Below, in pieces: positions 1 to 44,511 of a stretch of DNA of 44,511 bases. The stretch comes from Pirellulales bacterium (GTDB taxonomy: Bacteria > Planctomycetota > Planctomycetia > Pirellulales > JADZDJ01). The first letter of the stretch is position 1. The number at the start of each line of letters is the position of its first letter. Location: positions 1 to 44,511 of the forward strand of contig DASRSD010000066.1 in NCBI GenBank assembly GCA_035656635.1, read 5' to 3'. Under the pieces are notes generated by a model. The model made no database searches, was not told the origin of the DNA, and saw only the letters and a program-made list of their open reading frames with translations. The position numbers were made by a program, and so were the translations under genes.

Positions 1-2
1 AA

Positions 3-776
3 GACAAAGCCTTGGCCACGCTACGTCGGCTGGGTGCAACAGTCGCCAGCGATCTTCCGATGATGGATTCCGGCGAACTGCAAATTACCCTGGACAAAAA
101 TTGGAAGGGAAAACCCAGCGACTTGGGCGTGTTGAAGGAAGTTCGCAATTTGACCTGGCTGCGTGTCATCAACCGGCCGCTGAGTGAAGCGGAGTTGTCG
201 ACAATTGCCGAATTACCGCAGGTGACGGAAGTGGATTTGTTCGGCGCTGGAGTGACGGTCGAAGCGGCTCAAAAACTGGCCGCGGCCATTCCGCAAGCGG
301 CAGTCGATCGCCGCAATGGCGCGTTTTTGGGCGTGGGGGGCTCGCCGGGATTGAACACCTGTTTAATCAGCGAGGTACGGGAAGGCTCGGCGGCAGCCGC
401 GGCTGGAATTCACGAAGGAGACGAAATTATTACCTTCGACGGTCAACCGGTGCACAATTTCGAGGAATTCACGATATTGGTTTCCAATAAAACCGGCGGC
501 GATCAAATCGATTTGCAAGTTCGCCGCGAAAACGAAGTGCTGAAGAAGAAAGTAACCTTGGGCGAGTGGCAATCTGACCTGCCCGTCACTTTCCACGGCA
601 ATTCTCGCATGCCCGGGATGCAAATTCCGTTGCCGCAAATTCAGGTGCCGCAAATCATGCCGCAAACTGTGCCCCAGCCGGCAGTGCCCCAGCCGGCAGT
701 GCCCCAGCAATCAGTGCCCCCGCAGTCAGTGCCGCAGCAGAATCCGCCTGCTCAGAATTTGCCAGCCGTAAAGTAG
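3..776 (+). CDS. PDZ-domain protein with LRR-like N-terminus (5' end outside window)
   Basis: The frame is open to the left edge, and the TTG at 12 sits inside a leucine-rich-repeat-like stretch (ALATLRRLG), so the true start lies upstream. Two LRR-like units come first (LTWLRVINRPLS, VTEVDLFGAGVT). A PDZ domain follows, with the usual features: LISEVREGSAAAAAGI, EGDEIITFDGQPV and a final LQVRRE strand. The C-terminus is a Pro/Gln tail made of five repeats of the type VPQPA. PDZ domains bind C-terminal peptides, and in secreted bacterial proteins they usually accompany proteases or scaffolds. No protease domain is visible in the part present. This could be the C-terminus of a larger secreted repeat protein. 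The domain call is firm; the function is unknown. Confidence 0.8.
   Translation, partial: DKALATLRRLGATVASDLPMMDSGELQITLDKNWKGKPSDLGVLKEVRNLTWLRVINRPLSEAELSTIAELPQVTEVDLFGAGVTVEAAQKLAAAIPQAAVDRRNGAFLGVGGSPGLNTCLISEVREGSAAAAAGIHEGDEIITFDGQPVHNFEEFTILVSNKTGGDQIDLQVRRENEVLKKKVTLGEWQSDLPVTFHGNSRMPGMQIPLPQIQVPQIMPQTVPQPAVPQPAVPQQSVPPQSVPQQNPPAQNLPAVK
669..743 (+). repeat. Five tandem 15-bp units coding a Pro/Gln-rich tail
   Basis: The unit is gtgccccagccggca. The first two copies are identical (669-683, 684-698); the next three are diverged (699-743). The units encode VPQPA, VPQPA, VPQQS, VPPQS and VPQQN. The 15-bp period keeps the frame, so copy number can vary without breaking the gene. Confidence 0.9.
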
Positions 777-810
777 ATTTGCCCCACTAGCTGATGCTTT
801 GGGAACGAGG

Positions 811-1875
811 TCATTCGGCTTTCGGCAGCGGAACTTCCACACTCGACGCCGGACCGTCCGTTTTTTTCGGCTCGCCGCTAAAGAAAGCCGCCGATTTATC
901 GAGCGCGTCTAGCACGTGCAATACGGCCGTGTAATGTCCGCAGTTGTACCACTCGATGCTGGGCCGGCCAAAAGCGTCCCACAGGCTGTCGGTGCAAGCG
1001 CGGGGAATGATTTCGTCGTGCAGGGCATTGAGCATCAAGATTTTTCGACCCTGCAGACATGCGCGGTACGAGCAAGGATCGACGGTTTTCATCAGCTCCG
1101 TCAGTTCGTCCAGGGAATGTCCTTGCGCCAGCCACTGCTGCCGAGCGGCGGCCAGATGCTTTTCTTGCGAATCGCGCAACACCACGCTTAAATTACCGCC
1201 GGCCAAGACCGGACAAACTTTGTTGAAACGCGGCTCCGCCGCCGCGGCCAGGGAAGCGGTGATGCCTCCCAGGCTGATGCCGAAGATGCCCAGTTGCTGC
1301 GGATCGACTTCATCCTGCGCGGCCAGCCACGCGGCGGCGTAGCGAATATCTTTCACGGCCTGAATCATGCCGCGCACCGTGGCTTGCGGATCGGTGGAAA
1401 TCATCCGCGCACTGGAGCCGGGCTGCCGCCGATCGCCGTAATACGGCATGTGAACGAACAGCGCCGCCACGCCATGCTGCGCTAAATTGCTGGCAAACAA
1501 TCGGGCCAGGGGAAAATCGCCTCCCAAAATATGCAACACCACGCAGGCCGGATATTTGCCCGGCCTGGCTGGACGAAAATACTCGCAATGCACCGTGTTG
1601 TTGTTCACTTCCGCCGTTACCACCGGCGAAGGAAAGGTAACCAACGACAGCGAAATGTTCGCGGTCGACTGCGGCTGCGGAATTTGCTGGAAGGAAAACG
1701 TGCTGGCCGGCAGGCGAAACGGCTCCGGAACGGCGTGCTCTTCCTGGCCGGTAGGTTCAAACCGCACTTCCCCGGTGCGCACCTTCGCTTCTTCCGCCCG
1801 GGCGGAATGCGGGGCCAGCATCGCCAGCCAGAGAGCGATGGCAAATCGGACGGCGGCGGGCAGCGGCATTTTCAT
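811..1875 (-). CDS. Secreted alpha/beta hydrolase (esterase/peptidase-like)
   Basis: A 354-residue protein starting MKMPLPAAV, with a Sec signal peptide (hydrophobic segment FAIALWLAMLA, cut near ARA-EE). The alpha/beta-hydrolase core begins near residue 108 (YPACVVLHILGGD). The nucleophile elbow is GISLGG with Ser201. The likely acid is Asp287 in LNALHDEII and the likely base is His314 in NCGHYTAV, so the triad appears complete. The family resembles dienelactone-hydrolase or acetyl-xylan-esterase-like planctomycete proteins; the substrate cannot be read from sequence. It is divergent from the GT87 gene at 2105. GGAA lies a few bases before the chosen ATG. Fold and activity class are sure, substrate is not. 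Confidence 0.85.
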   Translation of the reverse strand: MKMPLPAAVRFAIALWLAMLAPHSARAEEAKVRTGEVRFEPTGQEEHAVPEPFRLPASTFSFQQIPQPQSTANISLSLVTFPSPVVTAEVNNNTVHCEYFRPARPGKYPACVVLHILGGDFPLARLFASNLAQHGVAALFVHMPYYGDRRQPGSSARMISTDPQATVRGMIQAVKDIRYAAAWLAAQDEVDPQQLGIFGISLGGITASLAAAAEPRFNKVCPVLAGGNLSVVLRDSQEKHLAAARQQWLAQGHSLDELTELMKTVDPCSYRACLQGRKILMLNALHDEIIPRACTDSLWDAFGRPSIEWYNCGHYTAVLHVLDALDKSAAFFSGEPKKTDGPASSVEVPLPKAE

Positions 1876-2104
1876 TTGGTAGATTCCAGTGCCATTCGAT
1901 AAAACCGTGGGATGCCGCTAACATAAACGCTTGCGGCCGGCTGGAAAATCGGACTTTCAATTCTTGATGCTAGCACCGTAGGAGCAGTTTGCCTGTGGTG
2001 CATGCTATTGCACGGGCATTACGGCATTCGTATAGTTTGCCCCCTGCTGAAACTGCCACTTCCTCTGTTCTTCCTGGCAGCGATTTTGTGCTGAGAGAAA
2101 TTCT

Positions 2105-3556
2105 ATGCGGCCGCGCTTGAATCGACGAGCGGTTTGGTGGGCGATCTTGGGTGTCGCACTGGTCGTGTGGGGACTCACCGACGTCCGCTGGCGAGCACAA
2201 ATTGATGCGCACAATTTGGGCAACCATCGTTCCGATTTTACCGTGTATACCGTGGCCGGAGCGGCGATGTTCGATGGCCGCGATCCGTATGCTGTGACCA
2301 ATCCGCGAGGCTGGCATTATTTGTACCCGCCGCTGTTTGCAATTTTGGTGGCGCCGCTATCAGGGTTAAATTCGCAGTGGCAGGCGGTCATTTGGTACGC
2401 CATTAGTTTGTTCACACTGTGGGGTTGCTACGTCGAGTGTCGCCGCATTTGGAAATGGCTGAGCGCGACCAATCCATCGAGCGCAGTGGAAAATATCCGC
2501 GGGAAGAAAGATGTTCTGCCTTCCGGCGATTCCTCCACCCTGCCTGCTTATTTCTTCTGGCTGGCCGGCGCAACGGTAGTATTGCCCGTGTTGAATTGCC
2601 TGCAGCGCGGGCAAGTGGGCATTCTGCTGGCGTATTTGCTGCTGTGGGGATTCCGCTGTGTAGTGAGCAGCCGTACCTGGAAAAGCGCGGTGGCGGCCGG
2701 CATCATTTTGGCGCTGCCGGTAGTCGTTAAAGTAATTCCCGCGCTTCCGGTGGGAATTTTATGCCTGCAACTGCTGGCGACCGCCGCCCTGCATCGCTGG
2801 GCGAGCGATTGGATTCAGCGTGCCGTCGGCGTGTTGCTGGGAACCACAGTTGGCATGGCGCTGTTTCTGCTTGTCATTCCCAGCCTGGCGATAGGACCGG
2901 CGGCGAACATCAAGCATTTGAACACGTTTGTCAACAACGTGCTGCTGGACGACGGCGGCAAATTGGATGACGATTTCAGCGTTCACAGCAAGCGGAATCA
3001 GAGCTTAACGAATGCGGTTTACCGCTTGGGAAATTGGACGGCGCATGTTTTCGGCGGCGCCCCCAATGATCAATTGATTGACGCGTTCGCCACCCGCGAT
3101 GCCGCCATGCCCATGGATAGCCGCTGGGCCGTGTGGACCTTGCGGCTGTTGCAGATCAGCTTTTTGGCGCTGTTGTTGGCCGCAGGCTGGGTTGCCGCGC
3201 GCTATAACGACGCGCTGGGAACGGCCGTGGTATTTTCGTTGGCGTGCTTGTTGATGTCGGCCCTGTCGCCGGTTTTTCGCGGTCATTATTACGTGATGTG
3301 GTTGCCCGCGGCGTGGCTGTTGTCGCTTTACAGTTGGCGTAACCAGCACACGCATTTGGCGATTTCGCTGGCGGTTGCCGCTTGTGCGCTCACTTGGACG
3401 CATTACTTGCTGCTGGAATGGGCCGGCCGCGTGGGCGTTTTGGGCTTAGGCGCTACAGCGTGGTATGTGGTGGCCACAATTTCTGTGCTCCGCACCAAGC
3501 CCGCGAAGCCGGCAATCGTTCCAACCACTGCGCCGCAATGGTTGCACGCGGCATGA
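2105..3556 (+). CDS. Multi-pass membrane glycosyltransferase, GT87/DUF2029 type
   Basis: A 483-residue integral membrane protein with roughly nine to ten hydrophobic helices. Near residue 55 there is a short periplasmic-type signature, GRDPYA followed by WHYLYPPLFA. This is the Asp-Pro-Tyr ... Tyr-Pro-Pro arrangement typical of GT87 enzymes, which transfer mannose or another sugar from a polyprenyl-phosphate donor on the outer face of the membrane. The acceptor is unknown. The gene is followed about 95 bases later by a soluble glycosyltransferase on the same strand, which suggests joint work on a surface glycan or glycolipid; that link is inference. The ATG at 2105 has only a weak purine stretch before it. 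Confidence 0.8.
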   Translation: MRPRLNRRAVWWAILGVALVVWGLTDVRWRAQIDAHNLGNHRSDFTVYTVAGAAMFDGRDPYAVTNPRGWHYLYPPLFAILVAPLSGLNSQWQAVIWYAISLFTLWGCYVECRRIWKWLSATNPSSAVENIRGKKDVLPSGDSSTLPAYFFWLAGATVVLPVLNCLQRGQVGILLAYLLLWGFRCVVSSRTWKSAVAAGIILALPVVVKVIPALPVGILCLQLLATAALHRWASDWIQRAVGVLLGTTVGMALFLLVIPSLAIGPAANIKHLNTFVNNVLLDDGGKLDDDFSVHSKRNQSLTNAVYRLGNWTAHVFGGAPNDQLIDAFATRDAAMPMDSRWAVWTLRLLQISFLALLLAAGWVAARYNDALGTAVVFSLACLLMSALSPVFRGHYYVMWLPAAWLLSLYSWRNQHTHLAISLAVAACALTWTHYLLLEWAGRVGVLGLGATAWYVVATISVLRTKPAKPAIVPTTAPQWLHAA

Positions 3557-3650
3557 TGATGACCGCTTTTTGAGGTCCCCAGACAAGTCGATACGAACCG
3601 CACCTTTACGGCTGCAATCAAGGAATTTCATTCGGGCGAGGAACTGAACT

Positions 3651-4391
3651 GTGCCAACCGCGAAAGTAAATGTGGTGTGCATGAAATGGGGCACCATGTA
3701 CAACGGCCCCTACGTGAACAACTTGTACTCGATGGTTCAGCGTAATTTGACCATTCCGCACCGCTTCGTCTGCTTCACCGACAACGACGAAGGATTTCTC
3801 CCCGCCGTAGAAAGCTTCCCGTTGCCAACCGCCGATTTAATGGGAGGCGGGCGCTACGGATCGTGGAACAAAATGGCGCTGTTCGCGCCGCAGTTGGCCG
3901 ATTTGGCCGGACCCACGCTGTTTTTGGATCTCGACCTGTTGGTGGTCGGAAACATTGATAGCCTGTTTGAATACCGGCCGGGAGACTTTTGCATCATCCA
4001 CGATTGGTCGCGGCGGCAGGAAGGCAATTCGTCGGTCTTTCGTTTTGAAGTGGGCAAGCACGCCGATTTGTTAGACAATTTTCTGGCCCATGCGGACGAA
4101 GTGCGTCGCAGCTACCGGTCCGATCAGTGCTTCCTTTCCGAGCGGCTGATTCAAGCGGGCCTGCTGCACTACTGGCCTGATTCTTGGTGCTGCAGCTTCA
4201 AGCGGCATTGCTTGCCGAAGTGGCCCATTCAATGGTTCACGACGGCGAAATTATCGCCGGCAGCCAAAGTCATTGTGTTCCACGGCAAGCCGAAGCCGCC
4301 GGAGGCCGCTCGTGGCATACGGAGCAAATTGAGATTGATCCGACCAGTCGCGTGGATCGATCAACATTGGCACTCGCGCGATGCCGCGTAA
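3651..4391 (+). CDS. Cytoplasmic GT-A-type glycosyltransferase
   Basis: A 246-residue soluble protein. The N-terminal strand (AKVNVVCMKWGTMY) and the motif FLDLDLLVVG with Asp93-Leu-Asp95 fit a GT-A fold with the metal-binding DxD, as in glycogenin/GT8-like or capsule sugar transferases. GSWNKMALFAP just before it resembles the acceptor/donor loop of such enzymes. The start is GTG at 3651, preceded at proper distance by GAGG; the next in-frame ATG at 3681 would remove the first beta strand. It sits between a GT87-type gene and a 2OG oxygenase gene, so a glycan-building and modifying cluster is plausible. Donor and acceptor sugars are not known. Confidence 0.75.
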   Translation: MPTAKVNVVCMKWGTMYNGPYVNNLYSMVQRNLTIPHRFVCFTDNDEGFLPAVESFPLPTADLMGGGRYGSWNKMALFAPQLADLAGPTLFLDLDLLVVGNIDSLFEYRPGDFCIIHDWSRRQEGNSSVFRFEVGKHADLLDNFLAHADEVRRSYRSDQCFLSERLIQAGLLHYWPDSWCCSFKRHCLPKWPIQWFTTAKLSPAAKVIVFHGKPKPPEAARGIRSKLRLIRPVAWIDQHWHSRDAA

Positions 4392-4457
4392 AAGCCCGCT
4401 GCCACGGCGCGCTTTAATTTCATCCCCACACCGTTTTATCAAGGCACAGAGAATTTT

Positions 4458-5171
4458 ATGTCGATGCTGAATCTCGATGTCTTTCGCCGCACACAGCTGG
4501 TGCGCGAGCCATTCGAGCATTGCATTATGCCCTGGTTCATCAGGCCGGAGGCGCTGAATCGCATTCAGTCCGATTATCCCGAGATCCCGCAAGGCGGGAG
4601 TTTTCCGCTCTCGAAATTGAGATTTGGACCGGCGTTTCAAGCGCTCAGCCAAGAACTGCTCGGTCCTGAAATGCAGGCTGTCTTTGCCGAAAAATTCCAA
4701 ATCGATCTCACCGGCCGCCCGGCCACACTGACGGTCCGGGGACAATCGCGCGCCAAAGATGGCCAAATTCATGTCGACAGTAAGACCAAGCTGATCACCG
4801 TGCTGCTGTATCTCAACTCGCCGTGGGAAGCCGCAGGCGGTCGATTGCGCTTATTGTGCTCGGCGCATGATATTGATAACTACTTTGCCGAAGTGCCTCC
4901 GGAGCAGGGAACGCTGCTGTGCTTTCGCAATGGGCCCAACGCCTGGCACGGCCATAAAACCTTCATTGGGCAGCGGCGCGTGTTGCAATTGAATTGGGTG
5001 GTGAGCGAAGCGGCCGCCCAGGCTGCAGCCCGCCGGCACGGACTTTCGGCTTTGCTCAAGCGGTTCAATCCCTTTCAGCGCGGCGCGCAAACGACCGGAA
5101 ACGTTGAGTTGCCCGGCGAATCCGCCGCGCCGGCGGCGGCTCAAGCGGCTTTTGCCGCCGCGCGCTGGTAA
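4458..5171 (+). CDS. 2OG-Fe(II) oxygenase-like protein
   Basis: A 237-residue protein with the facial-triad pattern of 2-oxoglutarate/Fe(II) dioxygenases: His105-x-Asp107 in GQIHVDSKT, and a distal His (164 or 166) in WHGHKTF. Arg173 or Arg174 (GQRRVLQLNW) could bind the 2-oxoglutarate carboxylate. The double-stranded beta-helix core is visible as ITVLLYLN, GRLRLL and GTLLCFRN. These enzymes hydroxylate peptides, lipids or sugars; the substrate is unknown here. The C-terminus (from about residue 190) is Ala-rich and basic, and its last 31 bases overlap the 3' end of the convergent oxygenase gene. The order glycosyltransferase then oxygenase suggests modification of a glycan or its carrier, which is inference. 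Confidence 0.75.
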   Translation: MSMLNLDVFRRTQLVREPFEHCIMPWFIRPEALNRIQSDYPEIPQGGSFPLSKLRFGPAFQALSQELLGPEMQAVFAEKFQIDLTGRPATLTVRGQSRAKDGQIHVDSKTKLITVLLYLNSPWEAAGGRLRLLCSAHDIDNYFAEVPPEQGTLLCFRNGPNAWHGHKTFIGQRRVLQLNWVVSEAAAQAAARRHGLSALLKRFNPFQRGAQTTGNVELPGESAAPAAAQAAFAAARW

Positions 5172-5947
5172 TACTGCTCGACCAGGTCCTGATTCGCATC
5201 GGCCGGATCGGCATACCAAATGTTAAGAATCGTGTTGCGCGTGCCCACTTCTCCTATAAGCAGCGTGCGGCCGTGCCAACTCTTCAGCTTGAGCGAATTG
5301 ATCACGCTGAACGCATAGCATGTGTTTGGCAAAAATGGCGTCGTCTTCACAACTTCAAATCCACGCGGCTCGCGCAGCAAGTGCAATGGATTGAGGCTGC
5401 GGCGATAAAATTCCGTGCCCAAATCTTTTTGGCGATCGTCGGCAGGTAACGCAATTTGCATGGTCACCACTTTCCGGCGGGTATCTGGATGCGGCTTGAT
5501 CCGATAACCCGAGGTCTCCCGAAACAGCTCCGGCAACGGGTACGCGGCGAGCTTGCGGGCTTCCTTCACGCCAAAGCGGAACGTTAAGCCCGGCTGCAAA
5601 CGATCGAACACGCTGGCTTTGAATTCCGGGGCGCCCAAGGCGTCGCGCACCGCCAGCCATAGCGAGCGCTGCCGCGCGCTCAACCGTTCGATGCTGGCGC
5701 TAGTCAGCTTGAATCGCCCCCGGTTGCTCTTTCCGGCCGTCATGAATTTGTCGTAGTCGAAGGCTTCATACAGCGCGCTGTCGGGCAACAGCTTCAAAAT
5801 TTCCTGATAAACATCGCCGGGGAAAATCCCCTGGGCAATAAAGTGCGGAAATGGGTTGGTCTCGGCCGGTGTGGTCCGAATCGTCCGCAGCATGTGGGTC
5901 AGCGTACGATTTTTGATTTCTTGTCGAACGTTGTCTTCGGTCCGCAT
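5141..5947 (-). CDS. Second 2OG-Fe(II) oxygenase-like protein
   Basis: A 268-residue protein convergent with the previous gene; the two stop codons lie inside each other's coding sequence (overlap 5141-5171). It carries the same metal pattern: His153-x-Asp155 in IKPHPDTRRK and His225 in KSWHGRTLL, with Arg237 in EVGTRNTILNIWY as a candidate 2-oxoglutarate anchor. The N-terminal part (PFPHFIAQGIFPGDVYQEIL) is typical of prolyl-hydroxylase-like proteins attached to sugar-transfer clusters. It is not a close copy of its neighbour; only the core motifs agree. Substrate unknown. Confidence 0.7.
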   Translation of the reverse strand: MRTEDNVRQEIKNRTLTHMLRTIRTTPAETNPFPHFIAQGIFPGDVYQEILKLLPDSALYEAFDYDKFMTAGKSNRGRFKLTSASIERLSARQRSLWLAVRDALGAPEFKASVFDRLQPGLTFRFGVKEARKLAAYPLPELFRETSGYRIKPHPDTRRKVVTMQIALPADDRQKDLGTEFYRRSLNPLHLLREPRGFEVVKTTPFLPNTCYAFSVINSLKLKSWHGRTLLIGEVGTRNTILNIWYADPADANQDLVEQYYQRAAAKAA

Positions 5948-6164
5948 GCAGTCAGTTCCTTACGTCGTAGAAAATCGGGTTTTCCGAATCTCATCGGCCT
6001 GCGACGTATGGAAAATTAACGATTATCACCCCGCGCACGTCAGAATCGGCTGCGCCGAAACGCTGGCATCGTTGCCCAGGCGACGGGCATGAGACTACAG
6101 TCCCGCAGTCGCTGCTGGTAAGGTTTCCCTATCGCTGTAAAACCCGGCCACGTAGAATGGTGGT

Positions 6165-7226
6165 ATGACTGCAAAATCATCACCTTCTGCAGCCGGCGCA
6201 AAAGCAGCCACTGCCGGCAAGGGCGTTTCCGGACAAAATTTATTTCTGGGCATTGTGCTGGCGGCGGGCCTCATCGTGGCCGGCTACATTCTTTTCAGCG
6301 AAACCTTGGGGCAAGCGGCGGGCCCGGCGAATTTGAAGCTGGAAGATATTCCCTTCAACGGCGCCCAAGCTTACGAGTATCTCAAGCAGTTGTGCAACTT
6401 CGGACCGCGGCCCAGCGGATCGCAGGCCATTGAAAGCGAGAAAACATTTCTCATCGATTATTTTCAAAAGCTGGGCGCGACCGTGTCGAAGCAGGATTTC
6501 CGCGCGCGCAACCCGCTTACCGGCGATGCGGTGCCGATGACTAACATCATCGTGCAGTGGCATCCGGATCGTAAGGAGCGGGTGCTGCTATGCGCCCATT
6601 ACGATACGCGACCCTTTCCTGATCGAGATCGGCGCAATCCACGGGGCACATTCGTCGGCGCCAACGACAGCGCCGCCTGCATTGCCCTGCTGATGGAATT
6701 GGGTAAATCCATGCCGCAATTCCAAAGTCCCTACGGCGTCGATTTTTTGCTGGTCGACGGCGAAGATTTAGTGTATTGGGATCGGACGCTAGACAAGGAT
6801 ACGGGCAGCTATTGCGTGGGCTCGGAATATTTTGGCCGCCAATACGCCATCGATCCGCCGCCGTACCGCTACCGCTGTGCCGTGGTGCTCGACATGATTG
6901 CCGGCATTAATTTACGGCTGCCCAAAGAGTTGAACGGCGTCATGTGGGCCGACACTCGCCCGATTGTCGAAGAAATTTGGAATACCGCGGCCCGGCTCAA
7001 AGTCACCGAGTTTTTATCCAAAACCACGCCCGTGCCTGTGACCGACGACCACGTCATGCTGCACGATTTGGGGCGCATTCCTACGTGCGACATCATTTGC
7101 GATTTCGGCCCCGCTACCAGCTATCCGCAATGGCACACGCAGGAAGACGATCCGGCCCATTGCTCGTCGCTTTCCATCGCCAAAGTCGGCTGGGTGCTGC
7201 ATGAGTGGCTGAAATCGCTCCGTTAG
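6165..7226 (+). CDS. Membrane-anchored M28-family zinc hydrolase, glutaminyl-cyclase-like
   Basis: A 353-residue protein with one N-terminal transmembrane helix at about 26-45 (LFLGIVLAAGLIVAGYILF) after a short Ala/Lys-rich tail, so the catalytic domain is probably periplasmic. The zinc-site pattern of the M28/QC fold is present: His145 (CAHYDTRP), Asp168 (GANDSA), Glu200 (VDGED), Asp243 (LDMIAG) and His324 (WHTQEDDP). Length and the PQWHTQEDDP ending match bacterial glutaminyl-peptide cyclotransferase-like proteins better than aminopeptidases. Either N-terminal pyroglutamate formation or aminopeptidase activity is possible. It stands alone on its strand and is followed by a palindromic element. 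Confidence 0.82.
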   Translation: MTAKSSPSAAGAKAATAGKGVSGQNLFLGIVLAAGLIVAGYILFSETLGQAAGPANLKLEDIPFNGAQAYEYLKQLCNFGPRPSGSQAIESEKTFLIDYFQKLGATVSKQDFRARNPLTGDAVPMTNIIVQWHPDRKERVLLCAHYDTRPFPDRDRRNPRGTFVGANDSAACIALLMELGKSMPQFQSPYGVDFLLVDGEDLVYWDRTLDKDTGSYCVGSEYFGRQYAIDPPPYRYRCAVVLDMIAGINLRLPKELNGVMWADTRPIVEEIWNTAARLKVTEFLSKTTPVPVTDDHVMLHDLGRIPTCDIICDFGPATSYPQWHTQEDDPAHCSSLSIAKVGWVLHEWLKSLR

Positions 7227-7232
7227 TAGCCG

Positions 7233-7311
7233 TGGGTGGCCGGGGTCGAGGCCGCCGAGCCCCCGGAATTGAAGCCGCTGGGGGCTCACTTCGTTCGACC
7301 CCAGCCACCTA
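7233..7311. repeat. Nested inverted repeat between convergent genes
   Basis: The outer arms are GGTGGCCGGGGTCGA (7235-7249) and TCGACCCCAGCCACC (7295-7309), 14 of 15 bases paired. The inner arms are GAGCCCCC (7257-7264) and GGGGGCTC (7280-7287). The long GC-rich cruciform lies between the 3' ends of the M28 gene and the phosphatase gene and may stop transcription from both sides. There is no clear T-tract, so it may instead be a REP-like interspersed palindrome. Confidence 0.7.
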
Positions 7312-7355
7312 CTCCGTTTCTTAATTCAAATTAGGCGGCGACCGGCGAAAGCAGT

Positions 7356-9020
7356 TTACTTCTTGCCGGCTTCGGCAATCGCTTCCGGCCGGGTGATATG
7401 AAAGTAATGACCGTGGTCGGCGGTGACAATGAGCACGGTGTTGTCCCAGCCGCCGTGCGTTTCGACCCAATGAGTGACAGCCCGCACGGCATCGTCCCCA
7501 TCGAAAATGGCGCCGAGGGAGTTATCGAGGTTGTCGTCGTGGTTGGCCCAATCGACGTCGCCGGCTTCAATCATCAACCACAAGCCCTTTGGATTTTGCG
7601 ACAACACTTCCAAGGCCGCCAGCGCCACATCGGTTAAGCGTGGGTTTTCCTCGATGTCGGCCGGCGTGTAATGCTCCTGCGTCTTCTTGACGCCGACCGT
7701 GGGATTGTAATTCCCGTCGGCCGTCCGGTACGGCAAATGGCTGCGATCACCGGCGCCAAACAAACCCAGGAGCCGCTCGTGAGTGGCCGCCGCTGCCGCT
7801 GCCGCAGCGGCCAGCGCCTGCCGGCCGTTCATGCCCGACTGACGCTGCACCACTTTATACTTGCCGCCATGATCGACATCTATTTTTTCCAAATCTGCTG
7901 TGGTGATGTATCGATTTCCAGACACAAAATTTTCGCCCTGCTGTTCCACGTCTTTTTTCAAAGTTTTGGCGGTGGTCGTTTCGCCCCAGCCCGTGCCGAT
8001 AATTACGTCGAGCCCTGGCAACGGCTGCTGGCGGTGCGAAATCGACGGCAGGCCGACCAAATCGCGGGAAATATCTTGGTAATCGTCGCGCCACACGTTG
8101 TTGGCGTAGGTCGCTGCCGGTGTGGCATCGCTGATCGAAACACTGGTCACCGCGCCCACGCTCCAACCGCGATGCTGCAATTGCTGGGCGATGGTTTCGA
8201 CGTGGTTCCCTTCCGAATCGACGTTAATGGCGTCGTTGTACGTTTTGATTCCGGAATTCATTGAAGTGGCTGAGGCCGCCGAATCGGTATAGGGATGCGG
8301 CAGCTGGCGGCTTTTGCCGATCGGGTATTCCGGATCGATCGGTGTCGCCCACGGTGTTTCGCCGGCCAGCTTCCAATCGTACCCGCTCCGCGTTTTGCCG
8401 CCTACGTTGTTAACCACTTGGGCGTTCACGTCGGTTTTGGTGCCCTCGTTGTGCGGGCTGGTGACCATGTAACCAAAGTCAGTCGGCGCGCCACGATAAT
8501 CTTGAAAGTGCAATCCACTGCCGCGGCCTTCGTGATACGGCACCGTACCGGTTTTGTAGCAAGCGGCCGCCCAGGTGTTAAACCAATCCATGCCGTCGAA
8601 AATAAATAAAATAATTCGCTGTTTCCCCTGGGCGACGGCCGCTTCCTGCAAGTGGTAAATGTCGGTTTCGTCAAAGTATTCGGCCTGCGGATTCAGTGTT
8701 TCGGCCGGAAGATAGCCGTATAATTGCTGCAAACGCTCCGAATTGCGGTACACGCTGTGTTCGCCCCGCACACTGTTAAGATCCATGCCAAAGATGTAAA
8801 CGGGAATGAGGCGGTTGGAGTGCGTCGTCCAGCCGGTGTATTTTGAAGGTTGCGGGCCCCAGTAGCCCCAGTCGGCATTGCCTTGCTCGATGGCGACCGC
8901 CTGCATTTGGCGAAGCTGATCGGCCGCGGCATTTTCGGACGGCGTGGCAGAAGAATTTTTGCTGCAGCCCGACAGAGCCAGAACAACCAACGCAAACCAT
9001 ACGAAACGAATTCGGAGCAT
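7356..9020 (-). CDS. Alkaline phosphatase, PhoA family, lipoprotein
   Basis: A 554-residue protein with a lipoprotein signal (lipobox ALSGC, Cys19), so probably membrane-tethered in the periplasm. PhoA-family motifs are clear: Asp142 (FDGMDW), the nucleophile Ser247 in YTDSAASAT, ISDATPAA near 297-303, Glu485 and Asp488/His494 (IEAGDVDWANHD), and Asp535-His536 (VTADHGH). It would release phosphate from monoesters. It has an insert of about 40 residues with a run of alanines (401-412). The protein ends only 18 residues after TADHGH, so the segment that holds the last zinc histidine in E. coli PhoA (His412) is missing or replaced. It is divergent from obg. Confidence 0.88.
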   Translation of the reverse strand: MLRIRFVWFALVVLALSGCSKNSSATPSENAAADQLRQMQAVAIEQGNADWGYWGPQPSKYTGWTTHSNRLIPVYIFGMDLNSVRGEHSVYRNSERLQQLYGYLPAETLNPQAEYFDETDIYHLQEAAVAQGKQRIILFIFDGMDWFNTWAAACYKTGTVPYHEGRGSGLHFQDYRGAPTDFGYMVTSPHNEGTKTDVNAQVVNNVGGKTRSGYDWKLAGETPWATPIDPEYPIGKSRQLPHPYTDSAASATSMNSGIKTYNDAINVDSEGNHVETIAQQLQHRGWSVGAVTSVSISDATPAATYANNVWRDDYQDISRDLVGLPSISHRQQPLPGLDVIIGTGWGETTTAKTLKKDVEQQGENFVSGNRYITTADLEKIDVDHGGKYKVVQRQSGMNGRQALAAAAAAAAATHERLLGLFGAGDRSHLPYRTADGNYNPTVGVKKTQEHYTPADIEENPRLTDVALAALEVLSQNPKGLWLMIEAGDVDWANHDDNLDNSLGAIFDGDDAVRAVTHWVETHGGWDNTVLIVTADHGHYFHITRPEAIAEAGKK

Positions 9021-9181
9021 GATTGGGCAAACGGCAAACTGTGGACAGAACGCCCGGGCGGGCCGGCCAAATACGGCGGGCAGACACCGGCAAGTCTCTC
9101 GACTATAACTACCTCATGGTTGCACCACCAGCGGCCTAATTACGGGCTCACAATCACTTTGAAACAAGACTCCCAGCACTG

Positions 9182-10219
9182 ATGTTTGTCGATCGAGTAG
9201 AAATTGAAATTGCGGCCGGAAACGGCGGAAACGGTGCGGTGAGCTTTCGCCGCGAAAAATTCATTCCTCGCGGCGGTCCCGACGGCGGGGATGGCGGCCA
9301 TGGCGGCAGCGTGGTGCTACGCGCTCAGCCGGGCGTTGACAGTTTGGCTGCGCTTGCGCACCGCAAGCATTGGCGCGCCGAACATGGCCAGCCGGGCGGA
9401 TCCAGCGATTGCTTCGGCCGCAGCGCGGAAGATTTAATCCTGCTAGTCCCACCGGGAACCGTGGTGATCGATGCCGGCTCCGGTCTTGCGCTCAAAGACT
9501 TGGTGGAACCCGGCCAGCAAGTCATTGCCGCGCATGGCGGCAAGGGAGGCAAAGGCAATGCCGCGTTCAAAACCTCCACCAACCGCGCTCCCCGCGAATG
9601 TACCCCTGGCGGCCGAGGAGAACAACGCCGATTGATTTTGGAATTGAAAGTGATTGCCGACGTGGGCCTGATCGGCAAACCCAACGCCGGCAAAAGCACG
9701 CTTTTGGCTCGACTGTCTCGCGCTCAGCCGGAGATTGCCGATTATCCGTTCACCACGAAGTATCCGAATCTGGGAATTGTTTATCTGACGTCCGATCATT
9801 CGTTCGTGCTGGCTGATTTGCCCGGGTTGATTGAGGGCGCACATGCAGGAGTGGGCTTGGGGCACGAATTTTTGCGGCACATTCAGCGGGCTGGCATTTT
9901 GGTGCATCTGGTGGAACCGGCGCCTGTCGACGGTTCCGATCCGCTGAATAACTACCGCATCATCCGCAGCGAGCTGGAGCGTTATTCGACAGAGCTTGGC
10001 GCGCGGCCGGAAATTGCGGTAATCACCAAATGTGAACTCCCCGGTGCTGAAGAAGTGCGGGCCAAACTCGCCGGCGAGATCGGGCGCGAGGTATTGGCCA
10101 TTAGCGCCGTCACCGGCGAAGGCCTGGATCAATTGCTGTGGCAAATCACAAAGCTGTTGAGCGAACAAAAACAGGCTGGCAGTGAAAAAATAACGCCGGC
10201 ACTGACTCCACACTCCTGA
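9182..10219 (+). CDS. obg: Obg/CgtA GTPase
   Basis: A 345-residue GTPase for 50S ribosome assembly and stress control. The Gly-rich Obg fold (1-157) contains GGNGAVSFRREK and GGKGGKGNAAF. The G domain has the P-loop GKPNAGKS (165-172), switch I YPFTTKYPNLGIV, G3 DLPG (212-215) and a G5 ISA. The G4 motif reads ITKCE (281-285) where NKxD is usual, with Asp replaced by Glu and Asn by Thr. There is no extended C-terminal domain. It is first in a run with coaX (15 bases downstream) and an MnmE-like GTPase. The usual rplU-rpmA neighbours are absent. Confidence 0.95.
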   Translation: MFVDRVEIEIAAGNGGNGAVSFRREKFIPRGGPDGGDGGHGGSVVLRAQPGVDSLAALAHRKHWRAEHGQPGGSSDCFGRSAEDLILLVPPGTVVIDAGSGLALKDLVEPGQQVIAAHGGKGGKGNAAFKTSTNRAPRECTPGGRGEQRRLILELKVIADVGLIGKPNAGKSTLLARLSRAQPEIADYPFTTKYPNLGIVYLTSDHSFVLADLPGLIEGAHAGVGLGHEFLRHIQRAGILVHLVEPAPVDGSDPLNNYRIIRSELERYSTELGARPEIAVITKCELPGAEEVRAKLAGEIGREVLAISAVTGEGLDQLLWQITKLLSEQKQAGSEKITPALTPHS

Positions 10220-10234
10220 CGATTACCGTTTCGC

Positions 10235-11038
10235 ATGCCATCGCTCATCGCCGTCGATATTGGCAACTCGCGCATCAAGCTGGGGCTGTTTGCTGCACTG
10301 GCTGGTGCTTCGCAGACGACGCATAAGGGGTTGCCAACGCCGCTGCGCGCTCACACCATGCCCACCGACGACTGGAACCCGCAATCGCTGCAACAATGGC
10401 TAAACGATGTGCCGACGGGAACGCCCTGGTGGATTGCCAGCGTAAACCGCCCCGCGGCTGCGAAACTTACCGGCTGGATTCAAAATCGCTGGCCGGTGCG
10501 GATGTTGACCAACACCGATTTGCCTATCTCTGCCGCGGTGGAGCATCCGGAACGTGTGGGCGTTGACCGCTTGGCTGGCGCGGTGGCCATTAACCAGTTG
10601 CGCGAGCCGGACCGGGCCGCAATTACCATCGGCGTAGGCAGCGCCATCACCGTCGATTTGATCGCTGCCGACGGCACATTTTGCGGCGGAGCCATTTTGC
10701 CGGGCATTGCCATGTCGGCCCGTGCACTGGATCAATTCACCGACTTATTGCCACTCAGCCCGTTGAAAGAGTTATCCGGCGCGCCCTCTGCCTTGGGCAC
10801 GTCGACCCTAGCCGCCATTCATAGCGGACTGTTTTGGGGCGCGGTCGGGGCGATTCGCGAATTGATTACGCAACTATCTCAGCAGGTTCCGCGCCCGGCG
10901 AAACCGCCACAGATTTTTCTCACAGGCGGCGCAGCGCCATCGGTGGCAGAGCAGATCGATCCGGCTGCAGAATACGTGGAACATTTGGCGCTAGCCGGCA
11001 TTGCACTAGCGAAGCCGGACGAAACTCATGGGAAATGA
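10235..11038 (+). CDS. coaX: Type III pantothenate kinase
   Basis: A 267-residue protein that phosphorylates pantothenate in the first step of coenzyme A synthesis. ASKHA-fold motifs: DIGNSRIKLG at the N-terminus (Asp8, Gly10, Asn11), GVDRLAG (Asp111, the family's likely catalytic base), GVGSAITVD (133-141) and FCGGAILPGI. The third motif normally reads DxGTATT; here the Asp is Gly and the Thr is Ser, so phosphate-loop contacts may differ. Its last 11 bases overlap the start of the MnmE-like gene, so the two are probably translationally coupled. This type is insensitive to CoA feedback in studied bacteria. Confidence 0.88.
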   Translation: MPSLIAVDIGNSRIKLGLFAALAGASQTTHKGLPTPLRAHTMPTDDWNPQSLQQWLNDVPTGTPWWIASVNRPAAAKLTGWIQNRWPVRMLTNTDLPISAAVEHPERVGVDRLAGAVAINQLREPDRAAITIGVGSAITVDLIAADGTFCGGAILPGIAMSARALDQFTDLLPLSPLKELSGAPSALGTSTLAAIHSGLFWGAVGAIRELITQLSQQVPRPAKPPQIFLTGGAAPSVAEQIDPAAEYVEHLALAGIALAKPDETHGK

Positions 11039-12200
11039 TCTCGGCACGTTAACCACGGCGTGCATGCTGACGCCCACCGGCCGCGGAGCAGTCGCCGTGG
11101 TGGCCGTCGAAGGGCCGCTGGCGATGGAAATAGTGCAGCGTTTTTTTCAGCCAAAATCTGCGCGGGCACTAGCCGATCGGCCGCTGGGGCAAATTGTGTA
11201 TGGCCGCTGGGGAAGCCAAGCGGCCGAAGATGTGATTGTTTGCCGCCGAGACTTACGCGGCCTGGAAGTGCATTGTCATGGCGGCGCAGCAGCCGTGCGT
11301 CGAATTTTGGACGATCTAATTGCCGCCGGTGCGGAAGAACAAGACTGGCGTGAGCATATCGGTCAGCACGAAAGTTCTGCGATTCGCGCCGCGGCACGAA
11401 TTGCATTGGTGGAAGCACTTACAACTCGGACGGCGGAAATACTGCTCGATCAATATCACGGCGCGCTGGAAACCGCCCTGTGTAAAATTCTCGCCGCGAT
11501 AAACGACGGCCCGGACGGCCTTTCTGCCGCCCAAAGTTTGACCAAAACCTTGCTGGACCGTGCGCCGCTGGGGCTGCACCTTACGAAACCGTGGCGTGTG
11601 GTGGTGGCTGGACCGCCCAACGTAGGCAAAAGCAGCCTCGTAAACGCCCTGGTCGGTTACCAACGGGCGATTGTGTTCGATCAGCCGGGCACAACCCGCG
11701 ATGTGGTGACCGCGCTTACCGCGCTGGCGGGTTGGCCAATTGAGCTATGCGATACCGCCGGATGGCGCAGCACGGCCGATCCACTGGAAGCGGCGGGAGT
11801 GGCGCGGGCTCAGGAGCAAGCCTCTGCCGCCGATGCTTTGCTGCTGGTGTTCGACGCCACGCAATCCTGGTCTGGGGAGCTGCGAGCATTGATGGATGCC
11901 TGGCCCAGGGCGCTTCTGGTGCAGAATAAATGCGATCTGTTAACGCCCGACCGTCCTGGCAGCATCTTTCCAAATTCGATCCAAGTGAGCGCAGTTACAG
12001 GGCAAGGGCTTGATTTGCTGGTGGAAAAAATCATTCGCCAGGTGGTGCCCCAGGAGCCGAAATTTGGCGAGCCATTGCCGTTCACCAGCGAGCAAATCCA
12101 GCGGCTGCAAGCGGTGGCCGACGCGTTGGAAACGGGCAATTTGAGCACAGCAAAAGCGCACGTGCTGGCATTGCTGTCGCCGGAGGAAACGCCGAATTGA
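11028..12200 (+). CDS. MnmE/TrmE-like GTPase lacking the tRNA-modification C-terminus
   Basis: A 390-residue protein. The N-terminus (LTPTGRGAVAVVAVEGPLA) matches the MnmE folate-binding domain. The G domain has P-loop GPPNVGKS (195-202), GTTRD (221-225), DTAG (242-245) and NKCD (300-303). MnmE normally has a helical domain with an FxNGKLDL-type motif and ends in C(I/L)GK, whose Cys is needed for tRNA wobble-uridine modification. Here the helical part is short and unlike the family, and the C-terminus ends AHVLALLSPEETPN with no such Cys. It is probably a paralogue with another role and not the tRNA enzyme. The start overlaps coaX by 11 bases. Confidence 0.8.
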   Translation: MGNDLGTLTTACMLTPTGRGAVAVVAVEGPLAMEIVQRFFQPKSARALADRPLGQIVYGRWGSQAAEDVIVCRRDLRGLEVHCHGGAAAVRRILDDLIAAGAEEQDWREHIGQHESSAIRAAARIALVEALTTRTAEILLDQYHGALETALCKILAAINDGPDGLSAAQSLTKTLLDRAPLGLHLTKPWRVVVAGPPNVGKSSLVNALVGYQRAIVFDQPGTTRDVVTALTALAGWPIELCDTAGWRSTADPLEAAGVARAQEQASAADALLLVFDATQSWSGELRALMDAWPRALLVQNKCDLLTPDRPGSIFPNSIQVSAVTGQGLDLLVEKIIRQVVPQEPKFGEPLPFTSEQIQRLQAVADALETGNLSTAKAHVLALLSPEETPN

Positions 12201-12340
12201 AGAAGCGGCTAGCCACGACTGCTCTGGACCGCGTGTGGTAGCCTCGCTATCCTTTGCCGCCTGCGCGGGTTGCGCGCCGGAAAACTGTACACAAACCGAT
12301 TGATTAACGCTCATCGAGAGTGTTCAGGGAGGAACACGCG

Positions 12341-14464
12341 ATGTTTTATAACTTCGCTCGCTTTCGTGCCGCCAGAAAAAATGGAATCGAGTTGCTGGCT
12401 TTGCTCCTAGCAGTTTGGGCATTCGGCTGGGGCGGTCCTGCCTGCGGCGCCGACAGTTCGGCGATGGATTCCTCCACCGACAGCGCTAGCGGCGCCGTAG
12501 ACAGCAACCAAACACCGCAAGAACTGCCGCCGTCGATAAGGTCGCTGGAAGATGTTTCGGCGCACCAGCTAAATTATCCGGCGAAGCCCGCAGCAGCTCA
12601 TAGTCCGGCGATTCAAGGGCCGGCGAAGAATGCTGCCGAGCCGGCCGCGAACGCTTCCAGCGCAACCGATGGAAAATTTTCCGAAGAGGAAACCAGCACC
12701 AGCGGCGCGCCCGCGACAGATTCCGATCCATCGGCTTCCATTTTCGCGACGACGTTTGACGATCCACCCTCCCGGCCCACCGGCCCGGTCGAGCCCGCCA
12801 GTTTTAGCGGCGTGCAGCCGGGCGTCACCACGATGGAACAATTGACCGAGAAGTGGGGCAAGGGCGAAGAAGTTTCGCATGACGACAATCAAACCGTGCT
12901 CCATTTCACACGGCCGACATTTCCGCACGTGGAAGTGACCGTGGCCGACGGCAAAGTGCGTTCGATTGTCATCGATCTGGATCAAGCGGTGCCCACCGAT
13001 GTTCTGGCGCAGCAACTGCAATTAACCGATGTCCGTCCCGTGGATGTTCCCGACGATTCCGGCGAACTGCTGGGCCAGGCTTATCCGGAACGAGGCGTGC
13101 TGTTTAGCATTACGCCCGACGGCAAGCGGGTTTCGCACGTCGTGCTGGATAAAATCGACCTCTCTACCTTTGCCTTGCGGGCGGAAGTGGAATTGCAATC
13201 TCACACGCGCGCCAGCCTGGCCGATTTGGATTACGTGCTTGCACATCAATCCAAAAACGCCAGAGCACTATGGCTGCGTGGCCGGCTGATGGCCATTTTG
13301 GCACGCTACGATGAAGCCGCCGATGACGTGGAAGCGGCGTTAGAAATCAGCCCAAAGCAACCGTTATATCATCTCACGCACGCCGAAATTTTGAGTCAGC
13401 AAGGGCATTACAACGATGCGGCGCAGGAAATCAAGAATGTGATGGCCGCCACCAACCTGGCCAACGAAATCAAGGCCCGGGCGCTGTGCGAGCTGGGCGA
13501 CATTGAGGCGGATTCGCCGGTGCACGATTACAAATCGGCCCTGGAGCATCATCAGACGGCGATTAAATTAGCCGACCCGTTGTCGATTGATAAGCGGCTG
13601 CTCGTGCGCCGCGCCGCCAAGCTGATTTTGATCGACGCGCATCTGGCCGTAGCCCACGACGTTGCTTGCGGCTTTTGGCAGGAAAAAGAAACGGCCGTGC
13701 CGAAGTGGCTTGGGCGGGCGCAGGCATACGTCGACGATTTTATCGCCCATGAGGATGAAGATCCCGGCTTGCGATTGCATTTGGCTCTCGGCGCTTTGCG
13801 GGCCTGCGCCGGGGCCGACGGCAAGGTCGATTCTATCCCCTGGGCGCGGATGGCGTTGAAAACCGGAAAACCGCTGATTCAGGTTGCCACCGATCCGTGG
13901 ACGAAAGACGCCCTGCAATGGACTCTGGGAATTGCGCTAGCCGATGGGCTCATGGCCGACGAATTGCACGGCGCGGTGCAGCATGCGCTACCTAACACCG
14001 CGCTGACCATCACATATTTGGAAACGGGCGCGAAAGGGCGTCGCGAAACGCCCGCCGATGTCTTCCGTCTCGGCTGGCTGTATTACCGCATGGGTTCCCT
14101 GCATGCCTTGCAGCGGAACGATCATAAGACCGCCATCGCGTGGTACGAAAAGGCATTCCCGCTGTTGGACCGTCCCCTTCCAGCGACGCTTCGCAACCAG
14201 CAGGGCCATTATGGCGAGTGGCTGGTAAGCATGGGCATTTCGTACTGGAACGATGGCAACCATGATTTTGCGCTGCAACTGACCGATGCCGGCGTGCAAC
14301 ACATTCAGGAGGCGGTGAAGCGCAATCTGGTCGACGAAAAATCGCTCGCCATTCCGTACGGCAATCTGGCCTTCATGCACGAAGCGCTGGGGCACAAAAA
14401 CGAAGCTCAAAATTTCGCCCAACTGGCCGCTAAATATGACAGTGGAAAAAACGGCAAACGCTGA
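12341..14464 (+). CDS. Secreted TPR protein with BamE-like segment
   Basis: The start is the ATG at 12341, because AGGGAGGAA lies just before it at proper spacing; a GTG at 12320 would put that site inside the gene. The 707-residue protein has a signal peptide (LLALLLAVWAFGW, cut near CGA-DS) and then about 110 residues of Ala/Ser/Pro-rich, probably disordered sequence. A domain follows beginning PGVTTMEQLTEKWGKG, which resembles the BamE/SmpA repeat opening. From about residue 280 there are TPR helices (ARALWLRGRLMAILARYDEA, PLYHLTHAEILSQQGHYNDA). The C-terminal part also looks like TPRs (GWLYYRMGSLHAL, IPYGNLAFMHEALGHKNEA). It is likely a periplasmic scaffold; no enzyme motif was seen. Confidence 0.75.
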   Translation: MFYNFARFRAARKNGIELLALLLAVWAFGWGGPACGADSSAMDSSTDSASGAVDSNQTPQELPPSIRSLEDVSAHQLNYPAKPAAAHSPAIQGPAKNAAEPAANASSATDGKFSEEETSTSGAPATDSDPSASIFATTFDDPPSRPTGPVEPASFSGVQPGVTTMEQLTEKWGKGEEVSHDDNQTVLHFTRPTFPHVEVTVADGKVRSIVIDLDQAVPTDVLAQQLQLTDVRPVDVPDDSGELLGQAYPERGVLFSITPDGKRVSHVVLDKIDLSTFALRAEVELQSHTRASLADLDYVLAHQSKNARALWLRGRLMAILARYDEAADDVEAALEISPKQPLYHLTHAEILSQQGHYNDAAQEIKNVMAATNLANEIKARALCELGDIEADSPVHDYKSALEHHQTAIKLADPLSIDKRLLVRRAAKLILIDAHLAVAHDVACGFWQEKETAVPKWLGRAQAYVDDFIAHEDEDPGLRLHLALGALRACAGADGKVDSIPWARMALKTGKPLIQVATDPWTKDALQWTLGIALADGLMADELHGAVQHALPNTALTITYLETGAKGRRETPADVFRLGWLYYRMGSLHALQRNDHKTAIAWYEKAFPLLDRPLPATLRNQQGHYGEWLVSMGISYWNDGNHDFALQLTDAGVQHIQEAVKRNLVDEKSLAIPYGNLAFMHEALGHKNEAQNFAQLAAKYDSGKNGKR

Positions 14465-14474
14465 AATCGTTTTT

Positions 14475-14635
14475 GAACCACACCAGAAGCAGAGAAAATT
14501 TATTAGGAAGGCAGGAAGACAGGAACGGAATTATTGTTGGCGACTGAGCTCAGAAATCTGCCTTTCATAGATTCCTGGCTTCCTGATAAAAATCGATTGC
14601 CATTCCTCTCTGCGTCTCCGCGCCTCTGCGGTTAA
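14475..14635. repeat. Interspersed palindromic element, copy A
   Basis: The left end is gaaccacaccagaagcagag and the right end is ctctgcggttaa, in the style of the ACCGCAGAGACACGGAGACGC repeats. The interior ggcaggaagacaggaac and ttcctggcttcct are complementary, so the whole unit can fold back. It shares the block aggaagacaggaacgg and much of its interior with copy B (15441-15602) in the same orientation. The two copies flank the alpha/beta hydrolase gene. Confidence 0.85.
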
Positions 14636-14640
14636 GCTGA

Positions 14641-15429
14641 TCAACGCCCGGCAAATTCCGCCACCAGGCGAACAAAGTCAGCGGTTTTTTCATACGGCAG
14701 CATGTGGCCGCATTCGTTGAGCACTTCCAGCCGCGCACCGGAAATCTGCTCGGCATAAAAACGGCCGTGTGCCAGCGGAATCAATTTGTCGTCCCGGCCC
14801 CAAATGATTAGCGTCGGACATTGCACGCGCTGCAAATGATGCGGCAATTTCGGATTATGCAGGTACGGATTCCAACCCACGCGGGCCGTCGCTTCCCGGG
14901 CCCGCAAAAACATGAGCAGTTGAATTTCCGAAGGTTCCAGCGGGGCAACTTCCAGCGCCACCGGGCCAGCCGGATCGAAAAACAACATGTTCCGCAATTT
15001 CGTCAGATCGTCAATAAACCACTCCGCCATTGGCGCATCGGGAACGTGCAGTCCGGCGGCGTCCACCATCACCAGCTTGCTAACGAGCTCGGGCCGCAAA
15101 ATCGCCAACTCCACTGCCAGCCACGCGCCCAGCGAAAAGCCGACGACCGGCACGCCGCGCAAATCGAATTGCTCAAACAGATCGACATAGTGCCAGGCCA
15201 AATCTTGCATGCTGTCGATTTGGTCCAGCCCTTCGGAAAGCGCAAAGCCCGGATGTGCCGGAGCAATCACGCTGAAGTGCTGCGCTAATCCGTCGTGAAA
15301 GGCGGTCCAATCCATTTCGCCGCCGGCGCTGTGCAAATAAACCAATGGCGGACCCTTGCCCCCGCGCATGACTTGCGTCTTCTTGCCGGCCACGGTCACG
15401 AAATCGGTTTGATTGGGGATTTGTGTCAT
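14641..15429 (-). CDS. Alpha/beta hydrolase
   Basis: A 262-residue cytoplasmic protein without a signal peptide. The triad is visible: nucleophile in VVGFSLGAW (Ser near 119), acid in IIWGRDDKLIP, base in NECGHMLPYEK. The oxyanion region is LVYLHSAGGEMDW. The cap domain is helical and of usual size. It lies downstream of a luciferase-like monooxygenase gene on the same strand, separated by repeat B. Such pairs often act in stepwise breakdown of an organic compound, but the substrate is not known. Confidence 0.85.
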   Translation of the reverse strand: MTQIPNQTDFVTVAGKKTQVMRGGKGPPLVYLHSAGGEMDWTAFHDGLAQHFSVIAPAHPGFALSEGLDQIDSMQDLAWHYVDLFEQFDLRGVPVVGFSLGAWLAVELAILRPELVSKLVMVDAAGLHVPDAPMAEWFIDDLTKLRNMLFFDPAGPVALEVAPLEPSEIQLLMFLRAREATARVGWNPYLHNPKLPHHLQRVQCPTLIIWGRDDKLIPLAHGRFYAEQISGARLEVLNECGHMLPYEKTADFVRLVAEFAGR

Positions 15430-15440
15430 TGGAAAATCAA

Positions 15441-15602
15441 GTTAACCGCAGAGACACGGAGACGCAGAGAGGATTTTATTAGGAATCCAGGAAGACAGGA
15501 ACGGAATTATTCTTTCGACAAAACTCGAAAAATCTGCTTTTCATGGATTCCTGGCTTCCTTATGAAAGTCTTGAATTGTTTTCTCTGCGTCTCTGCGGTT
15601 CA
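15441..15602. repeat. Interspersed palindromic element, copy B
   Basis: The ends are inverted: ttaaccgcagagacacggag (15442 on) against tctctgcgtctctgcggtt (15582-15600), allowing an 8-base gap in one arm. The interior repeats copy A almost base for base (aggaagacaggaacggaatt; gattcctggcttcct) and contains its own inverted pair. It fills nearly the whole gap between two minus-strand genes and ends 5 bases before the stop of the monooxygenase gene. Confidence 0.88.
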
Positions 15603-15607
15603 ATTTC

Positions 15608-16765
15608 TTATTTTGCCATCGCAGCGGGTTCCAAGTCTTTGCGCAGGGCCGGCAATACTTCATGGGCAAATAGGGTCATGCTTTTCTTCGTCAAATCGGC
15701 CGGCAGGCTGCCCAATTGGAATAAGCCTAGCAAATTGCCGACGCCCAGCCGTTGCACATGCTCTTTCAGCCGATCGCGCACCGTGGCCGGACTGCCGACC
15801 ACGGCATACGCTCCCTGCTCCACTTGCTCGCGGGTCTTCACGTTGCTCAAGAATTTTTCTTTCGCCCGGCCGATGACGGCGATCGATTGAGCGCTGGTAT
15901 AGCCTGGCGGCAAAATCGTCAGGCCGCGCAGCAGATTGTGGGCGAAGTACCAGAGATGTTTTTCGTATTCGGCCCAGGCTTTTTCGTCGGTTTCGGCCAC
16001 GTAAATTGGCAGCAGCCAGCCCAGTTGCTCTGGATCAGCCGTGTAACCGTTCTTTTGGGCGCATTGGCGAAACATGTCGAAGTTGCGCTGGAAGAAATCG
16101 ATGTGGAAATATGGAATGCCCATGTAGCTCCACCGTTTGGCCGCCACGTATTCAATGGTTTCCTTGCTGCCGGCGCCGGGAATCCAAATCGGCGGATGCG
16201 GTTTTTGCAGCGGCCGCGGCCACGGGTTCACGTACTTCAGTTTCCAGTGCTTGCCGTAATGCTCAAACGGACCCGGCTCCGTCCAGGCTCGAATCACCAA
16301 ATCGACCGCCTCGGAATACATGCTGCGGGCGTACGTCGGATTAATAGTGAAGCTGTAATATTCCGGGCCGCCGCCCACCACCAATCCGGCAATCAATCGT
16401 CCGCCACTGATCACATCGATCATGGCGAACTCTTCCGCCACGCGCGTCGGCGGGTTGTACAGCGGCAAGGCGTTACCAATCACGGCAATTTTCACCCGCT
16501 TGGTTTGCCGGGCGAGAATAGCGCCCATTAAGTTGGGGCTGGGCATGGTGCCGTAGGCGTTTTGATGGTGCTCGTTGATGCACACGCCGTCGAAGCCTAA
16601 CTCGTCGGCCAGCACCAGCTCGTCGAGATAGCGGTTATACAGCTCGTGCCCATGCTCGGGGTCATAAATGCTGTTGGGAAGCCAGGTCCAGGCCGATTCG
16701 TACTTGGTGGAAAAATCGGCCGGCAGGCGATCCCAGGGCATCAAGTGGAAGGCGAAGAACTTCAT
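15608..16765 (-). CDS. LLM-class (luciferase-like) flavin-dependent oxidoreductase
   Basis: A TIM-barrel monooxygenase of the bacterial luciferase family, which uses reduced FMN or F420. The chosen start is ATG at 16765 (MKFFAFHLMPWDRLP), giving 385 residues. The frame is open further upstream to 16918, but those 51 residues look unlike protein and would run into the promoter of the divergent sulfotransferase. Family features: FDGVCINEHHQNAYG, IAVIGNALPLYNPPTRVAEEFAMID and the flavin-site stretch GGRLIAGLVVGGG. PHPPIWIPGAGS is the usual strand before the phosphate site. The organic substrate is unknown. Confidence 0.88.
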   Translation of the reverse strand: MKFFAFHLMPWDRLPADFSTKYESAWTWLPNSIYDPEHGHELYNRYLDELVLADELGFDGVCINEHHQNAYGTMPSPNLMGAILARQTKRVKIAVIGNALPLYNPPTRVAEEFAMIDVISGGRLIAGLVVGGGPEYYSFTINPTYARSMYSEAVDLVIRAWTEPGPFEHYGKHWKLKYVNPWPRPLQKPHPPIWIPGAGSKETIEYVAAKRWSYMGIPYFHIDFFQRNFDMFRQCAQKNGYTADPEQLGWLLPIYVAETDEKAWAEYEKHLWYFAHNLLRGLTILPPGYTSAQSIAVIGRAKEKFLSNVKTREQVEQGAYAVVGSPATVRDRLKEHVQRLGVGNLLGLFQLGSLPADLTKKSMTLFAHEVLPALRKDLEPAAMAK

Positions 16766-16904
16766 AGGCCGGGCACAGAAAGATGCGATTGAATTTTGAA
16801 GTTTTGTAGTTTCGCAAATGCTTGCAGGCACTTCAATCCCCGGATGCCATGCAACGAAGCTTGGGCTACAATGGACGATTCGCATTCTGTTACAGAGGCT
16901 TTCC

Positions 16905-18050
16905 ATGTCCACAGGCATTCAACCATCGAAGCCGCTTAAAAAAAAGCTGAAGCTCAATACTTATCACTTCTGGTCGCCACGGTTCTGGCACGGCATGTGT
17001 ATGAGCGATTGGCTGCGGATGTTGGCGCGGGGCCGGTTCCGCATTCATCCCCTGCGGATGGCCATGGCGCTAATTATTACGCTGTGCGCCGTCATCAATT
17101 CGGCGGGGGCTTTTTTGCAGCGGCTGATTTATGGTCGTCGCATTGCCGCCACGGAAATTAAGCATCCGCCGGTGTTCATCATCGGCCATTGGCGCAGCGG
17201 AACCACCTATTTGCACGAACTGATGGTCCGCGATACGCAATTTGCGTATCCCACCTTTTACGAATGCTACGAGCCAAATCATCTGCTGATTTCCGGCTGG
17301 ATTGCCCCCATTTTGCTGTGGCCCCTATTGCCGCGCAAACGACCGATGGACAACATGCCGATGGGCTGGTATCGGCCGCAGGAAGATGAGTTTGCCATTG
17401 TGGCGATGGGTGGGCCTACGCCGTATTATCGCTGTGCATTTCCGAACGAGCCGCCGCCTTTCAACGAGTTTCTCGACATGGAAGGTTGCGCGGGGGATGA
17501 TTTAGAGCGCTGGAGATTCGATCTGCGGCGATTTGTTCAAATTCTGACTTTCAAAAAACAGAAGCAGTTGATGATGAAATCGCCGCCGCACACGGGCCGC
17601 ATCGAAGAGCTGGCCCGGCTGTTTCCCGGAGCGAAATTCATTCATATTGTGCGCGACCCCTACGATGTTTTCCCCAGCACGCGGCGGCTATGGGTAGCCT
17701 TGGATTGGGCGCAAAGTTTTCAACACCCCAATCACAAAAATTTAGACGAGTACATTCTGGCAACTTTCGAGCGGATGTATCGGGGGTTCAACAAGCAGCG
17801 GGCTGCCATTCCCAGCAATCAAATTTGCGAGTTGAAGTACGAAGACCTGGTCCGCGATCCGCTGGGCGAAATTCGCAAAATTTACGAGCAGTTGAATTTG
17901 GGCGATTTCGACAAGGTCGCGCCCTTGATGCAAGCCCATGTCGGCTCCCAGAAAGATTACAAAACCAACAAGCACGAATTCGAGCCGGAGCTGCGCAGCG
18001 AAATCCGCCGTCGCTGGGGAGATTATTTTGAGCGCTATGGGTACGAGTGA
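16905..18050 (+). CDS. Sulfotransferase
   Basis: A 381-residue protein from the ATG at 16905 (MSTGIQPSKPLKKK), which has GAGG upstream; a farther ATG at 16818 adds 29 unlikely residues. PAPS-binding motifs: the 5'-phosphosulfate loop IIGHWRSGTTYLHEL (92-106) and the 3'-phosphate site FIHIVRDPYDVFPST (about 245-258). KSPPHTGR just before it fits the family. A hydrophobic segment (51-70) and another near 130-142 suggest membrane contact. It would move sulfate from PAPS to a sugar, lipid or steroid-like acceptor. Planctomycetes often have many sulfur-handling enzymes; the acceptor here is unknown. Confidence 0.88.
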   Translation: MSTGIQPSKPLKKKLKLNTYHFWSPRFWHGMCMSDWLRMLARGRFRIHPLRMAMALIITLCAVINSAGAFLQRLIYGRRIAATEIKHPPVFIIGHWRSGTTYLHELMVRDTQFAYPTFYECYEPNHLLISGWIAPILLWPLLPRKRPMDNMPMGWYRPQEDEFAIVAMGGPTPYYRCAFPNEPPPFNEFLDMEGCAGDDLERWRFDLRRFVQILTFKKQKQLMMKSPPHTGRIEELARLFPGAKFIHIVRDPYDVFPSTRRLWVALDWAQSFQHPNHKNLDEYILATFERMYRGFNKQRAAIPSNQICELKYEDLVRDPLGEIRKIYEQLNLGDFDKVAPLMQAHVGSQKDYKTNKHEFEPELRSEIRRRWGDYFERYGYE

Positions 18051-18094
18051 GGCTGCGGGAGCAGCTCCAGTTCACGCCTGATGGATGCAGTATT

Positions 18095-18117
18095 GCCCCG
18101 GGGGTGTTCACCGGGGC
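18095..18117 (+). terminator. Possible hairpin after the sulfotransferase gene
   Basis: GCCCCGG (18095-18101) pairs with CCGGGGC (18111-18117) over a 9-base loop. Only a short T run (TGTTTT) follows at a distance of several bases, so it may be an attenuator or chance structure. It sits between the sulfotransferase stop and the glycerate-kinase start. Confidence 0.35.
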
Positions 18118-18140
18118 TAAATGTTTTGGGCGTTTATTCC

Positions 18141-19592
18141 ATGACGCAAGACAGCTCCAAACTTCGTGCGGATGCACTTCGTATTTGGCAAGCCGGCTTG
18201 GAAGCGGTGCGGAGTGAGCGGCTGATGCACACGGCGGTGCGGGTGGAGGGAAGCACGCTGGTCATTGGCAATGCGGCTTATGAAGCGCCAGAAGAATTTG
18301 AGCGGCTTGATTTGAATTCAGTGCGGCGGATCGCCGTGGTGGGGGCGGGCAAAGCCGGGGCGGGAATGGCGGCGGCGCTCGAGGAAATTTTGGGCCAATC
18401 GCTGATGGAGGAGAAGCAGCTTGTGGGTTGGGTGAATGTGCCGGCGGATTGTGTGCGGCAGTACCCCTCACCTCAACCCTCTCCCGCAAGGGGAGAGGGA
18501 GTGATGCGGCGGATTCATTTGCATGCGGCGCGGCCGGCGGGAATCAATGAGCCGACGGCGGAAGGAGTGGCGGGTGCGGAAGAAATTTTGCGAATGGTCT
18601 CGTCGTTGGGTCCGGACGATTTGTGCATTGCGCTTATTTCCGGCGGCGGATCGGCTTTGTTGCCGGCGCCTGCGGAAGGCATTTCGCTGGCCGATAAATT
18701 AGCGGTCACGCGATTTCTCAGCGCGGCCGGAGCGAACATCACCGAACTCAATACGGTCCGCAAGCAACTCAGCCGCATTAAAGGCGGCGGCTTAGCGCGA
18801 GTTTGTCGTGCCAGCCGGATGATTGCGCTCATCATTTCTGATATACCGGGTGACCCTTTGGATTTAATTGCCTCTGGCCCGACGGCGCCGGACACTTCCA
18901 CGCCGCAAGAAGCGCTGGCGGTGCTGGAGAAATTTCCGGCCCGGCAAGCGGGCGTGCCAGCGGCGGTGTTCGAGGCGCTAAGCCGCAAAGCGAGCGCTCA
19001 AGGCCAACTAGATCAACCAACTTGTACGGTGCAGAATTTCATCATCGGCAACAATGCCATGGCGGTCGATGCGGCCGGGCAACAAGCGGAGCGGCTGGGA
19101 TATATTCAGGCGCTGACTTGCGCGCGGAAGCCGGAAGGAGCGGTCGAGCCCATTGGCCGGCACCTGGCCGAGATGGCCATACACATGCGCGGCACGCCAG
19201 GAACCAACTGTTTAATTAGCGGCGGCGAAGGGACGGTTCAACTGGTTGCGGAAGCGGAGCGCGGCTTAGGCGGCCGCAATCAGCAAACGGTGCTGGCGGC
19301 GCTAGTGCGGCTGCAAGAGTTGAACGCGCAAAATACTGACACGGCAGCCAACGGAATTGTCATTCTTTCCGGCGGCACCGATGGCGAAGATGGCCCAACC
19401 GATGCCGCGGGAGCAATGATCGATTCGCACACTGCCAGGGAAGCAACACGCCGCGAATTAAACGCGGCCGATTTTCTCCGCCGCAACGATGCTTACCACT
19501 TTTTCGAGCCGCTGGGCGGATTGATTCAAACCGGACCGACGCAAACCAACGCGTGCGATTTGCGCGTGGTGCTGGTCCAGAGGAGAGAATGA
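18141..19592 (+). CDS. Glycerate 2-kinase (DUF4147/MOFRL type)
   Basis: The start is set at ATG 18141 (MTQDSSKLRADALRIWQAG); the frame is open 20 codons further but that stretch overlaps the upstream hairpin. 483 residues. Family motifs: VVGAGKAGAGMAAALE, ALISGGGSALLPAP, ELNTVRKQLSRIKGGGLA, ISDIPGDPLDLIASGPTAPD, CLISGGEGTV, GGRNQQTVLAAL and the MOFRL-type ending LSGGTDGEDGPTDAAGA. The enzyme phosphorylates D-glycerate to 2-phosphoglycerate. A REP-like DNA palindrome (18464-18502) lies in frame near residues 108-120 and codes for YPSPQPSPARGEG, an insert in a variable loop. Whether this hurts activity is not known. Confidence 0.9.
   Translation: MTQDSSKLRADALRIWQAGLEAVRSERLMHTAVRVEGSTLVIGNAAYEAPEEFERLDLNSVRRIAVVGAGKAGAGMAAALEEILGQSLMEEKQLVGWVNVPADCVRQYPSPQPSPARGEGVMRRIHLHAARPAGINEPTAEGVAGAEEILRMVSSLGPDDLCIALISGGGSALLPAPAEGISLADKLAVTRFLSAAGANITELNTVRKQLSRIKGGGLARVCRASRMIALIISDIPGDPLDLIASGPTAPDTSTPQEALAVLEKFPARQAGVPAAVFEALSRKASAQGQLDQPTCTVQNFIIGNNAMAVDAAGQQAERLGYIQALTCARKPEGAVEPIGRHLAEMAIHMRGTPGTNCLISGGEGTVQLVAEAERGLGGRNQQTVLAALVRLQELNAQNTDTAANGIVILSGGTDGEDGPTDAAGAMIDSHTAREATRRELNAADFLRRNDAYHFFEPLGGLIQTGPTQTNACDLRVVLVQRRE
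18464..18502. repeat. REP-like palindrome inside the glycerate kinase gene
   Basis: CCCTCTCCC (18477-18485) and GGGAGAGGG (18491-18499) form a perfect 9-bp stem with a 5-base loop, preceded by cccctcacctcaa. This is the well-known CTCACC..CCCTCTCCC..GGGAGAGGG type of interspersed repeat, usually found between genes. Two relatives lie in ygiQ (43346-43424). Confidence 0.88.
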
Positions 19593-19655
19593 CCAATGAC
19601 CAATGTGGGCAAATCCAACGACCATTGGTCATTGGGATTTTGCCATTCGTCATTC
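19587..19655. repeat. Inverted repeat of the ATGACCAATG type between convergent genes
   Basis: CCAATGACCAATG (19593-19605) and CATTGGTCATTGG (19623-19635) pair perfectly over 13 bases. An outer GAATGAC/GTCATTC pair (19587-19593, 19649-19655) extends it. It begins at the stop codon of the glycerate kinase gene and ends just before the stop of the DUF1598-like gene. It may act as a two-way terminator or be a mobile repeat. Confidence 0.75.
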
Positions 19656-19663
19656 TGCCCGCA

Positions 19664-21157
19664 CTAGTCCCACCACCACTGGTCGGGCTTCAGGCTTTTC
19701 AGATCGACCTGATCGTGCGCCTGGCCGACTTTGCCGTCGTCATCGTGCAGCAGATTGTCGGGGGCAAGAGCTTTGCGGGGCTGAATGTTCACGCCGCCGC
19801 CGATGGGAGTCATCAAGGTATGTCCGCGCCACAGGCCATTGACGATGCAATCAACTTGCTGCGGAGCGACAAGCGTTTCGACATGATACACGCCTTCTTC
19901 GCCCAACAGCGGCATGTTCCAGCCAGACTTGCCGTAATAATTTTTGGCTTGAATGAAGGCGGCGGCGACGGCTAAATCGATGCAGTTTCGCAACTGGGCA
20001 TACACCGGCGAAACGGCCGCCAGCTCCGCGTATTTTTTCGTGAAGCCTTCGGTAAAGGCGCGGCTGGCGCCGTCGATGGTGGTGGACGGAGCGCGGGTTC
20101 CATCGGGGGCAACAACCTCGTCGGCGTTGACCAACTTCACGCCGTTGCCTTGCAGCTCCATCGCGCAATCGTCGGCGGTTTCCCGCACGCATTCATACTC
20201 GGGCACAAAGAACCAGCGCTGCAACGCATTGCGGTTGACTGCCACGGGATTCACGCGATCGACCCAGCTAATCAATTGCCTTATGGGTGGATGCTCCAGG
20301 CCGATGCCGATGAGCTTCATGCGGTAGTCTGCCTCGACCAGTACTTGTGCAAAGTGCGTATCGGCCGGCACGCCTTTGATGTGAATTTGCTGCGGGCCGA
20401 GGTTTTCTTTCAGCCCGGAGATAATGTACTGCGCGTCGCCTTGGGCATTTTCGGCGGAGAATCGCGAGCCGACATCTCGCAGAAATTGCTGCATTTTCGC
20501 CAGCCCTTCCTGCGTAGGATCGATCGAACAGCTAATTTGCGAAGTCAGCTTACCCTGCGGCGGGAAAGCCCGCAAGGCGGTAACCAAATCGTCCAGCTCG
20601 ATCACGGGGCGCAGCGAGTTCAGGCCGCGCACGCGGCCCGCTTGATCGGGCATCCAGCCTTCGGCCGGCCCGGCGATGACGATATCTTTCGTATCGGGAT
20701 AGTAGAAGACGAACTGCAGGCGCGTCAGGCCGGCGAGGTATTTCATTTCTTCGCTGACAGGCAGGCCAGTATCTTGCCGCTGCTTGAAGGCAGCTTCCAG
20801 GCGATTGAGCGAAATTTTGCGCAGCGGGCTGGGCTTCACGACGTTGGGATTGGTCGCCGCCAGTACGGCGCGGGCGGCGGCAATGCGCTGCCGCGCCAGT
20901 TGGCCGGTGACATCGGGAAACATTTCGGTCCGCAACACACCATTGGCATCGACGACAACACCCGCCGCGCCGAAGAGGTTGGCGCTCGTGCTGGTGCTGG
21001 TTGAGCTGGTCGAAGTGGACGTGGTCGAGGTGGAAGTGGATGTGGTGCTGGTGGTTTGCGCATGGCCAGATTCAATCTGCACAAGCAGGCAACCCGCCGC
21101 CACCCATGCCGACAGCCAGACCGAACGATAAAACCGTTGCAAACAAGAGCGAGGCAT
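19664..21157 (-). CDS. Secreted DUF1598-like planctomycete protein
   Basis: A 497-residue protein with a signal peptide (VWLSAWVAAGCLLVQIESGHAQ). Next comes a Thr/Ser-only tract of about 23 residues (TTSTTSTSTSTTSTSTSS...), then a long globular part beginning AANLFG-like sequence and VVVDANGVLRTEMF. RLQFVFYYPDTKDIVIAGPAEGW is the segment that reminds me of the DUF1598 family, found mainly in planctomycetes and without known function. No catalytic motif was seen. It is convergent with the glycerate kinase gene. The family name is from memory of the pattern and needs a profile search. Confidence 0.65.
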   Translation of the reverse strand: MPRSCLQRFYRSVWLSAWVAAGCLLVQIESGHAQTTSTTSTSTSTTSTSTSSTSTSTSANLFGAAGVVVDANGVLRTEMFPDVTGQLARQRIAAARAVLAATNPNVVKPSPLRKISLNRLEAAFKQRQDTGLPVSEEMKYLAGLTRLQFVFYYPDTKDIVIAGPAEGWMPDQAGRVRGLNSLRPVIELDDLVTALRAFPPQGKLTSQISCSIDPTQEGLAKMQQFLRDVGSRFSAENAQGDAQYIISGLKENLGPQQIHIKGVPADTHFAQVLVEADYRMKLIGIGLEHPPIRQLISWVDRVNPVAVNRNALQRWFFVPEYECVRETADDCAMELQGNGVKLVNADEVVAPDGTRAPSTTIDGASRAFTEGFTKKYAELAAVSPVYAQLRNCIDLAVAAAFIQAKNYYGKSGWNMPLLGEEGVYHVETLVAPQQVDCIVNGLWRGHTLMTPIGGGVNIQPRKALAPDNLLHDDDGKVGQAHDQVDLKSLKPDQWWWD

Positions 21158-21592
21158 GTGCCGTTTCTCCCTAATGGCGTGCTACGAAAGTGTCCGGTAC
21201 GCTCCCACCCAACATCGCGAGATTGAAGTCAAGTCGAGGCCCAGATGGGAGCGTGTCTTTGATTTGGGAATATGTGTCTAGCGGCCGCTTGTCTTGGCGC
21301 CTGAATGTTGCCCGGCTGCAAAGAACCTTGCAAACCACGAAGGCATCGAAGATCACGAGCAGGAAGACACGAAGTTTCGTTCAATTTACGCAATTTCCAG
21401 CATAATAAGGGGCTTTAGGCAAAGCAAGAAAAAGAGGGTATTTTTGAGTTGAAAGCCATGTACGAGTGGCGATTGCCGAGCAAAATAGAGATGTAGGTCC
21501 AAAAGCCATGCCTTGGAGGCTTGTGGGGCGACGATCTCTGTGCGCTGGTTTTGTTGCTACCGATCCTGACTCCACTGACCGTGTGATTGCGT
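21158..21592. other. Gene-free stretch with inverted repeat and repeat remnant
   Basis: No convincing gene. ACGCTCCCA (21199-21207) and TGGGAGCGT (21246-21254) are a perfect 9-bp inverted pair 42 bases upstream of the minus-strand DUF1598-like start, so it may be an operator or hairpin. At 21334-21374 there is accacgaaggcatcgaagat and gaagacacgaag, resembling the accacgaagacacgaag class of interspersed repeats. The rest (21375-21592) is somewhat AT-richer and shows nothing I can name. Confidence 0.5.
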
Positions 21593-23197
21593 ATGCCTTT
21601 GGTCGTCGAACAACCGCCGTCTACTTTCTCCGCACACGCCAAGCCGGCTGGGCTAGCGCATTTCGCCACGGCGATTCCCTTGCCGCGCGGGCCGCAATGG
21701 TACTTGGTGGCTTATCGCTGGCTGTTGGTGGCGGCATCGTTGTACACGGTGGCGGTTACCTGGAATGTGTGGCAAGATCGCTCCGATCCGAACTGGCATC
21801 CGTGGTCGTTTGCTACGCCGGCCAATTCCAACGCCTGGGAAACACGGCCCAGTGATTCGCAGCTTGCGCCCATGCTGCCGGTGTGGGACAGTCTGCCGCA
21901 AATCGATTTCGGCTGGCTCATTGTGGCGGCAATTCTTTCGATTTTGATTTTTCCACGCGCGGGCCTGGCAGCGCTTGGCACGTTATTGGTCGCGAGTGTG
22001 TTTTTTGATCGAACTCGCCTGCAACCGCATTACGTGTTATGGTTTTTGATGTTGGCCACCCTGCCGGGCGTGAATGCGCAGTTGGTGGGGCGCGCCAATT
22101 TGATTGCGCTATGGTTTTGGGCCGGCTTTCACAAACTGATTATCGACTTTATCAAGCCCGACGGCATGCCCGGTTTTCGTTCCGAAGTGATTCCCAACGA
22201 TTTGCTTCGTTTTTTTCCGGGCGAGCATCATTGGTGGACTTCGCATGGCTTTGGCATGGCGCTGGGTTGGGTGATTGCCGTCACGGAAGTTTCGCTGGGA
22301 ATATTGTGCTTCGTGCCGCGTGCTCGCTGGGTGGTGGCAATTGCAGCGTTGGGCATGCACACGAGCATTATCATTTGGAATTGCTTGGGCCCGCACTGCA
22401 ATTTGCTGGGCTGGAATATGATGTTGGCGCTGGCGGGGTTTGCTCTGATTTTGCCGTGGCGCGAATCGCGCCTGGTGACTTTCCGAAAGAGCAATTGGGT
22501 GGCGAAAATTGCCACGCTGGCGGTGCTACTCTTGCCTGCCGCGTACTATGTGAACGGCATTGCGGCGTATCTTTCCTATTGCATCTATGTGCCGAACAAT
22601 CCGTTTGCCGTTTTATATCGGCCGGGCGAGGAGCCCAAAACGGTGGGCTTCATGGGTTACGAAGAAGTGAATTTTCCGCTCTCCCCTTCGCACAGCATCT
22701 TGCAGGCGTACTTCAATAAAATTCGCCAACCAGGCGATGTAATGATTGTGCACGATCCGCGCCCCTGGGCGGAAAGCCACGGTCTGAACGGCCGGCAATA
22801 TACCGACTACGGCGAGTTTCCCCGCGGTCAATCGTGGCGATATACCTACGAAGACGGCGTGCTGCAAACCGTGGGGAGTTACATCAACGACATGCGGGAA
22901 GGCCTGTGGATCAGTTGGCACCACAATGGCAAAATGGAAACCCAAGGTGTTATGCTCGATGACCAGCGACATGGCCCCTGGATTCAATATCATCCCAACG
23001 GCAACAAGCTTAGCTTGGGCAGCTACGATCACGGTCGGGAAGAAGGCTTGTGGACTTTCTGGTACTCTGACGGACAAAAAGAAATGGAAGGCCGCTTTGT
23101 CGATGGGCAAATGGATGGCGTGTGGACCACCTGGACTCCGTCCGGCGAACCCAGCAAAATTGAATTTCATCAGGGCCTGCCGGTCGTTGCCCCCTAG
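21593..23197 (+). CDS. Multi-pass membrane protein fused to MORN-type repeats
   Basis: ATG 21593 is preferred over TTG 21587; 534 residues. The first two thirds hold about seven to eight membrane helices with WFWAGFHKLIIDFIKP and HTSIIIWNCLGPHCNLLGW, reminiscent of HTTM/DoxX-like families (weak). After the last helix (ATLAVLLLPAAYYVNGIAAYL) a soluble tail follows. From about residue 415 it has four to five MORN-type (YwqK-like) repeats: EGLWISWHHNGKMETQG, HGPWIQYHPNGNKLSLGSY, EGLWTFWYSDGQKEMEGRF and DGVWTTWTPSGEPSKIEF. MORN repeats often bind lipid or protein partners. It sits 20 bases upstream of a ClC gene and is probably co-transcribed. Confidence 0.72.
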   Translation: MPLVVEQPPSTFSAHAKPAGLAHFATAIPLPRGPQWYLVAYRWLLVAASLYTVAVTWNVWQDRSDPNWHPWSFATPANSNAWETRPSDSQLAPMLPVWDSLPQIDFGWLIVAAILSILIFPRAGLAALGTLLVASVFFDRTRLQPHYVLWFLMLATLPGVNAQLVGRANLIALWFWAGFHKLIIDFIKPDGMPGFRSEVIPNDLLRFFPGEHHWWTSHGFGMALGWVIAVTEVSLGILCFVPRARWVVAIAALGMHTSIIIWNCLGPHCNLLGWNMMLALAGFALILPWRESRLVTFRKSNWVAKIATLAVLLLPAAYYVNGIAAYLSYCIYVPNNPFAVLYRPGEEPKTVGFMGYEEVNFPLSPSHSILQAYFNKIRQPGDVMIVHDPRPWAESHGLNGRQYTDYGEFPRGQSWRYTYEDGVLQTVGSYINDMREGLWISWHHNGKMETQGVMLDDQRHGPWIQYHPNGNKLSLGSYDHGREEGLWTFWYSDGQKEMEGRFVDGQMDGVWTTWTPSGEPSKIEFHQGLPVVAP

Positions 23198-23217
23198 CCC
23201 GGCTTTTATCCGCAAGG

Positions 23218-24732
23218 ATGCCGCAGGTAGTTTTTGGAATGGACGCACCTCACACGCAACCCGCTGCTGCCGGCCAGCCAACTCCGCAGTCTCAACCCGC
23301 GAAATCTGAACTGCTGAAGTCTGAACTCCCTTCTACGCAGCCGCCGCAGCCTGAACCGCCTCCGCGTAGCGGCACGCTGGTGGCCGGGTTGGCCTTGGCG
23401 GTTGGTCTGATTGCCGGCTTGGGCGCGGTTTTCTTTCGCGCCCTCATTAGCTTGTTTCACAATTTGCTGTTTTTAGGAAAACTGTCGCTCTCGTACGACG
23501 CCAATCAACACACGCCGCCGTTTTGGATTTCCGACGCCCCGTGGTTGGTGATTTTTGTGCCCGTGATCGGCGCCGTGGGCGTGGCCTGGTTGGTGCAAAA
23601 GTTTGCGCCCGAGGCCAAAGGGCATGGCGTGCCGGAAGTGATCGACGCCATTAATTACGACAAAGGCATCATTCGCCCCATTGTGGCGGCGGTGAAATCG
23701 CTGGCTTCGGGCTTGTCGATTGGCAGCGGCGGCTCGGTGGGACGCGAAGGACCGATTATTCAAATTGGCGCGGCCTTCGGCTCGACACTGGGACAAGTCG
23801 TCAAAATGACGGCCACGCAGCGCATCACGTTGATTGCGGCCGGCGGCGGGGCAGGCATTGCCGCTACATTCAACACGCCCGTCGGCGGAATTTTGTTCGC
23901 CGTGGAGTTGTTGTTGCCCGTCGTTAGCGCGGCCACGTTGTTTCCCGTGGCGCTGGCGGTGATTGTGGCCACCCACATTGGCAGGCTGTGCTTCGGCACG
24001 TTTCCAGCTTTCAACGTGCCGGAGTTGCGCGTGCCGGATTTTACGCTGGAACACCTCGATTTGGTGCCGGTGCTCGTCGTGGCCGGATTGCTGTTCGGAT
24101 TGTTGGCCGCCCTGTTTGTGCGCTGTGTGTATTGGTTTGAAGATGGCTTCGATTGGCTGCCGGGCAATTATTACACCCGCCACATGCTGGGCATGCTGGG
24201 CTTGGGCGTGCTGATGTACGCACTGATGACCAAAACGGCGAATCTCGATGGCGGTGGGCATTATTTCGTGCAAGGCGTTGGCTATGCCACGATTGACAAC
24301 GTATTGCACGGCACGCTAACCGCACCGATGTTGCTGTGCATTTTGGTCGTCGCCAAGCTGCTGGCCACAGGTTGGACGCTAGGATCGGGCGCTTCGGGAG
24401 GCGTGTTTTCGCCGCTGTTGTATTTGGGCGCAACGGCAGGCGCAGCACTGGGCGCGATTACGATTCAATGGATTCCACACTTTCAGCTTTCGCCGCCGGC
24501 GATGGCCGTCGTCGGCATGGCCGCCATGGTTGGCAGTGCCACTGGCGCGATGCTGACGGCCATTGTCATGCTGTTCGAAATGACGCGCGACTACAACGTC
24601 GTTTTGCCCGTGATTGTGGCGCTGGCGATTGCCGACGCCGTGCGTCGCCGCTTGTGCCCACCGACTATTTATACGCTCAAGCTGTTGCGCCGCGGCCACA
24701 TTGTGCCGCCGGGTCAAATCAGCCGGTCTTAA
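23218..24732 (+). CDS. ClC-type chloride channel or antiporter
   Basis: 504 residues with a Pro-rich cytoplasmic N-tail (about 13-50) and then about ten or more helices. ClC signatures: GHGVPEVID (135-140 region), GREGPIIQIG with the gating glutamate Glu177, and GASGGVFSPLLYLGA. At the place of the inner proton glutamate of ClC-ec1 (Glu203 in FIIEEMRP) the sequence reads FAVELLLP, with Leu231 in that column and Glu230 in the 202 column. No CBS domains. The start is uncertain: ATG 23218 or ATG 23239 (MDAPHTQP). Chloride, fluoride or nitrate transport cannot be told apart here. Confidence 0.9.
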   Translation: MPQVVFGMDAPHTQPAAAGQPTPQSQPAKSELLKSELPSTQPPQPEPPPRSGTLVAGLALAVGLIAGLGAVFFRALISLFHNLLFLGKLSLSYDANQHTPPFWISDAPWLVIFVPVIGAVGVAWLVQKFAPEAKGHGVPEVIDAINYDKGIIRPIVAAVKSLASGLSIGSGGSVGREGPIIQIGAAFGSTLGQVVKMTATQRITLIAAGGGAGIAATFNTPVGGILFAVELLLPVVSAATLFPVALAVIVATHIGRLCFGTFPAFNVPELRVPDFTLEHLDLVPVLVVAGLLFGLLAALFVRCVYWFEDGFDWLPGNYYTRHMLGMLGLGVLMYALMTKTANLDGGGHYFVQGVGYATIDNVLHGTLTAPMLLCILVVAKLLATGWTLGSGASGGVFSPLLYLGATAGAALGAITIQWIPHFQLSPPAMAVVGMAAMVGSATGAMLTAIVMLFEMTRDYNVVLPVIVALAIADAVRRRLCPPTIYTLKLLRRGHIVPPGQISRS

Positions 24733-24852
24733 AACACCTGCCCAGTGGGAGCGATACTCGCGCAGCACGAGCAGGCATATTTGCGCCAACTTAGCCGTTT
24801 GGCAACTGTTTCCGTCAGCGATCCTAGGTCAGGCCAAGTGGCAGGAGCGTGC

Positions 24853-24901
24853 TAGAGTTGTGCAGTGAATTGAGATTGCCAAATTCCTGCACGGAACTCT
24901 A
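24853..24901 (+). promoter_or_regulatory. Imperfect inverted repeat in the caspase leader
   Basis: TAGAGTT-GTGCAG (24853-24865) pairs with CTGCAC-GG-AACTCTA (24887-24901), 7+6 base pairs with a 2-base bulge. The right arm ends three bases before the ATG at 24905 and contains the only ribosome-binding-like GGAA. If formed in mRNA it would hide the start site; as DNA it could be an operator. Confidence 0.5.
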
Positions 24902-24904
24902 GCG

Positions 24905-26044
24905 ATGAAACGCATCCGATGGCTCGCGCTCGTGACGGCAATTACCGCTTGGACTACGGCCGGCCAATTACACGCGGAACCCCAACTAGATTGGAATCCG
25001 GAGCACACCAGTGTGTTTATTGTGGGGCTGCTCCAATGGCAGCATCCGGAAATTTGGAGTTCGTTTCCGGAATGCCAGAAGGATCGCCGCGACCAGCAGT
25101 TGGTTGAATACTTTCGCGAAGTCGGCGTGCCGGAGGATCGCATTGTCTATTTGTGCGATGCCGAGGCGACCAAAAATCGCATCCAGCAGGCTTTTTGCAA
25201 ACTGCTCGACGCAACCCATCATGGCGATTTGCTGATGTTTTATTTTTGCGGGCATGGCTGCCGAAACGCGGATACCAACGAGACTTGGTTTGCCAATTAC
25301 GATGCCGGCGAAACTTATGAGAGCGCCTGGAGCGTGCCCAGCATTTTTGCCGCCATCGAACAACATTTTCATGGTAATCGGGCGCTGTTATTGGCCGATT
25401 GTTGCCATTCGGGCGCCCTGTACGATGGCGTGCTGCAACACCGGGATTCACGCATCAAATATGCGACGCTTACCTCGTCGTACTCGCACAATACGTCCAC
25501 GGGAAATTGGACGTTCAGCGATTGCCTGTTGGCCGGCTTGCGCGGCGAGCCGGAAGTCGATTTGAACGATGACCACGTGATCGAACTAGACGAACTGGCC
25601 CACTATACCGAGCTGCAGTTGGCCTTTATCGAAGGGCAAAAAGCAATGTTTGCGGCGGCCGACAATTTCCCACGAAACGCGCGTCTGGCCGCAGTCGAAG
25701 GAGAAGTGAAGCCTGGCGTCGGCCAGCGGATTGAAGCTGAATCAAACGGCAAGTGGTATAAGGCGAAAGTCATCGACCTCGAGGAAGATCAGGTGGAGGT
25801 GCATTACGTTCACTTCGACGATTCCGCAGACGAATGGATTAGCCGTGAACAAACCCGTCCCTACCAGCCGGCGCAATTCGCACAAGGGGACAAGGTTGAC
25901 GTGCAATGGCAAACCGACGGCCAGTGGTATCCCGCCCTGGTACTCAAAGCCTGGTACGGCTTGGAACTAGTCCAATATGATGGATACGATTCTGCGAGCG
26001 ATGAGTGGGTCAGCTCAACCAGCGTGCGATTGCGGAGCCAGTAA
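24905..26044 (+). CDS. Secreted caspase-like (C14) protein with two Tudor/Agenet-like modules
   Basis: A 379-residue protein with a signal peptide (WLALVTAITAWTTAGQLHA). The caspase fold is marked by VFIVGLLQW, MFYFCGHGCR with catalytic His117, and ALLLADCCHSGAL with catalytic Cys167 in the DCCHSG motif usual for metacaspase/orthocaspase proteins. From about 270 there are two beta-barrel modules of Tudor-knot/Agenet type: GKWYKAKVIDLEEDQVEVHY..DEWI and GQWYPALVLKAWYGLELVQY..DEWV. These normally bind methylated peptides or nucleic acid; in a secreted protein the ligand is unclear. Target and trigger are unknown. No partner gene is adjacent; the ClC gene ends 172 bases upstream. Confidence 0.82.
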   Translation: MKRIRWLALVTAITAWTTAGQLHAEPQLDWNPEHTSVFIVGLLQWQHPEIWSSFPECQKDRRDQQLVEYFREVGVPEDRIVYLCDAEATKNRIQQAFCKLLDATHHGDLLMFYFCGHGCRNADTNETWFANYDAGETYESAWSVPSIFAAIEQHFHGNRALLLADCCHSGALYDGVLQHRDSRIKYATLTSSYSHNTSTGNWTFSDCLLAGLRGEPEVDLNDDHVIELDELAHYTELQLAFIEGQKAMFAAADNFPRNARLAAVEGEVKPGVGQRIEAESNGKWYKAKVIDLEEDQVEVHYVHFDDSADEWISREQTRPYQPAQFAQGDKVDVQWQTDGQWYPALVLKAWYGLELVQYDGYDSASDEWVSSTSVRLRSQ

Positions 26045-26166
26045 ATCCGCCATGAAATTATTTCGCCGCGATACTGCCTTTGCGAAATGTGGGGGCGATG
26101 CGGCACTCGATTTTGTGTTAGCCTCTCGCGCCGCAATGATCGTGGACGGACGGCAATTCAATTGCG

Positions 26167-26470
26167 CTATGGGACAATCGGCGGATTGGAGAACATGCCA
26201 ATCAGGCCTTCGGCGGCGGTGGGATGCGTGAAAATGGCATCACGGAGCGCAGTGTATGGCATGTTGCCGAGCATGGCGGTTTGAACGACGTTCATCATTT
26301 CGCTGGCCTCGGCGCCAAAAACCGTAAAGCCGAGAAGCCGATCGTCGGGCCCAATCAAGGCCTTGGCGAATCCGCGGGTTTCCGACAGTGGGCGCGGCAT
26401 TTTTGTGCAGCTCGTTGAGCTGGTTGATTTTTTGCAGAATATCTTGTTCGAGTTGCTTGATTTCGTTCAT
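26167..26470 (-). pseudogene. Broken pyridine-nucleotide-disulfide oxidoreductase C-terminus joined to another gene start
   Basis: From 26400 to the stop at 26167, one frame reads ETRGFAKALIGPDDRLLGF, FGAEASEMMNVVQTAMLG and FTHPTAAEGLIGMF. This is the dimerisation domain of mercuric-reductase/dihydrolipoamide-dehydrogenase-like enzymes, with the HPT..E motif. Nothing upstream encodes the FAD or NAD domains. Instead a different frame starts at ATG 26470 with MNEIKQLEQDILQKINQLNE and runs into the remnant out of frame. The picture is a deletion that joined the first 23 or so codons of one gene to the last 75 of another. The N-terminal piece resembles the coiled start of DUF899-type proteins, but that is a weak guess. 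Confidence 0.7.
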
Positions 26471-26746
26471 GACGCTGAGTTTATGCCTGCCGTGCATTCA
26501 ACGCAATTACCGGCGACAAAGATTTATAAACTAGCTCCGATCAAGACAAGCAGCGCTGGTGGGATGCAAAAACGGGTTGGCCCCAGCGGCGTTTGCACGT
26601 AAGATGTCTTGGCAACACAATTTGTAATGCCTTCCATGGATCGCACCCCAGTGCGACGGCCGGCCGCAGCTTAATGACGAAGCACCGGGCTGCGGACAAC
26701 CCGGCTCCCACGTTTGAATATCGACCTTTGAATCTCCATCCACCCC
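26471..26746. other. Gene-free region upstream of lepA
   Basis: No gene seen. CCGCAGC (26664-26670) can pair with GCTGCGG (26689-26695), while CCGGG (26685-26689) can pair with CCCGG (26700-26704); the two stems exclude each other. This might be a leader structure of lepA or just a GC-rich repeat remnant. 26045-26166, on the other side of the pseudogene, shows nothing. Confidence 0.3.
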
Positions 26747-28552
26747 ATGCCCGATAACGCCCACATTCGTAATTTCTGCATCATTGCCCACATCGATCAC
26801 GGCAAAAGCACGCTGGCCGACCGGCTGATCGAGCTCACAGGCACCGTCCAAAAGCGCGCGATGCAGGAGCAACTGCTGGACGACATGGCGATTGAACGCG
26901 AACGCGGCATTACGATTAAAGCCCGCGCCGTTTCGATGCGCTACAAGCATCAAGGCGAAGAGTACGAGCTGAATTTGATCGATACGCCCGGCCATGTCGA
27001 TTTTCATTACGAGGTTTCGCGCAGCCTGAACTGCTGCGAAGGGGCGGTGCTGTTGGTCGATGCCTTTCAGGGCGTGGAAGCTCAAACCGTGGCCAACGCC
27101 TTGGCGGCCATGGAACATAATTTGGTAATCGTGCCGGTGCTGAATAAGGTCGATCTTAAAAATGCTCGGCCCGATGAAGTGACGCTGGAAATGGAGCAAG
27201 TGTTGGGCATCAAGGCCGACGAAGTGTTGCACACCAGCGGTAAAACGGGTGCTGGCGTCGCCGAATTGCTGGAAGCCATTGTGCACCGGGTTCCGCCGCC
27301 CACCGGCGATCCGGCCGCGCCGCTGCAAGCCATGCTGTTCGATTCACACTACGACGATTACCGCGGCGCCATTGCTTACGTGCGGCTAATGCAAGGCACG
27401 GCCGAAAAAGGGCAAAAAATTCGCTTCCTCAAAGCCGAAGCCACGTACGAAGTTTTGGAGCTGGGCCAATTTGTGCCGGAACGCAAAGCGGTGGAAAAAC
27501 TGGTGGCCGGCGAAGTCGGCTATTTGATCTGCAACATCAAAGATATCAAAGATATTCACATCGGCGACACCGTCACCATACCCGGCGACAACGCCGCGCC
27601 GGCGCTGCCGGGGTATCGTCCGCCACAGCGAATGGTTTACTGCGGATTGTATCCGTCCGATGGGGAAAACTTCGAGGAGCTGCGCGATGCACTTAGCAAG
27701 TTGGCCATCAATGATCCCAGTTTTGAATTCACGCCTGAAACCAGCGAGGCGCTCGGCTTTGGCTTCCGTTGCGGCTTCCTGGGTTTATTGCACATGGAAA
27801 TTATTCAGCAGCGGCTGGAACAGGAGGCCGATTTAGATTTGGTGCAAACGGCGCCGAACGTGACGTACCAACTAACGACTCGCACCGGCGAGACGTTGGA
27901 AATTCACAACCCGCAAGATGTGCCCGATGCCGGCGAGATCGAGGAATTCCGCCAGCCCATGGTGCGCGTCAACTTTGTGCTGCCGGTGGAATATATTGGC
28001 CCGGTCATGCAGTTGTGCACCGATCGCCGCGGCACGTACAAACGGACCGAATATCTCGGCCCCACGCGGGCGATGATCACCTTCGACCTGCCGCTGGCCG
28101 AAGTCATCTACGATCTGCACGACAAGCTGAAAAGCGTAACCCGCGGTTATGGCACCATGGATTACGAACTGATTGGGTACGTGCCCGCCGATTTGGTGCG
28201 GATGGATATTTTGGTGGGCGGGAAGAAAGTGGATGCTTTATCCATCATTTGCGACCGGCGCGATGCAGACCGGCGCGGCCGGGCCATCGTGAAAAAGCTG
28301 CGGACCGAAATCGATCGGCACATGTTCGAAATCGCGCTGCAAGCGGCCATCGGCAGCCGCATTATTGCCCGTGAAACCATTTCTGCCATGCGCAAAAACG
28401 TGACCGCCAAATGCTACGGCGGCGACATCACCCGCAAGCGCAAGCTATGGGCCAAGCAGCGCGAGGGAAAGAAGCGGATGAAATCGATCGGCAGCGTCGA
28501 CATTCCGCAAAAGGCGTTTTTGGCCGTGCTGGAATCGGGGGATAAGGAGTAA
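26747..28552 (+). CDS. lepA: Elongation factor 4 (LepA)
   Basis: A 601-residue translational GTPase that acts on stalled or paused ribosomes (back-translocation or initiation roles). G motifs: AHIDHGKST, DTPGHVDFHYEV and NKVD. RERGITIKA is the switch. The EF-4 C-terminal domain ends with GDITRKRKLWAKQREGKKRM, then SIGSVDIPQKAFLAVLESGDKE. Length and order are normal. The start ATG 26747 has no strong Shine-Dalgarno. Its last 33 codons have a diverged second copy 791 bases downstream, beyond a toxin-antitoxin pair. Confidence 0.97.
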   Translation: MPDNAHIRNFCIIAHIDHGKSTLADRLIELTGTVQKRAMQEQLLDDMAIERERGITIKARAVSMRYKHQGEEYELNLIDTPGHVDFHYEVSRSLNCCEGAVLLVDAFQGVEAQTVANALAAMEHNLVIVPVLNKVDLKNARPDEVTLEMEQVLGIKADEVLHTSGKTGAGVAELLEAIVHRVPPPTGDPAAPLQAMLFDSHYDDYRGAIAYVRLMQGTAEKGQKIRFLKAEATYEVLELGQFVPERKAVEKLVAGEVGYLICNIKDIKDIHIGDTVTIPGDNAAPALPGYRPPQRMVYCGLYPSDGENFEELRDALSKLAINDPSFEFTPETSEALGFGFRCGFLGLLHMEIIQQRLEQEADLDLVQTAPNVTYQLTTRTGETLEIHNPQDVPDAGEIEEFRQPMVRVNFVLPVEYIGPVMQLCTDRRGTYKRTEYLGPTRAMITFDLPLAEVIYDLHDKLKSVTRGYGTMDYELIGYVPADLVRMDILVGGKKVDALSIICDRRDADRRGRAIVKKLRTEIDRHMFEIALQAAIGSRIIARETISAMRKNVTAKCYGGDITRKRKLWAKQREGKKRMKSIGSVDIPQKAFLAVLESGDKE

Positions 28553-28590
28553 ACCATGAGCAACTTTTGCTAGCCTTTCACACACTGTCG

Positions 28591-28599
28591 TGATACACT
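28591..28599 (+). promoter_or_regulatory. Candidate extended -10 for the antitoxin gene
   Basis: TGATACACT fits an extended -10 (TGn followed by TACACT against TATAAT). No -35 at normal spacing is seen (TTGCTA at 28567 is too far). A start about 7 bases downstream falls on or near the ATG at 28606, so the message could be leaderless; no ribosome-binding site is visible. Confidence 0.35.
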
Positions 28600-28605
28600 T
28601 TCGGT

Positions 28606-28866
28606 ATGGCTATTCCATTAAGCGACGACTTTGCCAAGGCACTCGACGAGCAGGGAAATGTGCCGCTGCAAGCGGTGCACCCCGTTACTGGCAAGATGTT
28701 TTTTTTGGTCAGCGAAGACCTGTATCGCAGATTAAAACCGCTGTTCGAAGAAGAACCGCTGAGTGTTGAAGAACAACGATTTCAGCTTCAAGAATTGGGC
28801 CGGCGCGCCGGCTGGAACGATCCGGCCATGGACGCTTACGATCGATATGACGAACATCGCTCTTAG
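28606..28866 (+). CDS. Putative antitoxin paired with MazF-like toxin
   Basis: An 86-residue acidic small protein. The N-terminal half (VPLQAVHPVTGKMFFLVSEDLYRRLKPLF) resembles antitoxins that begin with a short beta hairpin and a helix, seen next to MazF/PemK toxins in planctomycetes and cyanobacteria. The C-terminal half is a helical acidic tail (EEQRFQLQELGRRAGW..YDRYDEHRS), suited to wrap the toxin. The stop lies 2 bases before the toxin ATG, so the pair is one transcript. The call depends mainly on the neighbour. Confidence 0.7.
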   Translation: MAIPLSDDFAKALDEQGNVPLQAVHPVTGKMFFLVSEDLYRRLKPLFEEEPLSVEEQRFQLQELGRRAGWNDPAMDAYDRYDEHRS

Positions 28867-28868
28867 GC

Positions 28869-29231
28869 ATGCCCATGAAGGTCCGCCGCGGTGATGTGGT
28901 GCTGGTCAATTATTTGTTCTCCGACCGAACTGGCTCTAAAGTGCGCCCCTGTTTGGTGGTGCAGAACGATGCCAACAATCGACGATTAAACGATACGATT
29001 GTGGCGGCCATTTCGAGCAATGTCGTCCGCGCTCAGTCCGAGCCGACACAACTGTTGATTAGCATTGCCACCAGCGACGGTGCACAGTCAGGCCTGCTAT
29101 TCGATTCGGCCGTTCAATGCGGAAATTTGGTGACTGTCGACACGCAGTTCGTCATCCGAAAAATTGGCTCGTTGCCCGCTTCGATGATGGGCCACGTGGA
29201 CAAATGTTTGAAAGTTTCGTTGGGCTTGTAG
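28869..29231 (+). CDS. MazF/PemK-type endoribonuclease toxin
   Basis: A 120-residue protein with the PemK/MazF SH3-like barrel. The first strand VRRGDVVLVNY and the conserved KVRPCLVVQND carry the Arg used for catalysis. Further strands are DTIVAAISSN and QSGLLFDSAVQCGNLVTVD; IRKIGSLPASMMGHVDKCL is the closing helix. Such toxins cut mRNA (or tRNA) at short motifs until bound by the antitoxin. The start could be ATG 28869 or ATG 28875. Thirteen bases after its stop comes a remnant of the lepA 3' end, so the pair is bracketed by lepA ends. Confidence 0.88.
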   Translation: MPMKVRRGDVVLVNYLFSDRTGSKVRPCLVVQNDANNRRLNDTIVAAISSNVVRAQSEPTQLLISIATSDGAQSGLLFDSAVQCGNLVTVDTQFVIRKIGSLPASMMGHVDKCLKVSLGL

Positions 29232-29244
29232 GAAAACTTCACTC

Positions 29245-29343
29245 AGCAGCGGAAAAGGCGGAAACGGATGAAATCGATCGGCAGCGTCGACATTCCGCAA
29301 AAGGCGTTTTTGGCGGTGCTGGAATCGAGCGAGAAAGAGTAAA
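29245..29343 (+). pseudogene. Diverged second copy of the lepA 3' end
   Basis: Thirty-two codons plus stop, in the same order and without gaps as lepA 28454-28552; 26 of 32 residues agree by my count (common core KRMKSIGSVDIPQKAFLAVL). Bases 29266-29328 match 28475-28537 with one difference, while both flanks have diverged. There is no start codon or upstream lepA sequence. It is either the far end of an integrated element or the relic of a duplicated gene. Confidence 0.92.
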
Positions 29344-29361
29344 CGATCAAGCAGTGCGGTC

Positions 29362-29649
29362 ATGAAGTGGTTTCAATTCAGCCTTGGTCGTCTGCTTGTC
29401 ATCGTGTTCTTTCTCTGCATCGGATGCGGATTCGCGGTGGCGGCGTTTGCTAAATCGCCGTACGAGCCATTTCAAACGCAGTCGTTCATGGTGCTGCGAT
29501 TCGTCTATTCGACGGTTGCCGCGGCGGCGTTTGGAGCCGCAGTGGGAACCATGCTGCGGAACACCTACAACGGATTTGCGATTGGCGTGTTCGCCGCGTT
29601 TTTGTTCTACCTGTTGGGCTTTGCCGGATTAATGTGGCGGGTCTTGTGA
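29362..29649 (+). CDS. Small membrane protein of planctomycete MKWFQFSLGRLL type
   Basis: 95 residues with three hydrophobic helices (LLVIVFFLCIGCGFAVAAFA; FVYSTVAAAAFGAAVGTML; FAIGVFAAFLFYLLGFAGL). The opening W-FQFSL-RLL recurs in many small planctomycete membrane proteins and is probably a membrane-insertion signature. No function is known. It starts 18 bases after the lepA relic. Confidence 0.65.
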   Translation: MKWFQFSLGRLLVIVFFLCIGCGFAVAAFAKSPYEPFQTQSFMVLRFVYSTVAAAAFGAAVGTMLRNTYNGFAIGVFAAFLFYLLGFAGLMWRVL

Positions 29650-29707
29650 AGGGCTGGGAAAACCCGTAACTTACGAGATTCTATTTAGCTCGCCGGCGAA
29701 TCAGTTG

Positions 29708-29737
29708 CTTACTGCCTGCTGCATACCGTCTACTGCC
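29708..29737. repeat. CTACTGCC-type degenerate short repeat, copy 1
   Basis: cttactgcctgctgcatacc followed by gtctactgcc: a run of degenerate 7-8 base units. A second run with the same accgtctactgcc core is at 30941-30968. Both lie just upstream of a gene start. Confidence 0.55.
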
Positions 29738-29745
29738 AATTGCCC

Positions 29746-30867
29746 ATGCCCATTCGTTCTGCCAAACCGCCGGTACGCATGGCAATTATCGGGGCGGGGA
29801 AGGTGAGCGATTACCATCATGTGCCGGGCATCCGGCTGGATCCACGCGCCAAACTTGTCGCTGCCTGCGATGCCGATCCGAAATTACTGGAATCCCGCAA
29901 GCGAGAATGGGGTATCGACAAGACCACGACCGATTACCAAGCCATTTGCGCCGATCCGGAAATCGATGCCGTCATCATCGCCACGCCGAACTTCACGCAT
30001 CGCCAGATTGCCCTGGCGACGGCCAAAGCGGGCAAGCACATCATGTGCGAAAAGCCGCTGGGGCTAAATGCGGCCGAAGTGAAAGAAATGTACACGGCTG
30101 CGCGCGATAACGGCGTGGTTCACATGACGGCTTTCACCTACCGCTTTGCCCCGGCCATGCGCTATTTGAGACAGCTCGTCAAAACCGGCGCACTAGGCAC
30201 GCCGCGGCATTTTCGCAGTCAGCGATTCTTGGATTGGCCCGAGACGAGTTGGGCCTGGCGACAATATAAAGACAAAGCCGGCGCGGGCGATTTGTTCGAC
30301 ATGACGATTCACCGGATCGATTTTGCCATCGACTTGCTTGGCCCCCTCGACCGTGTGTGCGGAGCCGTGGCGCGATTTGCCGAGCGCACGAAAACCGTTA
30401 ATGGCCAGCCGTGTGCGCCCTCGGATGTGGACGATTGGTCCAGTTTGTTGGGCGAATTTGCCTGCGGCGCCACCGGCGTCTGGGAAGGCACCACGCTAGC
30501 AAAAGGCTATGAACGCAATGGCTTTGGTCACGAATGGGCGGAAATCAACGGGTCGGAGGCCAGCGCCGTGTATCAACTGCACTTGCCCAATACAATTCTT
30601 TTGGGGAAAACTGGCAGCGACTTGGCGCCACAGCCGGTGCCGGCCGAGTTCCTGAAACCGGCAGACAGCCCGCGCGACCCGCGCCAAGGAGAACCAGCCA
30701 CCGTGTTTCGTTACGATTTAATGTGGGAGTTTGTGTCGGCGATTGTCGAGGGGCGCGACGCCGTGCCGAGTTTTTACGACGGATTGAATTCGCAAATTGT
30801 GGCCGATGCGGTGTTGCAATCGCACGCGGAACGCCGCTGGATTGAGACGGCAATGGCGGAGAAGTGA
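29746..30867 (+). CDS. Gfo/Idh/MocA-family oxidoreductase
   Basis: 373 residues from ATG 29746 (a TTG 6 bases earlier is less likely). The N-terminal Rossmann fold is MAIIGAGKVSDYHHVPGI. AVIIATPNFTH and the EKPLG motif (CEKPLGLNAAEV) are the usual catalytic Lys region. The C-terminal alpha/beta domain contains GAGDLFDMTIHRIDFAIDLLG, with the conserved D..H.iD pattern. The family oxidises or reduces sugars and cyclitols with NAD(P). No signal peptide, unlike many planctomycete relatives that carry a Tat signal. Substrate unknown. Confidence 0.88.
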   Translation: MPIRSAKPPVRMAIIGAGKVSDYHHVPGIRLDPRAKLVAACDADPKLLESRKREWGIDKTTTDYQAICADPEIDAVIIATPNFTHRQIALATAKAGKHIMCEKPLGLNAAEVKEMYTAARDNGVVHMTAFTYRFAPAMRYLRQLVKTGALGTPRHFRSQRFLDWPETSWAWRQYKDKAGAGDLFDMTIHRIDFAIDLLGPLDRVCGAVARFAERTKTVNGQPCAPSDVDDWSSLLGEFACGATGVWEGTTLAKGYERNGFGHEWAEINGSEASAVYQLHLPNTILLGKTGSDLAPQPVPAEFLKPADSPRDPRQGEPATVFRYDLMWEFVSAIVEGRDAVPSFYDGLNSQIVADAVLQSHAERRWIETAMAEK

Positions 30868-30940
30868 CCGGCCGGACAGCACCATCCCACTTCGTGTCGG
30901 GGCTAAACCGTAAACGAATTGAACAATATTATTCTAAACA

Positions 30941-30968
30941 ACCGTCTACTGCCTACCGCGTACTACTT
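30941..30968. repeat. CTACTGCC-type degenerate short repeat, copy 2
   Basis: accgtctactgcctaccgcg followed by tactactt; shares accgtctactgcc with 29724-29737. It lies 9 bases before the fabH start. Confidence 0.55.
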
Positions 30969-30976
30969 ATCCGCAC

Positions 30977-31996
30977 ATGGCCGACGCTCCTGAACAAAAC
31001 TTGAAAGCTCCGCTACGGCGGCTCGTTGGCGTGCAAGCGATTGCCACCGGAAGTTACGTGCCAGAGCTGGTGGTGCGGAATGAAGATTTGGCCCAGTATG
31101 GCTGCGATCCGGAGTGGATTTTGCAGCGGACCGGCATCCGCGAACGGCGTCATACACCGCCGGGCATGTGCACCAGCGATTTGGCTGTGGCGGCGGCGCG
31201 CAAAGCGATGGATCGCGCCGGCGTTTCAGCCAGCGACATCGATTTGCTGGTGCTGGGCACGTTTTCGCCCGACTTGCCGATTCCTTCCACTGCCTCCCAA
31301 GTGCAAAACAAACTCAAGCTGCGCTGCCCGGCGTTCGATGTTGCCGCTGCTTGTGCCGGGTTCACGTATGCCTTAGTCACCGGTGCGCAATTTGTCGCCA
31401 CCGGTTGCAGTCGCTTGGCGATGGTGATTGGCGCCGACGCCAATTCCCGCGTCGTCCAACCGCAAGATAAAAAAACCTATCCACTATTTGGCGATGGTTC
31501 CGGCGCGGTGCTGCTGACTCGCGGCGAGGAGAATCAGGGCCTAATTGCCTATGCCATGGGTTCCGATGGCTCCGGCGAAGATTTGCTGTATATGAAGTCG
31601 GGCGGTTCGCGCAGTCCCGCCAGTGTGGAAACCGTGCAGCGCGGCGAGCACTTCATGCGGATGGAAGGCCGCAGCGTGTTCAAATGGGCCGTTAGGGTAA
31701 TTGCGCGCTCGGTGCGCGACGTGTTAGATTTCGCCAAGCTTTCGACCGATGATATTGACCTCGTCGTGCTACATCAGGCGAACGTGCGGATTTTGGATGC
31801 TGCGGCGGAAGAATTAGGCATCGATCGCTGCAAAATGTTCGTCAACTTGGAAAAATACGGCAACACCTCCGCCGGCAGTATTCCGCTCGCGCTGGACGAA
31901 GCGGTTCAACAAGGTCGCGTTCGCCGCGGCAATAATATTTTGATGTGCGGCTTCGGCGCCGGCTTGGTGTGGGGCACCATTCTGTGGCGTTGGTGA
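30977..31996 (+). CDS. fabH: Beta-ketoacyl-ACP synthase III
   Basis: 339 residues. The enzyme condenses acetyl-CoA (or another acyl-CoA) with malonyl-ACP to begin fatty-acid synthesis. The catalytic triad is present: Cys126 in VAAACAGFTYAL, His266 in LHQANVRI and Asn296 in EKYGNTSAGS. WILQRTGIRERR is the usual N-terminal signature and GAGLVWGTILWRW the C-terminal one. It lacks fabD/fabG/acpP neighbours here, so it may be a second KAS III outside the main cluster. The N-terminus is about 13 residues longer than usual. Confidence 0.94.
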   Translation: MADAPEQNLKAPLRRLVGVQAIATGSYVPELVVRNEDLAQYGCDPEWILQRTGIRERRHTPPGMCTSDLAVAAARKAMDRAGVSASDIDLLVLGTFSPDLPIPSTASQVQNKLKLRCPAFDVAAACAGFTYALVTGAQFVATGCSRLAMVIGADANSRVVQPQDKKTYPLFGDGSGAVLLTRGEENQGLIAYAMGSDGSGEDLLYMKSGGSRSPASVETVQRGEHFMRMEGRSVFKWAVRVIARSVRDVLDFAKLSTDDIDLVVLHQANVRILDAAAEELGIDRCKMFVNLEKYGNTSAGSIPLALDEAVQQGRVRRGNNILMCGFGAGLVWGTILWRW

Positions 31997-32073
31997 TGCC
32001 ACAGGACACAACCGCTCCTCTGTCGAGTCGCGGCTAAACATTTTCATTTTTCAATTCGTCTACGTGTTCACCT

Positions 32074-33876
32074 ATGTCGAAAATCAAACAACTTCCGCCG
32101 CGCAGCAAAGTGAAACCGTCCGATTGCTGGAATTTGGGCAGCTTATGCAAATCAGACGGGGCGTGGGAAACGTCGTTCAAAAAATGGGAGCGTGAAATTC
32201 CCGGTTATGAAAAATTCGCCGACCGCTTGGGAGAAAGCGCCAAATCGCTGGCCGAGTGCTTGGAGTTCGACATTCGCCTGGATTGCGAAGGAGAACGCCT
32301 GGGCACCTACGCTTTTTTGAAAACGGCCGAAGATACCGCCAACAGCACCTATCAACGGATGATCGGCCGGTACCGCAATGCGGCCAGCCGGGCTGGTCAG
32401 GCGGCGAGTTTTATTCGTCCGGAAATTATGGCCATCCCCACGGGCACCATGAAAAAGTTTCTGGCCGCCAAGGAATTAGCGCCGCATCGCGTCAGCTTGG
32501 AGCGGCTGCTGCGTTACAAGCCGCACACGCTGACCGCCGGTGAAGAAAAACTGCTGGCCATGCAGGCCGAAATGTCGGAGACGTCCAATAACGTGTTTCG
32601 CCAATTGGCCGATGCCGATTTGAAATTCGGTCTGGTGAAAAATGAAAAAGGTCAGCAGGTGGAGTTGAGCAACGCGACGTTCTCCGTGTTTTTGCATTCG
32701 CCCAAGCGCAATGTCCGCAAGGCGGCATTTCATCAGTACTATGCCCAGTACAAAGGACACGAAAACACGCTGGCGGCCGCCTTGGCCGGCTCAATGGAGC
32801 GCGATGTTTATTATGCCAAGGCCCGTGGCTACAAAAGCGCCTTGGGCGCCGCCCTGTTTCACGACAACATGCCGGCGAGCGTGTACGACAATTTGATCGC
32901 GGCCGTCCACAAGCACTTGCCGGCGTTGTACCGCTACGTCGATTTGCGACGGCGCAAAATGAAACTGCCCGACATCCATCATTACGATACCTATGTGCCG
33001 ATTTTGAACGAACTGGAAAAACACCATACGTGGGACCAAGCGGTGAAAGTGATCCTCGAGTCGCTGGCGCCGCTGGGCAACGATTACTGCGGCGCGCTCA
33101 GTCGTGGCCTGAACAACGGCTGGTGCGACCGCTATCCCAACCAAGGCAAGCAAAGCGGTGGGTTTTCCTCGGGCACATTCACGGGCGATCCGTACATCAT
33201 GATGAACTACCAGCCCGAGGTGCTCGATCACGTGTTTACGCTGACGCATGAAGCGGGCCACTCGATGCACAGTTATTACTCGGCCAAGCACCAGCCGTAT
33301 CAGTATTACAACTACACCATTTTTGTGGCCGAAGTAGCCAGCACGTTCAACGAACAACTGCTGAGCCGCCACCTCAGGGAGAACGCCAAAAGCGATGATG
33401 AAAGGGCATTTCTCATCAATCGAGATATTGACGCCATTCGCGGTACCATTATCCGCCAAACCATGTTCGCTGAGTTCGAGAAAATCACCCATGCCACGGT
33501 CGAAGCCGGCGAGCCACTGACGGTGGAAAAATTCAAAGAGATTTACCGCGGGCTGCTCAAGTTGTACTTCGGCCCCGATTTTGTCATCGACGACGATTTG
33601 ACGCTGGAGTTTTTCCGCATCCCGCATTTTTACCGAGCGTTTTACGTGTACAAATACGCCACCGGTTTGTCGGCGGCGATTGCGCTTTCGCAGCGGGTGG
33701 TGAACGGCGGCCAGCGCGAACTGGATGCCTACCTGGGGTTCCTCAAAGGAGGCTGCTCGGAATTCCCGCTCGATTTGCTCCGCGTTGCCGGCGTGGACAT
33801 GGAAAAACCTGAACCCGTCGAAACAGCCCTCAAGCACTTCGGCAAGCTCGTCGACGAACTGGATGAATTGCTTTAA
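32074..33876 (+). CDS. pepF: Oligoendopeptidase F (M3 family)
   Basis: A 600-residue cytoplasmic zinc peptidase that trims peptides of about 6-20 residues. The zinc motif HEAGH is His392-Glu393-x-x-His396, in TLTHEAGHSMHSYYSAK, with the third ligand Glu420 in FVAEVASTFNE. The helical N-terminal lobe and the ending FPLDLLRVAGVDMEKPEPVE match family members. The stop codon TAA is shared with the left end of repeat C. It is possibly co-transcribed with fabH (77 bases upstream), though no functional link is clear. Confidence 0.95.
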   Translation: MSKIKQLPPRSKVKPSDCWNLGSLCKSDGAWETSFKKWEREIPGYEKFADRLGESAKSLAECLEFDIRLDCEGERLGTYAFLKTAEDTANSTYQRMIGRYRNAASRAGQAASFIRPEIMAIPTGTMKKFLAAKELAPHRVSLERLLRYKPHTLTAGEEKLLAMQAEMSETSNNVFRQLADADLKFGLVKNEKGQQVELSNATFSVFLHSPKRNVRKAAFHQYYAQYKGHENTLAAALAGSMERDVYYAKARGYKSALGAALFHDNMPASVYDNLIAAVHKHLPALYRYVDLRRRKMKLPDIHHYDTYVPILNELEKHHTWDQAVKVILESLAPLGNDYCGALSRGLNNGWCDRYPNQGKQSGGFSSGTFTGDPYIMMNYQPEVLDHVFTLTHEAGHSMHSYYSAKHQPYQYYNYTIFVAEVASTFNEQLLSRHLRENAKSDDERAFLINRDIDAIRGTIIRQTMFAEFEKITHATVEAGEPLTVEKFKEIYRGLLKLYFGPDFVIDDDLTLEFFRIPHFYRAFYVYKYATGLSAAIALSQRVVNGGQRELDAYLGFLKGGCSEFPLDLLRVAGVDMEKPEPVETALKHFGKLVDELDELL

Positions 33877-34021
33877 CCACAGAGGCACGGAGTCACGAAG
33901 AAGATGACGTCAGACTTACGATTTGGGATTCGAGAAATTCGAAAAGCGATTTAGTGGTTGAAAATCATAAATCCTAAATTCAAAACGCTGGCCGCCCTGT
34001 GCCTCTGAGTCTCTGTGGTGA
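33873..34021. repeat. Interspersed palindromic element, copy C
   Basis: The left end ttaaccacagaggcacggag starts inside the pepF stop codon. The right end ctgtgcctctgagtctctgt (33997-34016) then ggtga closes it in inverted orientation. The interior (acgatttgggattcga; aaatcataaatcctaaattc) also partly self-pairs. It belongs to the same class as copies A and B by its ends, not by its core, and lies between convergent genes. Confidence 0.75.
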
Positions 34022-34031
34022 AATCTGCGAT

Positions 34032-35081
34032 TCACAATGGCGTGATCCACACGAGCGGCTTACCGGCGTCATCGAGGCGAACTTCGGCTTTCAGTCCGGC
34101 CTGGAACAACACGCGATCTAAAATACGGCGGAAGTATGTTTTCCCGGCGGTCACTTTGACCGGTTTTTTCAAATCGATTCGCTTGCGCACCAAGCCGTTG
34201 TAATCGAACAAAAACGGAACGGCCAGTTTGGCTTGAATGGCATCGATCGCCGCGCCTGCCGAAAGCGAGCCGTCGGTTTCGACCGGCGTGAATTCGAACA
34301 GCTTGGGCACGACTTTCGATTCGTCGCGCTCCTCCGGCGGCCAACCAATGGGCCACATTTCGCCACTGGCTGTGGCTGTGGTCAATTTCAACTCCAGCCC
34401 ATTGCGACCATTTCGGGGCAGCAGCGCACCACCGGCTGGCCGAGTCAGGGCCGCCAAAGCCGTGCCCAAGGAAAGACCCTGCAGTTCGTCGCGCACGGCA
34501 TCATCGGCGGCCAGCGCCTTTTGAATCGGCAGATCGATGGTCAACGGCAGCGCCGACGCGGTTTGCAAGCGCTCGATTACTTTCTCCGGCCGCAACCCTT
34601 TGGTGGAAAAACCAATGGGGACGGCTAGCGCCTGTTTCACGTCGTCGAATTGCTTGGCCGACAGACCAAAGGCCGTGGATTGCCCGCCAGGCTTGCCGCC
34701 GCCGGCTGCCACTTGATCGAGCCATTGTTTGAGCTTGGCGGTGTCGGAAAGCGTAAATTGCCCACCGGGAGTGATTAATGCGCCATGGCTGTTTAATTGG
34801 GCCGTGACTTCATACACCGCCGTGTCGCCGGTTCCTTGCGTGGCGATTCCCATTTGGTCGCCATTTTCCAGTGCCCGAAAGCGTACGCTGCCCAAGCCCA
34901 AATCGCCGAGTACCTTCGTCCACTTTTGCGCCATCGTGTTGCCGGCCAATCCCGGCTCGAAAATCACTTCCATTTCAACATGTGGCTTGGCCAGGGCCAG
35001 CAGTGAGTCGCTACACGATAACAAACCGATCGCGGCGAAGAACCATGGAATGAACTTTCGATGCATGGGCTGCTTACTCAC
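34032..35081 (-). CDS. Putative lipoprotein with STN-like C-terminus
   Basis: 349 residues, or 344 if the start is ATG 35066 (MHRKFIPW). The hydrophobic start ends in GLLSC, a fair lipobox, so membrane anchoring is likely. There are two repeated-looking halves: PLTIDLPIQKAL..LSLGTALAALTR and AAIDAIQAKLAVPFLFDYNGL. The final part, DLKKPVKVTAGKTYFRRILDRVLFQAGL..VWITPL, is like the short STN/secretin N-terminal fold (bab-bab). No enzyme motif. Similar proteins of unknown role are common in planctomycetes. It is convergent with pepF across repeat C. Confidence 0.6.
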   Translation of the reverse strand: MSKQPMHRKFIPWFFAAIGLLSCSDSLLALAKPHVEMEVIFEPGLAGNTMAQKWTKVLGDLGLGSVRFRALENGDQMGIATQGTGDTAVYEVTAQLNSHGALITPGGQFTLSDTAKLKQWLDQVAAGGGKPGGQSTAFGLSAKQFDDVKQALAVPIGFSTKGLRPEKVIERLQTASALPLTIDLPIQKALAADDAVRDELQGLSLGTALAALTRPAGGALLPRNGRNGLELKLTTATASGEMWPIGWPPEERDESKVVPKLFEFTPVETDGSLSAGAAIDAIQAKLAVPFLFDYNGLVRKRIDLKKPVKVTAGKTYFRRILDRVLFQAGLKAEVRLDDAGKPLVWITPL

Positions 35082-35252
35082 AAATCTTGTGCGTATTTCA
35101 AGCCACTTAAGCGGTCCGCGGGGCAGGTTCCAATTGCCGCTGCTGCTGGCCTCGAAGCGCGCGGGCGAAACCCTCGTAGAATTGTATCAAACGGTGGCGG
35201 ACGTCCAAGTAAGATGGACGACCAATTTAGCAATCCAGGTGCGTGGCTACCT

Positions 35253-36095
35253 TTAGCAGGCCTGCTTGCAGCTTCGCCGCCGGGCAGCCAAGCCCAAGCC
35301 GACGCCACTTAGGCTCAGCAATAGTAGCGAAGCTGGCTCCGGTACCGCGATATACGTGACATCGACGTTAGAGTAGGTCGCTGCTCCGCCGCTGCTCGTG
35401 TTTTCCAAGAAGCCAATCGCATTGTAGGACAAAGTTGAAGCGGTGCTGTCTGTGGTGTTGCCAGAAAGCGAAATGAGGCTTCCCGTGTCAGCAAACGAAT
35501 AAGCCACATTGACGCTGGTGGCACTTGCCATCGTCAGCGTTAGATTGAAGTTGTAGGTGGCAGCTGCGTTCAGCGATGCCGAGCCATTCGTCAAAATGGT
35601 GGTGGCGCCGGTCCCGCTAAACCAACCTCCCGTATTCGGGTTGGTGCGCCGGACAAGAATGGTATTTCCATTGTTGTTCACCAAATTTGCAATTTCTGCT
35701 CCGTAGCCGAGCCAACCCGTGATGGTGGCCCCACTCCATAAACCGCTAGCTAAGGTGCCAGTGGCATTGCCATTGGAATTCACTAACCAAAAACGAAACG
35801 AATCGTTGCCATTAATGCCGGCGGCCATTTGCACTTGACCGCTGAGAACAATCTCGTCTCCCACGTTTGTCAAAGTCAGCGTACTAGGCAACAAAGCGCG
35901 CGGAGTTAAGTTCCCCGTGGGAGTTGTAGTATTAAAAGTTCCAGCGCCAAGCGTGCCCGTGGTATCGTTCACGGTGCCGTTATTGTTGCCTGTCTCTGCA
36001 CCCCAGCCACTAATCAACGTGGCTTGTGCCGATGCTGTGAAAGACACGACAGCAGCCGATAGAATGGCTAGCGAAAGAATTTTTGGCAGCTTCAT
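35253..36095 (-). CDS. PEP-CTERM sorted extracellular protein
   Basis: 280 residues with an N-terminal signal (ILSLAILSAAVVSFTASAQA) and a textbook C-terminal sorting tag: VPEPAS, then LLLLSLSGVGLGLA, then the basic end ARRRS. Between them is an Asn/Gly/Thr/Ser-rich beta domain (GNDSFRFWLVNSNGN; TYNFNLTLTMASATSVNVAYSF) of the type seen in surface or matrix proteins. The exosortase that cuts such tags is not in this window. The gene is visibly AT-richer than its neighbours and uses many AAC/ACT codons. Confidence 0.9.
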   Translation of the reverse strand: MKLPKILSLAILSAAVVSFTASAQATLISGWGAETGNNNGTVNDTTGTLGAGTFNTTTPTGNLTPRALLPSTLTLTNVGDEIVLSGQVQMAAGINGNDSFRFWLVNSNGNATGTLASGLWSGATITGWLGYGAEIANLVNNNGNTILVRRTNPNTGGWFSGTGATTILTNGSASLNAAATYNFNLTLTMASATSVNVAYSFADTGSLISLSGNTTDSTASTLSYNAIGFLENTSSGGAATYSNVDVTYIAVPEPASLLLLSLSGVGLGLAARRRSCKQAC

Positions 36096-36512
36096 AAGCG
36101 AATCCCCGATCGGAAAGGCGGTGCAAATCTAGGCGCATAAAAATTGCCTCTCTTCTCCAGTCCGCTCTGTTGCCCTTTGTCTAACCTCTTGCTCATAAAT
36201 CTAGTTGAGTGTTACTACCGCGTCAACGATTTGAACAGAATCGTTTACGTTTTTTCCAAACTGCTTTCGGCCCGAGCGGCCATTTACGCACGTCGGTTGA
36301 GAAAAACGGGATCGCTGCACCTCTTAATCTTTTTCCATAATTGGGATGCAATATTGCCCCCTATTGCTCTGCACGAACATACGGCACAATAAGGGTTTGC
36401 GCCAATAATTAGTCGTTACCCTACCCTCGAGATTGGGCTTTTGCGCACGATTTGGCGGCGTGGTTCACAATTCGCAGCCGCCGACGTACCGCTTTAACGG
36501 AAGGAGCACTGC
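36096..36512. other. Gene-free, AT-richer stretch with a hairpin plus T-run
   Basis: AACGATT (36225-36231) and AATCGTT (36239-36245) form a 7-bp stem, followed by tacgtttttt (36246-36255). This looks like a weak rho-independent terminator on the plus strand, though no plus-strand gene ends here; a small RNA or antisense transcript is possible. The strong AAGGAG just before 36513 serves the next gene. No other feature seen. Confidence 0.4.
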
Positions 36513-37511
36513 ATGGCTCGTCCTGTGACGTTGTTTACCGGCCAATGGGCCGATCTGCCTTTGGAAACCATGACTCGCAAAGCGGGCGAGTTTGGCTACG
36601 ACGGGCTGGAGCTGGCCTGCTGGGGAGATCATTTCGAAGTCGACAAGGCCGTGTCCGATTCCGGCTACTGCAAAAGGAAGCGCGAGCTGCTGGAAAAGAA
36701 CGATTTACAACTGTTCGCTATTAGTTCGCACTTGGTGGGCCAGGCCGTGTGCGACAACATCGACGCGCGGCACAAAGCCATCCTGCCGCCGCACGTGTGG
36801 GGGGACGGAAATCCGGAAGCGGTGAACCGCCGGGCTGCCGACGAATTGAAAAATACCGCCAAGGCTGCGCAAAAATTGGGTGTGAGTGTGGTGAACGGTT
36901 TCACGGGCTCGTCGATTTGGCATTTGCTGTATTCGTTTCCGCCCACGCCGTCGGCGATGATCGACGATGGCTTCCAGCAATTTGCACAGCGCTGGAATCC
37001 CATTCTGGATGTATTTGCCGAGTGCGGCGTGCGATTTGCGCTGGAAGTGCATCCCACGGAAATTGCTTTCGATATTTACACTGCCCAGCGCGCGCTGCAA
37101 GCCATTGGCAAGCGCGAGGAGTTTGGCTTCAACTTCGATCCCAGCCATTTGCTGTGGCAAGGAATTGATCCGGTGGAATTTATTCGGGCGTTTCCCGATC
37201 GGATTTATCACGTGCATGTGAAAGACGCCATCACGCTGCTCGACGGCCGCACAGGAATTCTTGGAAGCCACTTGAACTTTGGCGATCCGCGGCGCGGCTG
37301 GGAATTCCGCTCGCCGGGACGAGGCGCCGTGAACTTTGAAGAAATTATTCGCGCGCTCAATCAGGCCGGTTACAACGGACCACTTTCGGTTGAATGGGAA
37401 GACAGTGGCATGGATCGCGAACACGGCGCGCGCGAGGCCTGCGAATTTGTGAAAAAGCTTGATTTCACACCCAGCAAGCTGCAATTCGACGCGGCGTTTG
37501 AAAAGAAGTAA
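36513..37511 (+). CDS. Sugar phosphate isomerase/epimerase-like TIM barrel
   Basis: 332 residues. A good AAGGAG lies about 7 bases before ATG 36513. The AP-endonuclease-2/xylose-isomerase-like barrel has metal-site strands [13 protein letters not shown] (Glu), [13 protein letters not shown] (Asp, His), IYHVHVKDA (His) and [13 protein letters not shown] (Glu). N-terminal [14 protein letters not shown] is typical. The enzyme probably isomerises or epimerises a sugar or inositol derivative; planctomycete genomes hold many such genes, often near Gfo/Idh/MocA genes. It stands alone here. Confidence 0.88.
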
Positions 37512-37602
37512 GCAAATCTTTCGCGGATTAATGCACTTCGCCCGAGTGTTTCCCCGTTGGGCTAACTTTTGTCGTGCTTCAAGGGCAGAGTAAACTAGAA
37601 GT

Positions 37603-39210
37603 ATGGAACAGATTCGTGCGATTCCTTCGGGCTGCCGATGCGGCGTGGCCGTTGTCGGTTTGCTGCTGGCGTTGTTTGCAGCGTTGAACTTAGCCGCTGC
37701 AGAGCCGACCGGCGACAAACTTTCTGCAGCCCGCGAGCAAATTTACACGGCGTATTCGGCGCAGCTCCGTGTTTTAGCCAATCAATGTGATGCACAAGGG
37801 TTGCCGAAGCAGGCGGAATTCACACGGCAATGGCTGCCCGAGCGCGATTCCACAATGCTCTACGTCTTCACGCTGCCGGCCAGTAGCGCAGCGCCGGCTT
37901 CGCTAGTGCAATCGTCGCTTGCCCAAAAGTGGTGGCAAAAGTTCATGGAAGCGCGCGCGGCCGAGGCGGAAAAACTGTTCTCGCTGGCACAAGCGGCTAT
38001 GACGGCAAAGCAATATGCCCTGGCCTTTGAATTGGCACGCGAAACCGTGCGCGAAAATCCCGATCACGCAGCCGCCCGGCATGTGCTGGGCGATCGCAAA
38101 GCAGGCGACGGTTGGGTTTCGCCCGAGGCAGCCCGGCGGTTGGAAGCCGGCCAGGTGTGGAGCGAGCAGTTTGGTTGGTTGCCGGCCGAGCGGTTAAAGC
38201 AGTACCAAAGCGGCGAACGGTTTTATCGAGGCGAGTGGATCAGCGCGGCCGATGACGCCCGCTTCCACAGCAACATTCGCAACGGTTGGACCATCGAAAG
38301 CGATCATTACTCGGTCGTCACCAACAATAGCTTAGAAAGCGGCGCACAGTTGGCTGCCCATTTGGAAGTGCTGTATCAAGTGTGGCGGCAAGCGTTCGTC
38401 GGATATTACGCTACGCCGGCGCAAGTGGAACACTGGTTTGCAGCGGCAATACAACCTCCCGCGGCGTCGCCGACGGCAGCGCATCCCACGGATGAACCAC
38501 AACCGACCGCTTCGCCTACATCTTCCGGCGGCGAATATTTCATTTCGCCTACGACGGAAGGCGTGGGCTCCCACAAATTGCACCAGGTACTTTATTTCCA
38601 CGACCGGCAGCAGTACATCGAAGCGCTGCATCCATCGCAGCCGCAAATTCAGTTGTCCATTGGCTTCTACTCCGACAACTCCAGGACCGCGTACTTTTTT
38701 GCCAGCGACGATCCGTACCCCGGCACGTTGTATCACGAAGCCACGCATCAATTGTTCCGCGAAACTCCGCCCGCCACGGTCGATCCCGGAAGAAAAAACA
38801 ATTTTTGGATAGTCGAGAGCATTGCGGTGTACATGGAATCGTTCGCCGAGCATCGGCTGTTGGAAGGCGAATCGTATGGATCATACATCACCGTCGGCGG
38901 CAAAGATGCCGGTCGGGCTTCCTTGGCACATGTGCATGTAGTCGACGACGGTTTTTACGTGCCTCTGCGAGAACTGGCCTCGCTGAGCATGCTCGATTTT
39001 CAGCACCAGCCCCAAATCAAGTCGATTTACAGCCAAATTGCCGGACAGGCGTTGTTTTTCATGCATGCCGACGGGGCGCGGTATCGCCCGGCCCTGATGA
39101 ACTATTTGCTGGCCGTGTACACCGGACGTGCTAGTCCCGATACGCTGGAACGATTGACCGGCCAGAAGTTCGAACAGCTCGATCAGCAATATCGCCAGTT
39201 CATGCAGTGA
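37603..39210 (+). CDS. Secreted DUF1570-like zinc metallopeptidase
   Basis: 535 residues with a signal peptide (VAVVGLLLALFAALNLAAA). A helical N-terminal half with one TPR-like unit (AKQYALAFELARETVRENPDHAAARHVLGD) comes first. Then there is a Pro/Thr/Ser-rich insert (PPAASPTAAHPTDEPQPTAS, about 285-310) and a gluzincin-like domain: His378-Glu-x-x-His382 in YHEATHQLF and a later Glu405 in WIVESIAVYMES. The pattern matches DUF1570 proteins, thought to be peptidases. Nothing suggests the substrate. It is convergent with the FAD monooxygenase, 22 bases apart. Confidence 0.72.
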   Translation: MEQIRAIPSGCRCGVAVVGLLLALFAALNLAAAEPTGDKLSAAREQIYTAYSAQLRVLANQCDAQGLPKQAEFTRQWLPERDSTMLYVFTLPASSAAPASLVQSSLAQKWWQKFMEARAAEAEKLFSLAQAAMTAKQYALAFELARETVRENPDHAAARHVLGDRKAGDGWVSPEAARRLEAGQVWSEQFGWLPAERLKQYQSGERFYRGEWISAADDARFHSNIRNGWTIESDHYSVVTNNSLESGAQLAAHLEVLYQVWRQAFVGYYATPAQVEHWFAAAIQPPAASPTAAHPTDEPQPTASPTSSGGEYFISPTTEGVGSHKLHQVLYFHDRQQYIEALHPSQPQIQLSIGFYSDNSRTAYFFASDDPYPGTLYHEATHQLFRETPPATVDPGRKNNFWIVESIAVYMESFAEHRLLEGESYGSYITVGGKDAGRASLAHVHVVDDGFYVPLRELASLSMLDFQHQPQIKSIYSQIAGQALFFMHADGARYRPALMNYLLAVYTGRASPDTLERLTGQKFEQLDQQYRQFMQ

Positions 39211-39232
39211 ATTTCGAGATCGACTGATAGCG

Positions 39233-40474
39233 TTACGCAAATGCATCGGGCGTGTGAACGTGCTCCGGCCGTACGCCCAGGCCAACTAACCGAGCGGGAA
39301 TGCGGCGCAAACGAGGCCAACGCCGCAGCCAGCGCACAATCCGCGGCGGCTTAAGCGCTTGCTGAGCGGATAGCGCCCGGCTCATCACCCGATCTTGCAC
39401 AAACACTTGTGCCCGTTGCGTGACCCAGGTGGGAAACTCGCGCCGCCGTTGCACACGGTGCAAATCGATGTTCTTCAGGGCTTTTTCGCGCAGCGGTTGG
39501 GCCAGCAAATTGGCCGCAGCCACGGCATCTTGTATGGCCATGTTGATGCCCACGCCGCCAATGGGCGACATGGCATGGGCGGCATCGCCAATGCACAGCA
39601 AGCCCGGCCGGTACCAACGTTCCAGGCGGTCAACTTTCACGGTCAGCAGCCGAATGTCGTCCCAACTGCGCAGCTCGTTCACGCGCTCCCCCAGGAACGG
39701 CGAAATTTCCAAAATCTGTTGGCGAAACGCTTCCAAGCCGCGCTGGCGGATTTCGTCGTAGCCACCTTTGGGAATCACATACGCGCATTGCCAATACTGG
39801 TCGCGGTACAGCATCACAAAAATTTGCCCGTTGTTGAAGCGACCGAGCGGAACAAACGGATCATCTGCGTGGCGGGAAATGCGCATCCACAGCACGTCAA
39901 TGGCCGAACCGTATTCGCGCACCGTTAGGCCGGCTCGTTGGCGGATGATCGAATGCCGCCCATCGCAGCCGACGGTTAGGCCAGCCCGCACTTCCAGCGA
40001 TCCAGCCGGCGTTTGAGCGCGGATGCCGACGACCCGGTCGTCAGCTTCGATCAGTTCTTTGGCGTCCGCCTGCATTCGTAAATGAAACGTGGGGAAGCCG
40101 CGCGCATGCTCCGCTAAAAAATTCAAGAAATCCCATTGCGGCATCAGGGCGATAAACTTACACTGCGTCGGCAGGAAGCGGAAATCGGCAACGATGGTTT
40201 CAAATTTACCGACGAAGCCGTGCAGTTCTTGCACTTCCTGATGCGGTCGCTGGAGAAAGTCGTCGAGCAAGCCCAGTTCGTAAATCACCTCCAACGTGGA
40301 CGGATGCACCGTGTCACCGCGGAAATCGCGCAGAAAATCGGCGTGCTTTTCCAGCACCATCACGTCGACGCCAGCCCGAGCCAACAAATAACCCAGCATC
40401 ATTCCGGCCGGGCCGCCACCGACAATGCAGCAACCGGTTTCGACATGTTCCGTCGCAGCATCGGCAGCAATCAT
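39233..40474 (-). CDS. FAD-dependent monooxygenase, class A (PHBH fold)
   Basis: 413 residues. FAD motifs: GCCIVGGGPAGMMLGYLLARAG (GxGxxG near 19-24), the DG motif VGCDGRHSIIRQRAG and GDAAHAMSPIGGVGINMAIQDA (near 297-318). The region LRDFRGDTVHPSTLEVIYELG follows the flavin strand as in aromatic hydroxylases and geranylgeranyl-reductase relatives. It could hydroxylate an aromatic or quinone substrate. The C-terminal helix is very rich in Arg (RWLRRWPRLRRIPAR) and may touch membrane. No signal peptide. No clear partner gene nearby. Confidence 0.88.
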   Translation of the reverse strand: MIAADAATEHVETGCCIVGGGPAGMMLGYLLARAGVDVMVLEKHADFLRDFRGDTVHPSTLEVIYELGLLDDFLQRPHQEVQELHGFVGKFETIVADFRFLPTQCKFIALMPQWDFLNFLAEHARGFPTFHLRMQADAKELIEADDRVVGIRAQTPAGSLEVRAGLTVGCDGRHSIIRQRAGLTVREYGSAIDVLWMRISRHADDPFVPLGRFNNGQIFVMLYRDQYWQCAYVIPKGGYDEIRQRGLEAFRQQILEISPFLGERVNELRSWDDIRLLTVKVDRLERWYRPGLLCIGDAAHAMSPIGGVGINMAIQDAVAAANLLAQPLREKALKNIDLHRVQRRREFPTWVTQRAQVFVQDRVMSRALSAQQALKPPRIVRWLRRWPRLRRIPARLVGLGVRPEHVHTPDAFA

Positions 40475-40609
40475 AGCAGCATCCTTTCTATCAGAAGCCT
40501 ATACCGCGACGGCCGGTGTGGCGACGGGCAAAGCTCCGAATTTCCGTGGCCGAATTTTAACCGGCGTGCGCCTCCATGAACCACCTTCTGCGAAAGCGAT
40601 GCAAACCCA

Positions 40610-41368
40610 CTACCGTGTGTCGGCGGTCACGTAATTGCCGGAGGTAACGTTGAATTCAATCTCCTCCACGGTGCGGGCCGCAAGTTCTCGCACGCGCGGA
40701 TCGCCGTCGTTCAAAAGCGGCAACAAGCTGGTCAATGAATCGGGACCAAATTTTACCAGTGTGCGGCTGGCGTCGCTGCGCAAGTAAGCGTCCGGGTCGC
40801 GCATTCGCTGCACCAGCGCTTCCATCGCCGGCTTGGCGGCCGGGCCCATGGCTTCCAGCGCTTCAATTGCCGCTTGCCGCACATCGGTGTTGCAATCCCA
40901 GAGCAATTGAATTAACGGATGAATCGCATCAGTCGGCACCGTTTTCATTTCGATGAACGTGCGCGCCGCCAATTCGCGCACCCGAGGATCGCGATCTTGC
41001 AACGCGGCAATCACGCTGGGCACCGCCACGGTGTTAAGCTTGGTGAGCGTGCGAGAAGCGTCTGCCCGCAGGTAGGCATCCACATCGCGCAGCCGCTGGG
41101 CAATGTCGGCCACGACCGGGGCGGCGTTCACTTCCATGGCTTCCAGCGCGCCAATGGCCGCCTGGCGGACGTCGATATTCGGATCGTACAAGGTTTGGGC
41201 CAGCGCTTTAGCCACGAGCGTGGCCACCCTTATGGAGCCTTCGTCGTTGGCGGAATACCACTGGCTGGCCGACCCGCCGGAATACGCCGGCAATTGCGCA
41301 TGAACTGGCGCTACGGCCAGGCTGATCCAAATTAATCCGACGCTCGCAAAAGCAATGAACGATTTCAT
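40610..41368 (-). CDS. Secreted HEAT-repeat protein
   Basis: Start at ATG 41368 (MKSFIAFASVGLIWISLAVAPVHAQ, a clear signal peptide); a GTG-type extension to 41425 adds a non-signal stretch. 252 residues. HEAT/PBS-lyase repeats fill the rest: NIDVRQAAIGALEAM, DAYLRADASRTLTKL, DPRVRELAARTFIEM, then the same three again (TDVRQAAIEALEAM, DAYLRSDASRTLVKF, DPRVRELAARTVEEI). So a block of three helical repeats (about 98 residues) is doubled. It is likely a periplasmic protein-binding scaffold. No catalytic residues. Confidence 0.82.
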   Translation of the reverse strand: MKSFIAFASVGLIWISLAVAPVHAQLPAYSGGSASQWYSANDEGSIRVATLVAKALAQTLYDPNIDVRQAAIGALEAMEVNAAPVVADIAQRLRDVDAYLRADASRTLTKLNTVAVPSVIAALQDRDPRVRELAARTFIEMKTVPTDAIHPLIQLLWDCNTDVRQAAIEALEAMGPAAKPAMEALVQRMRDPDAYLRSDASRTLVKFGPDSLTSLLPLLNDGDPRVRELAARTVEEIEFNVTSGNYVTADTR

Positions 41369-41921
41369 ATGGAACCCAGGGTTGATGCCGAAAGGTGGGA
41401 AGGGGTCGTCCGTAATTGGCCCCACAAGTTTAGGTTACGAAACAGGCCCAATCGGGCGAAAAACCCCCCGCACAATAACCGCAAACGCCGCCCGCGCTGA
41501 ATATTGTTCGTTTGGTCCGGAATTTTTTTCCGCCCGACAAAATTCAGCAGTTTTGTCCGACCCGCGGCGGCCCCGGCTCGGAAAATCTGCGGTCTGTCGG
41601 GCAAGAAAGCCGAACAAATGCCGGGCAAATTCCGTCCGAACTTACGAATTGTTGATCGTATTTGGTTGGCCGTTGTCATCATCATTCGTCTCTGATTCGT
41701 AACTGTTGTCGACCGCGGCGGCCGCATCATTGCCAAGCCCCAAGGTCGCCGCGCAAATCGGGGCCGCCGGTGCATTGGGCCGGCTCGGTAGAACACAGTT
41801 TGGATTTAGAAATACTGTTCATATGTACATTTCATGGCTTAGCCTATCACACCCTCACGCGATCAATCAAGCCTTGTTTTGGGCCAGCCCAGGCGGCAGT
41901 TGCGAAATCGCGGTGAGGAGA

Positions 41922-42000
41922 GAATGTGGAATGGGGAGTGTGGAATGGGGAATGGGGAATGAGCGGGTGATGGGATGTAGAGGCGAGCAGGTGATGGGGT
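41922..42000. repeat. GAATGGGG low-complexity run
   Basis: gaatgtggaatggggagtg, then tggaatggggaatggggaat and looser copies (gtgatggg). A second short run lies at 42090-42122 (gggagtggcgaatgcggaat, then ggggaatgcgg). Strong purine bias on this strand. It could be slipped-strand prone. Confidence 0.75.
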
Positions 42001-42145
42001 GAGCAAGAACAGCGAATGCAGGAATGGGAAAAGATGGTTTAGCCGCGACGCGCCAGCGGAGCGAGAAACGGCTGAGCGATAATTACAAAAGGGGGAGTGG
42101 CGAATGCGGAATGGGGAATGCGGTTAATGCACTTCTATCCGAAAA

Positions 42146-42170
42146 GATTAACCGCAAAGGACGCAAAGAG
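42146..42170. repeat. Half-site of the ACCGCAGAG-type repeat
   Basis: gattaaccgcaaaggacgca then aagag. It resembles the left end of copies A-C, but no inverted right end was found nearby, so it is a solo end. Confidence 0.65.
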
Positions 42171-42182
42171 ATGAGAACTGAT

Positions 42183-42210
42183 TTAGACGCCTCCCCGTAT
42201 TTGTTATAGA
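42183..42210 (+). promoter_or_regulatory. Candidate sigma-70 promoter of the second toxin-antitoxin pair
   Basis: TTAGAC (42183-42188), 16-base spacer, TATAGA (42205-42210). A start near 42217 leaves a leader of about 40 bases before ATG 42256. Confidence 0.4.
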
Positions 42211-42255
42211 ATAAGTGGCAGACGTCGGCTTACGCTTTTACAGTGCTAAAAACAT

Positions 42256-42447
42256 ATGAATCAGCAAAATCTCAAAGAGGAAGCGCATCGCCTGGTGGAT
42301 AAGCTGAACGACAATGCCACCTGGGACGATTTAATGCGCGAAATTTACGTGCGCCAGACAATTGAATCGGGCCTGAAAGACAGCGAGCAAGGCCGCGTTG
42401 TCGGCATCGACCAAGTGCGCGCAAAATTCGGACTCTCGACACAATGA
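42256..42447 (+). CDS. Small antitoxin of RelE/ParE-type pair
   Basis: 63 residues. The N-terminal segment EEAHRLVDKLNDNATWDDLMREIYVRQTIE matches the short helical antitoxins found beside RelE/ParE toxins in planctomycetes and cyanobacteria. The tail QGRVVGIDQVRAKFGLSTQ is the likely toxin-binding part. The stop (42445-42447) is 13 bases before the toxin ATG. Confidence 0.75.
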   Translation: MNQQNLKEEAHRLVDKLNDNATWDDLMREIYVRQTIESGLKDSEQGRVVGIDQVRAKFGLSTQ

Positions 42448-42460
42448 ACCTGTCAACACA

Positions 42461-42754
42461 ATGAATGTTGTCTGGACCGAGGCCGCCCTACGTCAACTTG
42501 TGCAAATCCACGACTATATTGCACAAGATTCGCCTCGTTACGCCACAGCCATGATCGACCGAATCACACGTCGATCGCAACAATGCGGGCAGCTTCCCCT
42601 TATGGCCGGCAAAGTGCCGGAGTATGACCGGGACGATGTTCGCGAGGTACTCGAGTATCCGTATCGGATTATCTATCGAGTGCTGCCGGAGCGCGTGGAT
42701 ATCTTGGCCGTAATTCACGGCGCGAGGCGGTTACCGGAAACGCCGACGGCTTAG
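42461..42754 (+). CDS. RelE/ParE-family toxin
   Basis: 97 residues from ATG 42461; the frame is open upstream but overlaps the antitoxin. RelE/ParE fold: VVWTEAALRQLVQIHDYIAQDSPRYATAMIDRI helices, then strands and REVLEYPYRIIYRVLPERVDILAVIHGARRLP, the usual Y-RIIYR..d.i.IL.V.Ha.R pattern. ParE-like toxins hit gyrase, RelE-like ones cut mRNA on ribosomes; this sequence is nearer the ParE style. The bases acacaatgaa occur twice at the junction (42440-42449 and 42456-42465). Confidence 0.88.
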   Translation: MNVVWTEAALRQLVQIHDYIAQDSPRYATAMIDRITRRSQQCGQLPLMAGKVPEYDRDDVREVLEYPYRIIYRVLPERVDILAVIHGARRLPETPTA

Positions 42755-42812
42755 CACGCGGATGATCGCACTACACTAGCCAGCAGTAGTGTCCATGTTT
42801 CGATGCCACGGC

Positions 42813-43166
42813 TTAATCAAATTCGAATACTTCCCCGAAAGCTTTGCCGTGAATTTCGTCGCTTGAGTGCGCACTTACCCAAATGGGCTCTTCGCAGAGA
42901 TTAGCCTTAATCAGGGCTTGAGCAATCGCGTCGACTAACTCTACTGGACTTGGAGATAATTTGTGCTTCCTAATAAAACAATCAATTCGCCAATAGGAAT
43001 GATAGCCTTCGATAAATTCGGGACGCCAGGCGAAATATCGTACAACGGGCGTCATGGTGGCGCCGCCCGCGCTGTTTCTTGCGACGTGGTAAATCTCGCC
43101 GACACGTGAACGTTCTGCCACTACACAATCAGCGTCATAGGTTGAAGTCACGGGAAAGCGAATCAT
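42813..43166 (-). CDS. Small protein of unknown function
   Basis: 117 residues, no signal or membrane segment. The start ATG 43166 has AGAGAG upstream. Aromatic-rich strands (VRYFAWRPEFIEGYHSYWRIDCFI) are followed by helices (SPVELVDAIAQALIKANLCEEPIWVSAHSSDEIHG). I recognise no family. It starts 12 bases after the stop of ygiQ on the same strand and may be read from the same message, or belong to the accessory patch with the toxin-antitoxin pair. Confidence 0.55.
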   Translation of the reverse strand: MIRFPVTSTYDADCVVAERSRVGEIYHVARNSAGGATMTPVVRYFAWRPEFIEGYHSYWRIDCFIRKHKLSPSPVELVDAIAQALIKANLCEEPIWVSAHSSDEIHGKAFGEVFEFD

Positions 43167-43178
43167 TTTTTGTGCTCT

Positions 43179-44511
43179 CTAGGAGCGCCAGCCTTTTTTT
43201 CTGCCTGGCCTATAACCCACGCCTTTGTTTTTTTGCTTGGCGGCGGCGTTGGCGGCGGATTTGCGCTTGCGGGCGGGTCGGGCGCTCGATCCCCCGGTAG
43301 AACTGGGGGCTATAGGAGCGGCGCTACCGCCCTGGACTCGGCTGCTCCCCTCACCCCGGCCCTCTCCCACAGCGGGCAAGAGAGAATCGGCACCCTCACC
43401 GTGCCCTCTCCCAAGGGGAGAAGATTTTCTCGCGCGTGAGCGTTTGAATGACTTGCCGCCGCGGATCTGGTCGCCGCCGCGAATGTGGTCGCCGGAGATG
43501 TCGTTCAAACTTTCGTTCGCTTTACGGCGGCGGCGGGAGAGGGCTTCTTTTGGTGGGCGCTGGGGAATTAAACAATCGCAGCCGCTGCCAATAAGATCTT
43601 GCCGGCCAGCTTGCTCCAGGGCCTTGCGCACTTCGAAATAATTTTCCGGCTTGAAAAATTGCAGCAGTGCCCGTTGCAGCCGCCGATCGCGCAGGTGCTT
43701 GGCAATGTACACCGGCTTCATCGTGAACGGATCATACCCGGTGTGGTACATGCAGGCGGCAATGTCGAATGGGCTGGGAATAAAATCTTGCACCTGGTCA
43801 GGGCGGTAATGGTTTCGCTTGAGGAACAGGGCCAGGTCGATCATGGCGTTCAAGTCGCTGCCCGGGTGGCTGGAAATGTAATACGGAATGAGGTACTGCT
43901 GTTTGCCGGCGGCTTTCGATTGGCGTCGAAACTGGTCGCCGAATTTTTCGAAATCATCGTTCGAAGGCTTCTTCATTAAGTCGAGCACGCCGGGGTCAGT
44001 GTGTTCCGGGGCGACTTTAAGATGCCCGCCCACGTGATGCTGGGCCAGTTCGCGCATGTAGTTCGGATCGCGGCGGGCTAAATCCATACGAATGCCGGAG
44101 GCGACCAGCACTTTTTTCACGCCGGGAAGCTCGCGCGACTGTTTCATCAGGTCGATGAGCGGGCCGTGATCGGTGCCCAGCAGTTTGCAAATGGTGGGAT
44201 GCACGCAGCTCAGCCGGCGACACATTGCTTCTACCTCGGGGCGGCTGCATTTCATTTGGTACATGTTGGCCGTGGGTCCGCCGATGTCGCTGACCACGCC
44301 GGTGAAGTCGGGCTGCTGTTGCCGCATGCGCTCGATTTCGGCCAGCACCGATTCCTGGCTGCGGCTTTGAATGATGCGCCCTTCGTGGGCCGTGATGCTG
44401 CAAAACGTGCAGCCGCCGAAGCAGCCGCGCATAATTTGCACCGAATGTTTGACGACATCGTACGCGGGAATTTCTTCGCCGCCGTAACTGGGGTGCGGCA
44501 AGCGCGTGAAC
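43179..44511 (-). CDS. ygiQ: YgiQ-family radical SAM protein (5' end outside window)
   Basis: The frame runs off the right edge; FTRLPHPSYGGEEIPAYD is internal. The radical-SAM cluster motif is GCFGGCTFCSI (Cys-x3-Cys-x2-Cys). Further family marks: SDIGGPTANMYQM, CKLLGTDHGPLIDLMKQ, KVAPEHTDPGVLDLMKKP and QDFIPSPFDIAACMYHTGYDP. YgiQ proteins have no settled role. The C-tail (about the last 110 residues) is very basic and contains, in frame, two REP-like palindromes (43346-43424), read as SSPLGRGHGEG and LLPAVGEGRGEGS. The tail then ends in the Lys/Arg-rich stretch usual for the family. Confidence 0.93.
   Translation of the reverse strand, partial: FTRLPHPSYGGEEIPAYDVVKHSVQIMRGCFGGCTFCSITAHEGRIIQSRSQESVLAEIERMRQQQPDFTGVVSDIGGPTANMYQMKCSRPEVEAMCRRLSCVHPTICKLLGTDHGPLIDLMKQSRELPGVKKVLVASGIRMDLARRDPNYMRELAQHHVGGHLKVAPEHTDPGVLDLMKKPSNDDFEKFGDQFRRQSKAAGKQQYLIPYYISSHPGSDLNAMIDLALFLKRNHYRPDQVQDFIPSPFDIAACMYHTGYDPFTMKPVYIAKHLRDRRLQRALLQFFKPENYFEVRKALEQAGRQDLIGSGCDCLIPQRPPKEALSRRRRKANESLNDISGDHIRGGDQIRGGKSFKRSRARKSSPLGRGHGEGADSLLPAVGEGRGEGSSRVQGGSAAPIAPSSTGGSSARPARKRKSAANAAAKQKNKGVGYRPGRKKGWRS
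43346..43424. repeat. Two REP-like units inside the ygiQ tail
   Basis: Unit 1 (43346-43385): cccctcaccccggccctctc then a diverged right arm gcgggcaagagag. Unit 2 (43391-43424): caccctcaccgtgccctctc then ccaaggggagaag. Same class as 18464-18502. Both are in frame and leave ygiQ open. Confidence 0.82.

Follow-up and report, generated by a model that had tools for sequence, protein, structure and literature searches.

The locus at 24905–26044 (forward strand) raises the question of what a caspase-like peptidase joined to tandem Tudor-type modules would do outside the cytoplasm. It lies in a window of 44,511 nt, the whole stretch of Pirellulales bacterium contig DASRSD010000066.1 that was analysed. 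The open reading frame, Pfam matches, homologues and AlphaFold2 models support a complete gene with an ATG start, encoding a predicted exported caspase-fold protein of 379 aa with a tandem Tudor/Agenet tail.

The signal peptide proposed in the original prediction was borne out when the N-terminus was judged by eye. The segment MKRIRWLALVTAITAWTTAGQLHA, followed by EP, has the charged start (KRIR n-region), hydrophobic core and cleavage site (between LHA and E) of the Sec signal-peptide type, giving a predicted signal peptide at residues 1–24 (24905–24976, +). In the AlphaFold2 model of the full protein, pLDDT was <50 over most of residues 1–23, and the relatives likewise have hydrophobic N-termini. 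These features suggest export via the Sec route. As a composition check for recent transfer, the GC content of the gene (0.548) was compared with that of the window (0.570), which was not decisive, and a promoter and terminator scan gave signals no better than shuffles.

The peptidase domain, residues 33–263 (25001–25693, +), was identified by a Pfam search of the 379-aa protein, in which Peptidase_C14 (PF00656) scored 29.0 bits against a cut-off of 21.4; the same profile matched 20/21 family members. The full-length AlphaFold2 model, built with 21 homologues, had a mean pLDDT of 89.7 and a pTM of 0.87. Structural alignment of residues 33–263 of this model (VIA-align) gave Z scores of 20.7 to legumain 4nol (2.5 Å, 198 residues), 20.4 to metacaspase-4 6w8r (2.3 Å, 205 residues), 19.9 to metacaspase-9 and about 19 to caspase-8 and MALT1. 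In this comparison of folds, the model matched complete legumain, metacaspase and caspase folds up to residue 263.

The active site was examined in the family alignment. Catalytic H117 lies in FYFCGHG (25253–25255, +), and the DCCHSG motif (25397–25414, +) holds D165, an S1-type acidic residue, and catalytic C167. D165 and C167 were invariant in 26/26 sequences, S169 and G170 were likewise invariant, and H117 and D63 (25091–25093, +) were nearly invariant, or invariant where covered (24/24 covering sequences each). The positions originally given for His117 and Cys167 were therefore exact and are kept in every member covering them, and the metacaspase-like active site read from them is supported by the caspase fold found around both residues in Pfam and AlphaFold2 (Z about 20) and by the D-x-C-H-S-G alignment. 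An H117/C167 dyad within a modelled caspase fold points to a cysteine endopeptidase.

D165 aligns with the Asp two residues before the catalytic Cys of metacaspases (D-x-C-H-S-G; metacaspase-4, TbMCA2), and in TbMCA2 D211 and D95 are important for basic substrates (PMC8283722). D63 is a candidate second acidic S1 residue that may correspond to TbMCA2 D95, an equivalence that the alignment does not establish. Given the position of D165 and the role of D211 and D95 in TbMCA2, our best guess is that the enzyme would most likely cleave after Arg or Lys, as metacaspases and orthocaspases do. The protein resembles the metacaspases AtMCA4, AtMCA9 and TbMCA2 in its caspase fold, H/C dyad and D-x-C-H-S-G motif with an acidic S1-type residue, but differs from them in its predicted export, EF-hand-type loop and Tudor/Agenet tail, and shares only about 18% identity with AtMCA4 and AtMCA9 across the structural alignment.

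The EF-hand-type loop, DLNDDHVIELDE, at residues 219–230 (25559–25594, +), runs into a helix at residues 228–243 and was absent from the original prediction. A canonical 12-residue EF-hand loop has acidic or amide residues at positions 1, 3 and 5, a hydrophobic residue at 8 and Glu at 12, and DLNDDHVIELDE fits this pattern. Motif examination placed such a loop 50–55 residues after the active-site Asp in 41/41 family members, among which one has Ser at position 3, one (L026) is without the tail and one reaches Pfam EF-hand_5 at 1.1e-4. As a control, 6/30 other C14 ORFs of the class carried the loop in a simple motif scan that recognised the Cys motif in about half only. The loop is fixed in the family, though not unique to it. 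Its complete conservation suggests that it probably binds Ca2+, while its presence in some other planctomycete caspases means that its role may be structural only.

A 2017 review described prokaryotic orthocaspases as lacking p10 and named MaOC1 as the only characterised orthocaspase, active without added Ca2+ (PMC5756287). By analogy, this observation in MaOC1 would count against a Ca2+-responsive reading, and it also makes the Ca2+ response of the present family informative. The fixed loop offers a simple handle on whether a prokaryotic caspase relative comes under calcium control after export. Like orthocaspases such as MaOC1, the protein is a prokaryotic C14 homologue with extra C-terminal domains; unlike them, it is predicted to be exported and has a fixed Ca2+-type loop, and it may differ further in its C-terminal half, which in the model aligns with complete caspase/legumain folds.

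The tail consists of two modules. Module 1, a Tudor/chromo-barrel at residues 271–320 (25715–25864, +), has the motif W284-Y285..A287..V289...D309-E-W311 and matched Tudor_4 at 32.4 bits (cut-off 25.8) and Tudor-knot at 28.9 (20.8). Module 2, a Tudor/Agenet module at residues 326–378 (25880–26038, +), has the motif W341-Y342..A344..V346...D366-E-W368 and matched Agenet at 42.2 bits (cut-off 27). The Pfam matches and the full-length homologues lie far above chance, and the domain assignment is borne out by profile searches of the PDB and by both AlphaFold2 models, which are of high confidence. Modelled alone, the tail had a pLDDT of 91.3 and a pTM of 0.56, so that how the two barrels sit with respect to each other is uncertain. 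Module 1 superposed on the MRG2 chromodomain 4PL6 (Z 10.6, 0.8 Å over 52 residues, 31% identity) and module 2 on the UHRF1 tandem Tudor domains (Z 11.0, 1.3 Å over 57 residues), and in a whole-model Foldseek search the tail matched the FXR2 tandem Tudor and ADCP1 tandem Agenet domains.

According to these models and profiles, the tail is chromo-like, of the MRG2/MRG15, UHRF1 and FXR2 type. The tandem Tudor/Agenet modules originally read by eye thus stand, both in Pfam and in the structure predicted for the tail. A plain SH3b tail appears unlikely: no SH3b family was among the Pfam matches, and the fold matches listed were of the Tudor, chromo, Agenet and MBT types. The modules share their fold and the motif HY-x-G-[WFY]-x3-W-DEW with the MRG2/MRG15/Eaf3 chromo-barrels, the UHRF1 and FXR tandem Tudor domains and the ADCP1 tandem Agenet domains, from which they differ in being bacterial, predicted to be exported, fused to a protease and altered at the last cage position (A308/S365).

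To what such a tail might bind was judged from its aromatic cage. The cage residues of Eaf3, which we take to be Y23, Y81, W84 and W88, correspond by profile alignment to Y285, Y301, F304 and A308 in module 1 and to Y342, Y358, Y361 and S365 in module 2. Three of the four aligned positions are aromatic in each module and the last is lost in both, leaving a partial cage. The lost site is position 5 of the five-position cage given in PMC5906684. Across the family this position holds W, Y or H in 14/25 members for module 1 and W in 18/25 for module 2. Methyl-lysine reading is therefore possible for the family, as judged from sequence, and weaker for this copy owing to the loss of the fifth aromatic in both modules.

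The tail is also acidic (pI 4.4), as would suit cationic ligands of any kind; such a tail would bind any cationic protein, and its charge is not specific evidence. The histone- or RNA-type reading that accompanied the original prediction is unlikely outside the cytoplasm. The published reading, in which the ligand is a cationic peptide of the envelope or matrix, is to be preferred: Kaur et al. 2018 propose methyl-lysine-like peptide ligands in the envelope and interpret chromo-like tails as binding peptides of the envelope or matrix (PMC5906684).

A partial cage also bears on whether the tail has an external ligand at all. The barrels might instead be autoinhibitory or a scaffold, folding onto the protease and being cut off or displaced on activation. 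We regard this as a tentative alternative, ranking next after our preferred reading. It would accommodate the loss of the fifth cage aromatic in this copy, the co-inheritance of tail and caspase domain, and the full-length pTM, which would allow a fixed interdomain arrangement; MaOC1, moreover, requires its catalytic part to be cleaved from its chain (PMC5756287). However, aromatics are retained at most cage positions in most family members, as ligand binding predicts, and modules resembling these are found singly in other proteins that have no recognised caspase domain.

To determine how widely the architecture is kept, a class sample of 398 genomes from 186 genera was searched with the protein at E <= 1e-8. 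Matches were found in 25/398 genomes and 17/186 genera, a few of them caspase-only, and relatives with the full architecture shared 31–62% identity. The gene was missing from two other genomes of the source genome's family that were examined. A tail-only search matched 30/392 genomes of a phylum-wide sample. Among 17 loci from the phylum search, all 15 full ORFs carry a caspase domain with an intact dyad, the other two ending at contig ends, and the same architecture with intact dyad extends to other classes of the phylum. The combination outlined in the original prediction thus recurs among other planctomycetes, both within the class and beyond it. Searches of bacterial genome contigs and plasmids gave no close relatives, with one weak caspase-region match each.

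In two genomes holding a close homologue (G212 and G073), second, divergent members of about 588 aa were observed (L028 and L029), in which the His motif reads SHG in place of GHG and the C-terminus is longer by roughly 200 residues, which form two similar halves. In one genome, four C14 caspase-domain genes lie within about 40 kb (G038:C1, about 3961631–4001612).

An operon or partner gene was also considered and rejected, as the neighbourhoods of 17 relatives (mostly 16 kb) share no conserved neighbours other than generic families, apart from a few pairs of related genomes. From the co-occurrence of tail and caspase domain and the absence of shared neighbours, the gene appears to be a stand-alone, patchily kept unit whose whole architecture is selected; by these sequence comparisons the architecture is old, and its distribution shows that it is dispensable. 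Immediately downstream of the gene, 26167–26400 (−) encodes 77 aa from the C-terminal end of a pyridine nucleotide-disulphide oxidoreductase (Pyr_redox_dim PF02852, 1.1e-9, profile 45–106 of 110), read as a gene remnant with no in-frame upstream remainder. The window also holds, at 19664–21157 (−), a DUF1598 protein (PF07643, 2.2e-30) whose start resembles a signal peptide and which has a Thr/Ser repeat close to the N-terminus.

This distribution lends no support to the predation or death programme that had been suggested for the protein, being patchy, dispensable and without conserved neighbours. Caspase relatives function in bacterial conflict systems, and the protein could in principle serve such a defence system, or one of programmed death, as its periplasmic arm, but we consider this highly improbable and the last in order of likelihood. 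Its one point of contact among the PADLOC defence profiles was a generic 'caspase' match, and the defence reading was rejected on that basis; the predicted signal peptide, the lack of conserved or defence-type neighbours in the 17 loci and the window neighbours of the gene (a ClC channel, LepA and metabolic genes) all argue against it.

A digestive role, in which the secreted enzyme would bind cationic proteins from prey, algae or detritus (histones among them) and break them down, is unlikely, though it ranks above a defence or death role. Predicted export and Arg/Lys specificity would suit it, as would the binding of histone tails by chromo-like barrels in eukaryotes. Against this, the architecture is conserved across lineages with no association with other hydrolases, there is no sign of a route beyond the Sec signal, and the acidic tail is unspecific evidence.

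Building on the computed domain composition, fold predictions, invariant residues and co-inheritance, our preferred reading, held with middling confidence, is an Arg/Lys endopeptidase that is exported, probably responds to Ca2+ and is docked by its tail on an envelope or extracellular peptide. After Sec export, the protein would work outside the cytoplasm as a caspase-fold cysteine endopeptidase through the H117/C167 dyad. An acidic S1 pocket, made by D165 next to the active Cys and perhaps also by D63, would direct cleavage after Arg or Lys. Further along the caspase domain, in its C-terminal half, the EF-type loop would bind Ca2+; as Ca2+ is plentiful outside the cell, the proposal is that the enzyme would be off in the cytoplasm and stable or active once exported. 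The two barrels may then dock it on a cationic, perhaps amine-modified, peptide of the envelope or extracellular matrix and so choose or concentrate the substrate. It would likely serve to process or turn over selected envelope or extracellular proteins, and nothing that was observed calls for a role in cell death. A bolder version is doubtful: a Ca2+-gated exported caspase whose Tudor-type readers select envelope or matrix proteins bearing methylated Lys or Arg, in a design predating eukaryotic chromatin readers. If this were true, bacteria would possess a system that reads and cuts modified proteins outside the cytoplasm.

The design had been called unusual, but in the sense of unreported this does not hold, since Kaur et al. 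2018 named fusions of secreted caspases and chromo-like domains, planctomycetes included (PMC5906684). Neither the architecture nor the core idea is therefore new. As in those fusions, a signal peptide (by eye here), a caspase-like peptidase and chromo-like domains occur in one chain. The available part of their main text contains neither an EF-type loop in the caspase domain nor the distribution of the present family, though the family itself may be listed in supplement S3. Relative to that part, the additions here are the distribution and co-inheritance, the fixed loop and the finding that the cage is only partial in this copy. Our literature search found no published test of enzyme activity or target for the caspase and chromo-like combination, and no papers under the term planctomycete orthocaspases. 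The gene is a compact single-gene version of this architecture, widely but patchily kept and small enough for expression, and a measured ligand would bear on the proposal, still open, that the chromatin readers of eukaryotes arose from envelope-peptide binders of bacteria.

Modules of the tail type were also observed in other settings. By sequence reading, three other proteins (L048, L049 and L051) end in a single module or have one close to the C-terminus: one is TPR-like, one is a membrane protein containing an SHD1-like stretch and one is an M56-like membrane peptidase. Proteins of 508–642 aa carry at least two separately spaced modules (G537:C36, G617:C338 and G501:C74). Up to six tail-type matches were counted per genome, the reader repertoire being expanded in some lineages of the phylum. 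An exported-looking protein encoded at L050 496–1683 (+) combines WGTHG and STCGSGG motifs with an EF-type loop and a pair of degenerate Tudor/Agenet modules; it has no Pfam caspase match and is probably a distant, diverged caspase relative.
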